Of a stretch of DNA of 64,000 nucleotides, positions 1 through 64,000 are shown piece by piece. The DNA is taken from positions 62,001 to 126,000 of the forward strand of contig NZ_SBIV01000006.1 of NCBI RefSeq assembly GCF_004765795.1, given 5' to 3'. The notes under the pieces are model-generated. The model searched no databases, was not told the origin of the DNA, and was given only the letters and a program-made list of their open reading frames with translations. The position numbers and the translations under genes were made by a program. The DNA comes from Halorussus marinus. Its GTDB lineage: Archaea > Halobacteriota > Halobacteria > Halobacteriales > Haladaptataceae. The stretch's first letter is position 1, and the number at the start of each line of letters is the position of its first letter.

Positions 1-198
1 ACTACGGTTCCGCGCGGGGTATTAAATGCTTGACCTTCCCAATCCGTGAGACCTTCCGGCGCCGCGTTCGGCGACCGGCGCCGGAGTCGGCGGGGCGTTC
101 CCGTTCGCGACCGCTCTCCGTCCGGACACGTCGCGGCGTCTCGGGTCCGACTGTTTCGAACCGAAATACTGATACTTCGATCGTCGCTGGTACGAGCC
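1..198. other. Gene-free left edge with two candidate promoters
   Basis: No convincing gene lies here. The stretch gaaatactgatact at about 162-175 is TATA-like and sits about 27 nt before the GTG start of the amidohydrolase, consistent with a leaderless transcript. On the minus strand, catttaatacc at about 22-32 is another TATA-like sequence and could drive a gene leaving the window to the left. Both are read by eye only. Confidence 0.35.
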
Positions 199-1395
199 GT
201 GAAAGCAATTGTCAACGGAACGGTCCACACTCTCACGGAGGCAGGGACCGTCGAGGACGGTGCGGTCCTGTTCGAGGACGGCGAGATCGTCGCGGCCGGC
301 GCAGACGTGGACGTGCCCGACGACGCCGAGGTCGTAGACGCCGGCGGGCGCCACGTCACGCCCGGCCTCGTCGAGGCCCACAGCCACGCCGGGATGGGCG
401 AGTGGGGCGAACCCGAGGACGGCGACGTCAACGAGGGGACCGACCCGATCACGCCCCACGTCAACGCGCTGGACGGCTTCCACCCCCGCGACGAGGAACT
501 CCAGCACGCGTTTCAGGGCGGGGTGACGACCGTCAGCGCCCGGATGGGGAGCGGGAACGTCGTCGGCGGGATCATCTGCTCGATGAAGACCTACGGCGAC
601 GTGGCCGACGAGATGCTCGTTCGCGAGGACGGGATGAAGGCCGCGATGGGCGAGAACCCAAAGCGGTTCCACGGCGAGCAAAAAGACCGGGAACCGGTCA
701 CCCGGCCGGGCATCGCCGCCAAGCTCCGTCAGGCGCTGATGGACGCCGAAGACTACGTCGAGCGCCGCGCGAACGCCCGCGAGGAAGGCGAGCCGTTCGA
801 CCGCGACCTCGGGATGGAGAACCTCGCCCGCGTCGTCGAGGGCGACCTCCCGCTTCGGGTCCACGCCCACCGCGCCGACGACATCGCCACCGTGTTCCGG
901 ATCGCCGACGAGTTCGGCATCGAGGACCTCTCGATCGAACACGCCACCGAGGGCCACGTCCTCGCCGAGGAGTTCGCCGCTCGGGACGTGCCCGCGGTCG
1001 TCGGGCCGTCGATCTCGTCGGCGAGCAAGTACGAACTCCGAAACATCACCTTCGAGACGCCCGGCATCCTCCACGAGGCCGGCGTGAAAGTCGCGATCCA
1101 GACCGACGCGCCGGTGCTCCCCCAGGAGCACCTCGACGTCTGCGTCGGGCTGGCGGTCCGCGAGGGGCTCCCCGCCGAGGACGCGCTGGCGACCGTCACT
1201 CGCAACCCCGCCGAGATTCTGGGCATCGACGACCGAGTCGGCACGCTCGAAGCCGGCACCGACGCCGACGTCGTCGTCTGGGACGGCCCGATGTTCGATC
1301 TCGACTCGGACGCCCGACAGGTGTTCCTCGAAGGCGACCTGATCTACGACAGCGAGCGCGACGACGTCGACCCGCGCGAAGAGTACGCCTGGTAG
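199..1395 (+). CDS. Amidohydrolase family protein (imidazolonepropionase-like)
   Basis: A 398-residue metal-dependent hydrolase of the amidohydrolase superfamily. The N-terminal beta-sandwich part (NGTVHTLTEAGTVEDGAVLFEDG) leads into the metal-binding motif PGLVEAHSHAG with H61 and H63. Later metal or active-site candidates are the His in LRVHAHRADD, the His in SIEHATEGH and the Asp in AIQTDAPVL. Such enzymes hydrolyse amide or ring C-N bonds in the cytoplasm; the substrate cannot be read from sequence. I chose the GTG at 199 rather than an upstream ATG at 46, because the extra N-terminal residues are Arg-rich translated upstream DNA and a TATA-like box lies about 27 nt before 199. It converges on the sensor kinase with an 8-bp gap. 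Confidence 0.85.
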   Translation: MKAIVNGTVHTLTEAGTVEDGAVLFEDGEIVAAGADVDVPDDAEVVDAGGRHVTPGLVEAHSHAGMGEWGEPEDGDVNEGTDPITPHVNALDGFHPRDEELQHAFQGGVTTVSARMGSGNVVGGIICSMKTYGDVADEMLVREDGMKAAMGENPKRFHGEQKDREPVTRPGIAAKLRQALMDAEDYVERRANAREEGEPFDRDLGMENLARVVEGDLPLRVHAHRADDIATVFRIADEFGIEDLSIEHATEGHVLAEEFAARDVPAVVGPSISSASKYELRNITFETPGILHEAGVKVAIQTDAPVLPQEHLDVCVGLAVREGLPAEDALATVTRNPAEILGIDDRVGTLEAGTDADVVVWDGPMFDLDSDARQVFLEGDLIYDSERDDVDPREEYAW

Positions 1396-1403
1396 CCGCC
1401 GGG

Positions 1404-3341
1404 TCACTCGACGCCGGTGATTTCGAACCGCGCGCCGCCGTCGGCCCCCTCGGTCACGCTGACGCTCCAGCCGTGGGCCTCGGCGACGTCCTCGACGATC
1501 GCGAGCCCGAAGCCCGTTCCGTCTCGGGCGGTCGAGAACCCGAACTCGAACGCGGCCTCGCGGTCGTCGGCCGGGATGCCCTCGCCGTCGTCTTCGACGT
1601 AGAAGCCGTCGCCGAGGTCGCCGATCGTGATCGCCACGCCGTCACCGCCCCGCTCGGGGGCGTCCTCGGGGCCCTCCGGGCGCCGTTCGTCCGTACCCCC
1701 GTGCTCGACCGCGTTCCGGACGAGGTTTTCGAGCAGTTGCTTGAGCCGGCCCCGGTCGGCCCGGACGGTCCGGTCGGTCTCGATCGAGAGCGTCGCGTCG
1801 GCCGTGTCGACGGTCCGCCAGCTCGCCTCGGCGAGGTCGGCGACCTCGATCGGCTCGGGGTCGGTCGCCGCCTCGCCCTCCCGGGCCAGCGTCAACAGAT
1901 CCTCGACGAGCGACTCCATCCGGTCGAGCGACCGCGCGACCGCGTCGAGGTGGTCGCTGTCACAGCTCTCGGTCGCGACTTCGAGTCGCCCCTGCGCGAC
2001 GTTCAGGGGGTTGCGGAGGTCGTGGGAGACGACGCTCGCGAACTCGTTGAGCCGCTCGTTCTGGCGTTCGAGTCGCTCGCGAGCGCGCTGGCGGGTGAGC
2101 TCGTAGCCCACCCACTGGCTCATCAGGTCGACGAGCGTCACGTCCCACTCGGAGAACTCCGTCTCGCGGGGCTGGTCGTCGTAGAAACAGAACGTCCCGT
2201 ACACCTCGCCGTCGACGCTGACCGGCGCGCCGAGGTAGCACGAGATTCCCTGCTCCGTGTACCCCGCCCGATCGGTCAGTTCGGGGGCGTCCTCAGCGAC
2301 GTTCGAGAGCACGAGCGTCTGCTCGGTCGCGACCGACCGCTCGCAGTTCGTCGACGACAGCGGGACCGTGTCGCCGGCCCGGACGCTATCGTCGGGCGAT
2401 CGCACGACCTCGTAGACGTACTCGTCGCCCCGGACGTCCGAGAGCGTGCCGTACGACGTTCCGAGGGCGTCGCGCCCGATATCGAGCAGCGCCCCGACCT
2501 GCTCGTCGAACGACCGGTCGGTGTCGGCGATGACGTCGTGGATCCGCCGGAGGTGTCGCTCGTACTCGGTCCGCTCGCTGACGTCCCGGCCGGCGGCGAC
2601 GATGGCGGTCGGCTCCCCGTCGGCGTCGGTCACGGGGTAGAGCGTCCCGTCGATGGTGAGCCGGTTGCCGTCGGCGTCGTAGTGGTCGGCCTCGTAGCGG
2701 ACGAACTCCCCGTCTGCGGCCCGGTCGATCCACTCCCGGAGGTCGGCCTGCATCGCCTCGGAGTGGTTCCACCACGGCGTCTCGGCGAACGGTTCGCCCT
2801 CGACTTCCGCGGCGGTCACGTCGCCGAACGCCCGGGCGGTCTCGTTCGCGCGCTGGACGGTGCCGTCGAGGTCGAGGATGCCCATGAACGAGACGGGGTT
2901 GTCGAACACCGCGTCGAACCGCCTGCTCGTTCGCTCCAGTCGGTGCTCGCGCTCGCCCCGCTCGACGGCGTCCAGAACACGCTTCGCGAGTAGCGTGTAG
3001 CCGGCGCTCCCGGCGGGTCGGTGTACGAAGTCGTCGACGCCGGCCGCGAGCGCGTCGGCGACCGCCTGCTCGCTCCCGGCGTCGGCGAACACGACGAACG
3101 GGAGGTCCGGGAACACGGACCGGACGGCGTCGCGGAGCCCGAGGGCGTCACCGTCCGGCAGTTCGAGCCCGCTGACGACGCAGTCGAACGACGCCGCCCC
3201 GAGCCGGTCGAGCGCCTCGCTCGCGCCGGCCGCGGACTCGACGCTGAACCGGTCGGTCTCGCGTTCGAGGGCCCTCGCGGTCTCGGCCGCGCGGTCGGCG
3301 TCGACACAGAGGACACGAATTCGGTCGGCGTACGATTCCAT
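1404..3341 (-). CDS. Sensor histidine kinase with degenerate receiver, PAS and GAF domains
   Basis: A 645-residue soluble signalling kinase. Order: receiver-like domain (about 8-125), PAS (about 140-265), GAF (about 270-420), HisKA with phospho-acceptor H440 in SHDLRNP, then HATPase with ENLVRNAVEH and DDGEGIP. No membrane segment is visible, so it probably senses a cytoplasmic signal. The receiver looks inactive: the usual phospho-acceptor Asp is Gly58 (VVSGLELPD), the acidic pair is split (VDAD) and the usual Lys-Pro is HRP. It may therefore act as a dimerisation or docking domain. No response regulator is adjacent. A palindromic TATA-like element (3372-3381) and an inverted repeat (3348-3368) precede the start. 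Confidence 0.88.
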   Translation of the reverse strand: MESYADRIRVLCVDADRAAETARALERETDRFSVESAAGASEALDRLGAASFDCVVSGLELPDGDALGLRDAVRSVFPDLPFVVFADAGSEQAVADALAAGVDDFVHRPAGSAGYTLLAKRVLDAVERGEREHRLERTSRRFDAVFDNPVSFMGILDLDGTVQRANETARAFGDVTAAEVEGEPFAETPWWNHSEAMQADLREWIDRAADGEFVRYEADHYDADGNRLTIDGTLYPVTDADGEPTAIVAAGRDVSERTEYERHLRRIHDVIADTDRSFDEQVGALLDIGRDALGTSYGTLSDVRGDEYVYEVVRSPDDSVRAGDTVPLSSTNCERSVATEQTLVLSNVAEDAPELTDRAGYTEQGISCYLGAPVSVDGEVYGTFCFYDDQPRETEFSEWDVTLVDLMSQWVGYELTRQRARERLERQNERLNEFASVVSHDLRNPLNVAQGRLEVATESCDSDHLDAVARSLDRMESLVEDLLTLAREGEAATDPEPIEVADLAEASWRTVDTADATLSIETDRTVRADRGRLKQLLENLVRNAVEHGGTDERRPEGPEDAPERGGDGVAITIGDLGDGFYVEDDGEGIPADDREAAFEFGFSTARDGTGFGLAIVEDVAEAHGWSVSVTEGADGGARFEITGVE

Positions 3342-3347
3342 CGGCGT

Positions 3348-3381
3348 ACTCGCTAATTTATCGCGAGTCCGTACATATGTA
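3348..3381 (-). promoter_or_regulatory. Candidate promoter and operator of the sensor kinase
   Basis: TACATATGTA (3372-3381) is a 10-bp palindrome resembling a TATA box, 31-40 nt upstream of the kinase ATG on the minus strand. Between it and the start lies an inverted repeat, ACTCGC (3348-3353) and GCGAGT (3363-3368), spaced by 9 AT-rich bases. A protein bound there would overlap the transcription start. Both are inferences from sequence symmetry. Confidence 0.35.
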
Positions 3382-3491
3382 TCGCTGTGGACTCTGCCCG
3401 GCTTGTCACGCCACGGCGACGAGCCTGTCGGTTCGGTCCGTCGCTTCTGGCGGCCCTGCCGCGTCGCTCCGAACGAGAAAAGTCCCGCCGA

Positions 3492-5471
3492 TCAGGCCAG
3501 CCACTCCTCGGGCTTGGTATCGTAGTCGACCTCGGTCGCCGCGATCTCCTCGACCTCGCTCCACGGCAGGTCCTCCATCGTGAACTGCTCGCCGTCGTAG
3601 CGCAGGAGCTTGCCCTGCTCTTCGGGCTCTGGCTCGCGGTCCCGGCGCCGGGCGATCTCGGCGTCCCGGTCGTCGATCTCTTTCACGATGGTCTTGAGGT
3701 TCACCGGCCGGCCCCACAGGTCGAACACCCGTTCGAGGGTGCGTTTTGCCTGCTCCACGTCGAGCATCACGCCGTTGTAGTGGTGGCCCAACAGGAGCTC
3801 GTTGCGGTTGTTGTAGTTGCCGTCGTACACCGCGATGGTGGGCTTGCCGAAGTTGGTGAACTGCAACATCAGCTTCTTCTTGACGTCCTCGTAGTCGGTG
3901 CTCGCGACCCGGTAGTCGCCGGTGGTCTGGCTGAACTCGTAGGTGAAATACTCGTTGTCCGTGACGAACTCCTGGGTGAGATAGCCGTCGAGGAACGTCA
4001 CGTCGTTGTGGCTCTCGCGGATCTCCCGGAGCTTGTCCCAGCCGGCGGCGTAGTCGACGGCCGCGATCGCCGCCTCGATCGAGTCGTATCTGGCGTCGTC
4101 GAGCAGGTAGCGCGCGAACTGTTCGAGGTCCTGCTGGGAGACCGACCTGAGGAACCCCCGATTCTGGGGCTTGCAAAGCGAGAAGTGTCGCTCGGCCAGC
4201 CCCTCGTAGTCGAGCACCTTCCAGGGGTACTCCGCGACGTCTAGGTCGCCGGCCGCCGCGCGGTCGAGGGCCGCCTCGTCGATCTTCTCGGCCGGCAGGT
4301 CGCGCAGGTCCGCGAGCGTCTCGGGCGTGATTCGGTCGAGCGCGGGATCGGGCGCCAGAAGCTCCTGAACCCGATCGAAGTCGACGGTGTCGTGGAAGTT
4401 CCGCCAGGTGATCCCCTCGACCCGCAGGAGCTTCCGACACACCTCCCGGCGGTTCTCGGTGTTCTCGATGTACTCCCACAGCTCCTTGCCGAGCTTGTAG
4501 GGGTTGAGCCCGGGGGAGTTGAGCACCCGGGCCTGGTGGTCGGCGTAGCTGAGAAACTCGTCGTCGCCCGCGAACGTCTCCTCGCCCATCATCATCGACT
4601 CCCAGTAGGCGGCCCACCCCTCGTTCATCACCTTCGTGAGCTTCTGGGCCGCGAAGTAGTACGACTCTGCCCGGAGCATCTCTAAGATCTCGCGTTGCCA
4701 CTCCTCCATCTCGACGGCCTTGCCCGTCTCGCCGTCGAAGGCCTTGCCGTGGTCTCGGAGGAAGGCAAGCACGTCCATCTCGGGTTCGTCGAGGTCGGCG
4801 TCCTCCGACTGGGCTTTGACCCATTCCTCGTCGAACACCTGGCGTTTGACCTCCTCGCTCAGGTCCATCTCATCGAGCCGCTCGGCGAGCTCGTCGTCCT
4901 CGAACTCCTCGTCGTCGGCGCGCTCGAACTGGCGCTTGAACGGCTGGTGCTGGTCGATGTTGTCCTCCAGACAGAGCACGCTGTCGATCCAGCGCTCGAC
5001 GGCCTCCCGATCGATCTCGGGGTCGGTCATGTACGACTCGATGCGCCGGGCGTGGCGTTCGAGCATCGCGGCGGCGTCGAGGTCCTCTGCGAACATGCCG
5101 TACCACTCGTTGTTCGCGAAGAAGTCCGAGTGGGCCTCGACGTGGGTGATGACCGCCTTCTGGTCGGCCAGCGCGTTCGACTCCTGGAGGAAGGCGTGAG
5201 AGGGGTCGTCGTTGATGACGATCTCGAACGCCTTCCCGCCGGTGTACTGGCCCTGCTTTTGCTGGCGGTCGTACTGCATCCCCCACCGCCAGTGGGGGTA
5301 TCGCTCCTGGAAGCCGTTGTAGGCGATGAGCTCGTTCATCTCGTCGTAGTCGACCACCCAGTAGTTGACGTCGTAGGGGTCGAGCCCGAGCTTCATCGCG
5401 AGATTCCGGGCCTCCGCGGCGGGTTCGTCGAGCTGTTCGGCTGCCGTCCGGGTGCGGGGTCGGTCCCTCAT
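3492..5471 (-). CDS. SpoVR family protein
   Basis: A 659-residue SpoVR/YcgB family protein. The diagnostic N-terminal region includes NYWVVDYDEMNELIAYNGFQ and YPHWRWGMQYDRQ, followed by VEAHSDFFANN and HDTVDF; a C-terminal half with QFTNFGKP and LLGHHYNG completes the family. It lies 19 bp after the DUF444 gene, last in a four-gene minus-strand operon with two PrkA kinases. In Bacillus SpoVR affects spore cortex formation and in enterobacteria YcgB co-occurs with YeaG and YeaH under stress; no spores are known in haloarchaea, so a stress-signalling role is more likely here. Biochemical activity is unknown. Confidence 0.93.
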   Translation of the reverse strand: MRDRPRTRTAAEQLDEPAAEARNLAMKLGLDPYDVNYWVVDYDEMNELIAYNGFQERYPHWRWGMQYDRQQKQGQYTGGKAFEIVINDDPSHAFLQESNALADQKAVITHVEAHSDFFANNEWYGMFAEDLDAAAMLERHARRIESYMTDPEIDREAVERWIDSVLCLEDNIDQHQPFKRQFERADDEEFEDDELAERLDEMDLSEEVKRQVFDEEWVKAQSEDADLDEPEMDVLAFLRDHGKAFDGETGKAVEMEEWQREILEMLRAESYYFAAQKLTKVMNEGWAAYWESMMMGEETFAGDDEFLSYADHQARVLNSPGLNPYKLGKELWEYIENTENRREVCRKLLRVEGITWRNFHDTVDFDRVQELLAPDPALDRITPETLADLRDLPAEKIDEAALDRAAAGDLDVAEYPWKVLDYEGLAERHFSLCKPQNRGFLRSVSQQDLEQFARYLLDDARYDSIEAAIAAVDYAAGWDKLREIRESHNDVTFLDGYLTQEFVTDNEYFTYEFSQTTGDYRVASTDYEDVKKKLMLQFTNFGKPTIAVYDGNYNNRNELLLGHHYNGVMLDVEQAKRTLERVFDLWGRPVNLKTIVKEIDDRDAEIARRRDREPEPEEQGKLLRYDGEQFTMEDLPWSEVEEIAATEVDYDTKPEEWLA

Positions 5472-5490
5472 GAGTCTGTCTCCGTGGTGG

Positions 5491-6804
5491 TCACGATTCG
5501 GCCTCCGTGCTGAGTATCTCGTAGATGGCGTCGGTCACGTCCTCGGGGCTGTTGACGTAGCTGACCGCCACCTCGTCCGAGTCCCCGAAGTGCTCGTCGA
5601 CCTCCTCGGCGTGAGTCGCGTTGATCGCCTTCCCGTCGGGCTGGGTCTCGACGTAGGCGTGGAGGTTCGCCGGGATCTCCTCCATCATCGGGATGACGTT
5701 CTCGCTCGTGTCGTTCCGGGAGTTCTCGCTGTCGCCGGCCGCGAACACGTAGCGGTTCCACTCGGCCCACGGGTACCGCTCGTCGAGGATCGCCGCCGCG
5801 AGCTCGTAGGCCGAGGAGATCTTGGTGCCCCCGCCCGACCGGATGCCGAAGAAGTCGTCGCGCTCTACCTCCCACGCGTCGGCGTCGTGGGCGATGTAGA
5901 CGAACTCCGCGTTGTCGTACTTGCCTGTCAGGTACCAGTCCAGCGGCGTGAAGGTGCGCTCGACCAACTCGCGTTTCTTCTCGCGCATCGACCCCGACAC
6001 GTCCCGGATGTTGACCACCACGACGTTCTTCTCGCGCTCCTCGACGATCTCGGGGTAGCGGTAGCGCTCGTCCTCCTTGCGGAACGGGACGTGCCGTATC
6101 CCCTCCTCGCGGATCTTCTGGGCGGCGCTCCGCCGGGGCGTGTTTGCCTCCATTTCCTCGAGGCTCGCCCACGTCGTGCGCTCCTCGGCCGAGAGGGCGC
6201 CGTACTGCTCGTCGAGCCAGTGGCGCGAGACGGTGATGCTCTCCTCGCGGGCCCACTCGAACGCCCGGTCGGGCCCCCAGCCCTCGATCTTCAGCGCCTC
6301 CCGGACGTAGTCGGGGTCGAAGTCCATCGCGAGCTTCCGCTTGAGCCCCTCCTTGAACATTCGCTCGAAGTCGAGCGTCGAGTCGGGCCCCGTCCGGGTC
6401 ATGTCGGTGAAGTCGCCTTCTTTCTCCTCGATCACCTCCTTGCCCTTCGGTTCGAGATCGAGCCCGAGCTCGTCGTCGAGCTCCTCGGCGAACTCCTCGG
6501 GGTCCATCTCGTAGTAGTCGTGCTCGCCGCCCTCCTCGCCGGGCTCGTCGCCCTCCTCGCCGTCGTCGCCGGGCTGGGGCTGGGGTTGGCCCACTGGGTC
6601 GCCCACGTCGGGCTCGCCCTGTCCGACGCCGCCCTGATCGAGTTGGTCGTAGGCGAACTCGGGCAGGTCGACGATCTTGATCGGGATCTGTATCTCGTCG
6701 GGCAGGCTCTGGCCGAGATCGCCGTACTGGATGAACTCCGCCAGATCCTCGCGCTTTGCCTCCCCGACCTCCCGGTAGCGTTCGAGGTCCTCTCTCAGTC
6801 CCAT
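5491..6804 (-). CDS. DUF444 family protein (YeaH/YhbH-like, VWA-type domain)
   Basis: A 437-residue member of the YeaH/YhbH family. The N-terminal third ([20 protein letters not shown]) is charged and followed by a Gly/Glu/Pro/Gln-rich segment; the C-terminal half is a von Willebrand A-like fold with a metal-ion site [12 protein letters not shown] and later [12 protein letters not shown]. The reading frame is open far upstream to 8709, but that extension is Arg-rich antisense of the PrkA gene; the ATG at 6804 overlaps the upstream prkA-like gene by 10 bp, which indicates translational coupling. It probably acts as partner or substrate of the neighbouring PrkA kinases, as YeaH does with YeaG. 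Confidence 0.92.
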
Positions 6805-9146
6805 TTGTAGCTCACCTGGCTCATGACGTGTTGGCTGGTCAGTTCGGCCGACGCCGGCGAGTAGCCGAACAGCTCGACCATGTTGTCGATGGTCTCGGCT
6901 TTCAGCGCCGCGGTCTCGGTGTCGCTCGGCGGGTCGGCCCACTGGTCGGGGTCGAAGTCCTCGTACACCCGGCGGACGTCGTCCCAGTCGTAGTTCGCCA
7001 GCACGGTCTTGATGATCGGTATCTCCTTGGGGTCGATGTCGCCGACCTCGAAGTCCTCGTCGCGGCTCTGCCACGCGTGGCGGTTCAGCGCGGTGATCAC
7101 CTTGTTGCGCCGGAACTCCTCGACCGCCGGCGAGGCGGCGTGGTCGGCGGCGTAGCTCTCGGGACCGAACCGGCCCAGATGCTCGGTCTCGAACACCTTC
7201 ATCTTCAGGGCGTCGGGGCCGACGCGCTCGCCGCGGTCGTTCTCGACGGTCTCGTCGGTCGCCCACGCGTAGACGTGCTCGACGTACTCCTCGACGGTCT
7301 CCTCGTCGACGCGCTTCTCGCGCATCATCGCGTCGAGGACGTCCGCCTCCTGGCGCTGGAAGATGTGGTTTTTGACGGGCACGAGCCGGTTCTCGTACTC
7401 GGTGCGCTCGGCGGTCGAGAAGACGGGGGCGTCCGAGAGCCCCTCGGCCATCGCGTTGAGGATGTCCCGGGGCATGATGACTTCCTCGACCGAGTACTCG
7501 GCGTGGGCCCGGTCGCTCTCGTCGTTGAGCAGGTCGGCGATGCCGTCCCGGGTGTAGGTCACCGGGATCCCCTCCTCGCCGTCCGCGGCGTCGTCGTCGA
7601 ACTCGAAGTCGTCTTTGTCGAGCCGGTCGTCGCCGTCGAGCAGGTACCCCCGATCGAACAGCGTCGCCTTGTCCACGAGGTCGAGCCCCGCGGGCACGTC
7701 GTCGCCGTCGAGCCGAGTCACCACGCTGTAGAGCGCGGCGGCCTCGACGGCGTGTGGCGCGAGTTCGCGCTCGGCGACGCCGTCGCCGTCGCTCCGGACC
7801 CGGACCCGGAGGGGCTCGCGGATCAGCCCCTCGAGCTCGTCGTAGCTTTCGGCCCGCCAGACGTCGGTCTCGTTGGTCAGCTCCCGGCGGATGAGCTCGG
7901 CTTCGAGGCTCAGGTTGGTGAGGTACTTGAACCGCCGGCGGTCGAGCCGGCGCTTCAGCGCCTTCAGCGGGTCGGCGCCGCCGGCGTCGGCGTGCTGATT
8001 GAGCTGGGCCTCCAGATCGGGGTTCGAGATGATGACGAGCTGGGTGTCGATGTCCATCTGGATGCCCTTGTCGAGTTTCACCGTCTGCTCGTCGGGGACG
8101 TTCAACAGCTTCTGGAGCAGGTCGGCGTGCTGGGCGGCGTCCTCGACGATGGTCAGCAGGCCGTTGCCCTGCGAGAGCACGCCGTCGTAGCTGAACGCCT
8201 GGGGGTTCTTGCGTCCCCGGGAGTCGAGCTCCTGCAACATCCCGCGCATCCACGAGCCGACGAGGCGCTCTTTGGGCGGACCCGAGTCCTCCGAGTGGAG
8301 CACCCCGATCCCCTGACCGACGTCTACGACGTAGTTTTTGACCCGGAGGTGGCTGGGGTCGGTGATCGCCGAGAACAGGTCGTCCTCGCCGGTCCGGCGG
8401 TACTGCTCTTCGAGGAACTCGTAGGCCTCGCGGCTGAACGGATCGAGGTCGCTGTCGACTCGCACGTCGATGTGGTCGTCGACCCGCGCGTTGATCTCGG
8501 CGAGGATCTCCTCGCGGACCGCCGGCGGGAACACGGTCAGGGGGTTCGACTGGACCGGGCTGGCGTACCAGTTCTCCTCGTCGGTGGCGGCCCCGCCCTC
8601 GCCGTACGAGAGGCTCCGGCCGCCGCTGGCGCTTGCGACGTTCCACTCCATGGTGTAACGCCGGCCGGCCTCGGTCTTCGAGAACTCCCGGAGACCGTTG
8701 ACCAGACACCGCTTGAGCTCGGACTTGCCGGTCGCGGTCGGGCCATCGAACCAGATGATCTTCTCGGCTTTGCCCCGCTCGGCCGCGATCGACCGGAGGT
8801 CGTCGACGAAAGCGTTGAGCACTTCCGTGTTGCCGAGGATGGCGTGCTCGCCGTCGTTGGCGGGATCGTCGAAGAACCGGTAGCGCTCTTTTTCCTCGCC
8901 CTCCTCGATCACGGTCCGGGTGCCCATCGACTCGATGGCTTCGAGGAGGTACTTGCTCGCGTGGGCGGCGACCGTCGGGTTTTCGAAGGCCTCCTCGACG
9001 AACGTCGCGAGCCCCTTGGGCTCCTCGTAGGTCTCTCTGAGCTCCCGATCGGCGTCCTCGATGAACGTCTCGCCGTCGACGGGGTCTCGGTCCCCGGTTC
9101 GGGCGGCGTCCTCGCGGTGCGGGCGGTCGTCGTGGCCGGTCGCCAC
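6795..9146 (-). CDS. PrkA family serine protein kinase, second divergent paralogue
   Basis: A 783-residue AAA-type PrkA family protein with Walker A around K141 ([12 protein letters not shown]) and a C-terminal kinase-like region. It is longer and more divergent than its neighbour at 9149-11212: it has a charged N-terminus of about 35 residues and an acidic insert in the middle ([17 protein letters not shown]). The start is GTG at 9146, two bases after the stop of the first kinase, so the two are surely co-translated. The 3' end overlaps the DUF444 start by 10 bp. PrkA proteins phosphorylate serine residues or act as AAA proteases in bacteria; the role of a dedicated second copy is unknown. 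Confidence 0.9.
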
Positions 9147-9148
9147 GG

Positions 9149-11212
9149 TCAGTCCTCCATCTCCGCGCGGGCGACCTCGGCGCCGGCGAACTCCAGCACC
9201 TCCTTGGCCCCCTCCCGCGAGTACCCCTGGTCGATCAGGGCGTCTATCCAGGCGTTCTGTTCGTCGTCGTCCATCTCGTTGGCCGACACCAGCGCCGAGA
9301 AGTTGATGTTGTGCTTCTTGTCCTCCCAGAGCTTGCGTTCGAGGGCGCGGCGCAGTCGGTCGTTGTCCTGGGGGTCGAACGGCGACCCCTCGCGTGCGCG
9401 CCGGGAGACCCAGTTGCTCACTTCCTGGCGGAAGTCGTTCTTGCGGTCGCGGGGGATGTCGAGCTTCTCCTCGACCGCCCGGAGGAAGCTCTCGTCGGGC
9501 TCTTGCTCGCGGCCGGTGAGCTCGTCTTCGACGGTGTCGTCGTCGATGTACGCCATGACGTGGTCCATGTACTTCTCGCCCTGGCGCTGGATCTCCTCGA
9601 TGTCGTAGGCCAGCGCGTGACGGACGTCCTCGATGGCCCGGTCCTTGTACTCCTCGCGGACCATCTCGAGGTAGCGGTAGTACGTCTGGAAGTTCTCCTC
9701 GGGGATCGAGCCGTGGTTCTCGAGGTTCTCCTCGAAGTGGTTGAACACCGACAGCGGGCTCAGAAAGCCCTTCTCGCGGTGGGTGGAGTTCATGATGGCC
9801 TCGGCGATCTCGTCGCCGATGAACCGGGCCGAGACGCCCTCCATCCCCTCGCCGATGTCGGCGCTCTCCTCGCCCTCCTCGCGGAGCTTCTTCACGTCGA
9901 CCTCGTCGCTCTCCTCGCTCTCGCCGTTGTACGCTTTGGTCTTCTGGAGTAAGTCGACCGTCTCGGAGTCTGGCTCCTCGACGCGGGTGAGCACGCCGAA
10001 CAGCCCGGCCATCTCCAAGGTGTGGGGCTCGATGTGGACGTCGGGCACGTCGGCGTTGCCAAGCATCTTCCGGTAGATGTTGGCCTCCTCCTCGAACTCC
10101 AGGACGTACGGGAAGTCGATCCGCTTGGTGCGGTCGTTGAACGCCTCCATCTTCTCGTCGCCTTTCTTGTCGCGGTACTCGGGCATGTTCGTCCGGCCGA
10201 CGATCACCTGATCGATGTCGATCCGGGGGTTGTTCTTGGGTTTGATCGTCTGCTCTTGGGTCGCGTGGAGGAAGTCGTAGAGGAACTCCCGCTGGAGCTT
10301 CAACAGTTCCTCGCCGCTGAAGATGCCGCGGTTGGCGTTACAGAACGCCCCCGAGTAGTCGAACGCCCGGGGGTCGGACTCGCCGTAGATGGCGATCTTG
10401 CTGTAGTTGACGTCGCCGGTCAGCTCGGTCTCGTCCTGATTTTTCTTGTCTTTGGGCTCGAACGTCTCGACCGCCTGTCGTTTGTTCTCGTCGGCGGTCA
10501 GCCGGATCACCTCGACGTGGTTCTCGAGCACCTGCTGGATGTCGTCGTCGTAGTGGGCGAGCAACTCGTCCATGTAGAACGCCGAGGCGGGGTCGAGCGA
10601 CTGCTCGTTCTGGATGGTGTAGGGCGCATCGAGGTTCTCGTTGAGGTCCTCGACCACCCGCTGGCGCTGTTCGACCGGGAGGAGCACGAGCGGGTCTTGG
10701 TTCATCGGCGACCGGACCACGTCGTCGGCGGGGTCCTGATCGTGGATCACGTCACAGAGGTTGGTCCACCGGTAGGTGTACATCCGGCCCTCCTCGCGGA
10801 GGGTGTAGTCCTCGAAGTAGGTCCGGACCTGTCGGTCGAAGTCGGACTTCCCGGAGCCGACCGGGCCGAGCAGGAGCTTGATGCGCTTTTCGGGACCGAG
10901 CCCGCGTGCGCCCGACTTGACCTTGTTGACGAACTCGTGGATGGCGCGGTGGATCTCGTGGCCGTAGAAGGTGTTCTCGCCGTCGTGGAGGGGGTCCTCC
11001 GAGGCGAGCAGGTACTCGACCACGCCGGCCTCCTCGTCGTACTCGGTGCCGTAGTAGTCGAACATGTCCGCGACCCGCTGGTGGGCGTTGCGGGCGACTT
11101 TCGGGTCGGCGTACACCTCTTCGAGGTACCAGTCGAACGACTTGGTCTCGCGGAGGTCTTCGGGCATCGATTCCTGGTATCGCTGGCTGAGTTCTTCCAG
11201 TGTTTCCGTCAT
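9149..11212 (-). CDS. prkA: PrkA family serine protein kinase
   Basis: A 687-residue PrkA (YeaG) family protein, first gene of the operon. Domains in order: N-terminal AAA domain with Walker A at K122 ([13 protein letters not shown]), [11 protein letters not shown] near the Walker B region, then the C-terminal PrkA kinase region with [25 protein letters not shown] and DFRQEVSNW. Length matches bacterial PrkA (about 640-690). The ATG at 11212 follows a leader containing two inverted repeats. Established knowledge links PrkA/YeaG to starvation and stress signalling; here it is co-transcribed with a paralogue, DUF444 and SpoVR. Confidence 0.93.
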
Positions 11213-11251
11213 TGTATCACGTTTTGTTCGGTGGGAGAGGCGAGAGAGAAG

Positions 11252-11297
11252 CGACCGACTGCGCTTCGGTCGGAGTATGTGGTAGGCACACGCCTAC
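11252..11297 (-). promoter_or_regulatory. Two inverted repeats in the prkA operon leader
   Basis: GTAGGC-ACAC-GCCTAC (11282-11297) is a perfect 6-bp inverted repeat with a 4-base spacer. Nearer the gene, CGACCGA (11252-11258) pairs with TCGGTCG (11266-11272) around a 7-base loop. They lie 40-85 nt upstream of the prkA ATG. A TATA-like cttagtagg overlaps the distal repeat, so the distal repeat may be an operator and the proximal one a hairpin in the mRNA leader. Function is inference. Confidence 0.35.
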
Positions 11298-11576
11298 TAA
11301 GCTCTGGCGGCCCGCTCGGGCCGCGTTCGTGCGCCCAGATGGACGGCCCGCTCCAGTCGGCGTCGTGAGCGTGCGCGCCGTCCCGCGAGAGTCCGGGCCG
11401 ATCCCGTGCTGGCAGTTCATGTGCGTGCCATCCCCACACCCCTCTCACGGCGGCCGGGCGTCGGAGGGCGACTGAATCGAGCGAACGTGAAGGGGGATTG
11501 TGTGCTACCGTGTACCGCGTGGATCGATACCACCGATACTATTTAATGGATGGGGCGAGAGAACATATAACTGTTG

Positions 11577-11598
11577 CCTCTAAACGAGACTGTAGAGG
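11577..11598. other. Short hairpin in an AT-rich island
   Basis: CCTCTA (11577-11582) pairs perfectly with TAGAGG (11593-11598) around a 10-base loop, inside a roughly 100-base AT-rich segment that contrasts with surrounding GC-rich DNA. TATA-like sequences lie about 30 bases upstream (tatttaatgg). This could be part of a small RNA, but the evidence is only symmetry and composition. Confidence 0.2.
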
Positions 11599-11755
11599 GT
11601 TAATTCAAGCAGTAGATAAAAGAAGAACTAGCGTGTGTCGTCGGCGTCGCTCGCGCGCGCCGTCGGGCTCGGAGCCGTGGCGATTCTCCCGTTTAAGTAC
11701 GGGCCGCTCCCGGGCGACCGCCAACGACTTACCGACTTGCACCCAACGACTCGCC

Positions 11756-12148
11756 ATGACCGACGACGAGTTGCCCGAGGGGTGGACCGTCTGGAACGAC
11801 GAGCCCGGCGGGCGGCGGATCCTCGCCTACCGGCCCGACGTGTTCGACGCCGAGCGGTTCCCGGCGGCCTGCCTCCCCACGCTGTACGTCGCGGCGGGCG
11901 CCCCGAACCGCCCGCCGGGGGAAGCCGAGGTCGGCTCGACCGACGTCTGGCGCGTCCAGTTCTTCCTCGAACCCGACGTGGAACTCACGAGTGCCCGGAC
12001 GTACGACTCCCGAGCGGACGCCCGGGCGGCCGCTCGCGAACTGGCCGCCGCGTTCGCCGCCGGCGAGCTCGACTACCGCGGCGCCTACCAACTGCCTCGC
12101 GAGGCGTACCTCGACCGACTCGACGAGCTCACGGGACGGGAGCCTTAA
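11756..12148 (+). CDS. DUF5820-like haloarchaeal protein
   Basis: A 130-residue protein of unknown function, seemingly the haloarchaeal DUF5820 family (recognised from memory, not searched). It opens with LPEGWTVWNDEPGGRRILAYRPDVFD, contains AACLPTLYV and ends YLDRLDEL. It is soluble and acidic with no signal peptide. The longer open frame back to 11498 is rejected because its N-terminal part is Arg/Ser-rich; ATG 11756 follows a TATA-like GTTTAAGTA at 11691-11699, which predicts a leader of about 34 nt. It precedes the UPF0179 gene by 25 bp and may be co-transcribed with it. Confidence 0.75.
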   Translation: MTDDELPEGWTVWNDEPGGRRILAYRPDVFDAERFPAACLPTLYVAAGAPNRPPGEAEVGSTDVWRVQFFLEPDVELTSARTYDSRADARAAARELAAAFAAGELDYRGAYQLPREAYLDRLDELTGREP

Positions 12149-12173
12149 CCGCCCGGCCTTCGTACCCACGCTC

Positions 12174-12626
12174 ATGTCGTCCATCACGCTCGTCGGGACT
12201 CGCCTCGCCGAGCCCGACCGGGAGTTCGTCTACCGCGGGGAGTCGACGGCCTGCGAGGGCTGTCCGTACCGGAGCCAGTGTCTCAACCTCTCGGAGGGCG
12301 TCCGCTATCGGATCACCGACGTCCGGGAGGGCGCCCAGACGCTCGACTGTGCCGTCCACGACGCCGGCGTCACCGCGGTCGAAGTCGAGCCCGTCGGGAT
12401 GAAGGCAAACGTCCCCTCGAAGAACGCCTACGCCGGGAGCAAGGCCGAACTCGCCGGCCCCTGTCCCCACACCGACTGTCCGAGCCACGAGTACTGCGAG
12501 CCCGTGGGCGCGGCGTTCGACGAGGAGTACCAGATCGCCGAGAAGCTCGGCGATCCGCCCCACGACTACTGCATGCTGGACCGCGAGCTGACGCTTGTGG
12601 AGTTCGCGCCGAAAAGCGACAGTTAG
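12174..12626 (+). CDS. UPF0179 family protein
   Basis: A 150-residue archaeal UPF0179 protein. It begins ITLVGTRLAEPDREFVYRG and carries a Cys-rich pattern: CEGCPYRSQC, then a single Cys (LDCAV), then CPHTDCPSHEYC and YCMLD, suggesting a bound zinc or iron-sulphur cluster. Function is unknown. A Cys-rich N-terminal cluster is typical of the family. It lies 25 bp downstream of the DUF5820-like gene on the same strand and overlaps the convergent agmatinase gene by 4 bp at its 3' end. Confidence 0.88.
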   Translation: MSSITLVGTRLAEPDREFVYRGESTACEGCPYRSQCLNLSEGVRYRITDVREGAQTLDCAVHDAGVTAVEVEPVGMKANVPSKNAYAGSKAELAGPCPHTDCPSHEYCEPVGAAFDEEYQIAEKLGDPPHDYCMLDRELTLVEFAPKSDS

Positions 12627-13429
12627 TCCGGGCTCGCGGCGCTGGCGTAGACGAACTCCCGGAGGAGCTTGCCCGCCAGCGCCGCGGCCTGCCCGTCGTC
12701 GCGGTCGTTGACCTCCACGACGTCGAAGCCGTCGGCCAGCGGCGCGACCGACCGCACCACCCCGCGCATCTCTCGGGGCGCGAGCCCGAACGGCTCGGTC
12801 GTCCCGGTCCCGGGTGCGAACCCGGGGTCGGCCGCGTCGATGTCGACGCTGAGATACACCGACTCCCCCTCGAAGTCGGGCGTCCAGTCGGCGACCGCCT
12901 CGGGTTCGACGACGGTCACGTCGGGCTCGCTCGCCCGGTCGTACTCGGCTTCGCTCCCGGTCCGGGCGCCCAGAATCACCGCCTCATCGGCGACCGCGAG
13001 CGCGCGGCGGGTCGCGGTCGCGTGGCTGAGCTCGTTGCCGTCGTACTCCTCGCGGAGGTCGAGATGGGCGTCGAGACAGACGAAGACGTCGGGGTCGACC
13101 GCCCGCACGCCCGCGACCGAGACGGTGTGTTCGCCCCCGAGCAGAACGGGGACGGCGCCGTCTCGGACCGCGTCGGTCGCGACCCCGCCGAGGTACTCCA
13201 GATACTCGGCGGCGTCGTCCCACGCGCGGACGTCGCCGTGGTCGTGGACTGCGAGATCCGAGAAGTGTCGGTCGGTTCTGGCGTCGTAGTCGTCGAAGGC
13301 CCGGGCGTACTTGCGGATCCGATCGGGGCCGAACCGCGTCCCGGGCTGGAACGTGGTCGAGACGTCGAGAGGCGCGCCCACGACCACGTAGTCGGCTCGA
13401 TCGCGGTCGGCGGACGCGCCGGGGAACAT
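12623..13429 (-). CDS. speB: Agmatinase/ureohydrolase family protein (aIF5A modification)
   Basis: A 268-residue ureohydrolase with manganese-binding motifs: LLGGEHTVSVAG, CLDAHLDLR and SVDIDAADPGF. It hydrolyses agmatine-type guanidines. Its ATG directly abuts the stop of the aIF5A gene (0 bp gap), so the two form an operon. In Haloferax the neighbour of aIF5A is an agmatinase-like enzyme that converts an agmatine-modified lysine intermediate to deoxyhypusine; the same arrangement here supports that role rather than polyamine synthesis. The 3' end overlaps the convergent UPF0179 gene by 4 bp. Confidence 0.9.
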   Translation of the reverse strand: MFPGASADRDRADYVVVGAPLDVSTTFQPGTRFGPDRIRKYARAFDDYDARTDRHFSDLAVHDHGDVRAWDDAAEYLEYLGGVATDAVRDGAVPVLLGGEHTVSVAGVRAVDPDVFVCLDAHLDLREEYDGNELSHATATRRALAVADEAVILGARTGSEAEYDRASEPDVTVVEPEAVADWTPDFEGESVYLSVDIDAADPGFAPGTGTTEPFGLAPREMRGVVRSVAPLADGFDVVEVNDRDDGQAAALAGKLLREFVYASAASPD

Positions 13430-13810
13430 CTACTCGAGGATCTTGCGCTGCTCGTCCATCTCGAGGTACTCGATCTCGTCGTCGGGCGAGAGGTCGACGT
13501 CCGAGGGGGTCTTGATGGTGATGGTCTCGTACGTTTCGAGGTCCATGACCTGTGCGATCTCGTCGCTCTCGACCGCGACGACCTGCCCCTGTTTGCGGTG
13601 GATGATGGGGACCCAGATCTTCGCGTCGACGGGCTGAGAGAGGCTTCGCTTCTTACCGTCGAAGACGCCTTCGGCGTCGATCCGGGCCTTCGCGCTACCG
13701 TGCTTGCCCGGCTTTGCGGTGCTGTAGGAGTTGATCTCGCACGCCGCGTCCTCGATCATCACGTAGTTGCCTTCCTGGAGGTCCCGCACTTCCTTCTGCT
13801 CTCTTGCCAT
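13430..13810 (-). CDS. eif5A: Translation initiation factor aIF5A
   Basis: A 126-residue aIF5A, which helps ribosomes through difficult peptide bonds. The hypusination loop is [12 protein letters not shown], with K36 the modified lysine; the C-terminal OB-fold part ([20 protein letters not shown]) follows. Length is slightly shorter than bacterial EF-P and typical for archaea. A clear TATA box (GTTTATA on the minus strand, 13835-13841) lies 25-31 nt upstream of the ATG, so the mRNA is probably leaderless. It is first gene of a two-gene unit with the agmatinase. Confidence 0.96.
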
Positions 13811-13834
13811 ACCGCCGGATAGCGTTCGCGGGGG

Positions 13835-13841
13835 TATAAAC
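13835..13841 (-). promoter_or_regulatory. TATA box of the aIF5A-agmatinase operon
   Basis: TATAAAC on the plus strand reads GTTTATA on the minus strand, 25-31 nt upstream of the aIF5A ATG at 13810. This spacing is that of a haloarchaeal promoter with a leaderless transcript. Confidence 0.65.
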
Positions 13842-13954
13842 GGTTTGGAATGCGGTTCGGGCGCGTACGGGTGCCACGGGGCGCGGTACGGCCGTCGAGA
13901 GAACCGGGATGGGTCGCGTCGGGGACCTCGGGGAGGGCGTCGAGAGAATGAGAA

Positions 13955-14224
13955 TCAGTCGCGGCGGTAGTCGTGGCCGGCGAGGAGCGCGAGCGCGTGG
14001 ACCGCGACCAGCACCGCGAGCGTCGACCGACCGCTCGGGACCGCGCCCGAGAGCACCGGGACGTACGCCAGCGGGAGCGCGACCGCCGACCAGAACCCGA
14101 CGAACTCGAACGGGGCCGCGATCGACCCGAGCGCGTCGGCCGGCGACGCCGGCAGATCGACCGCCGAATCGTCCGGTAGATCGGGGAACTGTTCGCCGTC
14201 GAGGGTGGAGGGAGCGTTGGACAT
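13955..14224 (-). CDS. Small membrane protein of unknown function
   Basis: An 89-residue protein that I do not recognise. The first 30 residues are acidic (GEQFPDLPDDSAVDLP); two hydrophobic segments follow (about 36-58 and 66-82: FVGFWSAVALPLAYVPVL and STLAVLVAVHALALLAG), ending in GHDYRRD. I chose ATG 14224 rather than 14266 because a TATA-like TTATATG (14264-14270, minus strand) lies within the longer version. Three direct repeats (14325-14389) lie upstream of this promoter. No partner gene is adjacent. Confidence 0.6.
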   Translation of the reverse strand: MSNAPSTLDGEQFPDLPDDSAVDLPASPADALGSIAAPFEFVGFWSAVALPLAYVPVLSGAVPSGRSTLAVLVAVHALALLAGHDYRRD

Positions 14225-14324
14225 CGTGGGGAACCTCTTACTCGTCCCGTGGAGCGCCACCGTCATATAAGGGGCCGAGCCTTCGTGGAGATTCGCGTGA
14301 TTTCGCGCTCAGGCGTCGAGTTCC

Positions 14325-14389
14325 GACGTTTTACGACGCGGTCGACGACGTTTTACGACGGTTTTAGAAGCGCCGAGACGTTTTACGAT
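14325..14389. repeat. Three direct repeats GACGTTTTACGA[C/T]
   Basis: Copies at 14325-14337, 14347-14359 and 14377-14389; the first two are identical over 13 bases and the third differs only in the last base. Start-to-start spacing is 22 and 30 bases. They lie in the 289-bp gap between the small membrane protein and the 3' end of the aminotransferase gene, 55-125 bp upstream of the former's TATA-like box. They could be binding sites of a regulator. Confidence 0.6.
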
Positions 14390-14513
14390 CCGTTCTCGTG
14401 GCGTCCCGATGTTTTCGACGGGCGGGGCGACTGCGGCGGCTTCGGTCGCCCGATCCGGCCATCTGACCCGGGGTGCGGTCGGGTCGCCGGGGCCCGCGCG
14501 CTCGGCCCGCGGT

Positions 14514-15587
14514 TCAGGCGCGGTGGCGCTCGATGCAGTCGCCGACCCGCGCCAGCCCCTCCTCCAGTTCGTCGGTCGGCAGGCCGAACCCGATCCGGAA
14601 GTAGTCGTCGTACCCGAACATCGACCCGGGCGCGAGCACGACGCTCTCCTCCTCGACGACCGTCCGACAGAACGCCTCGCTGTCGTCGAACCCGTCTGGA
14701 ACCGAGACGAAGCCGTTGACGCCGACGGGGTCGTGCCACGAGAGGCCGTGGTCCTCGACGAACGCCCGGACCCGGTCGCGGTGGTCGGCCGCGAGTTCTC
14801 GGTTCTCGGTCAGGATCTCGTCTTCGTCCGCACCGAGCGCCTGCCGAGCGACGTGCTGGCCCACGATGCCCGGCGAGATCGTGGTGTAGTCTTTCCACTG
14901 GAGCGCGCCCTCGATCACGTCCTCGGGCCCGGCGATCCATCCGAACCGGAGGCCGGCGAGCCCGTAGGCCTTCGTCAGGCTCGTCGTGCTGATCCCGTGC
15001 TCGCCCAGCGACGCGACCGGCGGGAGCGGCTCCGCCGCGAGCAGTCGGTACACCTCGTCGCACAGCAGGTAGGCGTCGGCGTCCGCCGCGAGGTCGTAGA
15101 TCGCTTCGACCTTCTCTTGGGAGTGGTACCGTCCGGTCGGGTTGTTCGGGTTGTTGAGGACCACGATCTCGGTCTCCGGGCGGATCGCGTCGGCGACCGC
15201 GTCGACGTCGAGTTCCCACTCTGGGGGTTCGAGCGAGACTCGCGTCACCGATCCGACCGCCTCGGGGACGGCGTGGAGCGCCTGATAGGTCGGCGTGACG
15301 ACGACCGCGTGGCTGTCCTCGTCCATCAGCGACGTGAACGCGAGGAAGTTGGCCTCCTGCGTGCCGCAGGTGAACGCGACCTCCTCGGCGCTCCGGTCGT
15401 AGCGCTCGCCGACTTCCGCTCGGAACTCCGGATCGCCGTTCGTCGGGATGACGTACCCGAGCGTTCCGGGATCGAGGTCGAACCGGCTCGCGTCGAGGCT
15501 CCGGATGCCGCTCTCGGCGAGCATGATGTCGGCGTCGTGTTCGTACTTGTCGAACCACCGTTCGAGCCCGAATTCGGCGACGTTCAT
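14514..15587 (-). CDS. Pyridoxal-phosphate aminotransferase, class I/II
   Basis: A 357-residue fold-type I aminotransferase. Motifs: NNPNNPTGRYH, LCDEVYR and the Schiff-base lysine K206 in SLTKAYGLAGLRFGW, with the C-terminal Arg in FRIGFG. The N-terminus (VAEFGLERWFDKYEHDADIML) resembles archaeal class I enzymes with broad amino-acid specificity; the substrate cannot be decided. Length is about 30-40 residues shorter than bacterial AspC, as usual for this branch. A TATA-like AGCTTTACGC lies about 28 nt upstream of the ATG, so it is probably leaderless and monocistronic. Confidence 0.9.
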   Translation of the reverse strand: MNVAEFGLERWFDKYEHDADIMLAESGIRSLDASRFDLDPGTLGYVIPTNGDPEFRAEVGERYDRSAEEVAFTCGTQEANFLAFTSLMDEDSHAVVVTPTYQALHAVPEAVGSVTRVSLEPPEWELDVDAVADAIRPETEIVVLNNPNNPTGRYHSQEKVEAIYDLAADADAYLLCDEVYRLLAAEPLPPVASLGEHGISTTSLTKAYGLAGLRFGWIAGPEDVIEGALQWKDYTTISPGIVGQHVARQALGADEDEILTENRELAADHRDRVRAFVEDHGLSWHDPVGVNGFVSVPDGFDDSEAFCRTVVEEESVVLAPGSMFGYDDYFRIGFGLPTDELEEGLARVGDCIERHRA

Positions 15588-15778
15588 ACCGGTAGATTGG
15601 CGGCCGAGAGCGTAAAGCTACGGGAAGGGGTAGTCTCGACGCCAGTCGTCTCCGCTTGGCCGGGCGTGAGCCAGAACGCTATCGCGTCCGGCGTCTCGCG
15701 GGTCGGCCTCCGGTCGAGTCGACCCGCACCGCCTCGTCGCTTCGCGAGGGCTCGCTGTCCGACGTCCGACCGCCGGGA

Positions 15779-16669
15779 TCACACCGCCAGTAGGGGCACC
15801 ATCGCCGCGGCGCCCGCGAGCGCGCCGACGAGGAGTTCGCGTCGGCCCTCGCCCGGCAGGTCCGCGCCGGTTTCGAGCGCCTCGGGCACGAACTCGGTGA
15901 CGACCAGATACACCATCGCGCCGGCCGCGAACCCGAAGCCGAACGGGAGAAACTCTTGGGCCCACCGGACGAACGCGAACGCGATCACCGCGCCGATCGG
16001 CTGGGGGAGACTGGAGAAGACCGCCGCCCCGACCATCCGCCAGTTCGAGAGCCCCATCGCTCGCATCGGAATGGAGATCGCCAGCCCCTCCGGGACGTTG
16101 TGGATGGAGATGGCGACGGTCATAAACACCGCGAGCACCGGGACCGAGAAGCCGAGCACTCCCACGCCGCCCTCCAGTCCCAGTTCTGCGAACGACACCC
16201 CGACCGCGACCCCCTCGGGGAAGCTGTGGACGGTCAGGATGCCGAGGATGAGCACGAGCTTCTTGAGGTCGCCCTCGGCGAACGCTTCGACCTCCAGCGC
16301 GTGCTCGTCGTGTGCGTGCTCCGGGTCGACGCCCGCGTTCGACTCGTCTGTCTCCTCGGGGTGGTCGTCGGTCCGACCGCTCACGTCGATCCGGTCGAGC
16401 AGCCAGTCGGAGACCTCGACGAGCACCACCCCGACGAGCAGGCCGGCGACCATCAGCGTGGGCAGTCCCTCCGAGTACGCCAGCCCCTCGTTGACGAGGC
16501 CGAACAGCGACGCAGAGACCATGATGCCCGAGGCGACGCCCCAGAGCGCGACGTTCCAGCGGTCGCTGAAGTCGTCGACCACGAAGAACGGGAGCGCGCC
16601 GAGACCGGTCGCGAGCGCGGTCATCAGCCCGGCGACGAACACGAGCACGAGGTTCTCGACGAGTCCCAT
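15779..16669 (-). CDS. ZIP family divalent metal transporter
   Basis: A 296-residue membrane protein of the ZIP/ZupT-GufA family that imports zinc or related divalent metals. About eight hydrophobic segments are visible. The two metal-site signatures are HSFPEGVAVG and HNVPEGLAIS; between the early helices lies a His/Glu-rich loop (HPEETDESNAGVDPEHAHDEH is part of it) as in other ZIP proteins. The ATG at 16669 is followed upstream by an AT-rich stretch with a possible metalloregulator site (16715-16736). No other transporter gene is adjacent. Confidence 0.93.
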   Translation of the reverse strand: MGLVENLVLVFVAGLMTALATGLGALPFFVVDDFSDRWNVALWGVASGIMVSASLFGLVNEGLAYSEGLPTLMVAGLLVGVVLVEVSDWLLDRIDVSGRTDDHPEETDESNAGVDPEHAHDEHALEVEAFAEGDLKKLVLILGILTVHSFPEGVAVGVSFAELGLEGGVGVLGFSVPVLAVFMTVAISIHNVPEGLAISIPMRAMGLSNWRMVGAAVFSSLPQPIGAVIAFAFVRWAQEFLPFGFGFAAGAMVYLVVTEFVPEALETGADLPGEGRRELLVGALAGAAAMVPLLAV

Positions 16670-16705
16670 GGTCGAACCGAGTCGCCGCCCGGTGAAAAGA
16701 TTTCT

Positions 16706-16736
16706 GATAAACGGAAAATATTTTTGGCTATCCTAA
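16706..16736 (-). promoter_or_regulatory. AT-rich palindromic region upstream of the ZIP gene
   Basis: AAAATATTTT (16715-16724) is a 10-bp palindrome, with GATA at 16706-16709 and TATC at 16729-16732 nearly symmetric around it. The adjacent minus-strand sequence TTTAGGATAGCCAAAA resembles one half of a DtxR/MntR-type box (TTAGG-TAG). It is 40-70 nt upstream of a metal transporter start, so a metal-responsive repressor site is plausible but unproven. Confidence 0.3.
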
Positions 16737-16739
16737 ACC

Positions 16740-18413
16740 TCAGTCGCCGCCGCGTCGCTGGCGCATCTCGTGGCGGGTGAACTGCGGGGTGACCCGGGTC
16801 CCCTTGCGCTTGCGGAACGTCCGGAAGAGCGCGAACGCGACCCCGAGCGACAGCACCGCCGCGACGGCCGCGGCCTCCACCTCGGTGGTGGCGTAGAGGA
16901 ACGCGGTCGAGAACGCGCCCGCGGCCACCATCATCCCGTAGACGAGCCGCTTTGCGAGCAACGCGAAGACGTCGTTGCCGTCCTCGATGTCCGCCCGGAC
17001 GTAGAAGTCGTCGCGGTCGATCCGATCGAGCGTCCGTTCGAGCTTCGGCGGGACCCGGACCGACGACAGCACCGACTGCTGGAGCTGGTCGCTCGCCTCG
17101 CCGGCGTACCGCTTGATCGACTCCTCGCGGTAGCCCTGCTCGGAGAGGTAGTCGGTCGCGACCGTGATGAAGTCGAACTCGGGGTCGAGCGTGACACAGA
17201 CGCCCTCGACCACGGTCGCGACCCGGAGGACCAGCGCGAGGTTCGACGGGAGCCGGAGCGGGAACTCGTAGATGGTGTCTTCGACCTGCTCGACGATCTG
17301 CTGGACCCGGTAGGTCTCGATGTCCTCTCCGCGGGCGTCCTCGATGGCCAGCTCCATCACGTTGCCCATCGTGGCGCGGTCGGCCTCCGGGCTCAGCGTC
17401 CCCATCTCGATGAGCGCGTCGAGGATCCCGTCGATGTCCTGGTTCGCGACCGCGACGTAGAACTCGATGATCTTGTTCTGGATGAACTCGTCGACCCGCC
17501 CGGACATCCCGAAGTCGTAGAAGACGATGGTGCCGTCCGGCCGGACCGCGAGGTTCCCCGGGTGGGGGTCGGCGTGGAACACGCCGTCTTCGAGCATCAT
17601 CTGGAGGTACGCCTCCTGGAGGTTGACCGCGAGCTGGTGGCGGTCGATCCCCAGTTCGTCGAGCTCCGCGACGTCGTTTATCTTCGTCCCCTCGATGTAC
17701 TCCATCGTCAGGACCCTCGGCCCCGAGTGGGAGTCGAGGACCGCCGGGATCACCACGGCGTCGTCGCCCTCGAAGTTCGACCGGATCTCAGCGAGCATCC
17801 GGGCCTCCCGGTCGTAGTTCATCTCCTGGCGGATGGTGCGGTCGAACTCGTCGGCGAGGTTCTCGAGCGAGAACGCCCGGGCCTGCCCGATGAACCGCAG
17901 GAGGATCGGGAGCGACCACCGGATGACCCGGAGATCGGCCTCCACCAGTTCCTCGATGTCCGGGCGCCGCACCTTGACCGCGACCTCTCGCCCGTCGACC
18001 TCGGCGGTGTACACCTGCCCGAGGCTCGCGCCGCTGATGGCGTCGGTGTCGAAGTCGTCGAAGTACTCCTCGACCGGTCCGACCTCGTCTTCGAGCACGA
18101 CCCGGGCCTCGGCCCACGGCGCCGGCGGGACCTCGTCTTGGAGCTTCGAGAGGACGTCGACGTACTCGGTCGGGAGCACGTCGGGGCGGGTCGAGAGGAG
18201 TTGGCCGAGCTTGATGAACGTCGGCCCGAGCGTCAACAGCGACTCCAGCAGGGTGTTGGCTCGCTCGATGCGCGTCTGGCTGTCGACGCGACGCGACCGA
18301 CCGAACAGCAGGAAGCGTCGGCGATCGCGGGCGTAGCTCACCAACAGCGGGAGGAAGTGGTACGCGACCACGAAGAACCGTCGGTACGCACGGAGGTTGA
18401 CCAGTGTGATCAC
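16740..18413 (-). CDS. ABC1/AarF (UbiB) family atypical kinase
   Basis: A 557-residue ABC1/UbiB family kinase-like protein. Hallmarks: KxGQ region FIKLGQLLSTRP, the Gly/Ala-rich loop GASLGQVYTAEV, VAVKVRRP, DPHPGNLAV and metal-binding FYDFGMSG; two C-terminal hydrophobic segments (MMVAAGAFSTAFLYA and AVLSLGVAFALF) anchor it to the membrane. UbiB proteins are linked to quinone biosynthesis; haloarchaea make menaquinone, so the substrate is unclear. GTG at 18413 is the likely start, 9 bp after the Hsp20 gene stop, so it may be co-transcribed with Hsp20. Confidence 0.92.
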   Translation of the reverse strand: MITLVNLRAYRRFFVVAYHFLPLLVSYARDRRRFLLFGRSRRVDSQTRIERANTLLESLLTLGPTFIKLGQLLSTRPDVLPTEYVDVLSKLQDEVPPAPWAEARVVLEDEVGPVEEYFDDFDTDAISGASLGQVYTAEVDGREVAVKVRRPDIEELVEADLRVIRWSLPILLRFIGQARAFSLENLADEFDRTIRQEMNYDREARMLAEIRSNFEGDDAVVIPAVLDSHSGPRVLTMEYIEGTKINDVAELDELGIDRHQLAVNLQEAYLQMMLEDGVFHADPHPGNLAVRPDGTIVFYDFGMSGRVDEFIQNKIIEFYVAVANQDIDGILDALIEMGTLSPEADRATMGNVMELAIEDARGEDIETYRVQQIVEQVEDTIYEFPLRLPSNLALVLRVATVVEGVCVTLDPEFDFITVATDYLSEQGYREESIKRYAGEASDQLQQSVLSSVRVPPKLERTLDRIDRDDFYVRADIEDGNDVFALLAKRLVYGMMVAAGAFSTAFLYATTEVEAAAVAAVLSLGVAFALFRTFRKRKGTRVTPQFTRHEMRQRRGGD

Positions 18414-18422
18414 CCCGGCGTC

Positions 18423-18779
18423 TCAGCGACCTTCGATGGGGATTTCGCGGCTCGGCGTGGCCTCGCGCTTCGGCAGGCGAAGCTCCAGCACGCCCCGGTC
18501 GACGGTCGCCGACGCGTCCGCACCCGTCGCGTCCGGCGGCAGTGGGAGGTCGGCGTCGAGAAACAGCGATCGCTCCTCGCGGAGGTACGAAAACTCCATG
18601 GGCGCGTCTTTCTCCCGGCGGGCCTCGATCTCCAGTCGCCCGTCATCGACGCTCAGCTCCACCGTCTCGGCGGTGGCGCCCGGGAGGTCGACGACCAGCA
18701 GGTAGGCGTCGTCGCTCTCTAGCAGGTCGGCGAACACCGCGTCGGGCAACTCGCGCACCGCCTCACGAAGCGCTGACAT
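18423..18779 (-). CDS. Hsp20/alpha-crystallin family small heat-shock protein
   Basis: A 118-residue small heat-shock protein. The alpha-crystallin domain spans most of it: YLLVVDLPGATAETVELSVDDGRLEIEAR and a C-terminal GVLELRLPK, the usual conserved GVLxxxxPK motif. The extreme C-terminus REIPIEG contains the I-x-I motif used for oligomerisation. The protein binds unfolding proteins without ATP. It shares an upstream region with the divergent moeA gene (95 bp) and precedes ABC1 by 9 bp. Confidence 0.92.
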   Translation of the reverse strand: MSALREAVRELPDAVFADLLESDDAYLLVVDLPGATAETVELSVDDGRLEIEARREKDAPMEFSYLREERSLFLDADLPLPPDATGADASATVDRGVLELRLPKREATPSREIPIEGR

Positions 18780-18874
18780 ACCCGGGACTTGGGACGCGGG
18801 GGCGAAAAAGGGTGGGGTACCGTCCCGGCTCGCCGTCCCACACGCTTTTGGCCGCGGGCGGTAGATTTTCAGGC

Positions 18875-20155
18875 ATGAGCGACGACCAGCCGGACCGCAA
18901 GCGGTCCGGGTTCAAGGACAAGACGCGGCTCGCCGCGGCCCGCGAGCGCCTCCTCGACGCGGTCGAGCCCCACGACCGAACCGCGACCGTCGGCCTCTCG
19001 TCGGCGGACGGCCGGGCGCTCGCCGAGTCGGTCGAGGCCGCCCGCGACGTGCCCCACTACCCCCGGGCCGCGATGGACGGCTACGCGGTCCGGGCGGCCG
19101 ACACGTTCGGGGCGAGCGACCGGTCGCCGGAGGTGCTCCGGCGCGTCGGCGAGGCCGGCGAGGTCGAGACGGTCCCGCCGGACGGGGCCGTCCGCGTCCA
19201 CACGGGTAGCGAACTCCCCGACGGCGCCGACGGCGTGGTGATGATCGAGCAGACCGACGAGCGCGAGGCGCCCGGCGCCTCGGACGGCGCGAGCGCCGAA
19301 GTCACCCGCGACGTGGAGGTCTTCGACGCCGTCGCCGAGGGCGAGAACGTCGCGCCCGTCGGCGAGGACGTCGCCGCCGGCCAGCACCTCTACGACGCCG
19401 GCCACCGGCTCCGGCCCTCCGACCTCGGGCTGTTGAAGTCGGTCGGGATCGAGTCGGTCGCGGTCCGCGAGCGCCCCTCGGTCGCGGTCGTCCCGACGGG
19501 CGAGGAGTTGGTCCAGTCCGACCCCGACCCCGGCGAGGTGATCGAGACCAACGGCCTGACGGTCTCGCGGTACGTCGAGCGGTGGGGCGGGTCGGCGACC
19601 TACCGCGACGTGGTGACCGACGACGCCGAGGCGCTCCGGGTCGCGATCCAGCGGGACCTGACCGAGGACGTGGTCGTCACGACCGGCGGCTCCTCGGTCG
19701 GCGAACGCGACCTGCTCCCGGAGGTGGTCGCGGACCTCGGCGAGATCGTCTTCCACGGGGTCGCGCTGAAGCCCGGCCACCCGGTCGCGGCGGGCGTGAT
19801 CGAGGGGACGCCGATCGTGATGCTCCCGGGCTACCCGGTGGCGTGCATCGTCAACGCCGTCCAGTTCCTTCGGCCCCTGCTGAAGTACGTGGGCGGGCTC
19901 CCCGACGAGCCGTTCCCGACCACCGAGGCCCGACTCGACCGCAAGATCCGGAGCGAGCCCGGAATCCGGACGTTCGCGCGGGTCGAGGTCGAGGCCGACG
20001 GCGACAAGCGAGTGGCGACCCCGACCAGAGCCTCCGGGTCGGGCGTGCTGTCGAGCGTCGCGCTCGCGGACGGCTGGGTCGTCGTGCCCGAAGGCCGGGA
20101 GGGGATTCCGGCGGGCGAGACCGTCGCGGTTCAGGACTGGGAGTGGTCGGCGTGA
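18875..20155 (+). CDS. moeA: Molybdopterin molybdotransferase MoeA
   Basis: A 426-residue MoeA, which inserts molybdate into adenylated molybdopterin. Domain I/III motifs: YPRAAMDGYAVRAADT, TGSELPDGADGVVMIEQT; the MoCF-like domain has VVPTGEELV, TTGGSSVGERD and HGVALKPGHPVAAG, then LPGYPVACIVN; a C-terminal beta-barrel domain completes it. ATG 18875 is chosen over the open extension to 18542, which is Arg-rich antisense of Hsp20. It lies 43 bp upstream of a second moeA-type gene in the same direction. Confidence 0.95.
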   Translation: MSDDQPDRKRSGFKDKTRLAAARERLLDAVEPHDRTATVGLSSADGRALAESVEAARDVPHYPRAAMDGYAVRAADTFGASDRSPEVLRRVGEAGEVETVPPDGAVRVHTGSELPDGADGVVMIEQTDEREAPGASDGASAEVTRDVEVFDAVAEGENVAPVGEDVAAGQHLYDAGHRLRPSDLGLLKSVGIESVAVRERPSVAVVPTGEELVQSDPDPGEVIETNGLTVSRYVERWGGSATYRDVVTDDAEALRVAIQRDLTEDVVVTTGGSSVGERDLLPEVVADLGEIVFHGVALKPGHPVAAGVIEGTPIVMLPGYPVACIVNAVQFLRPLLKYVGGLPDEPFPTTEARLDRKIRSEPGIRTFARVEVEADGDKRVATPTRASGSGVLSSVALADGWVVVPEGREGIPAGETVAVQDWEWSA

Positions 20156-20198
20156 CGGGACCGACGACCCGCGGCGCGACCACGGGGGGTGAGACGCG

Positions 20199-22172
20199 AT
20201 GACCGATCGAAAGGAGTTCCGGGACCTCTCGACCCCCGCGCAAGCCCGCGACGCGATCGACGGCCTCGACCTCGCGCCCGACGCCGAACGCGTCCCGCTC
20301 GACGAGGCCCGTGGTCGGGTCCTCGCCGAGCGCGTCGACGCCGGCCTCGACGTGCCGGGGTTCGATCGGGCCGCGATGGACGGCTACGCGGTCGGGGGCC
20401 GGGACACCTTCGGCGCCGACGAGGCCGACCCCGTCGTCCTCGATCTCGTCGGCACCGTCCACGCTGGCGTAGAGCCCGACGTCGAGGTCGCGGAAGGCGA
20501 AGCCGCAGAGATATCGACCGGCGCGGTGATGCCGCCCGGCGCGGACGCGGTGGTGATGGTCGAGCGCACCACCGAGACCGAGGCCGGCGTCGAGATCCGA
20601 ACCGCGGTCGCGCCGGGCGACCATGTGATGTTGGCGGGCGCGGACGTGGCCGCCGGCGAGCGCGCGCTGGGCCCCGGGACGCGGCTCACGGCCCGCGAGA
20701 TCGGCCTGTTGTCGGCGCTCGGCGTCGAGTCGGTCCCGGTTCGGGGCGAGCCGGTCGTCGGCATCGTCTCGACCGGCGACGAACTCGTCCGACCCGGCGA
20801 GGACCTCGACAGCGCGGCGGGCCAGATCTACGACGTCAACAGCTACACGATCGCGGCGGCGGTCGCCGAAGCCGGCGGCGACCCGGTGCTCTACCCCCAC
20901 GCGGGCGACGACTACGACGAGATGGAGCGGCTCCTCCGGAAGGCGGCCGCCGAGTGCGATCTCGTGCTGTCGTCTGGCTCGACCAGCGCGAGCGCGGTCG
21001 ACGTCATCTATCAGGTCATCGAAGAACGGGGCGAACTCCTGTTGCACGGCGTGGCTGTCAAGCCCGGCAAGCCGATGCTGGTCGGCCGGCTCGACGGCCG
21101 CCCCGACGAGTCGGCCGACGACCCCGCCGAACCGTCGGGCGGCTCCGCGTACGTGGGCCTGCCGGGCTACCCCGTCTCGGCGCTCACGATCTTCCGCACC
21201 TTCGTCGCGCCCGCGATCCGGGAGGCCGCGGGACTGCCCGAGCCCGCGACCGCCACCGTCACCGCGCGGATGGCGGCCGAGGAGCGCTACGGCGAGGGGC
21301 GGACCCGGATGCTCCCCGTGGGACTCGTCGAGGCGCCCGAGGCGGTCGGCGAGGAGGGCGACGCGACCGGCGCCGCCGGCGGCGACCGCGACCTGCTGGC
21401 CTACACCGTCGACAAGGGCAGCGGCGCGACCACCAGCCTCGTCGAGGCCGACGGCGTGGTCGAGGTCGACGCCGACACCGCCTACGTCGGCGCCGGCGAG
21501 TCGGTCGAAGTCGAGTTGTTCTCGCCGGACGTGCGCCCGCCGTCGGTCCTCGGCGTCGGCGAGGACGATCCCGCGCTCGCCCGATTGCTCGACGCGCTCG
21601 ACCGGCCGCGATACCTCGCGGTCGGCTCCCGGGAGGGTCTGCGTCGGTTCCGGGACGGCGTGCCCGACGTCGTCGCGACGACCGCGGGATCGCCCGCGGG
21701 CGACCCCGAGCCGCTCGGCGCCTACGACCGCGAGTGGGGACTGGTCGTCTCGGCCGGTAATCCCGAGGGTATCGCGGGACTCGGGGACCTCGTCGACCGC
21801 GAACTGCGGTTCGTCAACCGCGGGACGGACTCGGGGCTCCGGACCAACCTCGCCGACGCGCTCGCCGACCTCGCCGACGAGCGGGCGACGACCCGCCACG
21901 AGCTGGTCGAGGCGATCGACGGCTTCGAACTCGCGGCCCGGGCCCACGAGAGTCCCGCACGGAAGGTCGCGGCCGGCGACGCCGACGCGGGGCTCGGGCT
22001 CCGGGCGACGGCCGAGAAGCTGGGGCTCGGGTTCGTGTCGGTCGGCACCGAGCGCGTCCGGCTGTTTGCCAACCCCGACCGCGCCGAGAAGCCGGGCGTC
22101 GAGGCGCTCGCGACCGCCCTCGACGAGCGACTGGCCGCGATCCTCGACGAGCTACCGGGGTTCGGCCAGTAG
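20199..22172 (+). CDS. moeA: MoeA fused to a C-terminal periplasmic-binding-protein-like domain
   Basis: A 657-residue protein. The first ~430 residues are MoeA: DVPGFDRAAMDGYAVGG, TGAVMPPGADAVVMVERTT, VSTGDEL, SSGSTSASAVD, HGVAVKPGKPML and LPGYPVSALTIF. An insert of about 20 acidic residues lies within it (DESADDPAEPSGGS). The C-terminal 220 residues form a substrate-binding-type domain (FVNRGTDSGLR, ARAHESPARKVAAGDADAGLG, GFVSVGTERV). This fusion is known in archaea and bacteria and may sense or bind an oxyanion. Tandem duplication with the preceding MoeA suggests different metals or steps. It overlaps the convergent HAD gene by 21 bp. Confidence 0.93.
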   Translation: MTDRKEFRDLSTPAQARDAIDGLDLAPDAERVPLDEARGRVLAERVDAGLDVPGFDRAAMDGYAVGGRDTFGADEADPVVLDLVGTVHAGVEPDVEVAEGEAAEISTGAVMPPGADAVVMVERTTETEAGVEIRTAVAPGDHVMLAGADVAAGERALGPGTRLTAREIGLLSALGVESVPVRGEPVVGIVSTGDELVRPGEDLDSAAGQIYDVNSYTIAAAVAEAGGDPVLYPHAGDDYDEMERLLRKAAAECDLVLSSGSTSASAVDVIYQVIEERGELLLHGVAVKPGKPMLVGRLDGRPDESADDPAEPSGGSAYVGLPGYPVSALTIFRTFVAPAIREAAGLPEPATATVTARMAAEERYGEGRTRMLPVGLVEAPEAVGEEGDATGAAGGDRDLLAYTVDKGSGATTSLVEADGVVEVDADTAYVGAGESVEVELFSPDVRPPSVLGVGEDDPALARLLDALDRPRYLAVGSREGLRRFRDGVPDVVATTAGSPAGDPEPLGAYDREWGLVVSAGNPEGIAGLGDLVDRELRFVNRGTDSGLRTNLADALADLADERATTRHELVEAIDGFELAARAHESPARKVAAGDADAGLGLRATAEKLGLGFVSVGTERVRLFANPDRAEKPGVEALATALDERLAAILDELPGFGQ

Positions 22173-22796
22173 CTCGTCGAAGCTCTCGATCCGGTAGTCG
22201 CCGAGCACGCACTGGCGGCGCCGGTCGTGGCCGTGGCGCTCGACGTGGACCGCGTCGAGGCCGGCGTTCCACGCCGCGCCCACGTCGTTGGCGCCGTCGC
22301 CGGCGAAGACCCCCCGCCGGTCGGTCGCTCCGACGCCGAGGTCGGCCATCGCGTGCTCGACGGGGCCGGGGTCGGGCTTCCAGCCGAGGTCGGCGTCACA
22401 GCAGACCACGGTGTCGAACCAGTCGCGGATGTCGAGTTCGTCGAGCACCGGCCCGGTCAGGAACGGCTGGCAGTGGGTCACCAGCCCGACCGGACAGTCG
22501 AGCTCAGCCACGAACCGGGCGTCGTCGTAGAGGTAGGTCTTCTCGGCCCGCCGCTGTGGGTCCTCGACGCCGTGGAACGCGTCCCAGAACCGCTCGGGGT
22601 CGATTCCCCACGCCCGGAGCTGGTCGTCGCGGCTCCCGCCGAGCCCGTGCCACAGGAGCTCTGCCTCCCGGTCGGTGAACTCCCGGCCCAGCCGGTCGCC
22701 GACCTCGTCGAACACCGACCGGGGGTACGACCAGTCGATGTCGATGAGCGTGCCGTCGAGGTCGAGCAGCCAGAAGTCGTACTCGCGGGCGACCAT
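22152..22796 (-). CDS. HAD family hydrolase (phosphoglycolate phosphatase-like)
   Basis: A 214-residue HAD-superfamily phosphatase. Motif I is LLDLDGTLIDID, motif II GLVTHCQPF (Thr), motif III the K in LGWKPDPG and motif IV VFAGDGANDVGAAWNAG. A helical cap domain follows motif I. Substrate not assignable; it resembles phosphoglycolate or pyrophosphate phosphatases. ATG 22796 is chosen, since the open frame to 23081 is antisense of the upstream gene. It overlaps the 3' end of the moeA fusion by 21 bp. Confidence 0.86.
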   Translation of the reverse strand: MVAREYDFWLLDLDGTLIDIDWSYPRSVFDEVGDRLGREFTDREAELLWHGLGGSRDDQLRAWGIDPERFWDAFHGVEDPQRRAEKTYLYDDARFVAELDCPVGLVTHCQPFLTGPVLDELDIRDWFDTVVCCDADLGWKPDPGPVEHAMADLGVGATDRRGVFAGDGANDVGAAWNAGLDAVHVERHGHDRRRQCVLGDYRIESFDELLAEPR

Positions 22797-22837
22797 GGGA
22801 CCACTCGTAGGGACGGCGGAAAGATAAGTATTCTGCC

Positions 22838-23206
22838 CTATCGGAGTTCGACAGAGCTCCCGAGGTACTTCGTGAGCACCGCCGGGACCGAGTCGGCGTT
22901 GAACGTCGCCAGCTCCGTCCGGATCGCGTCTTTCAGCGCCTCGAAGTACTCCTCGTCGGTCTCGAACGCGCGGTACTCCACCGACCGGACGTCCACGCCC
23001 AGCGCCTCCTCGGTGAGCCGCCGGAAGTGCTCGTCGTCGTTGACCTCGCCGCGCCAGAGGTTGTCCCGGAAAAACAGCCACCCCTCCTCGCCCGGCGGGT
23101 CGGCCGCCCGGGCGAGGCGGGTCTCGAACTCGCCGGGGTCGACGCTCACGCCCTCGGCCGCGGGATCGAGCCGGAACCGCACCGCGAAGACGTAGCGGGC
23201 GTCCAT
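22838..23206 (-). CDS. LWR-salt protein (haloarchaeal)
   Basis: A 122-residue acidic protein of the haloarchaea-specific LWR-salt family (named for the conserved Leu-Trp-Arg), here FRDNLWRGEVNDDEHF. It starts MDARYVFAVRFRL and ends TKYLGSSVEL. Function is unknown. Its ATG shares one base with the stop codon of the pterin dehydratase gene, so the two are translationally coupled. It precedes the HAD gene by 41 bp, so the three may form one unit. Confidence 0.85.
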   Translation of the reverse strand: MDARYVFAVRFRLDPAAEGVSVDPGEFETRLARAADPPGEEGWLFFRDNLWRGEVNDDEHFRRLTEEALGVDVRSVEYRAFETDEEYFEALKDAIRTELATFNADSVPAVLTKYLGSSVELR

Positions 23207-23481
23207 CAGCGCACGTCGTTCACCAACTCGGCCATCTCGACGTCGGCGTCGGTGATGCCGCCGGCCTCGTGGTTGGTGAACCGCACCTCGACCTCCTTGT
23301 ACCCGATCCGCATCTCGGGGTGGTGAAACTCCTCTTCGGCGAGTTCGCCGACCTCCGAGGCGAACGCCACGCCCTCTAGGTAGTCGTCGAACTCGAACGT
23401 TCGGACGATCTCCTCGCCCTCGCGCTCCCAGCCTTCGGGCGCCTTCTCGCTGATCTCCTCGTCGGATAGCAGGTCACTCAT
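23206..23481 (-). CDS. 4a-hydroxytetrahydrobiopterin dehydratase (PCD/DCoH)
   Basis: A 91-residue pterin-4a-carbinolamine dehydratase. The active-site motif is FHHPEMRIGYKEVEVRF followed by NHEAGGITDADVEMAELVND. The enzyme dehydrates 4a-hydroxy-tetrahydropterin after pterin-dependent hydroxylation. The family also occurs in organisms lacking the hydroxylase and has been proposed to act in molybdopterin metabolism; the two MoeA genes nearby (from 18875) agree with that, but this is inference. ATG 23481 is preferred over the extension to 23613, which is not conserved-looking. Confidence 0.9.
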   Translation of the reverse strand: MSDLLSDEEISEKAPEGWEREGEEIVRTFEFDDYLEGVAFASEVGELAEEEFHHPEMRIGYKEVEVRFTNHEAGGITDADVEMAELVNDVR

Positions 23482-23549
23482 ACCGTCGAATTCGTCGCGC
23501 TCGTAAATAAAGGTCCGTGGCGGCCCCCGAGTTTCACTGAGCAGCGGGC

Positions 23550-23595
23550 ATCCACGAACGCTCGACGGTCCATCGAGGATCCGCGAACGCTCGAC
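23550..23595. repeat. 17-bp imperfect direct repeat ATCC[A/G]CGAACGCTCGAC
   Basis: Copies at about 23550-23566 and 23579-23595, differing in one base. They lie in the 261-bp gap between the pterin dehydratase gene and hemA, upstream of the dehydratase. The same gap holds GAGCGACCGGAGGGAGCGAG-like sequence (about 23627-23648), a motif that recurs in haloarchaeal intergenic DNA. No gene found here. Confidence 0.5.
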
Positions 23596-23658
23596 AACCC
23601 ACCGGACCCACAAGCAGTTGGACCGCGAGCGACCGGAGGGAGCGAGCGGACCAAGGAA

Positions 23659-23671
23659 CCCCCGAAGGGGG
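23659..23671 (-). terminator. Stable hairpin downstream of hemA
   Basis: CCCCC-GAA-GGGGG. On the minus strand it reads CCCCCTTCGGGGG, a C(UUCG)G-capped stem, about 70 nt after the hemA stop. No T-run follows on the minus strand, while TTTTT (23682-23686) follows it on the plus strand. It may mark the 3' end of the hemA message, but archaeal termination relies mainly on U-tracts, so this is uncertain. Confidence 0.3.
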
Positions 23672-23742
23672 TGAGGCAGTGTTTTTGATCGAGCGTTTGC
23701 AAGGGAAGCGCGTTTATGCGCCGACCGAACAAAAGGTCGCGG

Positions 23743-25089
23743 TTAGTCGTCGTCGCCGGCGATCCGCTGGCGAACGTGGTCGGGCATGCCCGGGGCGGCC
23801 TCGTCGGGGAGTTCGTCGGCGTGATCCGCCGGTCGCTCGTCGTCGCCGAACTCGGGGTTGAACAGTTGGAGCGCGGTGTTGATCGTCGCCCAGTCGTCCT
23901 CGGCGGCGGCGTCGCGCAGGCTCTTGGTCGGGGGCGCGAGCAGCTGGGAGACCAGCGAGTCGGCCATCGCGTCGACGACCTCGCGCTGGTCGTCGGTCAG
24001 GTCGCCGTCGGCTTCGAGCTGGGAGATCGCCTGCGAGATCTCCCGCTCTTTGATGCGTTCGGCGCTCTCGTACATCGTGGCGATGACCTCGTCGGCGCGC
24101 TTGCGCTTGTACCCTTCCAGCAGGTGCTCGAACTCCCGGTCGATCATCGCCTCGACAGACTCGGCGGCCGCCCGACGGCGGCGCTCGGTCTCGCCGGTGA
24201 CCGATTCGAGGGCGGACATGTCGTAGACGGTGACGCCGTCGAGCGCGTCCGCGGCCGGCGAGACGTCCCGGGGCTGGGCGATGTCCACGACCAGCGCGCC
24301 GGTGTCGGCGAGGTCGGCGGCGTCGAGGACGTGGCCCTGACTTCCGGTGGCCGAGACCACCACGTCGGCGGCCGAGAGCGCGGCGTCGAGCGCGTCGAGC
24401 CCGAGTCCGCGAGCGTCGTCGTGGTCGGTCTCGGTCGCGAGCTTGACCGCCCGCTCGGGCGAGCGGTTGACCACGTACAGCGTCTCGACGGGGGCGTCCG
24501 CGAGTGCGTGGGCTGCGATGGCGCCCATCTCGCCCGCGCCGACGACCAGTCCGGCGGCGTCGCCGAGGTCCCGGCGCTCGCCGAGCAGTTCGACCGCCGC
24601 GCTCCCGACCGACACCGCGCCCTCGTTGATCGCGGTCTCGGTGCGGGCGCGCTCGCCGACGTGGATCGCCTTGGTGACCGCGTCGTCGAGCATCGGCCCC
24701 ATCGCGTCGGCCTCGACGGCGGTCTGGTAGGCGTCCCGGACCTGTCCGAGGATCTGGTCTTCGCCGAGTACCAGCGATTCGAGCCCGGCCGCGACCCGGA
24801 GCAGGTGGCGCAGGCTCTCCTCGTGGCCCATCTCGACGGCGGCGTGGCCCGCCGCGTCGGGCGCGAAGTCGCCGAGCACCGCTCGGCCCGTCGACTTCTC
24901 GTCTGTGACGACGTACGCCTCGAAGCGGTTGCACGTCTGGAGCGCGAACGCCTCCTCGACGCGCGGGATGGCGACCAGTCGCTCGACGACCGCTTCGGTG
25001 TCCGCGTGACAGGCCGCTTCGACGTCGTCGAGGCTCGCGTTCTCGTGAGTCACCCGAAGCCCCGAGACGACGCCGGTCGCTGCGGTCAC
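23743..25089 (-). CDS. hemA: Glutamyl-tRNA reductase
   Basis: A 448-residue HemA, first step of C5 tetrapyrrole biosynthesis: NADPH reduction of glutamyl-tRNA to glutamate-1-semialdehyde. The nucleophile is C53 in LQTCNRFEAYV. Other motifs: ESLVLGEDQILGQVRDAY, the Rossmann region GLVVGAGEMGAIAAHAL, DIAQPRDV and the C-terminal dimerisation helices (RKRADEVIATMYESAERI). The last 40 residues are an acidic tail. It stands without hemL or a precorrin-2 dehydrogenase next to it. A 17-bp repeat of its 5' end occurs 41 bp upstream (25060 and 25101). Confidence 0.95.
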   Translation of the reverse strand: MTAATGVVSGLRVTHENASLDDVEAACHADTEAVVERLVAIPRVEEAFALQTCNRFEAYVVTDEKSTGRAVLGDFAPDAAGHAAVEMGHEESLRHLLRVAAGLESLVLGEDQILGQVRDAYQTAVEADAMGPMLDDAVTKAIHVGERARTETAINEGAVSVGSAAVELLGERRDLGDAAGLVVGAGEMGAIAAHALADAPVETLYVVNRSPERAVKLATETDHDDARGLGLDALDAALSAADVVVSATGSQGHVLDAADLADTGALVVDIAQPRDVSPAADALDGVTVYDMSALESVTGETERRRRAAAESVEAMIDREFEHLLEGYKRKRADEVIATMYESAERIKEREISQAISQLEADGDLTDDQREVVDAMADSLVSQLLAPPTKSLRDAAAEDDWATINTALQLFNPEFGDDERPADHADELPDEAAPGMPDHVRQRIAGDDD

Positions 25090-25117
25090 GGGAACCGACC
25101 CCCCGAGACGACGCCGG
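25060..25117. repeat. 17-bp direct repeat across the hemA start
   Basis: CCCCGAGACGACGCCGG occurs at 25060-25076 (inside hemA, coding for residues about 5-10) and again at 25101-25117, upstream of the hemA start, offset by 41 bp. It looks like a small local duplication. The copy is out of frame with hemA and is probably neutral. Confidence 0.6.
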
Positions 25118-25241
25118 CAGTAGATGTTCCGAGAGTCATGATTGTCTGAATGAACTCACCGCACTCGTCTTGTTCGGGGGTTTGAACCGCCGCTACGTAA
25201 AGCCTTCCAAACGCGACAGTTCGTGCCACGCCGTGTCGCGG

Positions 25242-25646
25242 TCACTCGCCCTCGACGCCGGTCACGTCGAACCCGAGCTCGCGGACGTCGTCGAGGATCG
25301 CCGCCTGATCGGCGTCGGCCTCGTAGTAAAACACCACGTCGAAGGTGCCCTCCCGCAGGAGCTGTTGGCACTCCCAGACGAACTCCTCGTCGTCGAGGGT
25401 GAGCCCCTGGTGTTGATTCGACGCGAAGTCGGTGTCGTCGGTGCCCGAGTAGACGAACGTGTCCTTGGGTTCGTAGCCGGCGTGCTCGGCGATGACCTCG
25501 CCCACGTCGACGGTGAGCTGGTGCATCTCGATGTCGTCGCTCCCGTCGAGGTCGGTGTGGACGATCGCGCCGTTGAGCCGGATCTCGCCGGGTTCGAGCA
25601 GCTGTTTCGTCCGGCGATACAGGTCCTCGTCGAGCGTCTCGGTCAT
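25242..25646 (-). CDS. DUF5778-like haloarchaeal protein
   Basis: A 134-residue acidic protein resembling the haloarchaeal DUF5778 family (from memory). Recognisable stretches: LDEDLYRRTKQLLEPG, LNGAIVHTDLDGSDDIEMHQLTVDVG, SNQHQGLTLDDEEFVWECQQLL and EADADQAAILDDVRELGFDVTG. Function unknown; no membrane segment or signal. Its TATA-like element GTTTAACG lies within a 15-bp palindrome (25666-25680), 20-34 nt before the start. Confidence 0.8.
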   Translation of the reverse strand: MTETLDEDLYRRTKQLLEPGEIRLNGAIVHTDLDGSDDIEMHQLTVDVGEVIAEHAGYEPKDTFVYSGTDDTDFASNQHQGLTLDDEEFVWECQQLLREGTFDVVFYYEADADQAAILDDVRELGFDVTGVEGE

Positions 25647-25665
25647 GTCTCGACCAACGCGCTCC

Positions 25666-25680
25666 GGGCGTTAAACGCCC
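25666..25680 (-). promoter_or_regulatory. TATA-like box inside a perfect palindrome
   Basis: GGGCGTTAAACGCCC is a perfect 15-nt palindrome with one central base. It holds the TATA-like sequence of the DUF5778-like gene, 20-34 nt upstream of its ATG. Similar arrangements occur before the DUF5815 gene (51563-51576) and the DUF5820-like gene (11688-11703). Confidence 0.4.
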
Positions 25681-25746
25681 TACGATTCGGAGGACACCCG
25701 TCGCTACGCGGTCGGCGCCAAGAAAATACAGCTACGGGCGGAACCG

Positions 25747-25941
25747 TTACAGACGCGTGAGGTTCGTCGCCCGCGGCCCTTTGTCTGCCTGTTCGATGTC
25801 GAACTCGACTTCCTGTCCTTCCTCGAGGTCCGGGCCGCCGACGTCTTCCATGTGGAAGAAAACGTCCTCGTCCGCGTCCTCAGTGTCGATGAAACCGTAA
25901 CCGCCAGTGTCGTTGAAGAAGTCGACCGTACCTTTCGCCAT
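25747..25941 (-). CDS. cspA: Cold-shock protein (CspA family)
   Basis: A 64-residue single cold-shock domain protein, an RNA chaperone. RNP-1-like motif GGYGFIDTE and RNP-2-like DVFFHMED are intact, with the acidic DEEGQEVEFDIE stretch typical of haloarchaeal CspA and C-terminal GPRATNL. ATG 25941 is chosen over upstream starts because a TTTTTAAGG TATA-like box lies at 25966-25974, giving a leaderless mRNA. It diverges from the cis-prenyltransferase gene, starting 135 bp away. Confidence 0.95.
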   Translation of the reverse strand: MAKGTVDFFNDTGGYGFIDTEDADEDVFFHMEDVGGPDLEEGQEVEFDIEQADKGPRATNLTRL

Positions 25942-26075
25942 TGCAGTCGTACCAACTCGTTCCATCCTTAAAAAGCTATGCAAACGGGCGGAGCTGACCC
26001 GGATGTGAGTGACTCTCTTAGCGCGCCACAGGTCACAAAACTAATTGCTCTCGGCGGCGTCTGCTCGACAAAGCG

Positions 26076-26999
26076 ATGTTACCGTGGGTACAGCGCCGAG
26101 CGCGGGCCGCCTACGAGCGTCTCCTCAAACGCGAAATTTCCGGCGGGCCGACACACGTCGCGGTCATTCAGGACGGCAACCGCCGGTACGCCGACCGGAA
26201 CGGCGGCGAGGCCCCCGACGGCCATCGCGCGGGCGCCCAGACGACCGAGCGGATGCTCGATTGGTGCCGGGACCTCGGCGTCGAGGAGCTGACGCTGTAC
26301 GCGTTCTCGACCGAGAACTTCGACCGACCCGACCACGAGCGCGAGGCCCTCTTCGACCTGCTCGAACGGAAGCTCTACCAGTTCGCCGACGACGACCGGG
26401 TCCACGACGGCGAGGTCCGGATCCGGGCCATCGGCGACGAGACGATGTTGCCCGAGAGCGTCCGAGAGGCGATCCGGTACGCCGAGCGCCGGACCGACGA
26501 CTACGACCGGTTCACGCTCAACGTCGCGCTGGCGTACGGCGGTCGAAACGAGCTACTGGGGGCCGCCCGCGACGTGGCCCGCGCGGTCGAGGACGGCGAC
26601 CTCGACCCCGACGATATCGACGTCGGCGAGATCGACAACAGGCTCTACGACGACCCGCTCCGGGACGTCGATCTCATCATCCGGACCGGGGGCGACGAGC
26701 GCACGTCGAACTTCCTGCCGTGGCACGCCAACGGCAACGAGGCCGCGGTGTTTTTCTGTACGCCCTACTGGCCGGAGTTCTCGAAGGTGGACTTCCTCCG
26801 GGGAATCCGGACCTACGAGTCCCGCGAGGAGTCCTGGCGCCGGACCAAAGTCAAGCGCGCGGCCGCGCTCGTGCGGGCGGTCGGCGGCGTCGAACTCCGG
26901 GAGGCCCGCGAGGTCATCGACCGGTTCCGGGACACGCTCCCGGAGGGGACGACCGTCGACGAACTCGACGCGGAGGGCGAGAGCTCGTCGGCCGATTGA
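26076..26999 (+). CDS. uppS: Polyprenyl diphosphate synthase (cis-prenyltransferase, UppS family), catalytic type
   Basis: A 307-residue cis-prenyltransferase making long polyprenyl diphosphates used for lipid-linked glycans. Catalytic motif VIQDGNRRYADRN contains D33; YAFSTENF, LNVALAYGGRNE and LIIRTGGDERTSNFLPWHANGNE follow. A C-terminal extension of about 50 residues beyond the normal end (ARE-rich) is present. Haloarchaea attach glycans via dolichyl phosphate, for which this is the likely chain-building enzyme. A divergent paralogue faces it in convergent orientation 70 bp downstream. Confidence 0.94.
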   Translation: MLPWVQRRARAAYERLLKREISGGPTHVAVIQDGNRRYADRNGGEAPDGHRAGAQTTERMLDWCRDLGVEELTLYAFSTENFDRPDHEREALFDLLERKLYQFADDDRVHDGEVRIRAIGDETMLPESVREAIRYAERRTDDYDRFTLNVALAYGGRNELLGAARDVARAVEDGDLDPDDIDVGEIDNRLYDDPLRDVDLIIRTGGDERTSNFLPWHANGNEAAVFFCTPYWPEFSKVDFLRGIRTYESREESWRRTKVKRAAALVRAVGGVELREAREVIDRFRDTLPEGTTVDELDAEGESSSAD

Positions 27000-27069
27000 G
27001 GTCAGAGGGCCCCGCCCGGCTCAGCGTCCGAACTTCCGTCGCCGTGCTTCGCTCGCGACGCCGTTCGGC

Positions 27070-27678
27070 CTACCGGCCGAACCGCCGCTGGCGGTTCTCG
27101 TAGTCGAGTAGCGCGCGGAGGTAGTCGCGCTTCCGGAAGTCCCGCCAGTTCACGTCGGTGAAGTAAAGCTCCGAGTAGACCGACTGCCAGATCATGAAGT
27201 CCGAGAGGCGCTCGGCGCCGGTCTTGATAACCAGATCGGGGTTTTCGGGGAACACGAGGTGTTGCTCGACGTCGGTCTCGTCGATCTCCTCGGGGGCGAG
27301 TTCGCCCGCCTCGACGTCCTCGGCGATCCGGGCGACCGCGCCCGCGAACTCGTGTTTGCCGCCGAGTCCGACCGATACCTGGATCGGCGCGTCGGCCCGC
27401 TGGACGTCCTCGGGACTGCGGACCGCCAGCGGGCGGGGCGCGCTCACGCGTTCGAGTTCGCGTTCGAGCGTCGGGACCGCGCCCTCGTCGAGGACGCTGA
27501 CGTACACGGTTACCCGGTCGGCGTCGTACTCGAAGGCCCACTCGAAAAACTCCTCCAGCGTCCGGTAGGCGCCCTGTTCGAGCAGGTCGCGCTCGGTGAT
27601 GACGACGGCGACGTGGCTGGGCGGGGTCGCCTCGTGGCGACGCAGGCGGGCGGCCAGATACCGGTCGTACAGCCCCAC
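27070..27678 (-). CDS. Divergent cis-prenyltransferase paralogue lacking the catalytic motif
   Basis: A 202-residue UppS-family protein. Aligned by eye with its neighbour, HVAVIQDGNRR becomes HVAVVITERDL, so the catalytic Asp is Thr28 and the substrate-binding Asn and Arg are gone; FSTEN is replaced by VSVLDE. The C-terminal core is kept: VIKTGAERLSDFMIWQSVYSELYF. The protein ends RRFGR, which contains an RxG motif (R199-F200-G201). These losses and gains match the non-catalytic NgBR/Nus1-type subunit of heteromeric cis-prenyltransferases; function is inferred. It faces the catalytic enzyme 70 bp away, converging on it. Confidence 0.88.
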   Translation of the reverse strand: MGLYDRYLAARLRRHEATPPSHVAVVITERDLLEQGAYRTLEEFFEWAFEYDADRVTVYVSVLDEGAVPTLERELERVSAPRPLAVRSPEDVQRADAPIQVSVGLGGKHEFAGAVARIAEDVEAGELAPEEIDETDVEQHLVFPENPDLVIKTGAERLSDFMIWQSVYSELYFTDVNWRDFRKRDYLRALLDYENRQRRFGR

Positions 27679-27831
27679 TGAGTGGGAGTTGATCGGGGAG
27701 CGCCCTAAACGTCACGGACCGCGACGGGGCTCTCGGCGGGTCGTCCGTCCGCCGTCCGTCAGACGGCGCCGGGGAGCAGAGCCGGCGCTTCGGGAGGATT
27801 AAGTAGGCGTCGGCGGAAACGGGGAAGCAAC

Positions 27832-29142
27832 GTGACCACGAGAGTTCGTCGCGCGGCGGCGTACGCCGCGGTCTCGACGCTGTCGCTTGGGGCCCTCGCC
27901 GTCGGTCCGGCGACCGCCATCGCGTTCGGTCTCGTCGCGGTGGCGGCCCTCTCGATCACCGACGGCCCGGTGTTCGAGCTGTTCGCCCGGCCCGCCGACA
28001 GACAGGTGGGTCGGCTCGACGGGCTGGCGGGATTCGCCTTCGCCGCGACGGGGCTGGCTCTGCTGTCGTCGCTGCTCGGACTCCCGACGCGGGCGTTCGT
28101 CGCCAGCCTCCTCGTGGTCGGATTCGGCAACCTCGCCCAGCAGGCGGCCCGGGAGTACGGCGCCGACGAGCTTCAGCGCACCGGCGCGTTCGTGCTCGGC
28201 GGCCTGCTCGCGGCCGCGGTCGGACAGGCTCTGGTGCTCGAAATCGACGGACCCGGGATCGCGGGCGCCCTGCCGAAAGTGGTGTTTCTGGCGGCCAGCG
28301 GCGCGCTCGCGGCCGCGCTCCTCCGGTCGGTGCTGTTCGCCCGCGACGACCCGCTGGTGTTGCTGTCGGTGGCGTTCCTGCTCTGGCTGTTCGCGGATCT
28401 CGCGGTCGCGGTGACCGTCGAGAACGTCGCGATCGCGGTTGCGGTGACCGCGCTCTTTGGCTACGTCTCGTGGGCGCTCGACGCCGCCTCGATCCCGGGG
28501 ATGCTGACGGGCATGCTACTGGCGGTGCTCACCGTCGTGCTCGGCGGGTACGCGTGGTTCGCGGTGCTCATCGCGTTCTTCGGCATCGGGAGCCTCTCGA
28601 CGAAGTTCCGGTACGAGGACAAGCAGGCCCGCGGCGTCGCCGAGGACAACGAGGGCGCCCGCGGGAGCGGCAACGTGCTCGGGAACGCCGCGGTCGCGCT
28701 CCTGGCGGTGCTCGCGTATGCGGCCCACGGGAAGCTCCCGGTCGACGGCTCGCTGTTCCTGTTCGCGTTCACCGGTAGCATGGCCGCGGCGATGAGCGAC
28801 ACCCTCTCCTCGGAGATCGGCGGGGTGTTCGACGAGCCACGGCTCATCACCACGTTCGAGCGGGTCGAACCCGGCACCGACGGCGGCGTGACCTGGCAGG
28901 GCGAACTCGCGGGGCTCGCGGGCGCGTCGGTCGTCGCGGCGCTCGCGGTCGCGCTGTTCGGGGACATCGGGCTCGTCGGCGGCGCCGTGATCGTCCTCGC
29001 CGGAGTCGGCGGGATGACGATGGACAGCGTGCTCGGGGCGACCGTCGAGGGCGACCGACTCGGCAATCAGGGCGTGAACTTCCTCGCCACGCTGACCGGC
29101 GCGATCGTCGGCGCGGCGCTGGCGGCGCTCGTGGTCGCGTGA
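27832..29142 (+). CDS. DUF92 family membrane protein
   Basis: A 436-residue polytopic membrane protein of the DUF92 (TIGR00297/TMEM19) family. About 11 hydrophobic segments; a conserved soluble loop GSLSTKFRYEDKQARGVAEDNEGARG and the typical SDTLSSEIG and GMTMDSVLGAT motifs identify the family, whose plant member VTE6 is a phytyl-phosphate kinase. A prenyl-phosphate kinase role would fit its position beside cis-prenyltransferases, but this is inference. GTG start at 27832, with TATA-like gattaagtag 27-36 nt upstream. It overlaps the GNAT gene by 4 bp (GTGA). Confidence 0.9.
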   Translation: MTTRVRRAAAYAAVSTLSLGALAVGPATAIAFGLVAVAALSITDGPVFELFARPADRQVGRLDGLAGFAFAATGLALLSSLLGLPTRAFVASLLVVGFGNLAQQAAREYGADELQRTGAFVLGGLLAAAVGQALVLEIDGPGIAGALPKVVFLAASGALAAALLRSVLFARDDPLVLLSVAFLLWLFADLAVAVTVENVAIAVAVTALFGYVSWALDAASIPGMLTGMLLAVLTVVLGGYAWFAVLIAFFGIGSLSTKFRYEDKQARGVAEDNEGARGSGNVLGNAAVALLAVLAYAAHGKLPVDGSLFLFAFTGSMAAAMSDTLSSEIGGVFDEPRLITTFERVEPGTDGGVTWQGELAGLAGASVVAALAVALFGDIGLVGGAVIVLAGVGGMTMDSVLGATVEGDRLGNQGVNFLATLTGAIVGAALAALVVA

Positions 29143-29558
29143 TCCGGACCGCCGTCGCCGCCGACGAACCCCGGCTCCGCGAACTTCAGGGTCACCTCCG
29201 GGAGCCGAACCCGCCGCTGTTGAGCTACGCGATCGACGGTCCGCCGATCACCCTCGTGTCGGTCGCCGACGGCGAGCCCGCCGGCTACCTCGTCGCGTTC
29301 CACGACGGAGAGGCCGGCTACGTCGCGGAGCTGGTCGTCGCGCCGGCCCGCAGGCGGGAGGGCCGAGCGCGGCGATTGCTCGCCGGCGCCTTCGACGCGC
29401 TCCGGGCGGCCGGCTGTTCGCGAGTCCGCCTCGCGGTCCACCCGGAGAACGACGCCGGGAGCGCCCTCTACGAGTCGATGGGGTTCGAGGAAGTCGGTCG
29501 CGACCCGGCCTTCTACGCCGACGGTAGCGACGCCCGAGTGCTCGGCCGACGGCTCTAG
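29139..29558 (+). CDS. GNAT family N-acetyltransferase
   Basis: A 139-residue GNAT acetyltransferase. The acetyl-CoA-binding segment is [27 protein letters not shown] (R/Q-x-x-G-x-G/A type), followed by [27 protein letters not shown]. Substrate unknown. Its GTG start overlaps the stop of the DUF92 gene by 4 bp, showing translational coupling; the pair is an operon. Its stop overlaps the convergent dnaG stop by 4 bp. Confidence 0.86.
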
Positions 29559-30931
29559 AACTGGTCTGCGGTCCGGATCCGGACGCCGGCCGGCTGCTTG
29601 ACGAACTCCCCGAGGTCGGCGGCGACGAGTTGCCCGACGCCGCGCTGGGCCGCCACGTCGAGGAGTCGCTGTTCGAGCGTCCCGTCGAGCACGACGGCGT
29701 ACGGCGTCTCGTCGGCGTCCCGAACCGCCTCGAAGGCGTTTTCGGCCGCCACCTCGCCGAGCGTCTCGTAGGACTCGCCCAGCAGTCGGGCCGTCCCGGT
29801 CTCGGCGTCGACGACGTCCTCGACGTGGCCCTCGAGGGTCGCCGGCGCTGGCTCGGCGTCGGTCGGGGCGTCGGCGTCGTCGCCCTCACGGGTCGACTCC
29901 GCGTTGGACGCGTCGGTCGCGTCCGGGTCGGGTTCGGCGCCGGGCGAGACCGGTTCGGCGTCGGCCGAAGCCGGCTCCTCGGGGCCGGCGTCGCCGTCGG
30001 GTGCGGGCGCGGGCCGGGCGCTCCCGTCGGTCGCCGCGGTCCCGGGCTCGCTCGCGTCCGAGTCGACGCTCGCGTCCGCGCCGTTCGGTGTCGCGTCCCC
30101 GTCGTCGGAGCGCTCGTCGTCCTCGCCGACCATCGACTTCTCGAACGGGCGCTTGCTCCGGAGCGCGGACATGACCTCGTGGCGTTCGAGGTCCTCGACG
30201 GACTTGCCGCCGGGCGCGAACGCCACGTAGTCGATGTCCCCGACCTGCGAGAGCTCTTTCCGGATGAGGTCGCCCCCGCGGTCGCCGTCGAGGAACGCGG
30301 TGACGGTCCGACCCTGCGTGAGGTCGGCGACGGCGTCGGGGACGTTGGTGCCCTCGACGGCGACGGCGTTTTTGACGCCGTACCGCAGGAGGTTCAGCAC
30401 GTCCGACCGGCCCTCGACCACGACGATGGCGTCGCTGTCCTCGACCCGCGGTCCCGCGGGCAGGCCCTCGTACTCGGCGATGTCCTCGACGCGGACGCTC
30501 TGGCGGACCTCCTCCATGATCTCTCTGGAGGACATCACGTCCTCGTCGAACGAGTCGGCGAGCAACTCCTTGGCGCGGTCGACGACCTTCCGGCGCTTGG
30601 CGGCCCGCACGTCCTCGATCTTGGAGACCGAGACGCTCGCGCGACACGGACCGACGCGGCTGATCGTTTCGAGCGCCGCCGCGAGGATAGAGGTCTCTAC
30701 CTTGTCGAGACTCGACGCGATGGTGACGGTTCCGAACGACTGTCCGTTCTGGCTGTCGACGCTGACGTCGATGCGACCGAGTTTCGACGACTGCTGGAGG
30801 TCGCGGAGATCGAGGTCGTCGCCGAGCAGGCCTTCGGTCTGCCCGAAGACCGCGCCGACGACGTCACTCCGCTCTACCACCCCGTCGGCGGTGATGTCCG
30901 CGTGAATGACGTATTTTGCTGTATCGTCCAT
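29555..30931 (-). CDS. dnaG: Archaeal DNA primase DnaG (exosome-associated)
   Basis: A 458-residue archaeal DnaG. The N-terminal region ([22 protein letters not shown]) is the archaeal exosome-binding part; the TOPRIM domain has [30 protein letters not shown] and [13 protein letters not shown]. An insert of roughly 110 residues (about 275-385) is very acidic and Ala/Pro-rich (repeated DASDADPDAT-like words) and probably disordered, as in haloarchaeal relatives. Archaeal DnaG has been tied to RNA degradation with the exosome and to priming. TATA-like TTTTAAAA lies about 75 nt upstream of the ATG. Confidence 0.95.
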
Positions 30932-31091
30932 GAGTGATGAACTGCCCGTGTGAGGGGCGTGATTGTGATGTGTCCATGTGCGGAAACGCGGCCATGGATG
31001 TTTTAAAATGACACACCGAAACTGAAATACCTGTCGTCACCGTGGGGAGCCGGGTGCCACCTTTTTTGAACTGTCGCCGAAATCGTCGGTC

Positions 31092-31445
31092 GTGAACCGC
31101 ACCGTTCGGTACGCCGTCGGGGTCGCGGTCGGTCTCGCCGTGCCCGCGGCGGTCGCGGCCGCCGCGCCAACCTCTCGCGTCCCGATACTGCTCGTCGCCA
31201 TCGCACAGGTGTACGCCGTCGGAACCGCCATCGCGCTCCGATTTCCCGACCGGCTCCGCCGCACCGACGCGCCCAACTGGACGAGCGGCGCGTTCGCCGG
31301 CGTCCTCACGTTCGGGACCACGGCGCTCTTGCAGGGCGTCGACGCCGGCCCGACGCTCGCCGCGACGGTTCTGGGGTGGGGGCTGGCCGGGTTCGGTTTC
31401 GTGACGGGAATCGCGTACGAACGGGGCGAGTCCGGCTCTCAGTAG
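31092..31445 (+). CDS. Small membrane protein of unknown function
   Basis: A 117-residue protein with four hydrophobic segments (about 7-25, 30-49, 68-84 and 90-106) and a short loop RFPDRLRRTDAPNWTSG between the second and third. I do not recognise the family. GTG start at 31092; the first helix begins right after NRTVRYAV. It lies between divergent dnaG (161 bp away) and the convergent NhaC gene (76 bp away). Confidence 0.65.
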   Translation: MNRTVRYAVGVAVGLAVPAAVAAAAPTSRVPILLVAIAQVYAVGTAIALRFPDRLRRTDAPNWTSGAFAGVLTFGTTALLQGVDAGPTLAATVLGWGLAGFGFVTGIAYERGESGSQ

Positions 31446-31500
31446 TCAGTCGCGGGCTCGCCGCCCGGCGTGCGGGCGACCGCTCACCTCCCCGAATCGC

Positions 31501-31506
31501 AAAAAA
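31501..31506 (-). terminator. Oligo-T terminator of the NhaC-type gene
   Basis: AAAAAA on the plus strand gives a T6 run on the minus strand 16-21 nt after the NhaC stop, as expected for U-tract dependent archaeal termination. Confidence 0.5.
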
Positions 31507-31521
31507 GTCGCTGTCGGTCGA

Positions 31522-33132
31522 TCAGTCGTCGGACGGCGCGGCGTCCCGGCTCGACCGCTGGGCTCGCGCCGTGAGGTTCTTGCGGTTGGCGTCCCACTCC
31601 GAGAGGCCGTAGACCAGCCCGTAGAGCAGGCCGACGCCGACCGGGAGCAACACGAGCGGCGTGACCCGAGTCGCGCCCCAGATGGTCAGCATCGCCGCCG
31701 CGACGAGGACGACGGTCACCGCGTAGTACATCTGGGTCCGGACGTGGTCGATGTGGTCCGCCCCCGTGAACGTCGACGACAGGATCGTCGTGTCCGAGAT
31801 GGGCGAACAGTGGTCGCCGAAGATCGCACCGCTGAACACGGTCCCGATCGCGACCGGTAGTAGCTCCGGCGTCGAGTTGCCGATGTTCCACGCCAGCGGG
31901 ACCGCGATCGGCGTGACGATCGCCATCGTCCCCCACGAGGTCCCCGTGGAGAACGCGATCAGCGCCGACGCGAACAGGATGATGACGGGCAACAGCATCG
32001 GACTGATCAGCGACTCGGCGACGTTAGTCACGTAGACGCCCGTCCCGAGCGAACTGGTGACGCCGCCGATGGTCCACGCCATGACGAGGATCGACGCCGC
32101 GGTCAGCATCATGCTGAAGCCGTCGATAACCGTCTCCATGGCCTCTTCGAGGTCCATCAGGCCCCCGACGGTCCCGGAGATGATCCCCATCGCGGCCATC
32201 GAGAACGCCCCCCAGAGGAGCGCGTCGACGAACTGGGCGTTGCTGACGACGTCGATGAACGCCGCGCCGCTCTCGGATCCCGCGAAGCCGGTGTAGGCCG
32301 CGCCCGCGAAGACCACGGCGATGAGCGTTCCGACCGGCAGGAGGAAGTACCGGAGCTGGGGCGAGTCGGTGAACATGTCGCCCAGACTGTCCTCGGCGCT
32401 TTGCATCGGCACCGCGTCGTCCCGAAGCACCTTCCCCTCCTTCCACGAGCGGTGCTCGGCGTCGAGCATCTCGCCGAAGTCACGCTGGGTGAGGATGATG
32501 ATCCCGACCATCGCCAGCGCGAAGATGCAGTACATGTTGAACGGGATGCTCTGGAGGAAGAGGCCGAACGACTCGGGGGCCTGACCGGTGATCCCCGCGG
32601 CCTCGTAGCCCTGTTCGATCATGCTCAGTTGGTAGACGACCCAACTGGAGATGCCGAACGTCGCCACCGGCGCGGCGGTGGAGTCGACGATGTACGAGAG
32701 CTTCTCCCGGGACATCCGCATCTCGTCGGCCATGTCACGCATCGTCGTGCCGACGATGGCGGTGTTCGAGTAGTCTCCGAAGAACCACAGCATCCCGAAG
32801 ATCCACGTCGCCAGCCCGACTTTCCGCTGGGAGTCCAACCGGGAGGTGGCGGCGTTCGCGATGGCGAGCGCCCCGCCCAGCCGCCATATCAGGGCGACTC
32901 CGGCCCCGAGGAACATCACGATCATCAGGATCTTCGCGTGGAAGAGGCTCTCGCCGATCGACTGGGCGGTCCACGTCAGCGTCTGGACGACGCCGTGGCC
33001 ACCCGTGTAGATGACCCCGCCCGACCAGATTCCGAGGAACAGCGAGAGGATGGCGCGGCGCGTGACCATCGCCAGTACGATCGCCAGCAGCGGCGGTACC
33101 AGCGAGAGCGCACCGAACGTCTCAGTCGCCAT
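31522..33132 (-). CDS. NhaC family Na+/H+ antiporter
   Basis: A 536-residue membrane antiporter of the NhaC type exchanging sodium for protons. About 11-12 helices; signature regions are LFLGIWSGG, GMLWFFGDYSNTAIVG, FGISSWVVYQL, ALIAFSTGTSWGTMAIVTPIAVPLAWN and FSGAIFGDHCSPISDTTILSSTFTGAD. ATG at 33132 is chosen over the longer frame to 33291, whose N-terminal 53 residues are not membrane-like. Probably part of sodium homeostasis in a salt-loving cell. Upstream lies a 14-bp palindrome (33263-33276). Confidence 0.93.
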   Translation of the reverse strand: MATETFGALSLVPPLLAIVLAMVTRRAILSLFLGIWSGGVIYTGGHGVVQTLTWTAQSIGESLFHAKILMIVMFLGAGVALIWRLGGALAIANAATSRLDSQRKVGLATWIFGMLWFFGDYSNTAIVGTTMRDMADEMRMSREKLSYIVDSTAAPVATFGISSWVVYQLSMIEQGYEAAGITGQAPESFGLFLQSIPFNMYCIFALAMVGIIILTQRDFGEMLDAEHRSWKEGKVLRDDAVPMQSAEDSLGDMFTDSPQLRYFLLPVGTLIAVVFAGAAYTGFAGSESGAAFIDVVSNAQFVDALLWGAFSMAAMGIISGTVGGLMDLEEAMETVIDGFSMMLTAASILVMAWTIGGVTSSLGTGVYVTNVAESLISPMLLPVIILFASALIAFSTGTSWGTMAIVTPIAVPLAWNIGNSTPELLPVAIGTVFSGAIFGDHCSPISDTTILSSTFTGADHIDHVRTQMYYAVTVVLVAAAMLTIWGATRVTPLVLLPVGVGLLYGLVYGLSEWDANRKNLTARAQRSSRDAAPSDD

Positions 33133-33240
33133 CGAGTCCCTCCGCGACGGCGCTCCGTTCGACGCGAACTGCGTTCGGCGTTCCGTCCCGCGTCGGTCCG
33201 GCCTCCGTTTTGGCTCCGTCGAAAACGCTTTTTGTGTATG

Positions 33241-33276
33241 ACATATGTTGTGTTTTGGCGTAACCCAGTACTGGGT
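33241..33276 (-). promoter_or_regulatory. NhaC promoter region with 14-bp palindrome
   Basis: ACCCAGTACTGGGT (33263-33276) is a perfect 14-bp palindrome about 15 bp upstream of the TATA-like ACATATGT (33241-33248, minus strand). If that box is used, the antiporter mRNA has a leader of roughly 85 nt. The palindrome is a candidate operator. Confidence 0.4.
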
Positions 33277-33446
33277 GGACAGTTGACGCAAATAAACCCT
33301 CCGGATTCACAGGTAGCTTGTCATTATCGGATTTTTCTCTGACTATCGTAGCGTAATACTTGAGCGGTTCGATAAACCATCAATTCGCTCGGCTCCAGTC
33401 CGAATCTCCGGGTGTCTCGCCGAGACCCTGTCGGCCGGTTCACACG

Positions 33447-33452
33447 AAAAAA
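33447..33452 (-). terminator. Oligo-T terminator of the isomerase-like gene
   Basis: AAAAAA on the plus strand gives T6 on the minus strand, 28-33 nt after the stop codon at 33480. Confidence 0.45.
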
Positions 33453-33479
33453 GAGGCGTGAACGCGTCGCCCGCGACCT

Positions 33480-34202
33480 CTACGCGAGGAGGTCGGCCAC
33501 GCCGGCCGCGCCGCGGGCCAGCGACGCCTCGGGGTCGTCGGGGTCGTCGTGCTCGTACACGAGCCACTCGGTCCCGGCCTCGCGGGCCGCTCGGACACAC
33601 CGCTCGGCGTCGAGGTCGCCGTCGCCGAGTTCGACCGGCCGGTCGCCCGCCACGTCCTTGAGGTGGACGAGCGGCGCGCGGTCCCGGAGCCGACCCAGCA
33701 GTTCGGCCGGCTCTCGTCCCGCCGCGGTCGCCCACCCCGCGTCGAGTTCGAGATCGAGGTCGGTCTCGCCGACCAACAGATCGTACGCCGTGGCGTCGCC
33801 GACCGCGACGAACTCGTGGTCGTGGTTGTGGTACGCGAGTCCGAGCCCGCGCTCGCCGAGGCGGGCGTCGATCTCCGCGAGGAGTCGGGCGGTCTCGGTC
33901 GCGCGGTCGCGGCTCGTGAAGTGTGGCTCGTCGAGATACGGGACGACGAGCCGATCGCACTCGAGTCGCCGGTAGGTCTCGACGGTCGCCTCGAAGTCGT
34001 TTTCGAGCGCCTCGATCCCGACGTGGGCGGCGGCCGCGTCGAGGCCGGCGTCGTCGAGCGCGCGCCGGACCTCGCGGGGGTCCGCGCCGCCGAGCCCGGC
34101 GAACTCGACGCCGTCGAAGGCGGTCTCGCCGACCCGGGAAAGCAGTGCGGGGACGGGCTCGTCCAGTTCGCGGAGCGTGTACAGCTGAATCGCGGATCGC
34201 AT
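33480..34202 (-). CDS. Sugar phosphate isomerase/epimerase family protein
   Basis: A 240-residue TIM-barrel protein of the xylose-isomerase-like AP endonuclease-2 superfamily. Motifs: IQLYTLRELDEP, FDGVEFAGLGG, VPYLDEPHF, YHNHDHEFV (metal-binding His pair), LELDAGWATAAG, VHLKDVAG and VYEHDDPDDP. Such enzymes isomerise or epimerise sugar phosphates or inositol derivatives; exact substrate unknown. TATA-like ATTTAGG (34224-34230, minus) lies 22-28 nt upstream of the ATG. Divergent from the 2-hydroxyacid dehydrogenase (105 bp). Confidence 0.85.
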   Translation of the reverse strand: MRSAIQLYTLRELDEPVPALLSRVGETAFDGVEFAGLGGADPREVRRALDDAGLDAAAAHVGIEALENDFEATVETYRRLECDRLVVPYLDEPHFTSRDRATETARLLAEIDARLGERGLGLAYHNHDHEFVAVGDATAYDLLVGETDLDLELDAGWATAAGREPAELLGRLRDRAPLVHLKDVAGDRPVELGDGDLDAERCVRAAREAGTEWLVYEHDDPDDPEASLARGAAGVADLLA

Positions 34203-34306
34203 ACCGCCGGTACGCCGGACGGACCTAAATCGGTTGTTGCGCCCGACCCCCGGTCGGCGAGCGGGCCAGCAACAGCTATTACTCGGTGTCGGCCGACGCC
34301 GTAGAC

Positions 34307-35263
34307 ATGCCCAACGATCCGACCGTTCTGATCCCCCACTACCTCTCGGACGACGCCAGAGCGAGCCTCCGGAGCGCGCTCGCCGACCGACTGCCCGGCG
34401 CCGATCTCGCGGTGACCGCGACGCCGCCCGAGACCGACGACCGACTCCCCGACGCCGAGATCGTGGCGACGGTCCGGCTCCCCGACGACCGGCTCGACCG
34501 CGCCGAGCGCCTCCGATGGGTGCAGTCGCTGAGCGCCGGCGTCGACCACTTCGACGCCGACGCGCTCGAATCCCGGGACGTCGCGCTCACCAACGCCTCG
34601 GGGGTCCACGCCGAACCCATCGGCGAGCAGGTGCTCGGGTACATGCTGGTGTTCGAGCGCAACATCCACAAGGGGATCGCCCAGCAACACCGCGGCGTCT
34701 GGGAGTCGTACGGCGGGCGCGAACTCCGCGACGAGACGGTCGGTATCGTCGGCGTCGGCGCCATCGGCGCCCGCGTGGCCGAACTGGCGTCCGCGTTCGG
34801 GATGGAAGTGCTCGGCACCAAGCGGACCCCCGAGACAGCCCCCGAGGCGGTCGACGAGGCGTTCGGCCCCGACGGGCTCTTCGAGGTGCTCTCGCGGTCC
34901 GACTACGTCGTCGTCGCCTGTCCGCTCACCGACCAGACCCGGGGACTGCTCGGCGAGGAGGCGTTCCGGACGATGCCCTCGACCGGCGTGGTCGTCAACG
35001 TCGCCCGCGGGGAGATCGTCGATCAGGACGCGCTCACCGCGGCGCTCCAGCAGGACCGGATCCGCGGGGCGGCCCTCGACGTGTTCGACGAGGAGCCCCT
35101 GCCGGCCGACTCGCCGCTCTGGGACCTCTCGAACGCGGTCCTCACGCCCCACATGGCGGGGTCGACGCCCCACTACTGGGAGCGGTGTGCGGACCTGTTC
35201 GCGGACAACTACGAGCGGTACGTCGCCGGCGACCTCGACGGGATGACGAACAGGGTGCTCTGA
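34307..35263 (+). CDS. D-2-hydroxyacid dehydrogenase
   Basis: A 318-residue D-isomer 2-hydroxyacid dehydrogenase, reducing a 2-oxoacid with NAD(P)H. Substrate-loop LSAGVDHFD, Rossmann motif GIVGVGAIGARVAELA; the catalytic triad is the Arg in VVNVARGEIVD, the Glu in VFDEEPLP and the His in LTPHMAGSTPHYWE. The substrate cannot be decided (phosphoglycerate, glyoxylate or hydroxypyruvate are typical). I prefer ATG 34307 over GTG 34286 because a TATA-like gctattactc sits 25-32 nt upstream, giving a leaderless mRNA. Confidence 0.9.
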   Translation: MPNDPTVLIPHYLSDDARASLRSALADRLPGADLAVTATPPETDDRLPDAEIVATVRLPDDRLDRAERLRWVQSLSAGVDHFDADALESRDVALTNASGVHAEPIGEQVLGYMLVFERNIHKGIAQQHRGVWESYGGRELRDETVGIVGVGAIGARVAELASAFGMEVLGTKRTPETAPEAVDEAFGPDGLFEVLSRSDYVVVACPLTDQTRGLLGEEAFRTMPSTGVVVNVARGEIVDQDALTAALQQDRIRGAALDVFDEEPLPADSPLWDLSNAVLTPHMAGSTPHYWERCADLFADNYERYVAGDLDGMTNRVL

Positions 35264-35358
35264 GCGCCGGTCGAGCGGTCGATTCCCGAGCGGGCCCGGT
35301 GGCCCGATCGCGGACTCCCCCGAGGACGACGAACGACGATCGTACCGGAACCGCGCAA

Positions 35359-35413
35359 TTGAATAAAATTTTGATTCAAAGAACTACCTTGGGTACTTTC
35401 AGCAATACTTATG
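35359..35413 (+). promoter_or_regulatory. Symporter operon promoter with 21-bp palindromic element
   Basis: The 21-bp element at 35359-35379 starts TTGAAT, ends ATTCAA and has AAAATTTT in the middle; ten base pairs with one mismatch make it nearly a perfect palindrome. TATA-like AATACTTATG lies at 35404-35413, 25-34 nt before the ATG at 35438. The palindrome is about 24 bp upstream of TATA, the usual place of an activator or repressor site in haloarchaea. Confidence 0.5.
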
Positions 35414-35437
35414 CCGGCGTGGTGGCAATCGGCTGAT

Positions 35438-35656
35438 ATGGTCTCGAAACTGGAAGCGGTCGGGTGGGCGATCGCCGGCTTCGTCGTCGTCGCACTGGCG
35501 ATCCCGTGGTTCATGTGGCGTGACGCGACCGTGATCGCGGGACTGCCGGCGTGGCTCTGGTGGCACATCGGGTGGATGGCGCTCGCGGCCGCGACGTTCT
35601 GGGCGTTCGCCCGCCGCGCGTGGGGCCTCGGCATCGAGGCGGAGGTGCGACCGTGA
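35438..35656 (+). CDS. DUF3311-type small membrane protein
   Basis: A 72-residue protein with two hydrophobic segments (about 8-26: GWAIAGFVVVALAIPWFMW, and about 41-59: HIGWMALAAATFWAFARR) and acidic C-terminus EAEVRP. It fits the DUF3311 family, usually encoded just ahead of a sodium:solute symporter; here its stop overlaps the symporter GTG by 4 bp. It is probably a small regulatory or assembly subunit of that transporter. ATG 35438 is favoured over 35411 by the TATA position. Confidence 0.75.
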   Translation: MVSKLEAVGWAIAGFVVVALAIPWFMWRDATVIAGLPAWLWWHIGWMALAAATFWAFARRAWGLGIEAEVRP

Positions 35657-37122
35657 GCGACCTCCCGCTCCAACTCGGCATCATCGGCGGCTATCTGGTG
35701 CTCGCGCTCGCCATCGGCCTGTTCGCCTACCGGCTGACCGACCGCTCGGCCGAGGACTACTACCTCGCGGGCCGGACGCTCGGGACGGTCGTGCTCCTGT
35801 TTACCACCTTCGCCACCCTGCTGTCGGCGTTTACCTTCTTCGGCGGGCCGAACCTGGCGTACGGCGCCGGCCCCGAGTGGATCCTCGTGATGGGGCTGAT
35901 GGACGGGATCATCTTCGCGGTGCTGTGGTACGTGGTCGGCTACAAGCAGTGGCTGGTCGGCCGCGAGCACGGCTACGTCACCCTCGGCGAGATGCTCGGG
36001 GACCGCTTTGGCTCCCAGTGGCTCCGCGGACTCGTCGCCGCGGTCAGCCTCTTTTGGCTGTTCCCGTACGTGATGCTCCAGCAGGTCGGTGCCGGCACCG
36101 CGCTCGAAGCGCTCACCGGCGGGACCATCCCCTACTGGGCCGGCGCGGGGCTCATCACGGCGTTCATGATCGCCTACGTCGTGCTCGCGGGGATGCGGGG
36201 CATCGCGTGGACCGACACCCTCCAGGGGGCGTTCATGCTCGTTATGGTGTGGGCCGCCCTCGCGTGGGTGCTCTCGGCCGTCGGCGGGGCGGGCGCGGCC
36301 ACCGACCGGCTCGCGGCCTCGAACCCCGAGTTCCTCGCGCTCGGCGGCGGGCTCTACACCGTCCCGTGGATGCTCTCGCAGGCGATCTCGATCGCGTTCG
36401 GGGTGGCGATGTTCCCGCAGGTGAACCAGCGGTTCTTCGTCGCGAAGTCCAAGACGGTGCTCAAGCGCACCTTCGCGCTGTGGCCGATTCTGGTCGTGTT
36501 GCTGTTCGTCCCGGCGTTCCTGCTCGGGGCGTGGGCCCAGGGGCTCGGGCTGGCGGTGCCCGACGGCGGGAACGTCCTGCCGGTCCTGCTGAACGAGTAC
36601 ACGCCGGCGTGGTTCGCCGCGCTGGTCGTCGCGGGCGCGATGGCCGCGATGATGAGCTCCTCGGACTCGATGTTGCTCTCGGGGTCGTCGTACTTCACTC
36701 GGGACCTCTACCGGCCGTTCGTCAACCCCGACGCGAGCGACCGGCGCGAGGACGTCCTCGCGCGGATCGGTGTCGCCGTCTTCGCGATTCTGGCGTTCGT
36801 CGCCAGCCTGTTCCGGCCGGGCTCGCTCATCGAGATCGGCGACACCGCCTTCGGCGGGTTCGCCCAGCTCGCGCTCCCGGTCATCGCCGCCCTCTACTGG
36901 CGCGAGACTACGCGGGCGGGCATGTTCGCGGGCGTCGGCGGGAGTCAGGCGTTCTACCTCGCCAGCGTCTTCACCGGGTTCGTTCCCGACGCCTTCTGGG
37001 GCTGGAGCGCCTCGGTCGTCGGGATGCTGATCGGGCTCGCGCTCACGGTCGGCGTCTCGGCGTTCACCGCGCCCGCGGCCGACGAGCGCCCCGCCACCTA
37101 CGAGGGGCTCGGCGCCGACTAG
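35653..37122 (+). CDS. Sodium:solute symporter family protein
   Basis: A 489-residue SSS family transporter with about 13 helices. Motifs: GLFAYRLTDRSAEDYYLAGRTLG, TTFATLLSAFTFFGGPNLAYGAG, WLFPYVMLQQVG, GGLYTVPWMLSQAISIAFGVAMFPQVNQRFF, AMMSSSDSMLLSGSSYFTRDLY. The substrate is not evident (acetate, proline or pantothenate-type). Start is GTG 35653, overlapping the DUF3311 stop by 4 bp; the upstream extension to 35551 is out of character. Sodium coupling suits a halophile. Confidence 0.92.
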   Translation: MSDLPLQLGIIGGYLVLALAIGLFAYRLTDRSAEDYYLAGRTLGTVVLLFTTFATLLSAFTFFGGPNLAYGAGPEWILVMGLMDGIIFAVLWYVVGYKQWLVGREHGYVTLGEMLGDRFGSQWLRGLVAAVSLFWLFPYVMLQQVGAGTALEALTGGTIPYWAGAGLITAFMIAYVVLAGMRGIAWTDTLQGAFMLVMVWAALAWVLSAVGGAGAATDRLAASNPEFLALGGGLYTVPWMLSQAISIAFGVAMFPQVNQRFFVAKSKTVLKRTFALWPILVVLLFVPAFLLGAWAQGLGLAVPDGGNVLPVLLNEYTPAWFAALVVAGAMAAMMSSSDSMLLSGSSYFTRDLYRPFVNPDASDRREDVLARIGVAVFAILAFVASLFRPGSLIEIGDTAFGGFAQLALPVIAALYWRETTRAGMFAGVGGSQAFYLASVFTGFVPDAFWGWSASVVGMLIGLALTVGVSAFTAPAADERPATYEGLGAD

Positions 37123-37158
37123 CCAAACCTTTTCTCGCGCTCGGAACAACCCACGCGC

Positions 37159-38046
37159 ATGCAGACACACGTCGTCCCGGTCGGGTTCGACTACGACCGG
37201 CTCATCGCCCCGCTCGTCCGCGACCAGCTCGACGTCGACAGGGTCATCCTGCTCGAAGGTGCGGTGGGGAGCGAGGCGAACGTCGAATACTCCCGGCATA
37301 TCTCACAGAAGCTCGAACAGGACTTCCGGAACCTCTTAGGCGCGACTACCGAGCGGGTCGTGGTCGCGGACGTCTACGACTACGACGCCGCGTTCGAGCA
37401 GGCCTACGACCTCATCAACGCCGAGCTCGACGCCGGACGCGAGATCTGGGTCAACATCTCCTCGATGCCCCGCACGGTCAGCTTCGCGTACGCCACCGCG
37501 GCCCACTCGGTGATGGTCGAGCGCGAGGACGAGCGCGCGAAGATCCACACCTACTACACCGCCCCGGAGAAGTACCTCGAAACCGAACTCGCCGAGGAGC
37601 TTCGCCGGCAGGCCGACCTGCTGGCGGACCTCGACGACGGGGTCGACGACGACCGGGTCGCCGAGCGCCTCGACAGCGCCCGGGACCTCCTCGCGGAGTT
37701 CGACGAGCGCGGGACCACCATCGGCGCAAAGGAGTTCGGCGACGGCCACATCGTCGAGCTTCCGGTCGCCTCGTTCTCGAACGTCAAGCCGTTCGAGGAG
37801 GTCATCCTGTTCAAGCTCGGCGAGGACGGGGAGTTCGCGTCGGTCTCGGAGCTGGCGGAGGCGCTCGCCAGCGAACTCGACGAGGAGTACACCGACAGCT
37901 TCCGGTCGAAGGTCATCTACAACGTCGACCGGCTCGGGCCGGGCGGCAAGGGGTACATCGAGCAGGAAGAACACGGGAAGTCCTACCGGACCAAACTCTC
38001 GCGAATCGGCGAGCTGTGGGTTCGGGCCCACGCGAACGGGGAGTGA
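37159..38046 (+). CDS. HFX_2341-type transcriptional regulator (CARF-like domain plus wHTH)
   Basis: A 295-residue archaeal regulator of the HFX_2341/DUF6293 type. The N-terminal 130 residues look like a Rossmann-type CARF-like sensor (HVVPVGFDYDRLIAPLV, then IWVNISSMPRTVSFAYATAAHS); the middle is helical and acidic, and the C-terminal 80 residues (VILFKLGEDGEFASVSELAEAL ... SFRSKVIYNVDRLGPGGKGYIEQ) form a winged helix. CARF-type domains often bind nucleotide signals; no CRISPR locus is visible here. It follows the symporter by 36 bp and could be co-transcribed. Confidence 0.8.
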   Translation: MQTHVVPVGFDYDRLIAPLVRDQLDVDRVILLEGAVGSEANVEYSRHISQKLEQDFRNLLGATTERVVVADVYDYDAAFEQAYDLINAELDAGREIWVNISSMPRTVSFAYATAAHSVMVEREDERAKIHTYYTAPEKYLETELAEELRRQADLLADLDDGVDDDRVAERLDSARDLLAEFDERGTTIGAKEFGDGHIVELPVASFSNVKPFEEVILFKLGEDGEFASVSELAEALASELDEEYTDSFRSKVIYNVDRLGPGGKGYIEQEEHGKSYRTKLSRIGELWVRAHANGE

Positions 38047-38110
38047 CGTCGTCCGATAGCTGACCTCGCCTGCTGGCGACCGCGTCGTCTTCTCGACTCG
38101 TTCGGCGCTA

Positions 38111-39319
38111 TCACTCCAGCCCGTACAGCAGTCCGTCCCCGGTCCCCACGTACAGCATCCCGTCGGCGGGCACCGGCGACCCGCTGACCGGCGGGTCGAT
38201 CCGGACCCGCCACCGCTCGGCGCCGTTCCGGGTCCACGAAACCACCTCGCCGTCGGCGCCGACCGCGTAGACGCCACGATCGCCGACGGTCGGGCCGCCG
38301 TAGTACTTCTCGCCCGCCCCGGTCCACTCGGGGTCGCCCGTCGCGGCGTCGACGGCCCGGAGCGTCCCGTCGAGGCCGGCGACGTAGAGGACGCCGTCGG
38401 CCAGCGCGGGCGAGGCCTGTACGCCGTCTGGCGGGGCGAGTCGCCACGCCTCGTCGCCGGTGTCGGCGTCGAGCGCGACCAGCGGGCCGGTTCCGGTGGG
38501 CACGTAGACGAGGCCGTCGCCGACGACGGGCGCCCCGACGGGGTTGAACCGCGGCGACTCGCCGAGCCGTTTGGACCACACCGCCGCGCCGTCGGCGAGG
38601 TCGATCGCGTGGACGGTGCCCCGCGTGTCGGGGTCGGCCTCGTCGTCGTCGCGGGCCGCGGCGTAGGCGACGCCGTCGGCGAGCGCTGGCGCGCCCCAGA
38701 CGGAGGTCTCGACGGAGTACTCCCACCGGACCGAGCCGTCGGCGCGCTCGACGGCCGCGACCCGGCCGCCGTCCGGGCCGTGACCTGCCGTTCCGACGCA
38801 GAGGACGAACGCCTCGTCGGCGACCGACGGCGACGACTCGGGGTTGGTGAGGTCGGTCCGCCATCGCCCGAAGCCGACCGCCCGGCCGAACGCCCGGAGC
38901 CCGCCGTCGGCGGCGACTCCCCGGAGGCCGTCGCGGTGGGGAACCGCGAGCGTCCCGTCGGCCAGCGCGGGCGTGAGCTGGGCGTAGTCGCCCGCGTCGT
39001 GCCACCGGACCGCGCCGTCGGCGGGGGCGAGCCCGAACACCCCGTCGAACCACGCGTTGGCGTAGACCGCGTCGCCCACGAGGGGCTGGGTCGAGTTGCG
39101 GTAGTAGCTACCGGCGGCGTGGACCCACGCCACCGTCGGCTCCTCGGACGGGCCGACGGCGTCGGGGTTGGCGGCGGCGTTGGTCGCGTCGAACCCGAAC
39201 TGGGGCCAGCGCTGGTCGTCGGGGACGCCGTCCGAGCCGGTACAGCCGGCCGTCGCGGCCGCGCCCGCGGTCGCCGCCGAGGCGAGTAGCTCGCGACGAG
39301 AGAGCGTCGTGGAGGGCAT
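38111..39319 (-). CDS. Tat-secreted lipoprotein with PQQ-type beta-propeller repeats
   Basis: A 402-residue secreted protein. N-terminus SRRELLASAATAGAAATAGC has twin Arg R8-R9 and lipobox C26, so it is exported folded by Tat and anchored by a lipid. The mature part repeats units such as DGAVRWHDAGDYAQLTPALADGT and DGTVHAIDLADGAAVWSK, typical of outer-membrane-assembly BamB/PQQ-like beta-propeller repeats. Six to eight repeats are visible. It probably binds or organises a partner outside the membrane; no cofactor can be assigned. Confidence 0.88.
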   Translation of the reverse strand: MPSTTLSRRELLASAATAGAAATAGCTGSDGVPDDQRWPQFGFDATNAAANPDAVGPSEEPTVAWVHAAGSYYRNSTQPLVGDAVYANAWFDGVFGLAPADGAVRWHDAGDYAQLTPALADGTLAVPHRDGLRGVAADGGLRAFGRAVGFGRWRTDLTNPESSPSVADEAFVLCVGTAGHGPDGGRVAAVERADGSVRWEYSVETSVWGAPALADGVAYAAARDDDEADPDTRGTVHAIDLADGAAVWSKRLGESPRFNPVGAPVVGDGLVYVPTGTGPLVALDADTGDEAWRLAPPDGVQASPALADGVLYVAGLDGTLRAVDAATGDPEWTGAGEKYYGGPTVGDRGVYAVGADGEVVSWTRNGAERWRVRIDPPVSGSPVPADGMLYVGTGDGLLYGLE

Positions 39320-39372
39320 CGGTTCCGAGATTACGGGCTCGGCTCAAAAGGATTTCGTCGCCGACGGGCGGC

Positions 39373-40053
39373 TCAGGCCTCGCGGCGGTCGGCTTCGAGC
39401 TTCTTCACCCGGGTCGACAGCGCCAGAAACGTCGCCCCGAGCGTGAGCGCGACCGCCCCGGCGGCCGCCACGTCGTGAGCGGCGAGCGCGTGGTCGTACG
39501 TCGAGCCGACCCACTCGGCCGGAACGGTCGTGTGGTGGGGCTCGCCGACGATCGGGACGAAGTAATCGACGAGGTCGTTGAACCCGTACCACGCGACCGC
39601 GACCGCGACCGCCCGGACCGAGAAGTCGGCGTATCGGTGGAGCACGAACGCCTCGGCGACCATCCCGAGGTGGCTCCAGAACAGGAAGTTGTACATCGCC
39701 CAGTGGAGATACGAGAACTCCGCGTTGAACGCGAGCAGGACGTACGGCGTCCAGAGCCCGAGCTTGATACAGCCGAAGAACGCGAGGGCGTCGAGCCACT
39801 CCCGGGAGCGCCCGAGCTTCCAGAGCGCCAGACTCCCCGCGATGAACAGGGTCGCGACGGGGCTGTCCGGGACGAACGGCCACATCACGACCGGCTCGAA
39901 CGAGAACTGCCCCTGATAGTACCAGAACCCGAACGCGGTGCCGACGAGGTTGATCGCGACGATGACCCACGCGTACCGGAGCGCGAACTCCTCCAGCCGC
40001 CCGGGCAGGGGCGCGACGTACCGCGGGAGGTCCTCCCGACTCGGCAGCGACAT
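39373..40053 (-). CDS. DUF1405 family membrane protein
   Basis: A 226-residue protein with about six hydrophobic segments, beginning after a 28-residue soluble N-terminus (SREDLPRYVAPLPGRL). Family-like motifs: GFWYYQGQFSFEPVVMWPFVPDSP, KLGLWTPYVLLAFN and WYGFNDLVDYFVP, then RVKKLEADRR at the C-terminus. This matches DUF1405 (YpjA-like). Function unknown. ATG 40053 is chosen; the open frame to 40608 is antisense of the transporter. It lies 53 bp after the FNT-UspA gene in the same direction. Confidence 0.85.
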   Translation of the reverse strand: MSLPSREDLPRYVAPLPGRLEEFALRYAWVIVAINLVGTAFGFWYYQGQFSFEPVVMWPFVPDSPVATLFIAGSLALWKLGRSREWLDALAFFGCIKLGLWTPYVLLAFNAEFSYLHWAMYNFLFWSHLGMVAEAFVLHRYADFSVRAVAVAVAWYGFNDLVDYFVPIVGEPHHTTVPAEWVGSTYDHALAAHDVAAAGAVALTLGATFLALSTRVKKLEADRREA

Positions 40054-40106
40054 ATCGGGACGGTCGCACGACCGGCGCAAAGCTCTGGCGGTCTCGGCGA
40101 GCCGCC

Positions 40107-41966
40107 TTACGGCCGCCCGAACAGCCGGCGCCGGAGGCTCCTGTCGGTCGCCCGTTCGGCGAGCACCACCGAGTTGTTCACCTCGTTGACGATGTCGAAG
40201 TGGAGCGAGTCGGTCATGAGTCGCGCGAGCAGGCCCTGCTCGGTCGCCCCGACCAGCAGCAGCGACCGATCGGCGGCCTCGCGGGCGATCGCGCCCTCGA
40301 CGTCGCCCGAGTCGTCGACCACCAGCTCGGCGTCTCCGAGGTCGTGGGCGTCGGCCCAGTCGGCGAGGAACCGCTCGCCCGCCTCGCGCTCGTCGGGGTC
40401 GTCGACGACACGCAACAGCGTCACTTCCGAGCCGGCCGTCTCGCCCAGCGCCCGGGCGACCTCGGCGTTCAGGTCCGCGTGGGCGTTGTCGGCCACCGGC
40501 AGGAGGATCCGGGAGGCGTCGAGCCCGCGGTCTTTGAACACGAGGAAGTCGGCCGGGAGCCGGCTCGTGAGCTCGTCGAGCGCGCGCTCGGCCCGCCCCG
40601 CCGACCACAGCCGGTCGTCACCCCAGCCCATCACCACGAGGTCGGCGCGGTTGCGCTCGGCGATGTCGAAGATCTCCTCGAACGACCGGTGGGAGACGAC
40701 CGTCGAGGTCCGCGAGTCGACGTCGTAGTGGTCGGCGATCTCCCGGATGTCGGCCATCAGCGCGTCGGACTCTTCGATGATGCGGTCGCGCTGGTCGACG
40801 TTGTACCCTTTCGGCGTCCGGTCGGGCGTCTGGACGATGTGGACGACGTGGACGCTGGCGTCGGGCTTCCGGGTCGCGAGCGCGCACGCCAGTTCCACGA
40901 GCGCGGTCTCGGTCCGCGGGTTCGAGATCGGGACGACGATGCGATAGCCCTCCCGGCCCTCGCCGCCGTGCTCGGCGGTGTCGATCAGCGGGACGTACGA
41001 TCGGCCCGCGACCCCGCCCAACAGCCACTCCCGGAGCGAGAGCTGGCGGTCGATCCCGTCGAACCGGGCGGATTCGAGGCGGTGGTCGGTGGTCTGGAAG
41101 TAGTTGACGATGGTGACCAGCACCACCCCGCCGATCGTGTTGCCGAGCAACACCGGCAACACGAACTCGACGATGCCGACCCAGAACGCGAGGTCGCCGT
41201 GAAGCACCAGATACACCATCTCGGTGAACGAGACCACAGAGTGGTACAGCCCTCCGAGCGGGATCGCGAGAAAGGCGATGTACACCACCGCGAGCCGCGA
41301 GATGGTGTCGCGGGCGGCGTACTCCACCCAGACGACCCCGGCGACGATGAGCCCCGCGAACGCGGCCTTCGAGAACAGGCTCCACCACGCGGTGTCGACG
41401 CCGGTCTGGCCGAGGTCCGCGGCGACCGCGGCCGCCTCCGGCGAGATGACCCCGCCGAACGCGAGCGCGGTCGCCCCGAGCGCCCCGCCGACGAAGTTGC
41501 CGGCCAGCACGACCGTCCAGTTTCGCAACAGCGCCGGGATGCTCGCCAGCCGTTCGAGCGCCAGCGCCACCGGCGGGAGCGTGTTCTCGGTGTAGAGCTG
41601 GTAGCCCCCGATGATGATGTAGATGAACCCGAGCGGGTACAACAGCGCGCTCACCACCGGATCACCGCCGGTGGAGGCCTTCAGCGAGACGTACAGCATG
41701 AAGGTGATGGTGATCGCGAACCCGGCCGCCAGCGCGCTGAAGAACAACTCGCGGCTCCCCGAGGTGATCTCCTCGTCGGCGGCCGCGATGATCCGCTGGA
41801 AGATCTCGTCCGAGGAGAACCGGTCGCGGACGACCGACCCGACCGCCGGCGCGCCGCTCCGCGAGCGCTCGACCGCCTCCCGCACCGACTCCTCGGGGTC
41901 GGGCGGCGCGCCCGAGTCGGGTGTAGTTCGACTCGACTCCGCAGGGCCGGTATCGGCGTCCGTCAT
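40107..41966 (-). CDS. Formate/nitrite-type transporter fused to two universal stress domains
   Basis: A 619-residue fusion. Residues about 50-310 are an FNT family channel (GFAITITFMLYVSLKAS, NWTVVLAGNFVGGALGA, VVLLGNTIGGVVLVTIVNY-like helices); then two UspA-like Rossmann domains (about 330-460, IVVPISNPRTETALVELACALA; and about 470-605, ILLPVADNAHADLNAEVARALGET with LLLVGATEQGLLARLMTD). The Usp domains may sense ATP and gate transport of a monovalent anion such as formate or nitrite. ATG 41966 with a TATA-like CTTAGTTTTTTG upstream. Confidence 0.88.
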   Translation of the reverse strand: MTDADTGPAESSRTTPDSGAPPDPEESVREAVERSRSGAPAVGSVVRDRFSSDEIFQRIIAAADEEITSGSRELFFSALAAGFAITITFMLYVSLKASTGGDPVVSALLYPLGFIYIIIGGYQLYTENTLPPVALALERLASIPALLRNWTVVLAGNFVGGALGATALAFGGVISPEAAAVAADLGQTGVDTAWWSLFSKAAFAGLIVAGVVWVEYAARDTISRLAVVYIAFLAIPLGGLYHSVVSFTEMVYLVLHGDLAFWVGIVEFVLPVLLGNTIGGVVLVTIVNYFQTTDHRLESARFDGIDRQLSLREWLLGGVAGRSYVPLIDTAEHGGEGREGYRIVVPISNPRTETALVELACALATRKPDASVHVVHIVQTPDRTPKGYNVDQRDRIIEESDALMADIREIADHYDVDSRTSTVVSHRSFEEIFDIAERNRADLVVMGWGDDRLWSAGRAERALDELTSRLPADFLVFKDRGLDASRILLPVADNAHADLNAEVARALGETAGSEVTLLRVVDDPDEREAGERFLADWADAHDLGDAELVVDDSGDVEGAIAREAADRSLLLVGATEQGLLARLMTDSLHFDIVNEVNNSVVLAERATDRSLRRRLFGRP

Positions 41967-42104
41967 CGTCGGAACTGTCTCGCACAAAAAACTAAGCGTT
42001 TGGCATCTGCGTTCGGCTCGGCTCCGGGCGCGACCGGACCGCCCGACGCGGCAACCTCGTGGCCAACCGGTACGCATTAACCGTTCCCGTCGTAACCAAC
42101 CACC

Positions 42105-43013
42105 ATGGCCGACCCAACCGATATCGAGGAACTCAAGCGCGGTAGCGAACTCGTCAAGCGCGGGTTCGCCCAGATGCAGAAAGGCGGCGTCATCATGGAC
42201 GTGGTGAACCGCGAGCAGGCCCGGATCGCCGAGGACGCGGGCGCGGTCGCGGTGATGGCGCTCGAAGCCGTCCCCGCCGACATCCGCAAGCGCGGCGGCG
42301 TCGCGCGGATGGCCGACCCCGCCGACGTCGAGGAGATCATCGACGAGGTCTCGATCCCGGTGATGGGCAAGTCCCGGATCGGCCACACCAAGGAGGCCCA
42401 GATCCTCGAAGCGATCGGGGTCGACATGATCGACGAGTCGGAGGTCCTCACGCCCGCCGACGACGCCTACCACATCGACAAGCGGGAGTTCACCTCGCCG
42501 TTCGTCTGTGGCGCCCGGAACCTCGGCGAGGCGCTCCGGCGCATCGAGGAGGGCGCGGCGATGATCCGGACCAAAGGCGAGGCCGGCACCGGCGACGTGA
42601 ATCAGGCGGTCCACCACCAGCGCACCATCAAGGGCGCGATCCGGAAGATCGTGGGCATGAACCACGAGGAACGCGAGGCGTTCGCCCGCGAGATCGAGGC
42701 GCCCGCCCATCTGGTCCACGAGACCGCCGACGCGGGGCGGCTCCCGGTCGTCAACTTCGCGGCCGGCGGCATCGCCACCCCCGCCGACGCCGCGCTGATG
42801 ATGCACCACGGCTGTGACGGCATCTTCGTCGGCTCGGGCATCTTCGGTGCGGAGGACCCCGAGGCGATGGCCGACGCCATCGTGGCGGCGACCAACAACT
42901 ACGACGACCCCGAGCGCCTCGCGGAGATCAGCAAGGACATCGGCTCGGGCATGAAGGGCGAGGCCAACGCCGACCTCCCCGAGGAAGAGAAGTTGCAGGG
43001 CCGCGGCAACTGA
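42105..43013 (+). CDS. pdxS: Pyridoxal 5'-phosphate synthase lyase subunit PdxS
   Basis: A 302-residue PdxS/Pdx1, which builds PLP from ribose 5-phosphate, glyceraldehyde 3-phosphate and ammonia from PdxT. Catalytic Lys in [11 protein letters not shown] and [12 protein letters not shown] motif, [19 protein letters not shown] and [16 protein letters not shown]. Usual length (about 300). PdxT is not adjacent. A TATA-like cgcattaacc lies about 22-32 nt upstream of the ATG, and the mRNA is probably leaderless. T5 (43029-43033) follows the stop. Confidence 0.97.
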
Positions 43014-43032
43014 ACGGCGACCCGCCGACTTT

Positions 43033-43911
43033 TTATCGATAGATCTCCGCGCCCGATCCGACCTCGGTCGGGTAGGCGCGGGCGTCGACGCCCGCCTCCG
43101 AGAACCCCTCGACCATCGCGGCCGCCACCTCGCGGCGGTCGCCGGGCCGACACACCGCCAGCACCGACGGCCCCGAGCCCGAGACCGCGATCCCGGTCGC
43201 GCCCGCCTCGCGGGCCGCCGACTCGACCGCCTCGTAGCCGTCGATGAGTTCGGCGCGGGCGGGCGTGACGACCGGGTCGGCCATCCCCCGCCCGACGAGG
43301 TCGGGGTCGTCGCGGGCCATCCCGGCGACCAGCGTCGCGGCGTTGCCCACCGTCTCGACCGACTGATCCATCGTCACCGAGTCGGGGACGACCCCGCGGG
43401 CATCCCGGGTCGAGACGACGGTCTCGGGGAGACAGACCACCAGCGAGAGGTCGGCCTCGAGCGTCGTGATCCCGTCGTCGGTGACGATCGTGAACCCGCC
43501 GAGGATCGCGGGCGCGACGTTGTCGGCGTGGGCCTCGCCCGAGACGGCGGCCTCTCCCTCGGCGGCGACCCGGACCAACTCCTCGTCGGAGAGTCCGCGG
43601 TCGTAGAGTTCGTCTAGCGCGACAGCGGTCGCGGCCGCGCTCGCCGCCGACGAGCCCAGCCCCGAGGAGGGTCTGATCCCCTTGTCGATCTGGATGCGGG
43701 CCGGCGCGTCGAGCTCTCGGGCGACCACGCCCGCGGTGTTGTCGGCCGGGTCGGTCGGGATGAACTCCGCGCCAGCGCCCGTGATCTCGATCGTCGTCTC
43801 GCGGGCTCGCTCGACCCGCACCACGTCGCCCGGTCGGACGAGCGCGACCCCGAACACGTCGAAGCCGCTCCCGAGGTTCGCGCTCGTCGCCGGTGCCCGC
43901 ACCGTTAGCAT
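43033..43911 (-). CDS. thrB: Homoserine kinase
   Basis: A 292-residue GHMP kinase of the ThrB type, making O-phosphohomoserine for threonine. N-terminal VRAPATSANLGSGFDVFGVAL, P-loop-like IDKGIRPSSGLGSSAASAAATAVAL and C-terminal GATGIAVSGSGPSVLAVC are all intact. Length matches the family. It diverges from the FAD oxidoreductase gene (119 bp). PdxS converges from the left side with a 19-bp gap. Confidence 0.93.
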   Translation of the reverse strand: MLTVRAPATSANLGSGFDVFGVALVRPGDVVRVERARETTIEITGAGAEFIPTDPADNTAGVVARELDAPARIQIDKGIRPSSGLGSSAASAAATAVALDELYDRGLSDEELVRVAAEGEAAVSGEAHADNVAPAILGGFTIVTDDGITTLEADLSLVVCLPETVVSTRDARGVVPDSVTMDQSVETVGNAATLVAGMARDDPDLVGRGMADPVVTPARAELIDGYEAVESAAREAGATGIAVSGSGPSVLAVCRPGDRREVAAAMVEGFSEAGVDARAYPTEVGSGAEIYR

Positions 43912-44030
43912 GTCCGACCGTTACGGGGGCCCCCGCAAAAACCTGCCGGGAGCCGGTGGCCCCGGCGATCCGCGCCGGCGGCCGGCGAGCTTCAACAAGA
44001 CCTTTGGCCGCCCGCGGCGAACCCGGTGGC

Positions 44031-45419
44031 ATGAAAGGTGTCGTCGGTGGGGGAATCGCGGGCCTCGCGGCCGCCTACCGCCTCCAGAAGCACGGTCACG
44101 ACGTGCAGGTGTTCGAAGCCAGCGACCAGATCGGCGGCCTCGCGGCGACGTACCAGACCCGGGGCGACCAGATCGAGAAGTTCTACCACCACCTCTCGGC
44201 GACCGAAGAGACCATCGTCGACCTCATCGAGGAGCTCGGACTGGCCGACGATCTGGTGTGGCCGATCGGCAAGAACGCCTACTACATGGAGGGGACCGTC
44301 TACCCCCTCGACAAGCCGTGGGAGATCGCGGCGTACCCGTACATGAGCGTCTACGACAAGTTCCGGCTCACGATGCTCACCCAGGAGATCGACGTCCGGG
44401 GCGGGGTCCCGAAGTTCGACACCTACGACGACCTCGAAGCGTTCGAGGACGTTCCGATCAAGGAGTTCCTGCTTGAGCACACCTCCCGTGGGGTGTACGA
44501 GAACTTCTTCGAGCCGCTGCTCGACGCGAAGTTCGGCGACCGCAAGGAGGACGTGAGCGCGGCGTGGCTCCTCGGGCGCATCAAGTTCCGGGGCGAGCGC
44601 GACCTCCTCCGGGGCGAGCCGCTCGGGTACCTCGAAGGCGGGTTCGGCCGCTTACTCGACGCGCTCGTCGCGGCGGTCGGCCGAGAGAACATCACCACCA
44701 ACGCCCGCGTCGAGGGGCTCGGCATCGAGGACGGCGCGGTCGGCGAGCTCACCGTGGCGGTCGAGGACGGCGCCGGCGCCGACGGTCCGGACGCGGCGGC
44801 CCACGCGGAGGCCGACGGCGGGACGACGACTCGGACGCACGCGGTCGACGACGTGGTGGTCGCGGCGATGCCCAACGTCCTCGAAGACCTCACCGGCTAC
44901 GAGTGCGACATCGACTTTCAGGGGGCGGTCTGTGCGCTCGTGACGATGGAGGAGTCGCTCACCGACACGTACTGGCTCAACATCGGCCACGACGCCCCGT
45001 TCGGCGCGCTCATCGAGCACACCAACTACGTCCCGCCCGAGCGCTACGGCGGCGATCGACTGCTGTACGTCGCGAGCTACATTCAGGACTACGAGGAGGA
45101 CCTCTGGCAGATGGACGACGACGAGATCGAGGCGCTGTGGCTCGACCACATCGAGGAGATGTTCCCCGACTGGGACCGCGACAGCGTCTCGCAGTTCCGG
45201 CTCGCCCGGAACCCGCGGGCCGCGCCGATCTACGAGCGCGGGTATCTCGACACGGTCGTCCCCTACGACCTCGCCGAGGAGGTCGCCGACGGCGTCTACT
45301 ACGCCGGGATGGCGAGCCGAGCCCAGTACCCCGAACGGAGCCTGAACGGCGGCATCCTCGCGGGCTACGAGTGCGCCGACCGGATCGTCGACCGGAAGGA
45401 AGTCGTCCGGACCGAGTAG
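44031..45419 (+). CDS. FAD-dependent oxidoreductase (amine oxidase/protoporphyrinogen-oxidase-like)
   Basis: A 462-residue flavoprotein. Dinucleotide fold VGGGIAGLAAAYRLQKHGHDVQVFEASDQIGGLAATY, with RTKGD-like middle (LVWPIGKNAYYMEGTVYPLDKPW) and C-terminal FAD motif GVYYAGMASRAQYPERSLNGGILAGYECADRI. An acidic Ala/Asp-rich insert lies at about 244-265. It resembles UDP-galactopyranose mutase- and PPO-like enzymes; substrate not known. ATG 44031 is preferred, because the frame upstream to 43893 is antisense of thrB. Confidence 0.84.
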   Translation: MKGVVGGGIAGLAAAYRLQKHGHDVQVFEASDQIGGLAATYQTRGDQIEKFYHHLSATEETIVDLIEELGLADDLVWPIGKNAYYMEGTVYPLDKPWEIAAYPYMSVYDKFRLTMLTQEIDVRGGVPKFDTYDDLEAFEDVPIKEFLLEHTSRGVYENFFEPLLDAKFGDRKEDVSAAWLLGRIKFRGERDLLRGEPLGYLEGGFGRLLDALVAAVGRENITTNARVEGLGIEDGAVGELTVAVEDGAGADGPDAAAHAEADGGTTTRTHAVDDVVVAAMPNVLEDLTGYECDIDFQGAVCALVTMEESLTDTYWLNIGHDAPFGALIEHTNYVPPERYGGDRLLYVASYIQDYEEDLWQMDDDEIEALWLDHIEEMFPDWDRDSVSQFRLARNPRAAPIYERGYLDTVVPYDLAEEVADGVYYAGMASRAQYPERSLNGGILAGYECADRIVDRKEVVRTE

Positions 45420-45450
45420 ATCCGATCCGTCCGGAACGCGCGACGATCGG

Positions 45451-46797
45451 TCACTCGGTCGGCTCTTCTCCGGGGGGCTCTTCGGACTCGGCTTCCCGCA
45501 CGAGCACCTTCGAGACACGGGCGCCCTCGACCCGCACGACCTCGAACGCGTAGCCGCCGGCCTCGATCCGGTCGCCGACCTCCGGGGCGCGCCCGAGCCG
45601 GTCGAGCACGAGCCCGCCGACCGTCCCGAAGTCGTCGATCTCGACGTCGGCGTCGAGTTCGTCGTTGACTTCCGAGATGGTGACGGTGCCGTCGACGGCG
45701 TAGCTCCCGTCTTCGCGGGCCTCGATCGACGGCTCGCGGGCGTCGACGTCGAAGTCGTCCCGGAGATCTCCGACGATCTGCTCGACGAGGTCTTCGACCG
45801 TGACGATTCCCTCGAACGATCCCCACTCGTCGATGATCGCCGCCATCTGGTTGCGCTCGCTCTGGAACTCGGCCAGCAGGTCGTCGATCCGGCCGGTCTC
45901 TGGCACCACCGGGAGCTCGCGAGCGAGGTCGCCGGCGGTCGCGTCCGACGGGCCGTCGCTCGACTCGCCGGCCCGCAACACGTCTTTCACGTCGACGAAG
46001 CCGACGACCTGATCGTCGTCGGCCTCCAGCACGGGGTAGCGGGTGTGGCCCTCGTCGATGATGACCTTGCGGAGGTCGGCCAGCGAGAGGTCGGCTCGGA
46101 CGCTCACCACGTCCGGCTGGGCCACCATGACCTCCCGCACCGAGGTGTCGTCGAGCTCGAACACCTGTTCGATCATCTCGACCTCCGCCTTGTCGATGTT
46201 GCCCTGACTCCCCGACCGCGACAGCACCATCAGGATCTCCTCTTCTTCGAGGGTCTCTTCGGTCTCGGAGGCCGGCGGGATGCCGAGCAGTCGGGTGAAC
46301 GCGTTCGCCGTGCCGTTGAACACGACGAGCCCCGGCAGGAACACGTAGTAGAAAAAGCGCATCGGGGGCGCGACGAACAGCGAGAGCTGTTCGGCGCGCG
46401 CGATCGCGATGGTCTTGGGCGCCAGCTCCCCGAAGACGACGTGGAGGAACGTGATGGTCCCGAACCCGATCGCGAACGCCGCGAGGTGGATCAGGTCCGG
46501 CGGGAGGATCGAGCCAAGAACCGGCTCGATCAGCGCCGCGACCGCGGGCTCGCCGACCCACCCGAGCCCGAGCGACGCGATCGTGATCCCGAGTTGCGTG
46601 ACCGCCAGATAGTCGTCGAGGTGTTTGAGCTCTTCCTGAAGCAGTTTCGCGCCCGACCGGCCCTCCTCGACGAGGCTGTCGACCGACGTCGACCGGACCC
46701 TGACGAACGCGAACTCCGCCGCGACGAAAAAGCCGTTGAGGACGACCAGAAACAGGGCGAACAGAACGCGACCGACCGAGAACGCGACGTCTACCAT
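45451..46797 (-). CDS. Hemolysin-family/CNNM transporter with CBS and CorC domains
   Basis: A 448-residue integral membrane protein. N-terminal DUF21 domain with about four helices (LFALFLVVLNGFFVAAEFAFVRVR, LGITIASLGLGWVGEP), a CBS pair (VMVAQPDVVSVRADLSLADLR, RYPVLEADDDQVVGFVDVKDVL) and a CorC-type C-terminal domain (DGTVTISEVNDEL). Such proteins handle magnesium or sodium export. The CBS pair suggests regulation by nucleotides. The DUF6149 gene lies 6 bp upstream on the same strand, so both likely share a transcript. Confidence 0.9.
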   Translation of the reverse strand: MVDVAFSVGRVLFALFLVVLNGFFVAAEFAFVRVRSTSVDSLVEEGRSGAKLLQEELKHLDDYLAVTQLGITIASLGLGWVGEPAVAALIEPVLGSILPPDLIHLAAFAIGFGTITFLHVVFGELAPKTIAIARAEQLSLFVAPPMRFFYYVFLPGLVVFNGTANAFTRLLGIPPASETEETLEEEEILMVLSRSGSQGNIDKAEVEMIEQVFELDDTSVREVMVAQPDVVSVRADLSLADLRKVIIDEGHTRYPVLEADDDQVVGFVDVKDVLRAGESSDGPSDATAGDLARELPVVPETGRIDDLLAEFQSERNQMAAIIDEWGSFEGIVTVEDLVEQIVGDLRDDFDVDAREPSIEAREDGSYAVDGTVTISEVNDELDADVEIDDFGTVGGLVLDRLGRAPEVGDRIEAGGYAFEVVRVEGARVSKVLVREAESEEPPGEEPTE

Positions 46798-46802
46798 CCG
46801 GG

Positions 46803-47396
46803 TTACGCCTCGGCGTTCTCGTCACTGACGCCCGGCGCCTGACTCACGTCCACGTCCTCGGGCTCCTCGCCGCCGCCGACGCGGACCTCGCCGTCGGGAC
46901 CTTCGACGTACACGTCGTCGGCGAAGCCGCCCTCGGCGTAGGGGTGTTCGGGCTCGGCGAGCTTCTCGGGAGTCGAGGGGGCCTCGGGGATGTCGCTCGG
47001 GGGCGCGAACTCCCCGAGCGGGTCGTCGATGGCGATGCCGTGTCGTTCGAAGAACGTCTCGTAGCGCTCGTAGTGGTCGCCCAGTTCGTCGACCGGGAAC
47101 TCCATCATCTCGGTCCAGCCGTGGTTGTAGAAGTCGAAGTTGGCCTGGATGTGGGTGATCTCGCGGGCCTCGGCCTCGGGCGCGCCGTCCTGGAGCGCGG
47201 CGAGGTAGGTGTCCATCGTCGCGTCGAAGAAGGCGTCGAGGTGCTCGCGGCGCTCCTCGCGGCGCTCGGCGTCGGCCTTCCCGAGGAAGATGTCGGTGTG
47301 CATGTCGACGAGCTTCCCCTTCACGAGGTCCGAGACCATCGGGAGTTCGAGTGCCTTCTTCGATGCGAAGTGGCGGACGTTCTGGTTTATCTTCAT
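46803..47396 (-). CDS. DUF6149 family haloarchaeal protein
   Basis: A 197-residue protein matching DUF6149 (from memory): KINQNVRHFASKKALELPMVSDLVKGKLVDMHTDIFLGKAD. The N-terminal 130 residues look helical; the last 70 are acidic (PEAPSTPEKLAEPEHPYAEGG). Function unknown. Start is ATG 47396 rather than the preceding GTG at 47399, with a TATA-like CTTTTAGG 25-33 nt upstream. It diverges from an FAD oxidoreductase with a shared inverted repeat between them and precedes the CNNM/CorC transporter by 6 bp. Confidence 0.85.
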   Translation of the reverse strand: MKINQNVRHFASKKALELPMVSDLVKGKLVDMHTDIFLGKADAERREERREHLDAFFDATMDTYLAALQDGAPEAEAREITHIQANFDFYNHGWTEMMEFPVDELGDHYERYETFFERHGIAIDDPLGEFAPPSDIPEAPSTPEKLAEPEHPYAEGGFADDVYVEGPDGEVRVGGGEEPEDVDVSQAPGVSDENAEA

Positions 47397-47419
47397 CACC
47401 CGAGAGTTAGGGCCGAACT

Positions 47420-47481
47420 CCTAAAAGATCGTTTGTTCGTGACTGTCTGTCACGATAGACAGATAGCAATCCACTTTAACC
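47420..47481. promoter_or_regulatory. Divergent promoter with shared inverted repeat
   Basis: Two TATA-like elements face away from each other: cctaaaag (47420-47428) for the DUF6149 gene and actttaac (47473-47480) for the FAD oxidoreductase, each about 25-30 nt from its ATG. Between them lies CTGTCT (47443-47448) and AGACAG (47457-47462), a 6-bp inverted repeat with 8-base spacer. One bound regulator could control both genes. Confidence 0.45.
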
Positions 47482-47501
47482 CCGACACTGAACGTTCGGC
47501 T

Positions 47502-48743
47502 ATGAGCGATTCGTACGTGATAATCGGCGACGGCATCGCGGGGAGTTCCGCTGCCGAGACCCTCCGAGAGGAGGCCCCCGACGCCGATGTGACAGTCATC
47601 ACCGACGAAGGTGAGGCCCTCTACAACCGCATCCTCATCAAGGAGTTCGCCAAGGGGAAGCTTCCGGAGGCTCCCATCTCGATCCACGAGCCCGACTGGT
47701 ACGAAGAGCGGGACATCGACCTCGAACTGAACACGTTCGTCACCGAGGTCGACCCCGACGCCCGCGAGGTCCACACCCACGACAGCGGCACCTACGAGTA
47801 CGACAAACTGCTCGTGGCGACCGGCGGCACCCCGACTCAGCTCCCGGTCGAGAACAGCGACGCCGAGGGTATCCACCACTTCTGGACGTTCCAGGACGCC
47901 CGGAAGATTCAGCAGGACGCCGCGGTGGCCGACACCGGCGTCGTCGTCGGGGCGGGACTGCTCGGGATCGACCTCGCGGCGGTGTGTGCCGCCCAGGACG
48001 TCGACGCCAAGTACATCATGCGGGGCAACCGCTGGTGGCGCTACGGGCTGAGCCTCGACGGCGCCGAGATCATCCACGACGCCCTCGAAGAGAAAGGCGT
48101 CGACCTCGTGCTGGAGAGCGGCGTCGAGCGCTTCGAGACCGACGACGACGGCGCGGTCGTCTCGACCGTCGACGCGAACGGCGAGACGTTCGACAGCGAG
48201 TTCGTCGGCGTCGCCATCGGGCTGAACTTCAACACCGAGTATCTCCAGGGCGCCGGCATCGAGGAGGACAACGGCATCGTCGTCGACGAGTACATGCAGA
48301 CGAACGTCGACGACATCTACGCCGCCGGGGACATCACCCGCTACTACGACACCATCCTCGACGAGCACGCCCAGAACGGCTCGTGGGGCTCGGCGAAAGA
48401 GCAGGGCCAGATCGCGGCCAAGAACATGGCCGCCGACGAGGAAGTCGAGTCGTTCCGGTGGGTCTCCTCGTACTCGATCACCCACTTCGACTTCCCGTTC
48501 CTCTCGTTTGGCTTCCCGACGCTGGGCGACGACGAGTGCGAGCGCAAGTACAGCGACACCGAGTGGCGCCGCCTCGCGTTCAAGGACGGCAAGCTGGTCG
48601 GCGGCGTCCTCATCGGCGACATCGCCCCGCAGGGCAAGTACAAGGACCTCATCCGCCAGGAGGCCGAGGTGGCCGACCAGAAGGAGGTCCTCCTCGAAAA
48701 GGAGTTCGACCCCGAGAACCTCGCGATCCGCCAAGAGCAGTAA
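47502..48743 (+). CDS. NAD(P)/FAD-dependent oxidoreductase (nitrite-reductase-like/NADH-oxidase-like)
   Basis: A 413-residue pyridine nucleotide-disulphide-type oxidoreductase. N-terminal FAD motif VIIGDGIAGSSAAETLREEAPDADVTVITDE, NAD fold VVVGAGLLGIDLAAV and FAD-2 motif YAAGDITRYYDT. It lacks the redox Cys pair of disulphide reductases, so it resembles rubredoxin- or ferredoxin-reductase-type enzymes; its partner is unknown. ATG 47502 lies 21-29 nt after TATA-like ACTTTAAC. A T6 run (48753-48758) follows the stop. Confidence 0.87.
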   Translation: MSDSYVIIGDGIAGSSAAETLREEAPDADVTVITDEGEALYNRILIKEFAKGKLPEAPISIHEPDWYEERDIDLELNTFVTEVDPDAREVHTHDSGTYEYDKLLVATGGTPTQLPVENSDAEGIHHFWTFQDARKIQQDAAVADTGVVVGAGLLGIDLAAVCAAQDVDAKYIMRGNRWWRYGLSLDGAEIIHDALEEKGVDLVLESGVERFETDDDGAVVSTVDANGETFDSEFVGVAIGLNFNTEYLQGAGIEEDNGIVVDEYMQTNVDDIYAAGDITRYYDTILDEHAQNGSWGSAKEQGQIAAKNMAADEEVESFRWVSSYSITHFDFPFLSFGFPTLGDDECERKYSDTEWRRLAFKDGKLVGGVLIGDIAPQGKYKDLIRQEAEVADQKEVLLEKEFDPENLAIRQEQ

Positions 48744-48752
48744 CCCGACCCG

Positions 48753-48758
48753 TTTTTT
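48753..48758 (+). terminator. Oligo-T terminator of the FAD oxidoreductase
   Basis: TTTTTT starting 10 nt after the stop codon at 48743, fitting a U-tract terminator. Confidence 0.5.
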
Positions 48759-48824
48759 CGAATCCGATCGCCCCGGCCCTGTTGGCCGGCGTCCTTATCA
48801 GCGTCCGCGCCGAACGTCGCGCCG

Positions 48825-50345
48825 ATGGGGGAGTTCTCTCCGGCCGAGGAGCGCGACGAATCCGACGCCGACGACCCGCGACTGTCGGGCGCGGCGCTCC
48901 TCGACGCGGTCGCCGACGGCGTCTACCAACTCGACCGCGAGGGCCGGTTCGTGGCGGTCAACGACTCGCTCGCAGACCTGACTGGCCACTCGCGGTCGTC
49001 GCTGGTGGGCAGTCACGTCTCGCGGGTTCTCGACGTGCAGGACGTCGTCGGAGCCGAGACCGCCATTCGAGAGCTGTTGGTCGGCGAGTCCCGCGACGAG
49101 ATCCGGCTCACCTGCCCGGTGTTCACCGCAGGCGGCGACACCGTGGCGTGTGAGGTGCGGGCGAGTCCGATCCGGCTCAAGGGGGAGTTCCGCGGGACCG
49201 TCGGGGTCGTTCGCGAGGTCGACGACGCCGACGCCCCGGGAATCGATGACGTCGGCGAGCACCGGCAGGCGTTCGACGCGCTCGCGGAGGCGTCGGCCGA
49301 CGGCATCATCATGCTCGACGACGACAGCACGGTCCGGTACGCCAACCCCGCGGTCGAGCGCATCCTCGGCTACGAGCCCGACGAGCTCGTCGGCGCCTCG
49401 AAGATGACGATCATCCCCGAGCGGCTCCGGGAGGTCCACGCCGAGGCGCTCCAGCGGTACCTCGAAACCGGCCGCAAGCACATCGACTGGACCTACGTCG
49501 AACTCCCGGGGCGCCACGCCGATGGCCACGAGGTGCCGCTCGCGGTCTCGCTCAACGACTTCGAACACGCCGGCGAGCACTACTTCGTCGGCACCTTCCG
49601 GGACATCTCCGATCGCAAGGCGGCCGAGCGCGAACTCGAACGCCAGAACGACCGGCTCGAACGGTTCGCCAGCATGCTGGCTCACGAGCTCCGCAACCCC
49701 CTCGAGATCGCACGGGTGTCGGTCGAACTCCTCGACGGCGGCGACGAGGCGACCCGCGAGGAGATCGCGGACGCGCTCGGACGCATCGACGAGATCATCG
49801 ACGTGTTGCTGGCGATCGCCCGCGACCGCGAGCTGATCGAGGGCGTCGAGGCGGTCGCGCTCGCCGGCGTCGCCGCCGACGCGTGGGCCGACATCGAGAC
49901 CGGCGCGGCCACGCTGGAGAACGACGCCGAGGCGGTGGTCCGGGCGAACCCCAGCCACCTCCGCCATCTGCTGGAGAACCTGTTTCGGAACGCGATCGAG
50001 CACGGCTCGACCAGCGACGGTCCTTCGGACGACGGCGACTCGGAACCCGACTCCGCCGACTCCGACGACGCTCCGGTGACGGTGCGGATCGGCGACCTGT
50101 CGGACCCCGACCCGAGATCGGACGCGCCCGTCGGGGGCTTCTACGTCGAGGACACCGGCTCGGGCATCCCCGAGTCTCAGCGCGCCGCCGTCGCGGAGCC
50201 GGGTTTCACCACCGACGAGGCCGGAATCGGTCTCGGGCTCACCTTCGTCGCCGAACTCGCGGCGGCCTACGGCTGGGAGTGGTCGATCACCGAGAGCGAG
50301 GCGGGCGGCGCCCGCTTCGAGTTCGTCGGCGTCGGGCTCGCGTGA
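48825..50345 (+). CDS. PAS domain sensor histidine kinase
   Basis: A 506-residue cytoplasmic kinase. Two PAS domains (about 20-135: GVYQLDREGRFVAVNDSLADLTG; and about 145-260: GIIMLDDDSTVRYANPAVERILGYEPDELVG), HisKA with H287 in MLAHELRNPLEIARVSVELL, and HATPase with ENLFRNAIEHG and DTGSGIPE. A Ser/Asp-rich insert follows the N box. No receiver domain or membrane helices; no response regulator is adjacent. TATA-like ttatcagc lies 26-34 nt before ATG 48825. Confidence 0.88.
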   Translation: MGEFSPAEERDESDADDPRLSGAALLDAVADGVYQLDREGRFVAVNDSLADLTGHSRSSLVGSHVSRVLDVQDVVGAETAIRELLVGESRDEIRLTCPVFTAGGDTVACEVRASPIRLKGEFRGTVGVVREVDDADAPGIDDVGEHRQAFDALAEASADGIIMLDDDSTVRYANPAVERILGYEPDELVGASKMTIIPERLREVHAEALQRYLETGRKHIDWTYVELPGRHADGHEVPLAVSLNDFEHAGEHYFVGTFRDISDRKAAERELERQNDRLERFASMLAHELRNPLEIARVSVELLDGGDEATREEIADALGRIDEIIDVLLAIARDRELIEGVEAVALAGVAADAWADIETGAATLENDAEAVVRANPSHLRHLLENLFRNAIEHGSTSDGPSDDGDSEPDSADSDDAPVTVRIGDLSDPDPRSDAPVGGFYVEDTGSGIPESQRAAVAEPGFTTDEAGIGLGLTFVAELAAAYGWEWSITESEAGGARFEFVGVGLA

Positions 50346-50454
50346 GCCACCGCCCGATCCACGAGTCGGGCCACTACTCTCTGGTCGCCGCGGGCGGCGG
50401 CGGAATCGAGACCCAACCCAACGTTGTTGTGGCTGGGGACAGAAGGTGGGCGGT

Positions 50455-50691
50455 ATGCCCCAACTCGAAATCGACCTCACGGACGACATGGACATGCAGA
50501 TCGACCAGCTCGTCTCCCAGGAGGAGTTCGTGGATCGACAGGAGGCCCTCGAAGAGATGCTCTCGCTCGGGATCAAGGAGTATCAGACGACCATGGGCAC
50601 CGACACGCGCGACGAGATGGAGTTCGCCGACGAGATGATGGAGACGACCGAGCGGTCGCTCGGCGAAGACGACGACGGCTATCGGTTCTGA
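50455..50691 (+). CDS. Ribbon-helix-helix-like small protein (DUF7120-like)
   Basis: A 78-residue acidic protein. PQLEIDLTDDMDMQIDQLVSQEEFVDRQEALEEMLSLGI is a ribbon-helix-helix pattern (beta strand, two helices), as in CopG-type regulators and antitoxins; it resembles the haloarchaeal DUF7120 family from memory. The tail (TDTRDEMEFADEMMETTERSLGEDDDGYRF) is acidic. ATG 50455 is chosen over GTG 50446. No toxin gene is adjacent. A T6 run (50734-50739) ends the unit. Confidence 0.75.
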   Translation: MPQLEIDLTDDMDMQIDQLVSQEEFVDRQEALEEMLSLGIKEYQTTMGTDTRDEMEFADEMMETTERSLGEDDDGYRF

Positions 50692-50733
50692 ACGCGCCCG
50701 TTCTCGGCGCCGAGTCGCTCCGTCGCTGTCCCG

Positions 50734-50739
50734 TTTTTT
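50734..50739 (+). terminator. Oligo-T terminator
   Basis: TTTTTT 43-48 nt after the stop of the ribbon-helix-helix protein. Confidence 0.4.
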
Positions 50740-50804
50740 GTCCGGTCGATTGCTGTTAGGAGAAGATTTAAGTGTTTCCATGGTGTTTGTTACCTTGTAG
50801 CACG

Positions 50805-51041
50805 ATGGCAACGAACACGACATCCGGTTCGGACGCTCGAACGCTCCGCGTCCGTCCCATCGACGACGTGCCGCCGGACCGCCCGGTGTGGCACTTCGAC
50901 GAACTGCCCGAGCGCGCACAGCAGTTGCTCGCCGAACGAGACGACCGCGGCTGCGTCGCGGTCACGCCCGACCTCGCGTCGGCGTTCGCCGACGAGCCGG
51001 TCGTCGTGTTCTCCGAGTACCTCCTGATCGAGTCGGCCTGA
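50805..51041 (+). CDS. Small acidic haloarchaeal protein, unknown function
   Basis: A 78-residue protein that I do not recognise. It begins ATNTTSGSDARTLRVRPIDDVP and contains WHFDELPERAQQLLAERDDRGCVAVTPDLASAFADEPVVVFSEYLLIE. Soluble, acidic, no motif. ATG 50805 is preferred over 50772; TATA-like atttaagtg lies 32-40 nt upstream. Stands just upstream (44 bp) of another small gene in the same direction. Confidence 0.6.
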   Translation: MATNTTSGSDARTLRVRPIDDVPPDRPVWHFDELPERAQQLLAERDDRGCVAVTPDLASAFADEPVVVFSEYLLIESA

Positions 51042-51085
51042 CCCGGACCGAAGGCGTTTTGCCCGCCACGCGCCCAACGGGGAGT

Positions 51086-51499
51086 ATGAACGGAAGCGGC
51101 GAGATGACCCTGGCCTTCGAGCTCTCCGCGCTGAAGGAGCTGGCCGAGCCCGGGACGGTGTTCGAGGACGCCCGGCGGTGGAGCGAGTACGTCGGGGTCA
51201 TCTCCGAGCAACCCACCTACGTGGTGACCAACTTCACTCGGAAGAACCGCATCCGACAGGACTTCTTCTCGGGGCCGAAAGGCCGGGGCGAGAGCCTCGA
51301 CAGCGTCGGCGAGCAGTTCGACACCGACCGCCACGTCTTCGTCGGCGTCGACGACGAGGACCGCGCGCTCGCCGAGGAGTACGACTGGGAGTACCTCGAC
51401 GTGACCGAGGCCGCCGAGGCCGCCGAGTGGCGACTCGCCGACGACGCCGACGACGAGCCCGACGCGGCCGACGACGACCAGCGCGACGACTGGCCCTGA
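51086..51499 (+). CDS. Conserved haloarchaeal protein, unknown function
   Basis: A 137-residue protein. Recognisable conserved-looking stretches: LAFELSALKELAEPGTVFEDARRWSEYVGVISEQPTYVVTNFTRKNRIRQDFFSGPKGRG and HVFVGVDDEDRALAEEYDWEYLDV; the C-terminal 30 residues are acidic (DDADDEPDAADDDQRDD). I believe relatives occur across haloarchaea but cannot name the family. Start could also be Met7 (MTLAFEL). No membrane helices or signal. Confidence 0.65.
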   Translation: MNGSGEMTLAFELSALKELAEPGTVFEDARRWSEYVGVISEQPTYVVTNFTRKNRIRQDFFSGPKGRGESLDSVGEQFDTDRHVFVGVDDEDRALAEEYDWEYLDVTEAAEAAEWRLADDADDEPDAADDDQRDDWP

Positions 51500-51562
51500 G
51501 CCGGCGCCCCCGATTTCGCGGGCGTTCCCCGCCGGTTTCGCGGGCCGCCCGACCGCAGTCGC

Positions 51563-51576
51563 GGCGTTTAAACGCC
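51563..51576 (+). promoter_or_regulatory. TATA-like box inside a 14-bp palindrome
   Basis: GGCGTTTAAACGCC is a perfect 14-bp palindrome holding the TATA-like TTTAAA, 21-34 nt before the ATG of the DUF5815 gene at 51597. Near-identical geometry is seen at 25666-25680. Confidence 0.45.
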
Positions 51577-51596
51577 CGAATCTCTAAGTGCGTCCC

Positions 51597-52130
51597 ATGG
51601 CAGAACCGCGCGTTCCGGGCGGCCGCGGGGCCGAACTCGATCTCCCCTGCGGCGAGTCGGTCCACGTTCACGACCTCGACATGGGCATGCGAGAGTACGA
51701 TTGTGCGTGCGGGGCGTCCCACGCGGTCGTCACCGACATCCACCCGCCGTCACGTTTCTTCCCCGAGTTCCTCGTCGACATCCTCAGAGAGACAATCGAG
51801 ACCGACGACGACATGGGAGAGTTCGGTACCACCCACCTCATGGGGATCGTCTTAGAGGAGTTCCCGGGCGAGGTCGCCACCGAGAACGTCGAGGAGGATC
51901 AGGACGTCGGCTACGCGCTGGTGTGGGTGTCCGACTTCGACTCGCGGCGCCTCCACGAGATCGTGGTCGAACTCGTGGTCGAACTGATGGAGCACGCGCT
52001 GAGCCACGCCGACAGCGACGAGGCGATGACCCAGTTCGAGGCCGACATGCTCGATTTCGACGTGACCGAGTTCGTCGACGAGTACCGCCGCGAGCGCGAC
52101 TTCTCGGGCCCCCACGACACCCCGGCCTGA
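51597..52130 (+). CDS. DUF5815-like haloarchaeal protein
   Basis: A 177-residue protein resembling DUF5815 (from memory). N-terminal LDLPCGESVHVHDLDMGMREYDCACGASHAVVTDIHPPSRF has a Cys pattern (C21, then CAC) that may bind metal; the middle is DDMGEFGTTHLMGIVLEEFP and the rest helical and acidic (VVELVVELMEHALSHADSDEAM). Function unknown. ATG 51597 is chosen over 51588 by the TATA position, giving a leaderless mRNA. Confidence 0.78.
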   Translation: MAEPRVPGGRGAELDLPCGESVHVHDLDMGMREYDCACGASHAVVTDIHPPSRFFPEFLVDILRETIETDDDMGEFGTTHLMGIVLEEFPGEVATENVEEDQDVGYALVWVSDFDSRRLHEIVVELVVELMEHALSHADSDEAMTQFEADMLDFDVTEFVDEYRRERDFSGPHDTPA

Positions 52131-52226
52131 CGCGGTCGGGCCGATCGATCGACACCTCGGCGCCGGGACCGCCGTCAGACGCCCGACTGACTGAACACTA
52201 AGTGCGATTCGACCGAACCTCGCGGT

Positions 52227-52466
52227 ATGGTCGAGCGCGCGAGAGAGTACGATCGGATCCGCGCCGTTCTCGCCGAGGCCGACCCGGACGAACCGCTGAC
52301 CGCCAACGAGATCCTCCAGTTGCTCGACGCCTCCGACGGGGCGTTCGACAGCCCCCACCGGGTCGCCACCGTGCTGGGACGGCGCGCCCGCGAGGGCGAG
52401 GTGACGGTCATCCGGTCGTCGCCGTACCGCTATCGGCTCGACCCCGCGTCGGGGTCTGGCTCGTAG
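52227..52466 (+). CDS. Small winged-helix-like protein, unknown function
   Basis: A 79-residue protein with a likely winged helix: EYDRIRAVLAEADPDEPLTANEILQLLDASDGAFDSPHRVATVLGRRAREGEVTVIRSSPYRYRL. It may bind DNA or RNA. TATA-like acactaagtg lies 23-32 nt upstream of the ATG. Its 3' end overlaps the convergent lipid kinase gene by 37 bp. Confidence 0.62.
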   Translation: MVERAREYDRIRAVLAEADPDEPLTANEILQLLDASDGAFDSPHRVATVLGRRAREGEVTVIRSSPYRYRLDPASGSGS

Positions 52467-53389
52467 GCGTCGCCGACACACAGCTCCAGGGCCTTCGGTC
52501 TGGTCCGGAGCGCGAGCGACTCGTAGTCGCGGATTTCGCCGTCGAAGCTGAAGCTGACCGGGCTGTCGCGCCTGACGGTCACGTCCAGTTCCGCGGCGAG
52601 CAGGCGAGTCACGTTGTCGGTCTCGTCGCCGAACAGCCGCTTGATAGCGGCCTCCTCGAGCAGTTCGACGGTCGGGACCTGCTCGACGATGGTCACGTCG
52701 AGCAGTCCGTCCTCGACGTCGGCCTGCGTCCGGCCCTCGTCGGGGAACCGCCGGGCGTTACCGACGAGGACGGCGACGGCCTCGCCGCCCCATGTCCGGT
52801 CGCTCTCGGACCCGGTCGCCTCGACCCCCAGCGGGAGGCCGTCGAACTCCCGGGCGGTTCGCAGGCCGCTGATGACGTAGGCGAGCATCCCGAACCGGGC
52901 CTTCATCTCGGCGGAGGCCGAGGCGCTGGCGTCGGCGGTCACACCCGCGATACAGGAGTTCAGGAAGATCCGGTCGTTGCCGGTCCCGAGGTCGATCCGC
53001 CGGCGCTCGCCGTGCTCGGCGACCTCGAAGGCGTGAGGCGCGTCCTCGACGCCGACGTTCTGGGCGAAATTGTTGCCGGTCCCGGTCGGGACCACCCCGA
53101 AGGTCGTCTCCTCAAGCGCGTCGGCGGCGTCGAGCCCGCGGACGGCTTCGTTGAGCGTCCCGTCGCCGCCCGCCGCGAGCAGGAGGTCGGCGCCGGCCGC
53201 GCCGGCGATCCGACCGAACGCGAGCCCCTCGCCCTCGGCCTGGGTCTCCAGTACCGTGTAGCCGTAACTGTCGGCGAGTTCGCGCACGCGCTCGCGGTGG
53301 TCGGCGTCCCCGCTCTCGGGGTTCAACACCACCACGCGGTCGAGCGGCTCGGTCCCTGCGGTCGCGGCGTCGTCCCCGTCCCCCGACAT
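52430..53389 (-). CDS. Diacylglycerol kinase family lipid kinase (YegS-like)
   Basis: A 319-residue lipid kinase of the DagK/YegS family. The nucleotide-binding signature is LLAAGGDGTLNEAVRG; also GVVPTGTGNNFAQNVG, DLGTGNDRIFLNSCIAGV and C-terminal FDGEIRDYESLALRTRPKALELCV. It phosphorylates a lipid head or backbone; archaeal targets are ether-lipid intermediates, unknown here. ATG 53389 is chosen over 53416. It converges on the winged-helix-like gene with a 37-bp overlap. Confidence 0.9.
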   Translation of the reverse strand: MSGDGDDAATAGTEPLDRVVVLNPESGDADHRERVRELADSYGYTVLETQAEGEGLAFGRIAGAAGADLLLAAGGDGTLNEAVRGLDAADALEETTFGVVPTGTGNNFAQNVGVEDAPHAFEVAEHGERRRIDLGTGNDRIFLNSCIAGVTADASASASAEMKARFGMLAYVISGLRTAREFDGLPLGVEATGSESDRTWGGEAVAVLVGNARRFPDEGRTQADVEDGLLDVTIVEQVPTVELLEEAAIKRLFGDETDNVTRLLAAELDVTVRRDSPVSFSFDGEIRDYESLALRTRPKALELCVGDAYEPDPDAGSSR

Positions 53390-53442
53390 GTAGCCCCGTT
53401 CGGGGCAGAAAGACAAAGGTCTACCGGCGCGTCACCCAGTGC

Positions 53443-54177
53443 GTGCTCGCAGTCGACCTACACGCTCACACGCGGTTTTTCCACGGCCACGAGGACGCCG
53501 CGGCGGCCTTCGATCCGCTCGGCGTCCGCCTGCTCGCGGGCGTCGCGCGGGCCCGCGGGCTGGACGGCGTCGCGCTGACCAACCACGACTACTACCGCGA
53601 GTTCGACCTCGGGGGATCGGAGGCGTTCGCGACCACGATCCCGGGCGTCGAAGTCACGACCACCCACGGACACGTCCTCGTCGTCGGCCCGGACCCGCCG
53701 CGCCGGACCGCTCCCGGCGAGCTCACGCCCGAGGAGACCGTCGAACTGGCCCACGACCGGGGCTGTGTGGCCATCATCGCCCACCCGTACCGCAACAGCA
53801 CCGTCCGGAACGTCGAGGCCGACTTCGACGCCATCGAGGTCAACGGCAAGCATCCCCGGACCGAGGAGTGGGTCCGACGGCTGGCCGAGACCCACGACCT
53901 CCCGATCGTCGGGGGGAGCGACGCCCACTACCCCGTCGAGGTCGGCCGGGCGTACACGAAGCTCGACCTCGGGACGAGCGGCCGGCCAGGCGCCGCCGAG
54001 CTCACGCCCGAAGCGGTCGTCGACGCGATCCGGGACGGCCGGGTCGAGTCGCGGGTGAGCCGCGGGCCGATCAACCGAGGCGTCCGGTGGCTCTACCGGG
54101 AGATCCACGAGGACAAGGGGTACCTCCAGCGCCCCGAGTGGGCCGAGTCGCCGGGCGTGGGCGAACCGCCGAAGTAG
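53443..54177 (+). CDS. PHP domain phosphoesterase
   Basis: A 244-residue PHP-family metallohydrolase. Metal-binding motifs: DLHAHTRF (H7, H9), LTNHDYY, IAHPYRN and GSDAHYP. It resembles histidinol-phosphatase- or PolX-type nucleases of the PHP superfamily; substrate unknown. GTG start at 53443, 53 bp from the divergent lipid kinase start (53389). It ends just before the Lrp gene region. Confidence 0.86.
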   Translation: MLAVDLHAHTRFFHGHEDAAAAFDPLGVRLLAGVARARGLDGVALTNHDYYREFDLGGSEAFATTIPGVEVTTTHGHVLVVGPDPPRRTAPGELTPEETVELAHDRGCVAIIAHPYRNSTVRNVEADFDAIEVNGKHPRTEEWVRRLAETHDLPIVGGSDAHYPVEVGRAYTKLDLGTSGRPGAAELTPEAVVDAIRDGRVESRVSRGPINRGVRWLYREIHEDKGYLQRPEWAESPGVGEPPK

Positions 54178-54248
54178 CCCGGCGAGCGCCCTGTGTATTG
54201 GGGCGGCGCGTCGCCGGGCGATTCGGGGGCGGCGCGGCGCGCTGTCTC

Positions 54249-54662
54249 TCACCCCAGTTTTTCGTCGAGAATCAGTCGCGTCTTGGTGTTGACGACCTCC
54301 TCCAGTTCGCGGGCCTTCGTGATGAGTTGGTTCACGCTCTGGGTGTCGGCGGCGTCGACGACCAACACGATGTCCTCCTCGCCCGAGACCTGCCAGACGA
54401 AGTCGACCTGCTCCCAGTCGGCGACCCGCTCGCCGAGGTCGGCGGTGTTGACGTCGACCGCCACGTCGAGTTCGATCATCGCCTTCACGTTCCCGGTCCG
54501 GGTCGAGACGGTGAACCGTTCGATGACCCCCTCCTCGGTCAGCCGATCGACGCGGTTGCGCACCGTCCCCTCGGACGTCCCGACTTCGTCGGCGATCTCG
54601 GTGTAGGGCTTTCGGGCGTCTCGGCGCAGTATGGTCAGAATCTCGCGGTCCAGTTCGTCCAT
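54249..54662 (-). CDS. Lrp/AsnC family transcriptional regulator
   Basis: A 137-residue Lrp/AsnC regulator. N-terminal winged-HTH ELDREILTILRRDARKPYTEIADEVGTSEGTVRNRVDRLTEEGVIERF, then a RAM/ACT ligand domain (AMIELDVAVDVNTADLGERV, GEEDIVLVVDAADTQSVNQLI). It diverges from carA; between them lies a perfect 19-bp palindrome and two more TACGAAA-type half-sites. By position it probably controls itself and carA in response to an amino acid such as glutamine or arginine; ligand unproven. Confidence 0.93.
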   Translation of the reverse strand: MDELDREILTILRRDARKPYTEIADEVGTSEGTVRNRVDRLTEEGVIERFTVSTRTGNVKAMIELDVAVDVNTADLGERVADWEQVDFVWQVSGEEDIVLVVDAADTQSVNQLITKARELEEVVNTKTRLILDEKLG

Positions 54663-54696
54663 CGAGGTGCGAACGTAGACGGCGGGAACACTTGAC

Positions 54697-54753
54697 GATT
54701 ACGAAATTCGTAATCTCGCTACGAAAGCAAGGTTTATGACGCCGGGTTTCGTA
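54697..54753. promoter_or_regulatory. lrp-carA palindrome and flanking half-sites
   Basis: GATTACGAA-A-TTCGTAATC (54697-54715) is a perfect 9+1+9 inverted repeat. TACGAAA recurs at 54720-54726 and its complement TTTCGTA at 54747-54753, flanking the carA TATA-like GTTTATG (54732-54738). So four copies of TACGAA cluster over 57 bases. This is the expected layout for an Lrp/AsnC regulator that represses or activates carA and itself. Confidence 0.75.
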
Positions 54754-54764
54754 TGAATCTCGTA

Positions 54765-55823
54765 ATGCCGGACGCATACGTAGCGCTGGAGGGCGGCAGC
54801 GTCGTGGCGGCGCGCTGTCGCGCTCCGGGCACGTCCCACGGAGAACTGGTGTTCACGACAGCCTACACCGGGTACGAAGAGAGCCTGACCGATCCTTCCT
54901 ACGAGGAGCAGGTCCTGACGTTCTCGTACCCCCTGATCGGGAACTACGGCGTCCGATCCGAGCGGTTCGAGAGCGAGCGCGTCCACCCCCGCGCGGTCGT
55001 CGCTCGCGAACTCACCGAGGACGTGGCCGAGTGGCTCGCCGAGGAGGGCGTGCCCGCGGTCGATCGCCTCGACACCCGCGATCTGGTTGGCCAGATACGG
55101 GAGGGCGGCGCGATGAAGTGTGGCATCTCGGCCGGCCCCGACGCCTCCGAGCAGAAGGCCCGCGAGGCGCTCGCGGACTGTCCCGGGATGAGCGACCACA
55201 CCGACATCGGCGCGCAGGTCAGCGTCGCCGAGGCCCAGACTCGCGGCGACGGGTCGACCGACGTCGCGCTCGTCGACTGCGGCGCGAAGGGGAGCATCGC
55301 CCAGTCGCTGGTCGAGCGCGACGCCACGGTCCACGTCCTGCCGTACGACACCGCGCCCGGGGAGGTCGCCGACCTCGACCCCGACGTGCTGTTCATCTCG
55401 AACGGCCCCGGCGACCCGGCGAACTTCGAGGCCGCCCAGTCGCTGGTCGAGGAGTTCGCGGGCGAGATTCCGCTGGCTGGAATCTGTCTCGGCCAGCAGA
55501 TCATCGCTCGCGCGCTCGGCGGGTCGACCGAGAAGATGGACTTTGGCCACCGCGGCGTGAACCAGCCCGTTCGGGACCTCCGGACCGACCGGGTCGTGAT
55601 GACCACTCAGAACCACGGCTACACGGTCGCCGATCCCGGCGAGCTCGAAGTCACGCAGGTCAACGTCAACGACGACACGCCCGAGGGGCTCGAAAGCGAC
55701 GCCCTCGACGTGTTGACCCGCCAGTACCACCCCGAGGCCAACCCCGGCCCGAACGACTCGCTGGGCTTTTTCGACGACGTGCTGGAGCTGGCCGACTGTC
55801 GAACGCCCGTGGCCGCCGACTGA
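54765..55823 (+). CDS. carA: Carbamoyl phosphate synthase small subunit
   Basis: A 352-residue glutamine amidotransferase subunit feeding ammonia to CarB for carbamoyl phosphate (arginine and pyrimidines). N-terminal GGSVVAARCRAPGT, VVAREL and FISNGPGDP; catalytic Cys C241 in AGICLGQQI; HRGVNQPV and C-terminal QYHPEANPGP with the His-Glu pair. Two ATGs are near (54753 and 54765); the second is favoured because the TATA-like GTTTATG is 27-33 nt upstream. carB is not adjacent. Divergent from the Lrp regulator. Confidence 0.95.
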   Translation: MPDAYVALEGGSVVAARCRAPGTSHGELVFTTAYTGYEESLTDPSYEEQVLTFSYPLIGNYGVRSERFESERVHPRAVVARELTEDVAEWLAEEGVPAVDRLDTRDLVGQIREGGAMKCGISAGPDASEQKAREALADCPGMSDHTDIGAQVSVAEAQTRGDGSTDVALVDCGAKGSIAQSLVERDATVHVLPYDTAPGEVADLDPDVLFISNGPGDPANFEAAQSLVEEFAGEIPLAGICLGQQIIARALGGSTEKMDFGHRGVNQPVRDLRTDRVVMTTQNHGYTVADPGELEVTQVNVNDDTPEGLESDALDVLTRQYHPEANPGPNDSLGFFDDVLELADCRTPVAAD

Positions 55824-55850
55824 TCCGGCTACCCCTTCTGTTCTCCCGAT

Positions 55851-56846
55851 CTATCGCTCGTCGACCAGCGGTAGGTCCGCCAGTTGGGCCTCGACCATCT
55901 CGCAGACGTCCGCGCTCCGGGTCGAGTGATCCCGCGCGAGCTCGCGGGCCTCGGCGAGTCCCGCCTCGTCGGCGACCGGGACCTGTCGGAGCGTCGTCCC
56001 TCCGGGACCGATCTCCGCGAGCACGTAGGCCTGCGGGAACGACGACAGCGGCGGGCAGATCAGCCCCCGGAAGTCGCCCGACATCGCCGCCGGGAGGTGG
56101 ACGTGTCCCGAGACGTGCAGCGCGTCGTGGCCCGCGAGCGCGTCGGCGAACGCGGTCGCGTCCCCGACCGGCGGGTGAGGCGCGTAGCCGTCGGCGCCCA
56201 CCCGCGCGTCCAGCCCCGGGAGGTTGTGGTGCGAGACGACGAGCGGGGCCTCGGCGTCGGCGAGTGCGCCGTCGAGCCACTCGCGCTGGCCGGCCGAGAT
56301 CTCGCCGTCGTGGGTCGCGTCGAGTTCGCCGTCAGGCGCCGTCGCACTGTCGAGTCCCAGCACGTCGACGCCGCCGAGCCGCGCCCGGAACGGGAGCCCG
56401 TCGGGCGTGAACCGGGCCTCGAACGAAGCCACGGGCGGCGTCTCGTGCTCGTCGAACGCCTTGGGAACGTCGTGGTTGCCCGGCACCGCGACGAACGGCG
56501 CGTCCAGCGCTCCGAGGAGGTCGGCGACTCGCTCGACGTCGTCCGGCCGGCCGTCCTCGGTGAGGTCGCCCGTGAGAACGACGCCGTCGACCCCGCGCGC
56601 GTCGGCGTCGGCCAGCGCGGCCCGGAGTCGGGCCTCTGTCCGGTGGAACGCTTTCCAAGTCCCCGTCTTCGCGGTCGAGACGTGCGGGTCCGAGACGACC
56701 GCCAGCGCCGTCTCGGTGTCGGCTCGCGGGCGGGCGAAGCGAGCGAGCGTTCGGGCGCCCGCGGACTCGCACGTCGTCGAGGTCTCGGCGCCGTCGGCGT
56801 TCGTCCCGTACTCCGTTTCGGGTCGCCCCCGGTCTTCGGTTCGCAT
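55851..56846 (-). CDS. Metallophosphoesterase (calcineurin-like)
   Basis: A 331-residue calcineurin-type phosphoesterase. Metal motifs: VVSDPHVS, VLTGDLTEDG, AVPGNHDVPK, VSHHNLP and SGHVHLPA. Probably a phosphodiesterase for nucleotides or a phosphatase; substrate unknown. ATG 56846 is preferred over the open frame to 56891, because a TATA-like CCTTATATC (about 56871-56881 on the minus strand) lies 25-35 nt upstream. It faces the convergent carA with a 27-bp gap. Confidence 0.88.
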   Translation of the reverse strand: MRTEDRGRPETEYGTNADGAETSTTCESAGARTLARFARPRADTETALAVVSDPHVSTAKTGTWKAFHRTEARLRAALADADARGVDGVVLTGDLTEDGRPDDVERVADLLGALDAPFVAVPGNHDVPKAFDEHETPPVASFEARFTPDGLPFRARLGGVDVLGLDSATAPDGELDATHDGEISAGQREWLDGALADAEAPLVVSHHNLPGLDARVGADGYAPHPPVGDATAFADALAGHDALHVSGHVHLPAAMSGDFRGLICPPLSSFPQAYVLAEIGPGGTTLRQVPVADEAGLAEARELARDHSTRSADVCEMVEAQLADLPLVDER

Positions 56847-56869
56847 CTCGATCGGGACTACCGGGCAGA

Positions 56870-56930
56870 GAGATATAAGGATGACGCACATAATATATAT
56901 TCAATACCATATGATATATAGATAATAGCG
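56870..56930. promoter_or_regulatory. AT-rich divergent promoter region
   Basis: A run rich in A and T (agatataagg, ataatatatattc, catatgatatatag, ataatag) separates the metallophosphoesterase gene and the Vms1-like gene. The leftmost part serves as TATA for the former. The rest, far from any start codon (110-150 nt before 57039), holds several overlapping TATA-like motifs and is unusual for such GC-rich DNA. Confidence 0.5.
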
Positions 56931-57038
56931 CCCGAGAGCCGATGTCCGGCGACACCGACACCACCCGAGAGTCGCGGGCCGGCGACGCCCCCGGCGCAAG
57001 CAGAAACTACAAGGCGCCCGCGTGCGCCCTTTCGGCGA

Positions 57039-57932
57039 ATGCTCGACCGACTGCTCGGGCGCGCACGGCTCAAAGAGCGCATCGAGGAACTCGAAGAGGA
57101 AAAGCGCCACCTCGAACGCCGCGCGGAGGCCGAGGAGGAGCGCCGGGCGGAGGCCGCCACCGCGCGGCAGGCGGCCGAGGAGCGGGTCAACCGCCTCGAA
57201 GACCGCATCGCCGAGCTCGAAGACCGGGTCGAGCGCACCGAGAGCGACGCCCCCGATCTGGAGTTCCGCGGCGTCGAGACGGTGCGGGGCGACCGACTCG
57301 ACGAGGTCCTCTCGCGGCTCGAATCGGTCGAGACCGACCCGGAGGGCGCGCTGACCGCGATGGTCGGTGCGGGCGGCTCCCGCCCCGACGCGGTCGAGGA
57401 GGCCTTTGGCGATCGGGCCGCGCTGGTCGACCGGGCCCGGCCCTGTCTCGCGGTGGCCGACGACGCCGGCCTCGTGAGCGCGGCGCTCGCGCCCCCGGTC
57501 GCGCCCGCCCCGTTCGCCGAGTGGGACGCGGGCTTCCGACTCGAACGGAAGTGGTTCCTCCCGACCGGTCGGTTCGCGCTCGCGCTCGTGCGCTCGGATC
57601 TGTTCGCGGTCGGCACCTACCAGGGCCGCGAGCGGGTCGACTTCGAGGGGTTCGAGAGCGACGTGAAAGCCGACCACTCGAAGGGCGGCTTCTCGCAGGG
57701 CCGATTCGAGCGCCGCCGGGACGCCCAGATCGACGAGCACCTCGAACAGGCCGAGGCGGCGCTGGCGGCGGTCGACGCCGACCGCCTGTTCGTCGTGGGC
57801 GAGTCGACGCTCTTGGGGGAGTTCGACGACCGCGCGGACGCGACCGCGGCCGTGGACGCGACCGGCGACCCGGAGGCGGCGCTCGACGACGCGTTCGGCG
57901 CGTTCTGGACGACGCGGCTCTACCGGATCTGA
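57039..57932 (+). CDS. Vms1/Ankzf1-like (eRF1-type) peptidyl-tRNA hydrolase
   Basis: A 297-residue archaeal relative of Vms1/Ankzf1. Residues 1-75 form a charged coiled coil (KERIEELEEEKRHLERRAEAEEE); the VLRF1-type domain follows, with the catalytic-loop-like HSKGGFSQGRFERRRD (the Gln is the release residue in the family). Such proteins release nascent chains from stalled large ribosomal subunits, so a role in ribosome rescue is likely. ATG 57039 has a TATA-like aactacaagg about 27-37 nt upstream. Convergent with the TrmB gene (13 bp). Confidence 0.85.
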   Translation: MLDRLLGRARLKERIEELEEEKRHLERRAEAEEERRAEAATARQAAEERVNRLEDRIAELEDRVERTESDAPDLEFRGVETVRGDRLDEVLSRLESVETDPEGALTAMVGAGGSRPDAVEEAFGDRAALVDRARPCLAVADDAGLVSAALAPPVAPAPFAEWDAGFRLERKWFLPTGRFALALVRSDLFAVGTYQGRERVDFEGFESDVKADHSKGGFSQGRFERRRDAQIDEHLEQAEAALAAVDADRLFVVGESTLLGEFDDRADATAAVDATGDPEAALDDAFGAFWTTRLYRI

Positions 57933-57945
57933 GAGCCCCGCCGGC

Positions 57946-58758
57946 TCACGAGCCGCCGATAGAGAGCGGTTCGGCCGCCTCCCATCGGGGGGCGAACTCC
58001 TCGCGGACGTCCGCGGCGAACTCGGGGTCCTTGAGGTCGATCATCGCGAACGGCTCGCCCGGGTTCAGGGGGTTGACGACCTCGATACAGACCTCCACGC
58101 TGTCGATGAGGTTGAACGTCCCCCGGAGCCCGTCGACGGTGCGGACCGCGAACGTCGAGCGGTCGGCGAGGCGCTCGGTGTAGCGCCTGCCGACGCTCGG
58201 CGGGAGGGTGTCGACGAGATCCGGCGCCATCAACAGCGAGATCTCGACCCCCCGGTCGAGCGCGGCTTCGAGGTGTTCGGCCACCCGGTCGCCCACGCTC
58301 CCGAGGTCGAACTGGGCCGACGACCGCCCGACCACCATCACGATCCGGCGGTCCGCGGCGTCGAGGCGCTCGATCAGCAGGTCGACCGACTCCTCGGCGC
58401 CCACCGACGCGGTCCAGAACTGCTCTTCGAGGGGCTCGGCGGCCTCGAGCTCGTCGGTGAGGGTGTCGACGATCTCCTCGTACTGCTCGGCCTGCTCCTC
58501 TAACTCCGCGAGCTTGTCCTCCAGTAGTCGGTTGAGCGCGGTCTCGGGCTCGACCGCGACGTACTTTTTCGGGCGGCTCGCGCTCTGGGACCGCACCAGG
58601 CTGTGGGTTTCGAGGCTGGAGAGGACGTCGTAGATGCGTCCCATCGGGACGTCGCTCGCGCGTGACAACTCTTTTGCAGTTGTCGGCCCCGCGTCGAGAA
58701 GCGATCGGTAGGACCGAGATTCGTACTCGGAGAGGCCGAGGTCTCGTAGACTCGCCAT
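57946..58758 (-). CDS. TrmB family transcriptional regulator
   Basis: A 270-residue TrmB-type regulator. N-terminal winged HTH: LRDLGLSEYESRSYRSLLDAGPTTAKELSRASDVPMGRIYDVLSSLETHSLV; a coiled coil (about 80-115) and a C-terminal ligand domain (LIERLDAADRRIVMVVGRSSAQFDLG). Relatives respond to sugars and control central metabolism. ATG 58758 is chosen over 58770 because TATA-like TATATG (58783-58788 minus) lies 25-30 nt upstream. No obvious target gene is adjacent. Confidence 0.92.
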   Translation of the reverse strand: MASLRDLGLSEYESRSYRSLLDAGPTTAKELSRASDVPMGRIYDVLSSLETHSLVRSQSASRPKKYVAVEPETALNRLLEDKLAELEEQAEQYEEIVDTLTDELEAAEPLEEQFWTASVGAEESVDLLIERLDAADRRIVMVVGRSSAQFDLGSVGDRVAEHLEAALDRGVEISLLMAPDLVDTLPPSVGRRYTERLADRSTFAVRTVDGLRGTFNLIDSVEVCIEVVNPLNPGEPFAMIDLKDPEFAADVREEFAPRWEAAEPLSIGGS

Positions 58759-58815
58759 ACGCCTCGACATTACGCTCCCGACATATAAACTCCCGGCCCG
58801 TTTGTTGATCCGGGG

Positions 58816-60516
58816 CTACTGGGTCGCCTCGCCGACGAGTTGGCTCAGTTGCGCGGGGTCGCTCGCGGTCCCCGCTCGCTCGCCGTCGACGACGACGTGA
58901 GCGGTCCCGGCCTCGTACTCGCGGTCCCGGAGCTCTCCGACCGCCGGGATCACGACCTTCTCGTGGTCGGCGACCCGGAGCGCGGCCCGGTGGAGGTCCG
59001 ACCCCGCCGGGTCGGCGACCTCGATCACGAGCGGCTCTCGGCAGAGCCGGGCGGCCGCGGTCGCGTAGCTCGCGACCTGCACCCCGAAGCGGTCGGCCGC
59101 GCCCGCGAACGCCGCGACCGCTTCGGCGGCGGCCTCGCGGTAGCGGTCCTCGCCCGACAGGATCGCGAGGTCGATCAGCGCGTCCGCGAGTTCGGCGTTG
59201 CCGTCGAGCGGTCGGAGCGGTCGGTCGAGCAGTCCCGGCCCCGACCGGGGACCGTCGACGAACGCCCCGGTGTCCTCGTCCCGGAGCGCCTCGAGCGCGC
59301 GGTCGGCAACCTCGCGGGCGGCCCCGAGGGACGCCGCGTCGCCGGTCACCTGTCGGGCGGTCGTCAGCGCGCCGAGGAGGTGGGCGTGGTCGGCGAGCAG
59401 GTCGGTCTCGCCGGTCCGACCGTCGGCCCGAAAGTGGGTGATCGCGCCGTCCGCGACCAGTTCGTCGAGGACGTGATCGAGCGCGCGCTCGGCGTACGTC
59501 CGGGCGCGCTCGTCGTCGGTGTACGCGTGGAGGGTCAACAGCGCGTCGGCGGCCATCGCGTTCCAGTCCGCGAACGCGGTGGCGTCGACCGCCGGCGGGT
59601 CGGCGGCCTCGCGGTCGCTCGCCGGCCGGTCGTAGTAGCCCGGCTCGTCGGCCTCGCTCTCGGAGTCGTCCGGGGCGTCTGGCTCGTCGCCGGGCGCCTG
59701 ACTCCCGGCGAACGACTCGCCCGTCCAGAGCGTCGTCGTGAGGTACTCGACCGTCCGGTCGGCGGGCTCGCGGTACTCCGCCTCGCCGGTGTAGAGGTAC
59801 GCCTCGGCGAACGCCCGGACGAGCGCGGCGTTGGTCGACAGCAGTTTCTCGTGGTGGACGTCGGTCCAGTCTCGCCCCTCGGCGAACCGGAAGAACCCAC
59901 CGTCGTAGTCGTCGAAGAGGTGCTCGCGGACCGCCGTGAGGCTCGCCAGCGCCTGCTCGCGCTCGCGCTTCAGGGCGAACTCCGCGGTGCGGGCGAGCGG
60001 GAACTTCTCGCTGTCGCCCCACCCGCCGAACTGGTCGTCGAACTTCTCGCCGAGCTGGCCCGCGACCAGCCGCTCGATCTCCGGCGACAGCTCGCCGGCG
60101 GGCGGGTCCTCGCGCAGGCTTCGCGGGACCCGGGCGGCGTCCCGACCCTTGTGGGTCCAGAGGTCCCGGACGCGCTCGACGACCTGCCGCATGCCGTCGA
60201 CTCCGAGGTAGGTCGCGCCGGTCAGCGTCTCGCCCTCGGGGGTGAGAAACACGTTCGAGGGGAACCCGCCGACGTTGTACCGCTCGCGGACCCGCGGCTG
60301 GCGGTCGATGTCGACCCGAATCGGGACGAACGAATCGTTGACGTTGGCCGCGACCATGGGGTTGCTGTAGGCCTCCCGGTCCATCCGGTGACACCACGAA
60401 CACCACGTCGCAGACAGCGAGAGCAGGACGGGCTTGTCGGCCGCTCGGGCCTCCTCGAAGGCGTCGGCGCCCCACTCGCGCCACTCGACTTTGGTTCGCT
60501 CGGCGCTCTCGTTCAT
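58816..60516 (-). CDS. DUF255/thioredoxin-domain protein (YyaL/SPATA20-like)
   Basis: A 566-residue member of the DUF255 family. N-terminal thioredoxin-like region: KPVLLSLSATWCSWCHRMDREAYSN with a CSWC site, then GGFPSNVFLTPEGETL. The rest is a helical glycosidase-like repeat region (FRFAEGRDWTDVHHEKLLSTNAALVRAFAEAYLYTGE). Family length is usually 600-700, so this is slightly short. Cytoplasmic; exact function unknown, perhaps nucleoside- or redox-related. An acidic insert lies at about 275-300. Confidence 0.9.
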   Translation of the reverse strand: MNESAERTKVEWREWGADAFEEARAADKPVLLSLSATWCSWCHRMDREAYSNPMVAANVNDSFVPIRVDIDRQPRVRERYNVGGFPSNVFLTPEGETLTGATYLGVDGMRQVVERVRDLWTHKGRDAARVPRSLREDPPAGELSPEIERLVAGQLGEKFDDQFGGWGDSEKFPLARTAEFALKREREQALASLTAVREHLFDDYDGGFFRFAEGRDWTDVHHEKLLSTNAALVRAFAEAYLYTGEAEYREPADRTVEYLTTTLWTGESFAGSQAPGDEPDAPDDSESEADEPGYYDRPASDREAADPPAVDATAFADWNAMAADALLTLHAYTDDERARTYAERALDHVLDELVADGAITHFRADGRTGETDLLADHAHLLGALTTARQVTGDAASLGAAREVADRALEALRDEDTGAFVDGPRSGPGLLDRPLRPLDGNAELADALIDLAILSGEDRYREAAAEAVAAFAGAADRFGVQVASYATAAARLCREPLVIEVADPAGSDLHRAALRVADHEKVVIPAVGELRDREYEAGTAHVVVDGERAGTASDPAQLSQLVGEATQ

Positions 60517-60855
60517 CGGTACCCCACGGTTCGTGTCTGTCTGGGATGGGTCTTGCTATACTCGCGCGGCTCGGCGGGCGGTCGGACTCGGGGCAAGAGA
60601 GCAGAAGGACCGGCGCCCCGCGGCCGGTCGGGCCGCGAGGAGTCGAACGGGCGCGGTCCTCCTGCGAGTCGCGTTCGAGCGCCCTCCGCCGGACGGCATC
60701 ATCGGGCGACTCCGGCCGGTCACCTGCTCGGAGCCGGTTCGCAAAACGCCGTGCGTCCGAGTCGACGCCGCGCCCACTTAAATTCCGCGCCGGCAGACCG
60801 TCGGCCCGACCGCCGGTAGCGAGACGCTTACGGGGATGGGCGCCAACGTCGAACT
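60517..60855. other. 339-bp gene-free region
   Basis: Between the divergent thioredoxin-domain and J-domain genes. ORFs here are Arg-rich and overlap on several frames, so none is credible. A TATA-like acttaaattcc lies at about 60776-60786 and a weaker gcttacgg at about 60827-60834, the latter 22-29 nt before the GTG at 60856. Confidence 0.45.
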
Positions 60856-61371
60856 GTGAACCGAACGCGGTTCCTGTTCGGACTGGCGGCGGTGCTCGCG
60901 GGCATCGCCACGCTCCAGTTCGTGCTGGCGTTCGTCTACTCGCCGGCCCTGCTGGGGGTGGCGCTCCCGTTCGGCGCGGCCGCGTATCTGGTGTGGTACC
61001 AGGCGAGCGGTCGACTCCGCGAGCGCGTCGAGCGCGGGCGGGCAGGCCAATATCGTGACCGCGGGACCGAGGCCGGGGGGTTCGGCGCCGGCCCGCGAGA
61101 GTCGTTCTCGGGACGCCGGGGCGGGTTCGGCGACCGCGAGGCCGGGGGCGGCCGTCGCCGCCGGACTCGCGGGGCGGCCGGCCCCCGGACCGACGCCGGC
61201 CCGACCGCGGCCGAGGCGTACCGAACGCTCGGCCTCGACGCCGACGCCGACGAGGAGGCGGTCCGGGAGGCGTACCGCGAGCGCGTGAAGTCGGTCCACC
61301 CGGACCGCGAGGGCGGCGACGAGGAGGCGTTCAAACGGGTCAACGACGCCTACGAGCGCCTCCGGGAGTAG
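60856..61371 (+). CDS. Membrane-anchored J-domain protein
   Basis: A 171-residue protein. Two N-terminal hydrophobic segments (about 5-25 FLFGLAAVLAGIATLQFVLAF, 30-48) anchor it, then a Gly/Arg-rich linker (about 60-110) and a C-terminal J domain: AAEAYRTLGLDADADEEAVREAYRERVKSVHPDREGGDEEAFKRVNDAYERLRE with the HPD tripeptide intact. It likely recruits DnaK to the membrane. Start GTG 60856. Confidence 0.88.
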   Translation: MNRTRFLFGLAAVLAGIATLQFVLAFVYSPALLGVALPFGAAAYLVWYQASGRLRERVERGRAGQYRDRGTEAGGFGAGPRESFSGRRGGFGDREAGGGRRRRTRGAAGPRTDAGPTAAEAYRTLGLDADADEEAVREAYRERVKSVHPDREGGDEEAFKRVNDAYERLRE

Positions 61372-61420
61372 ACGATCCGGGGTCGGCGGGCCGACCGCGG
61401 GGACGTGCTAAATATCAGTG

Positions 61421-61437
61421 TCTCGGCAGTTCCGAGA
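61421..61437. other. Small inverted repeat upstream of the nuclease-like membrane protein
   Basis: TCTCGG-CAGTT-CCGAGA, a 6-bp inverted repeat with 5-base spacer, about 110 bp upstream of the TATA-like ttttttatac (61541-61550). Possibly a regulatory site; low confidence. Confidence 0.25.
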
Positions 61438-61596
61438 TGGGACCTCTCAGTTCCTGCAAAACGACTACTGCTCTCTTGGCGATCCAAATCCTCCGCGACT
61501 GTCGGTTGTCTCGCTTTCGTATTCGGTCGCAGGGGTGATGTTTTTTATACGGGGCCTGCGGATGTGAGATCGAACGCAGTCCCCGCGGTGACTACC

Positions 61597-62613
61597 ATGT
61601 TGCAGGAAATGGACCAGTCGGAGTTCGGGCAGTTCGTGGCGGCCCTCTGGGACCAGCAGGGCTGGGAGACGCAGGTCAAGACCGACGACGGTCGGACGTT
61701 CGTCGCGGTCCAGCGCCCCGAGACCGGCGACGAGGGACTGCTCTGGGCGATCCCGGCCTCGGCCGGCGAGGTCGGCGGCAAGCAGGTCCAGCAGTTCGTC
61801 AAACTCTGTCGGGAGTACGGTGTCGACGAGGCCGCCATCGTCTCGGCGGGGTCGGCCTCCGACCACGCCGAGAAGGCCGCCCAGGGGACCCAGATCAAAC
61901 TGCTCGACGGTGAGGGCGTGATGACGTTCCTAGAGCGTCGCGACATGACCGATCTGCTCGAACGCCACGCCGGGGGCGCGACCGGAGGCGGATCGGACGG
62001 CGGGTCGCCGGTCGACCGAGTCCGGGCGATCGCCGAGACCGCGGTCGGGCGCGTCTCGGGCCTCGCCGGCGGGGTCGACTCGCGGGGGCTCGCACTCGCG
62101 GTGGTCGTCGCGGTCGCGATCGTCGCGGCCGGGGTGCTCGGCGTACCGTCGATCCCGTTCATCGGCGGGGGCGGCGACGACATCACCGCCGAGTCGGTCT
62201 CCCCCGAGGGGGCGAACGCCAGCCTCTACGTCGCGTGGAACGCCGCGACGACCGACACGATCGACCCCAACGAGTCCGACGAGTTGGCCTACCGGGCGCC
62301 CGAGGGGACCCGGTTCGTCGTGGTTCGGATGTCGGTCAACAACACCGGCGAAACACAGACGCCGTTACGACAGGCCGCGTTCCGGTTCCGAGCCAACGGC
62401 ACGACCTACGACAACCAGACGCTGGCCGACCACGACGGCTTCGTCGACCTCCCGATGGGGCCGACATCGAACCGCGTGGTCTGGACCGTGTTCGTGGTTC
62501 CCGAGGGGGTTTCGGGCGGCACGCTCGTGTACGACCAGAACGCGACCGACGCGACGGTGGCCGTCGAGTTCGAGCGCGACACCGCCATCTCGACGAACGT
62601 GACCGCGCGGTGA
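61597..62613 (+). CDS. Membrane protein with restriction-endonuclease-like and DUF4352-type domains
   Basis: A 338-residue protein. Residues 1-115 resemble an Mrr-type nuclease fold (EFGQFVAALWDQQGWETQVKTDDGRTFVAVQRP, then VQQFVKLCREYGVDEAAIVSAG), but no clear catalytic D-ExK is seen. One helix at about 165-185 (LALAVVVAVAIVAAGVLGV), then an external Ig-like region (FVVVRMSVNNTGETQTPLRQAAFRFRANGTTYDNQTL). Probably an inner-side sensor plus an outer beta-sandwich. TATA-like ttttttatac is at 61541-61550, about 22 nt of leader before ATG 61597. Confidence 0.78.
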   Translation: MLQEMDQSEFGQFVAALWDQQGWETQVKTDDGRTFVAVQRPETGDEGLLWAIPASAGEVGGKQVQQFVKLCREYGVDEAAIVSAGSASDHAEKAAQGTQIKLLDGEGVMTFLERRDMTDLLERHAGGATGGGSDGGSPVDRVRAIAETAVGRVSGLAGGVDSRGLALAVVVAVAIVAAGVLGVPSIPFIGGGGDDITAESVSPEGANASLYVAWNAATTDTIDPNESDELAYRAPEGTRFVVVRMSVNNTGETQTPLRQAAFRFRANGTTYDNQTLADHDGFVDLPMGPTSNRVVWTVFVVPEGVSGGTLVYDQNATDATVAVEFERDTAISTNVTAR

Positions 62614-62685
62614 CTCCCCGAACCCGTGGTACTGCGCCTCACACTCCGGGCAAGGCTTTTGCCGACTCCGGCCTAATCGCGCGGT

Positions 62686-64000
62686 ATGTGCCCTAACCGG
62701 GCCACGTTGCAACGCGCTCTCGATCGCGGCGAGCGAGAGGGCGGCAGCGTCGAGTTCAAGGAGCGACTCACCAGAGACCTCCACCTCGGGGACGGTCGGA
62801 TGGAGAGTCTGGCGGCACAGCTCAGACACCGCGTGCTGTCGGGCGACGGCGAGGCCACTTACGTGGTCGGCGTCACCGACGACGGCGGGATCGCGGGAAT
62901 CAGCCACGACGCCTTCTCGGAGTCGATGGACGTGCTGAGCCTGCTCGCCGAGGAGGCGGGCGCCCACATCGAGGACGTCCAGACGTGGGGGATCGACGAC
63001 GACGGGTCGGTGGCGACCAACCGCGACGGCGGGGCCGACGGCCTCGTCGGCGTGGCGACGATCCGGGAGGGCGCGATGCTCGACACCGACAGCGACCACA
63101 TCGTCGTCGGGACCGCGGGCCACGTCGACCACGGCAAGTCCACGCTGGTCGGGTCGCTGGTGACCGGGCAGGCCGACGACGGCGAGGGCGGCACCCGGGG
63201 CTACCTCGACGTCCAGCCCCACGAGGTCGAGCGGGGGCTCTCGGCCGACCTCTCGTACGGCGTCTACGGCTTCGACGGCGAGGGGCCGGTCCGGATGGAC
63301 AACCCCCACCGGAAGTCCGACCGCGCCCGGGTGGTCGAGGAGTCCGATCGGCTGGTGTCGTTCGTCGACACCGTCGGCCACGAGCCGTGGCTCCGGACCA
63401 CGATCCGGGGGCTGGTGGGTCAGAAGCTCGACTACGGCCTGCTGACCGTGGCGGCCGACGACGGCCCCACGAAGACGACCCGCGAGCACCTCGGGGTGTT
63501 GCTCGCGACCGAACTCCCGACCATCGTCGCGATCACCAAGGCCGACGCGGTCACCGACGACCGCCTCGCCGAGGTCGAGCGGGCGGTCGAGCGCCTGCTC
63601 CGGGACGCGGGCAAGACCCCGCTCCGGATCGAGCGCTACGGCGTCGACGCCGCGGTCGAGGAGATCGACGAGAGCGTGGTCCCGGTGCTCACTACCAGCG
63701 CGGTCACGATGACGGGGCTCGACACCCTCGACGAGCTGTTCGAGCGCCTCCCCAAAACCACCGCCGACGCCGGGGAGTTCCGGATGTACATCGACCGGAG
63801 CTACTCGGTCACCGGCGTGGGAGCGGTCGCGTCGGGCACCATCATGGCCGGAGAGGTCGAGGCGGGCGACGAACTCCTGCTCGGGCCGATGGCCGACGGC
63901 GAGTTCCGGGAAGTCGAGGTGCGGTCGATCGAGATGCACTACCACCGGGTCGATCGGGCGACGGCCGGCCGGATCGTCGGCATCGCGCTGAAGGGCGTCC
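62686..64000 (+). CDS. GTPBP1-type GTP-binding protein (partial, runs off the right edge)
   Basis: A large translational GTPase; 438 complete codons are visible and the 3' end is beyond 64000. The N-terminal ~115 residues carry GGSVEFKERLTRDLHLGDGRMESLAAQLRHRVLSGDGEATYVVGVTDDGGIAGI, which resembles the AlbA/Schlafen-type fold seen in archaeal GTPBP1 relatives. G1 is GTAGHVDHGKSTL, G3 DTVGHE and G4 TKAD. EF-Tu-like domain 2 follows (FRMYIDRSYSVTGVGAVASGTI). Related to eukaryotic GTPBP1, which acts in mRNA decay and ribosome-related processes. Confidence 0.9.
   Translation, partial: MCPNRATLQRALDRGEREGGSVEFKERLTRDLHLGDGRMESLAAQLRHRVLSGDGEATYVVGVTDDGGIAGISHDAFSESMDVLSLLAEEAGAHIEDVQTWGIDDDGSVATNRDGGADGLVGVATIREGAMLDTDSDHIVVGTAGHVDHGKSTLVGSLVTGQADDGEGGTRGYLDVQPHEVERGLSADLSYGVYGFDGEGPVRMDNPHRKSDRARVVEESDRLVSFVDTVGHEPWLRTTIRGLVGQKLDYGLLTVAADDGPTKTTREHLGVLLATELPTIVAITKADAVTDDRLAEVERAVERLLRDAGKTPLRIERYGVDAAVEEIDESVVPVLTTSAVTMTGLDTLDELFERLPKTTADAGEFRMYIDRSYSVTGVGAVASGTIMAGEVEAGDELLLGPMADGEFREVEVRSIEMHYHRVDRATAGRIVGIALKGV

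Follow-up and report, generated by a model that had tools for sequence, protein, structure and literature searches.

Two convergent cis-prenyltransferase genes of Halorussus marinus as putative subunits of one heteromeric enzyme

Two cPT genes and their products

The window, a stretch of 64,000 nucleotides of Halorussus marinus contig NZ_SBIV01000006.1, contains two convergent genes of the cis-prenyltransferase (cPT) family followed by a gene for a DUF92 membrane protein (Table 1). The two cPT genes are the only PF01255 genes in the H. marinus genome (3.76 Mb, 99.97% complete). A first-pass annotation had placed a catalytic paralogue in convergent orientation 70 bp from a non-catalytic one, with a DUF92 gene alongside, and the coordinates, the DGNRR motif of the catalytic paralogue and the DUF92 match all bear this out.

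Table 1. Features of the cPT locus (positions are those of the window)
Feature	Position	Strand	Properties
Catalytic cPT subunit (putative), 307 aa	26076..26999	+	DGNRR present (Asp33), RxG absent
Spacer between the convergent cPT genes, 70 bp	27000..27069		Sequence
Non-catalytic cPT subunit (putative), 202 aa	27070..27678	-	DGNRR absent, Thr28 in place of the catalytic Asp, RRFGR at the C-terminus
DUF92 membrane protein, 436 aa	27832..29142	+	PF01940, 194.5 bits

In profile searches the catalytic protein covers the whole PF01255 domain (226.3 bits, residues 31-252) and scores 233 bits against the UppS equivalog TIGR00055, above its cut-off of 109.55. The site that aligns with the bacterial RxG motif reads SWR instead, and the chain continues into a helical extension of about 50 residues at the C-terminus. 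Its AF2 model (pLDDT 77.3) has the cPT fold and finds its best structural match in human DHDDS chains, with 31% identity over 300 columns and a loose superposition (rmsd 8.2).

The non-catalytic protein is read from a GTG start codon and begins with GLYDRYLAARLRRHEA, which leads directly into the cPT fold; neither its sequence nor its AF2 model contains an N-terminal transmembrane segment. The match to PF01255 is confined to the C-terminal half (residues 97-201, 96.8 bits, E 1.8e-27) and, together with the presence of the protein in 145 of 145 haloarchaeal genomes, argues that the open reading frame is real and not a chance one. As the first-pass annotation had described from the letters, the protein keeps the C-terminal core, TGAERLSDFMIWQSVYSELYF, and the RRFGR end while lacking DGNRR; in the alignment of HVAVVITERD with HVAVIQDGNRR, Thr28 faces the catalytic Asp of its neighbour. 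The AF2 model also has the cPT fold (pLDDT 81.9, pTM 0.78), although residues 163-170 and the C-terminal tail are modelled with low confidence; the Foldseek matches listed are cPTs, including human DHDDS and UppS.

The non-catalytic protein scores 90.2 against TIGR00055, below the cut-off of 109.55, through its C-terminal half only and without the catalytic Asp of DGNRR. NCBIfam holds no dedicated model for the non-catalytic subunit, and many UppS models match it below their own cut-offs, so that automatic annotation may label it as an active UppS. Since both haloarchaeal copies match UppS models, work on N-glycosylation in these organisms may be handling half an enzyme.

Distribution and descent of the pair

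PF01255 is present in all 292 haloarchaeal genomes searched, with at least two matches in 291 of them; the exception (G071), a draft of 120 contigs, shows the non-catalytic gene alone. Full-length matches to the non-catalytic protein in the 145 haloarchaeal genomes mentioned above are mostly 61-81% identical to it. Across the phylum, the non-catalytic profile matches 294 of 296 genomes. This profile can also catch the catalytic paralogue, yet nearly all genomes give two matches, and the one-match genomes, when searched again with PF01255 (G497 left out), all have the non-catalytic gene. The two negative genomes have no PF01255 gene whatsoever; they belong to one genus of family f17 (G298 and G306) and are each about 91% complete, so that either true loss or missing sequence may be responsible. 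The non-catalytic gene stands alone in two drafts, G415 and G071, where the missing catalytic gene probably reflects assembly gaps. The co-occurrence of the haloarchaeal paralogues that the first-pass annotation had proposed to examine is upheld, a non-catalytic gene without its partner being seen in these two drafts and not in many genomes. These figures describe relatives sampled inside the phylum of H. marinus.

Where haloarchaea have extra cPT copies, these are catalytic in most such genomes, and G192 also has a second non-catalytic copy. G067, G104, G192 and G218 (loci L202, L208, L203, L204 and L212) have two or three catalytic copies and one non-catalytic copy, apart from G192 with two of each, and a single helper may serve several catalytic subunits in such haloarchaea. 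A third PF01255 match in another genome (L211, G002:C1:478925-479599) spans the whole profile at 103 bits without DGNRR, lies inside a 622-aa open frame and is possibly another divergent cPT. Short, fast-evolving non-catalytic copies with the RxG end kept occur in 164-168 aa open frames in one family (L191 and L192, from G308 and G300). In genus g7 (G006, G011, G037, G064, G071, G096, G102 and G132) the non-catalytic match falls into two pieces that meet near residues 83-100, and the open frames run to about 250 aa, indicating an insertion midway along the subunit.

A tree built on the C-terminal half joins 29 of the 31 non-catalytic rows in one clade with support of 98/96, which includes haloarchaea, Methanosarcina-type genomes (G482, G449 and G389) and other families. 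The two rows outside it are long and come from one family, and monophyly of all 31 is not rejected (AU p 0.34). Of the cPTs of G482, three in number, one is nearly identical to chain 7vq9 and closely matches MM_0014. The remaining two, one with DGNRR but no RxG and the other with RxG but no DGNRR, are by exclusion, as a pair, the orthologues of MM_0618 and MM_1083 of Methanosarcina mazei. In the account of Emi et al. (2019) given in PMC8131916, MM_0618 and MM_1083 are described as a heteromeric cPT with C45-50 products. Taken together, the clade and the orthology by exclusion assign the haloarchaeal pair to that heteromeric kind, with orthologous subunits and the same split of DGNRR and RxG. 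The genomic arrangement differs, in that the two cPT genes lie far apart, with DUF92 elsewhere, in the Methanosarcina-type genomes examined, whereas the haloarchaeal genes are usually adjacent and convergent. A separate origin of the haloarchaeal pair was rejected on the single 98/96 clade. The suggestion that a haloarchaeal pair would extend the Methanosarcina case consequently stands for the kind of pair and falls for a separate extension, for by the tree the haloarchaeal non-catalytic protein is the same ancestral subunit as in the rest of the phylum. The Methanosarcina-type heteromer was already known; what is added here is the same pair in nearly all sampled genomes of the phylum.

A two-subunit archaeal cPT has reportedly also been found in Archaeoglobus fulgidus (Af1219/Af0707). 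Genomes of family f14, which may be the Archaeoglobus group, show the same separation of DGNRR from RxG.

Active-site motifs divided between two proteins

In bacterial UppS a single chain holds DGN(G/R)R as well as a C-terminal RxG. Our alignments place a DGNRR-type motif and the RxG together in the single chain of the homodimeric E. coli UppS (ispU), which has the same fold and the same PF01255 domain, whereas here the two motifs lie in two proteins. All 147 unique non-catalytic proteins from loci across the phylum end in R[FY]G followed by exactly one residue, and none of them has DGNRR. Conversely, RxG is found at the site aligned with E. coli R242-F-G244 in none of 161 unique DGNRR proteins, where the usual letters are S-W-R/Q; as the catalytic rows were picked by having DGNRR, only the RxG count is informative for that set. 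Of the other active-site residues, the non-catalytic subunits keep Glu213 in 147/147 and Arg200 and Ser202 in most rows, have Lys in place of Arg194, and have lost Arg77 with the DGNRR loop. Read from these alignments, each of the two proteins lacks active-site parts that are present in the other. The loss of RxG from the catalytic protein, which the first-pass annotation did not mention, is the stronger half of this evidence.

The motif losses and retentions, the conservation, the co-occurrence, the orthology and the cPT fold of each monomer are seen directly. The motif split, the near-universal co-occurrence and the orthology to the published Methanosarcina heteromer strongly support the earlier identification of a non-catalytic cPT subunit, presumably one acting in trans. 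Our preferred reading, with a probability of roughly 0.88, is that the two genes encode both subunits of a heteromeric cPT in which RxG would complete the active site in trans. This reading is well supported, and such an enzyme is known in kind and conserved through the phylum. The 26076-26999 protein would contribute the loop with the catalytic Asp as well as the substrate tunnel, while being unable to complete the IPP/Mg site alone. Its partner would be a pseudo-enzyme, joined to it at the standard dimerisation surface of cPTs, so that the C-terminal RRFGR could reach across the interface and complete the IPP/Mg site. The assembled enzyme would add IPP units to an all-trans primer, which is probably GGPP or FPP, and so make a medium-chain polyprenyl diphosphate, the likely source of the dolichyl phosphate that serves as sugar carrier in N-glycosylation.

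In human DHDDS/NgBR, the NgBR tail with its RxG extends over the dimer interface and reaches the active site of DHDDS (PMC7573591). The archaeal pair resembles this system on both sides: DHDDS, like the archaeal catalytic protein, lacks RxG and has a C-terminal extension, and NgBR, which has no catalytic loop, ends in RLG plus one residue just as the archaeal partner ends in R-x-G plus one residue. NgBR has a membrane segment, whereas the 202-aa partner has none. The combination of features that marks NgBR/Nus1, a cPT fold without the catalytic Asp and a C-terminal RxG, is found in the non-catalytic protein. Nevertheless, the partner profile matches NgBR at E 0.0015 as against 1.9e-27 for E. 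coli UppS, and sequence similarity does not single out NgBR as the closest relative. NgBR sits on a branch of 6.5, too long for the tree to place it; a clade of partners and NgBR is not rejected (AU p 0.44), and one of catalytic proteins and DHDDS has AU p 0.41. The label "NgBR/Nus1-like" is thus apt for layout and presumed mechanism, in which by analogy the haloarchaeal partner would work like NgBR, and carries no statement of shared descent. NgBR and the haloarchaeal protein have the string VITE in common, which was dismissed as too short to carry meaning.

Yeast Nus1 lacks a canonical RxG (PMC7573591), so the mechanism does not depend on this motif alone. Moreover, the homodimeric archaeal cPT MM_0014 is active although it has no RxG (PMC8131916), so that absence of the motif by itself need not abolish the activity of a homodimer. 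This enzyme, together with the weakly active homodimers that human DHDDS forms alone (PMC7573591), gives some room to the reading that the catalytic protein is an active homodimer and its paralogue a regulator of rate or chain length that supplies no part of the active site. A mere regulator would need no RxG, however, and the motif is kept in 147/147 partners and lost from 161/161 catalytic proteins; in addition, the orthologous Methanosarcina pair is reported as heteromeric in the passage of PMC8131916 that deals with it. The regulator reading is accordingly regarded as improbable. Still less probable is that the paralogue is a separate homodimeric protein which binds prenyl diphosphate through the cPT fold, for example as a sensor or transfer protein. 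The partial retention of the IPP-site residues Arg/Lys194, Arg200, Ser202 and Glu213 would suit such a role, as would the fact that the non-catalytic gene does not always adjoin the catalytic one, but its steady co-occurrence with a catalytic protein missing the complementary motif speaks against it, as does the published heteromer in which its orthologue is a subunit. Finally, a decaying duplicate, a pseudogene in the making, might be suspected because the DGNRR loop with its catalytic Asp is lost, as is Arg77; this is refuted by a mean column identity of 80% across 55 haloarchaeal sequences, in which entire blocks are invariant, and by retention throughout the phylum.

The heteromeric reading predicts that neither protein is fully active alone and that loss of one gene has the same phenotype as loss of the other. 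With DGNRR and RxG parted throughout the phylum, these proteins provide a large natural test set for how an RxG tail acts in trans, the mechanism in question in human DHDDS/NUS1 disease.

Conserved neighbours and a possible carrier-lipid module

The arrangement seen in H. marinus recurs widely. In 69 of 80 named haloarchaeal loci a convergent catalytic gene lies no more than 4 kb away, with a median stop-to-stop gap of about 120 bp over the 68 measured, and in 77 of the 80 DUF92 is transcribed divergently from the non-catalytic gene, with a median start-to-start distance of 163 bp. For other families of the phylum, 20 regions were compared: the divergent DUF92/non-catalytic pair is present in 11 (G320, G307, G329, G313, G297, G344, G311, G514, G496, G500 and G422) and the convergent cPT pair in 10 (G329, G313, G297, G331, G294, G429, G435, G396, G496 and G500). 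DUF92 is present as a single copy in each of 18 genomes (18/18).

The DUF92 protein is a probable functional associate of the cPT and not one of its subunits. Plant VTE6, a phytyl-phosphate kinase, belongs to DUF92. It is tempting, if rather speculative, to regard the catalytic cPT, the RxG subunit and DUF92 as one ancestral carrier-lipid module of the phylum, in which DUF92 might phosphorylate a prenyl or polyprenyl monophosphate. Such a kinase step could serve primer making or salvage, or carrier recycling. DUF92 might also anchor the soluble cPT to the membrane, as the NgBR membrane segment does in eukaryotes. As a conserved neighbour, DUF92 offers a lead to an unassigned step in the dolichol metabolism of archaea.

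Upstream of the catalytic gene lies a gene for a DUF5778 protein (25242-25646, minus strand; PF19090, 216.6 bits), which occupies the same place in 54 of the 80 named haloarchaeal loci.
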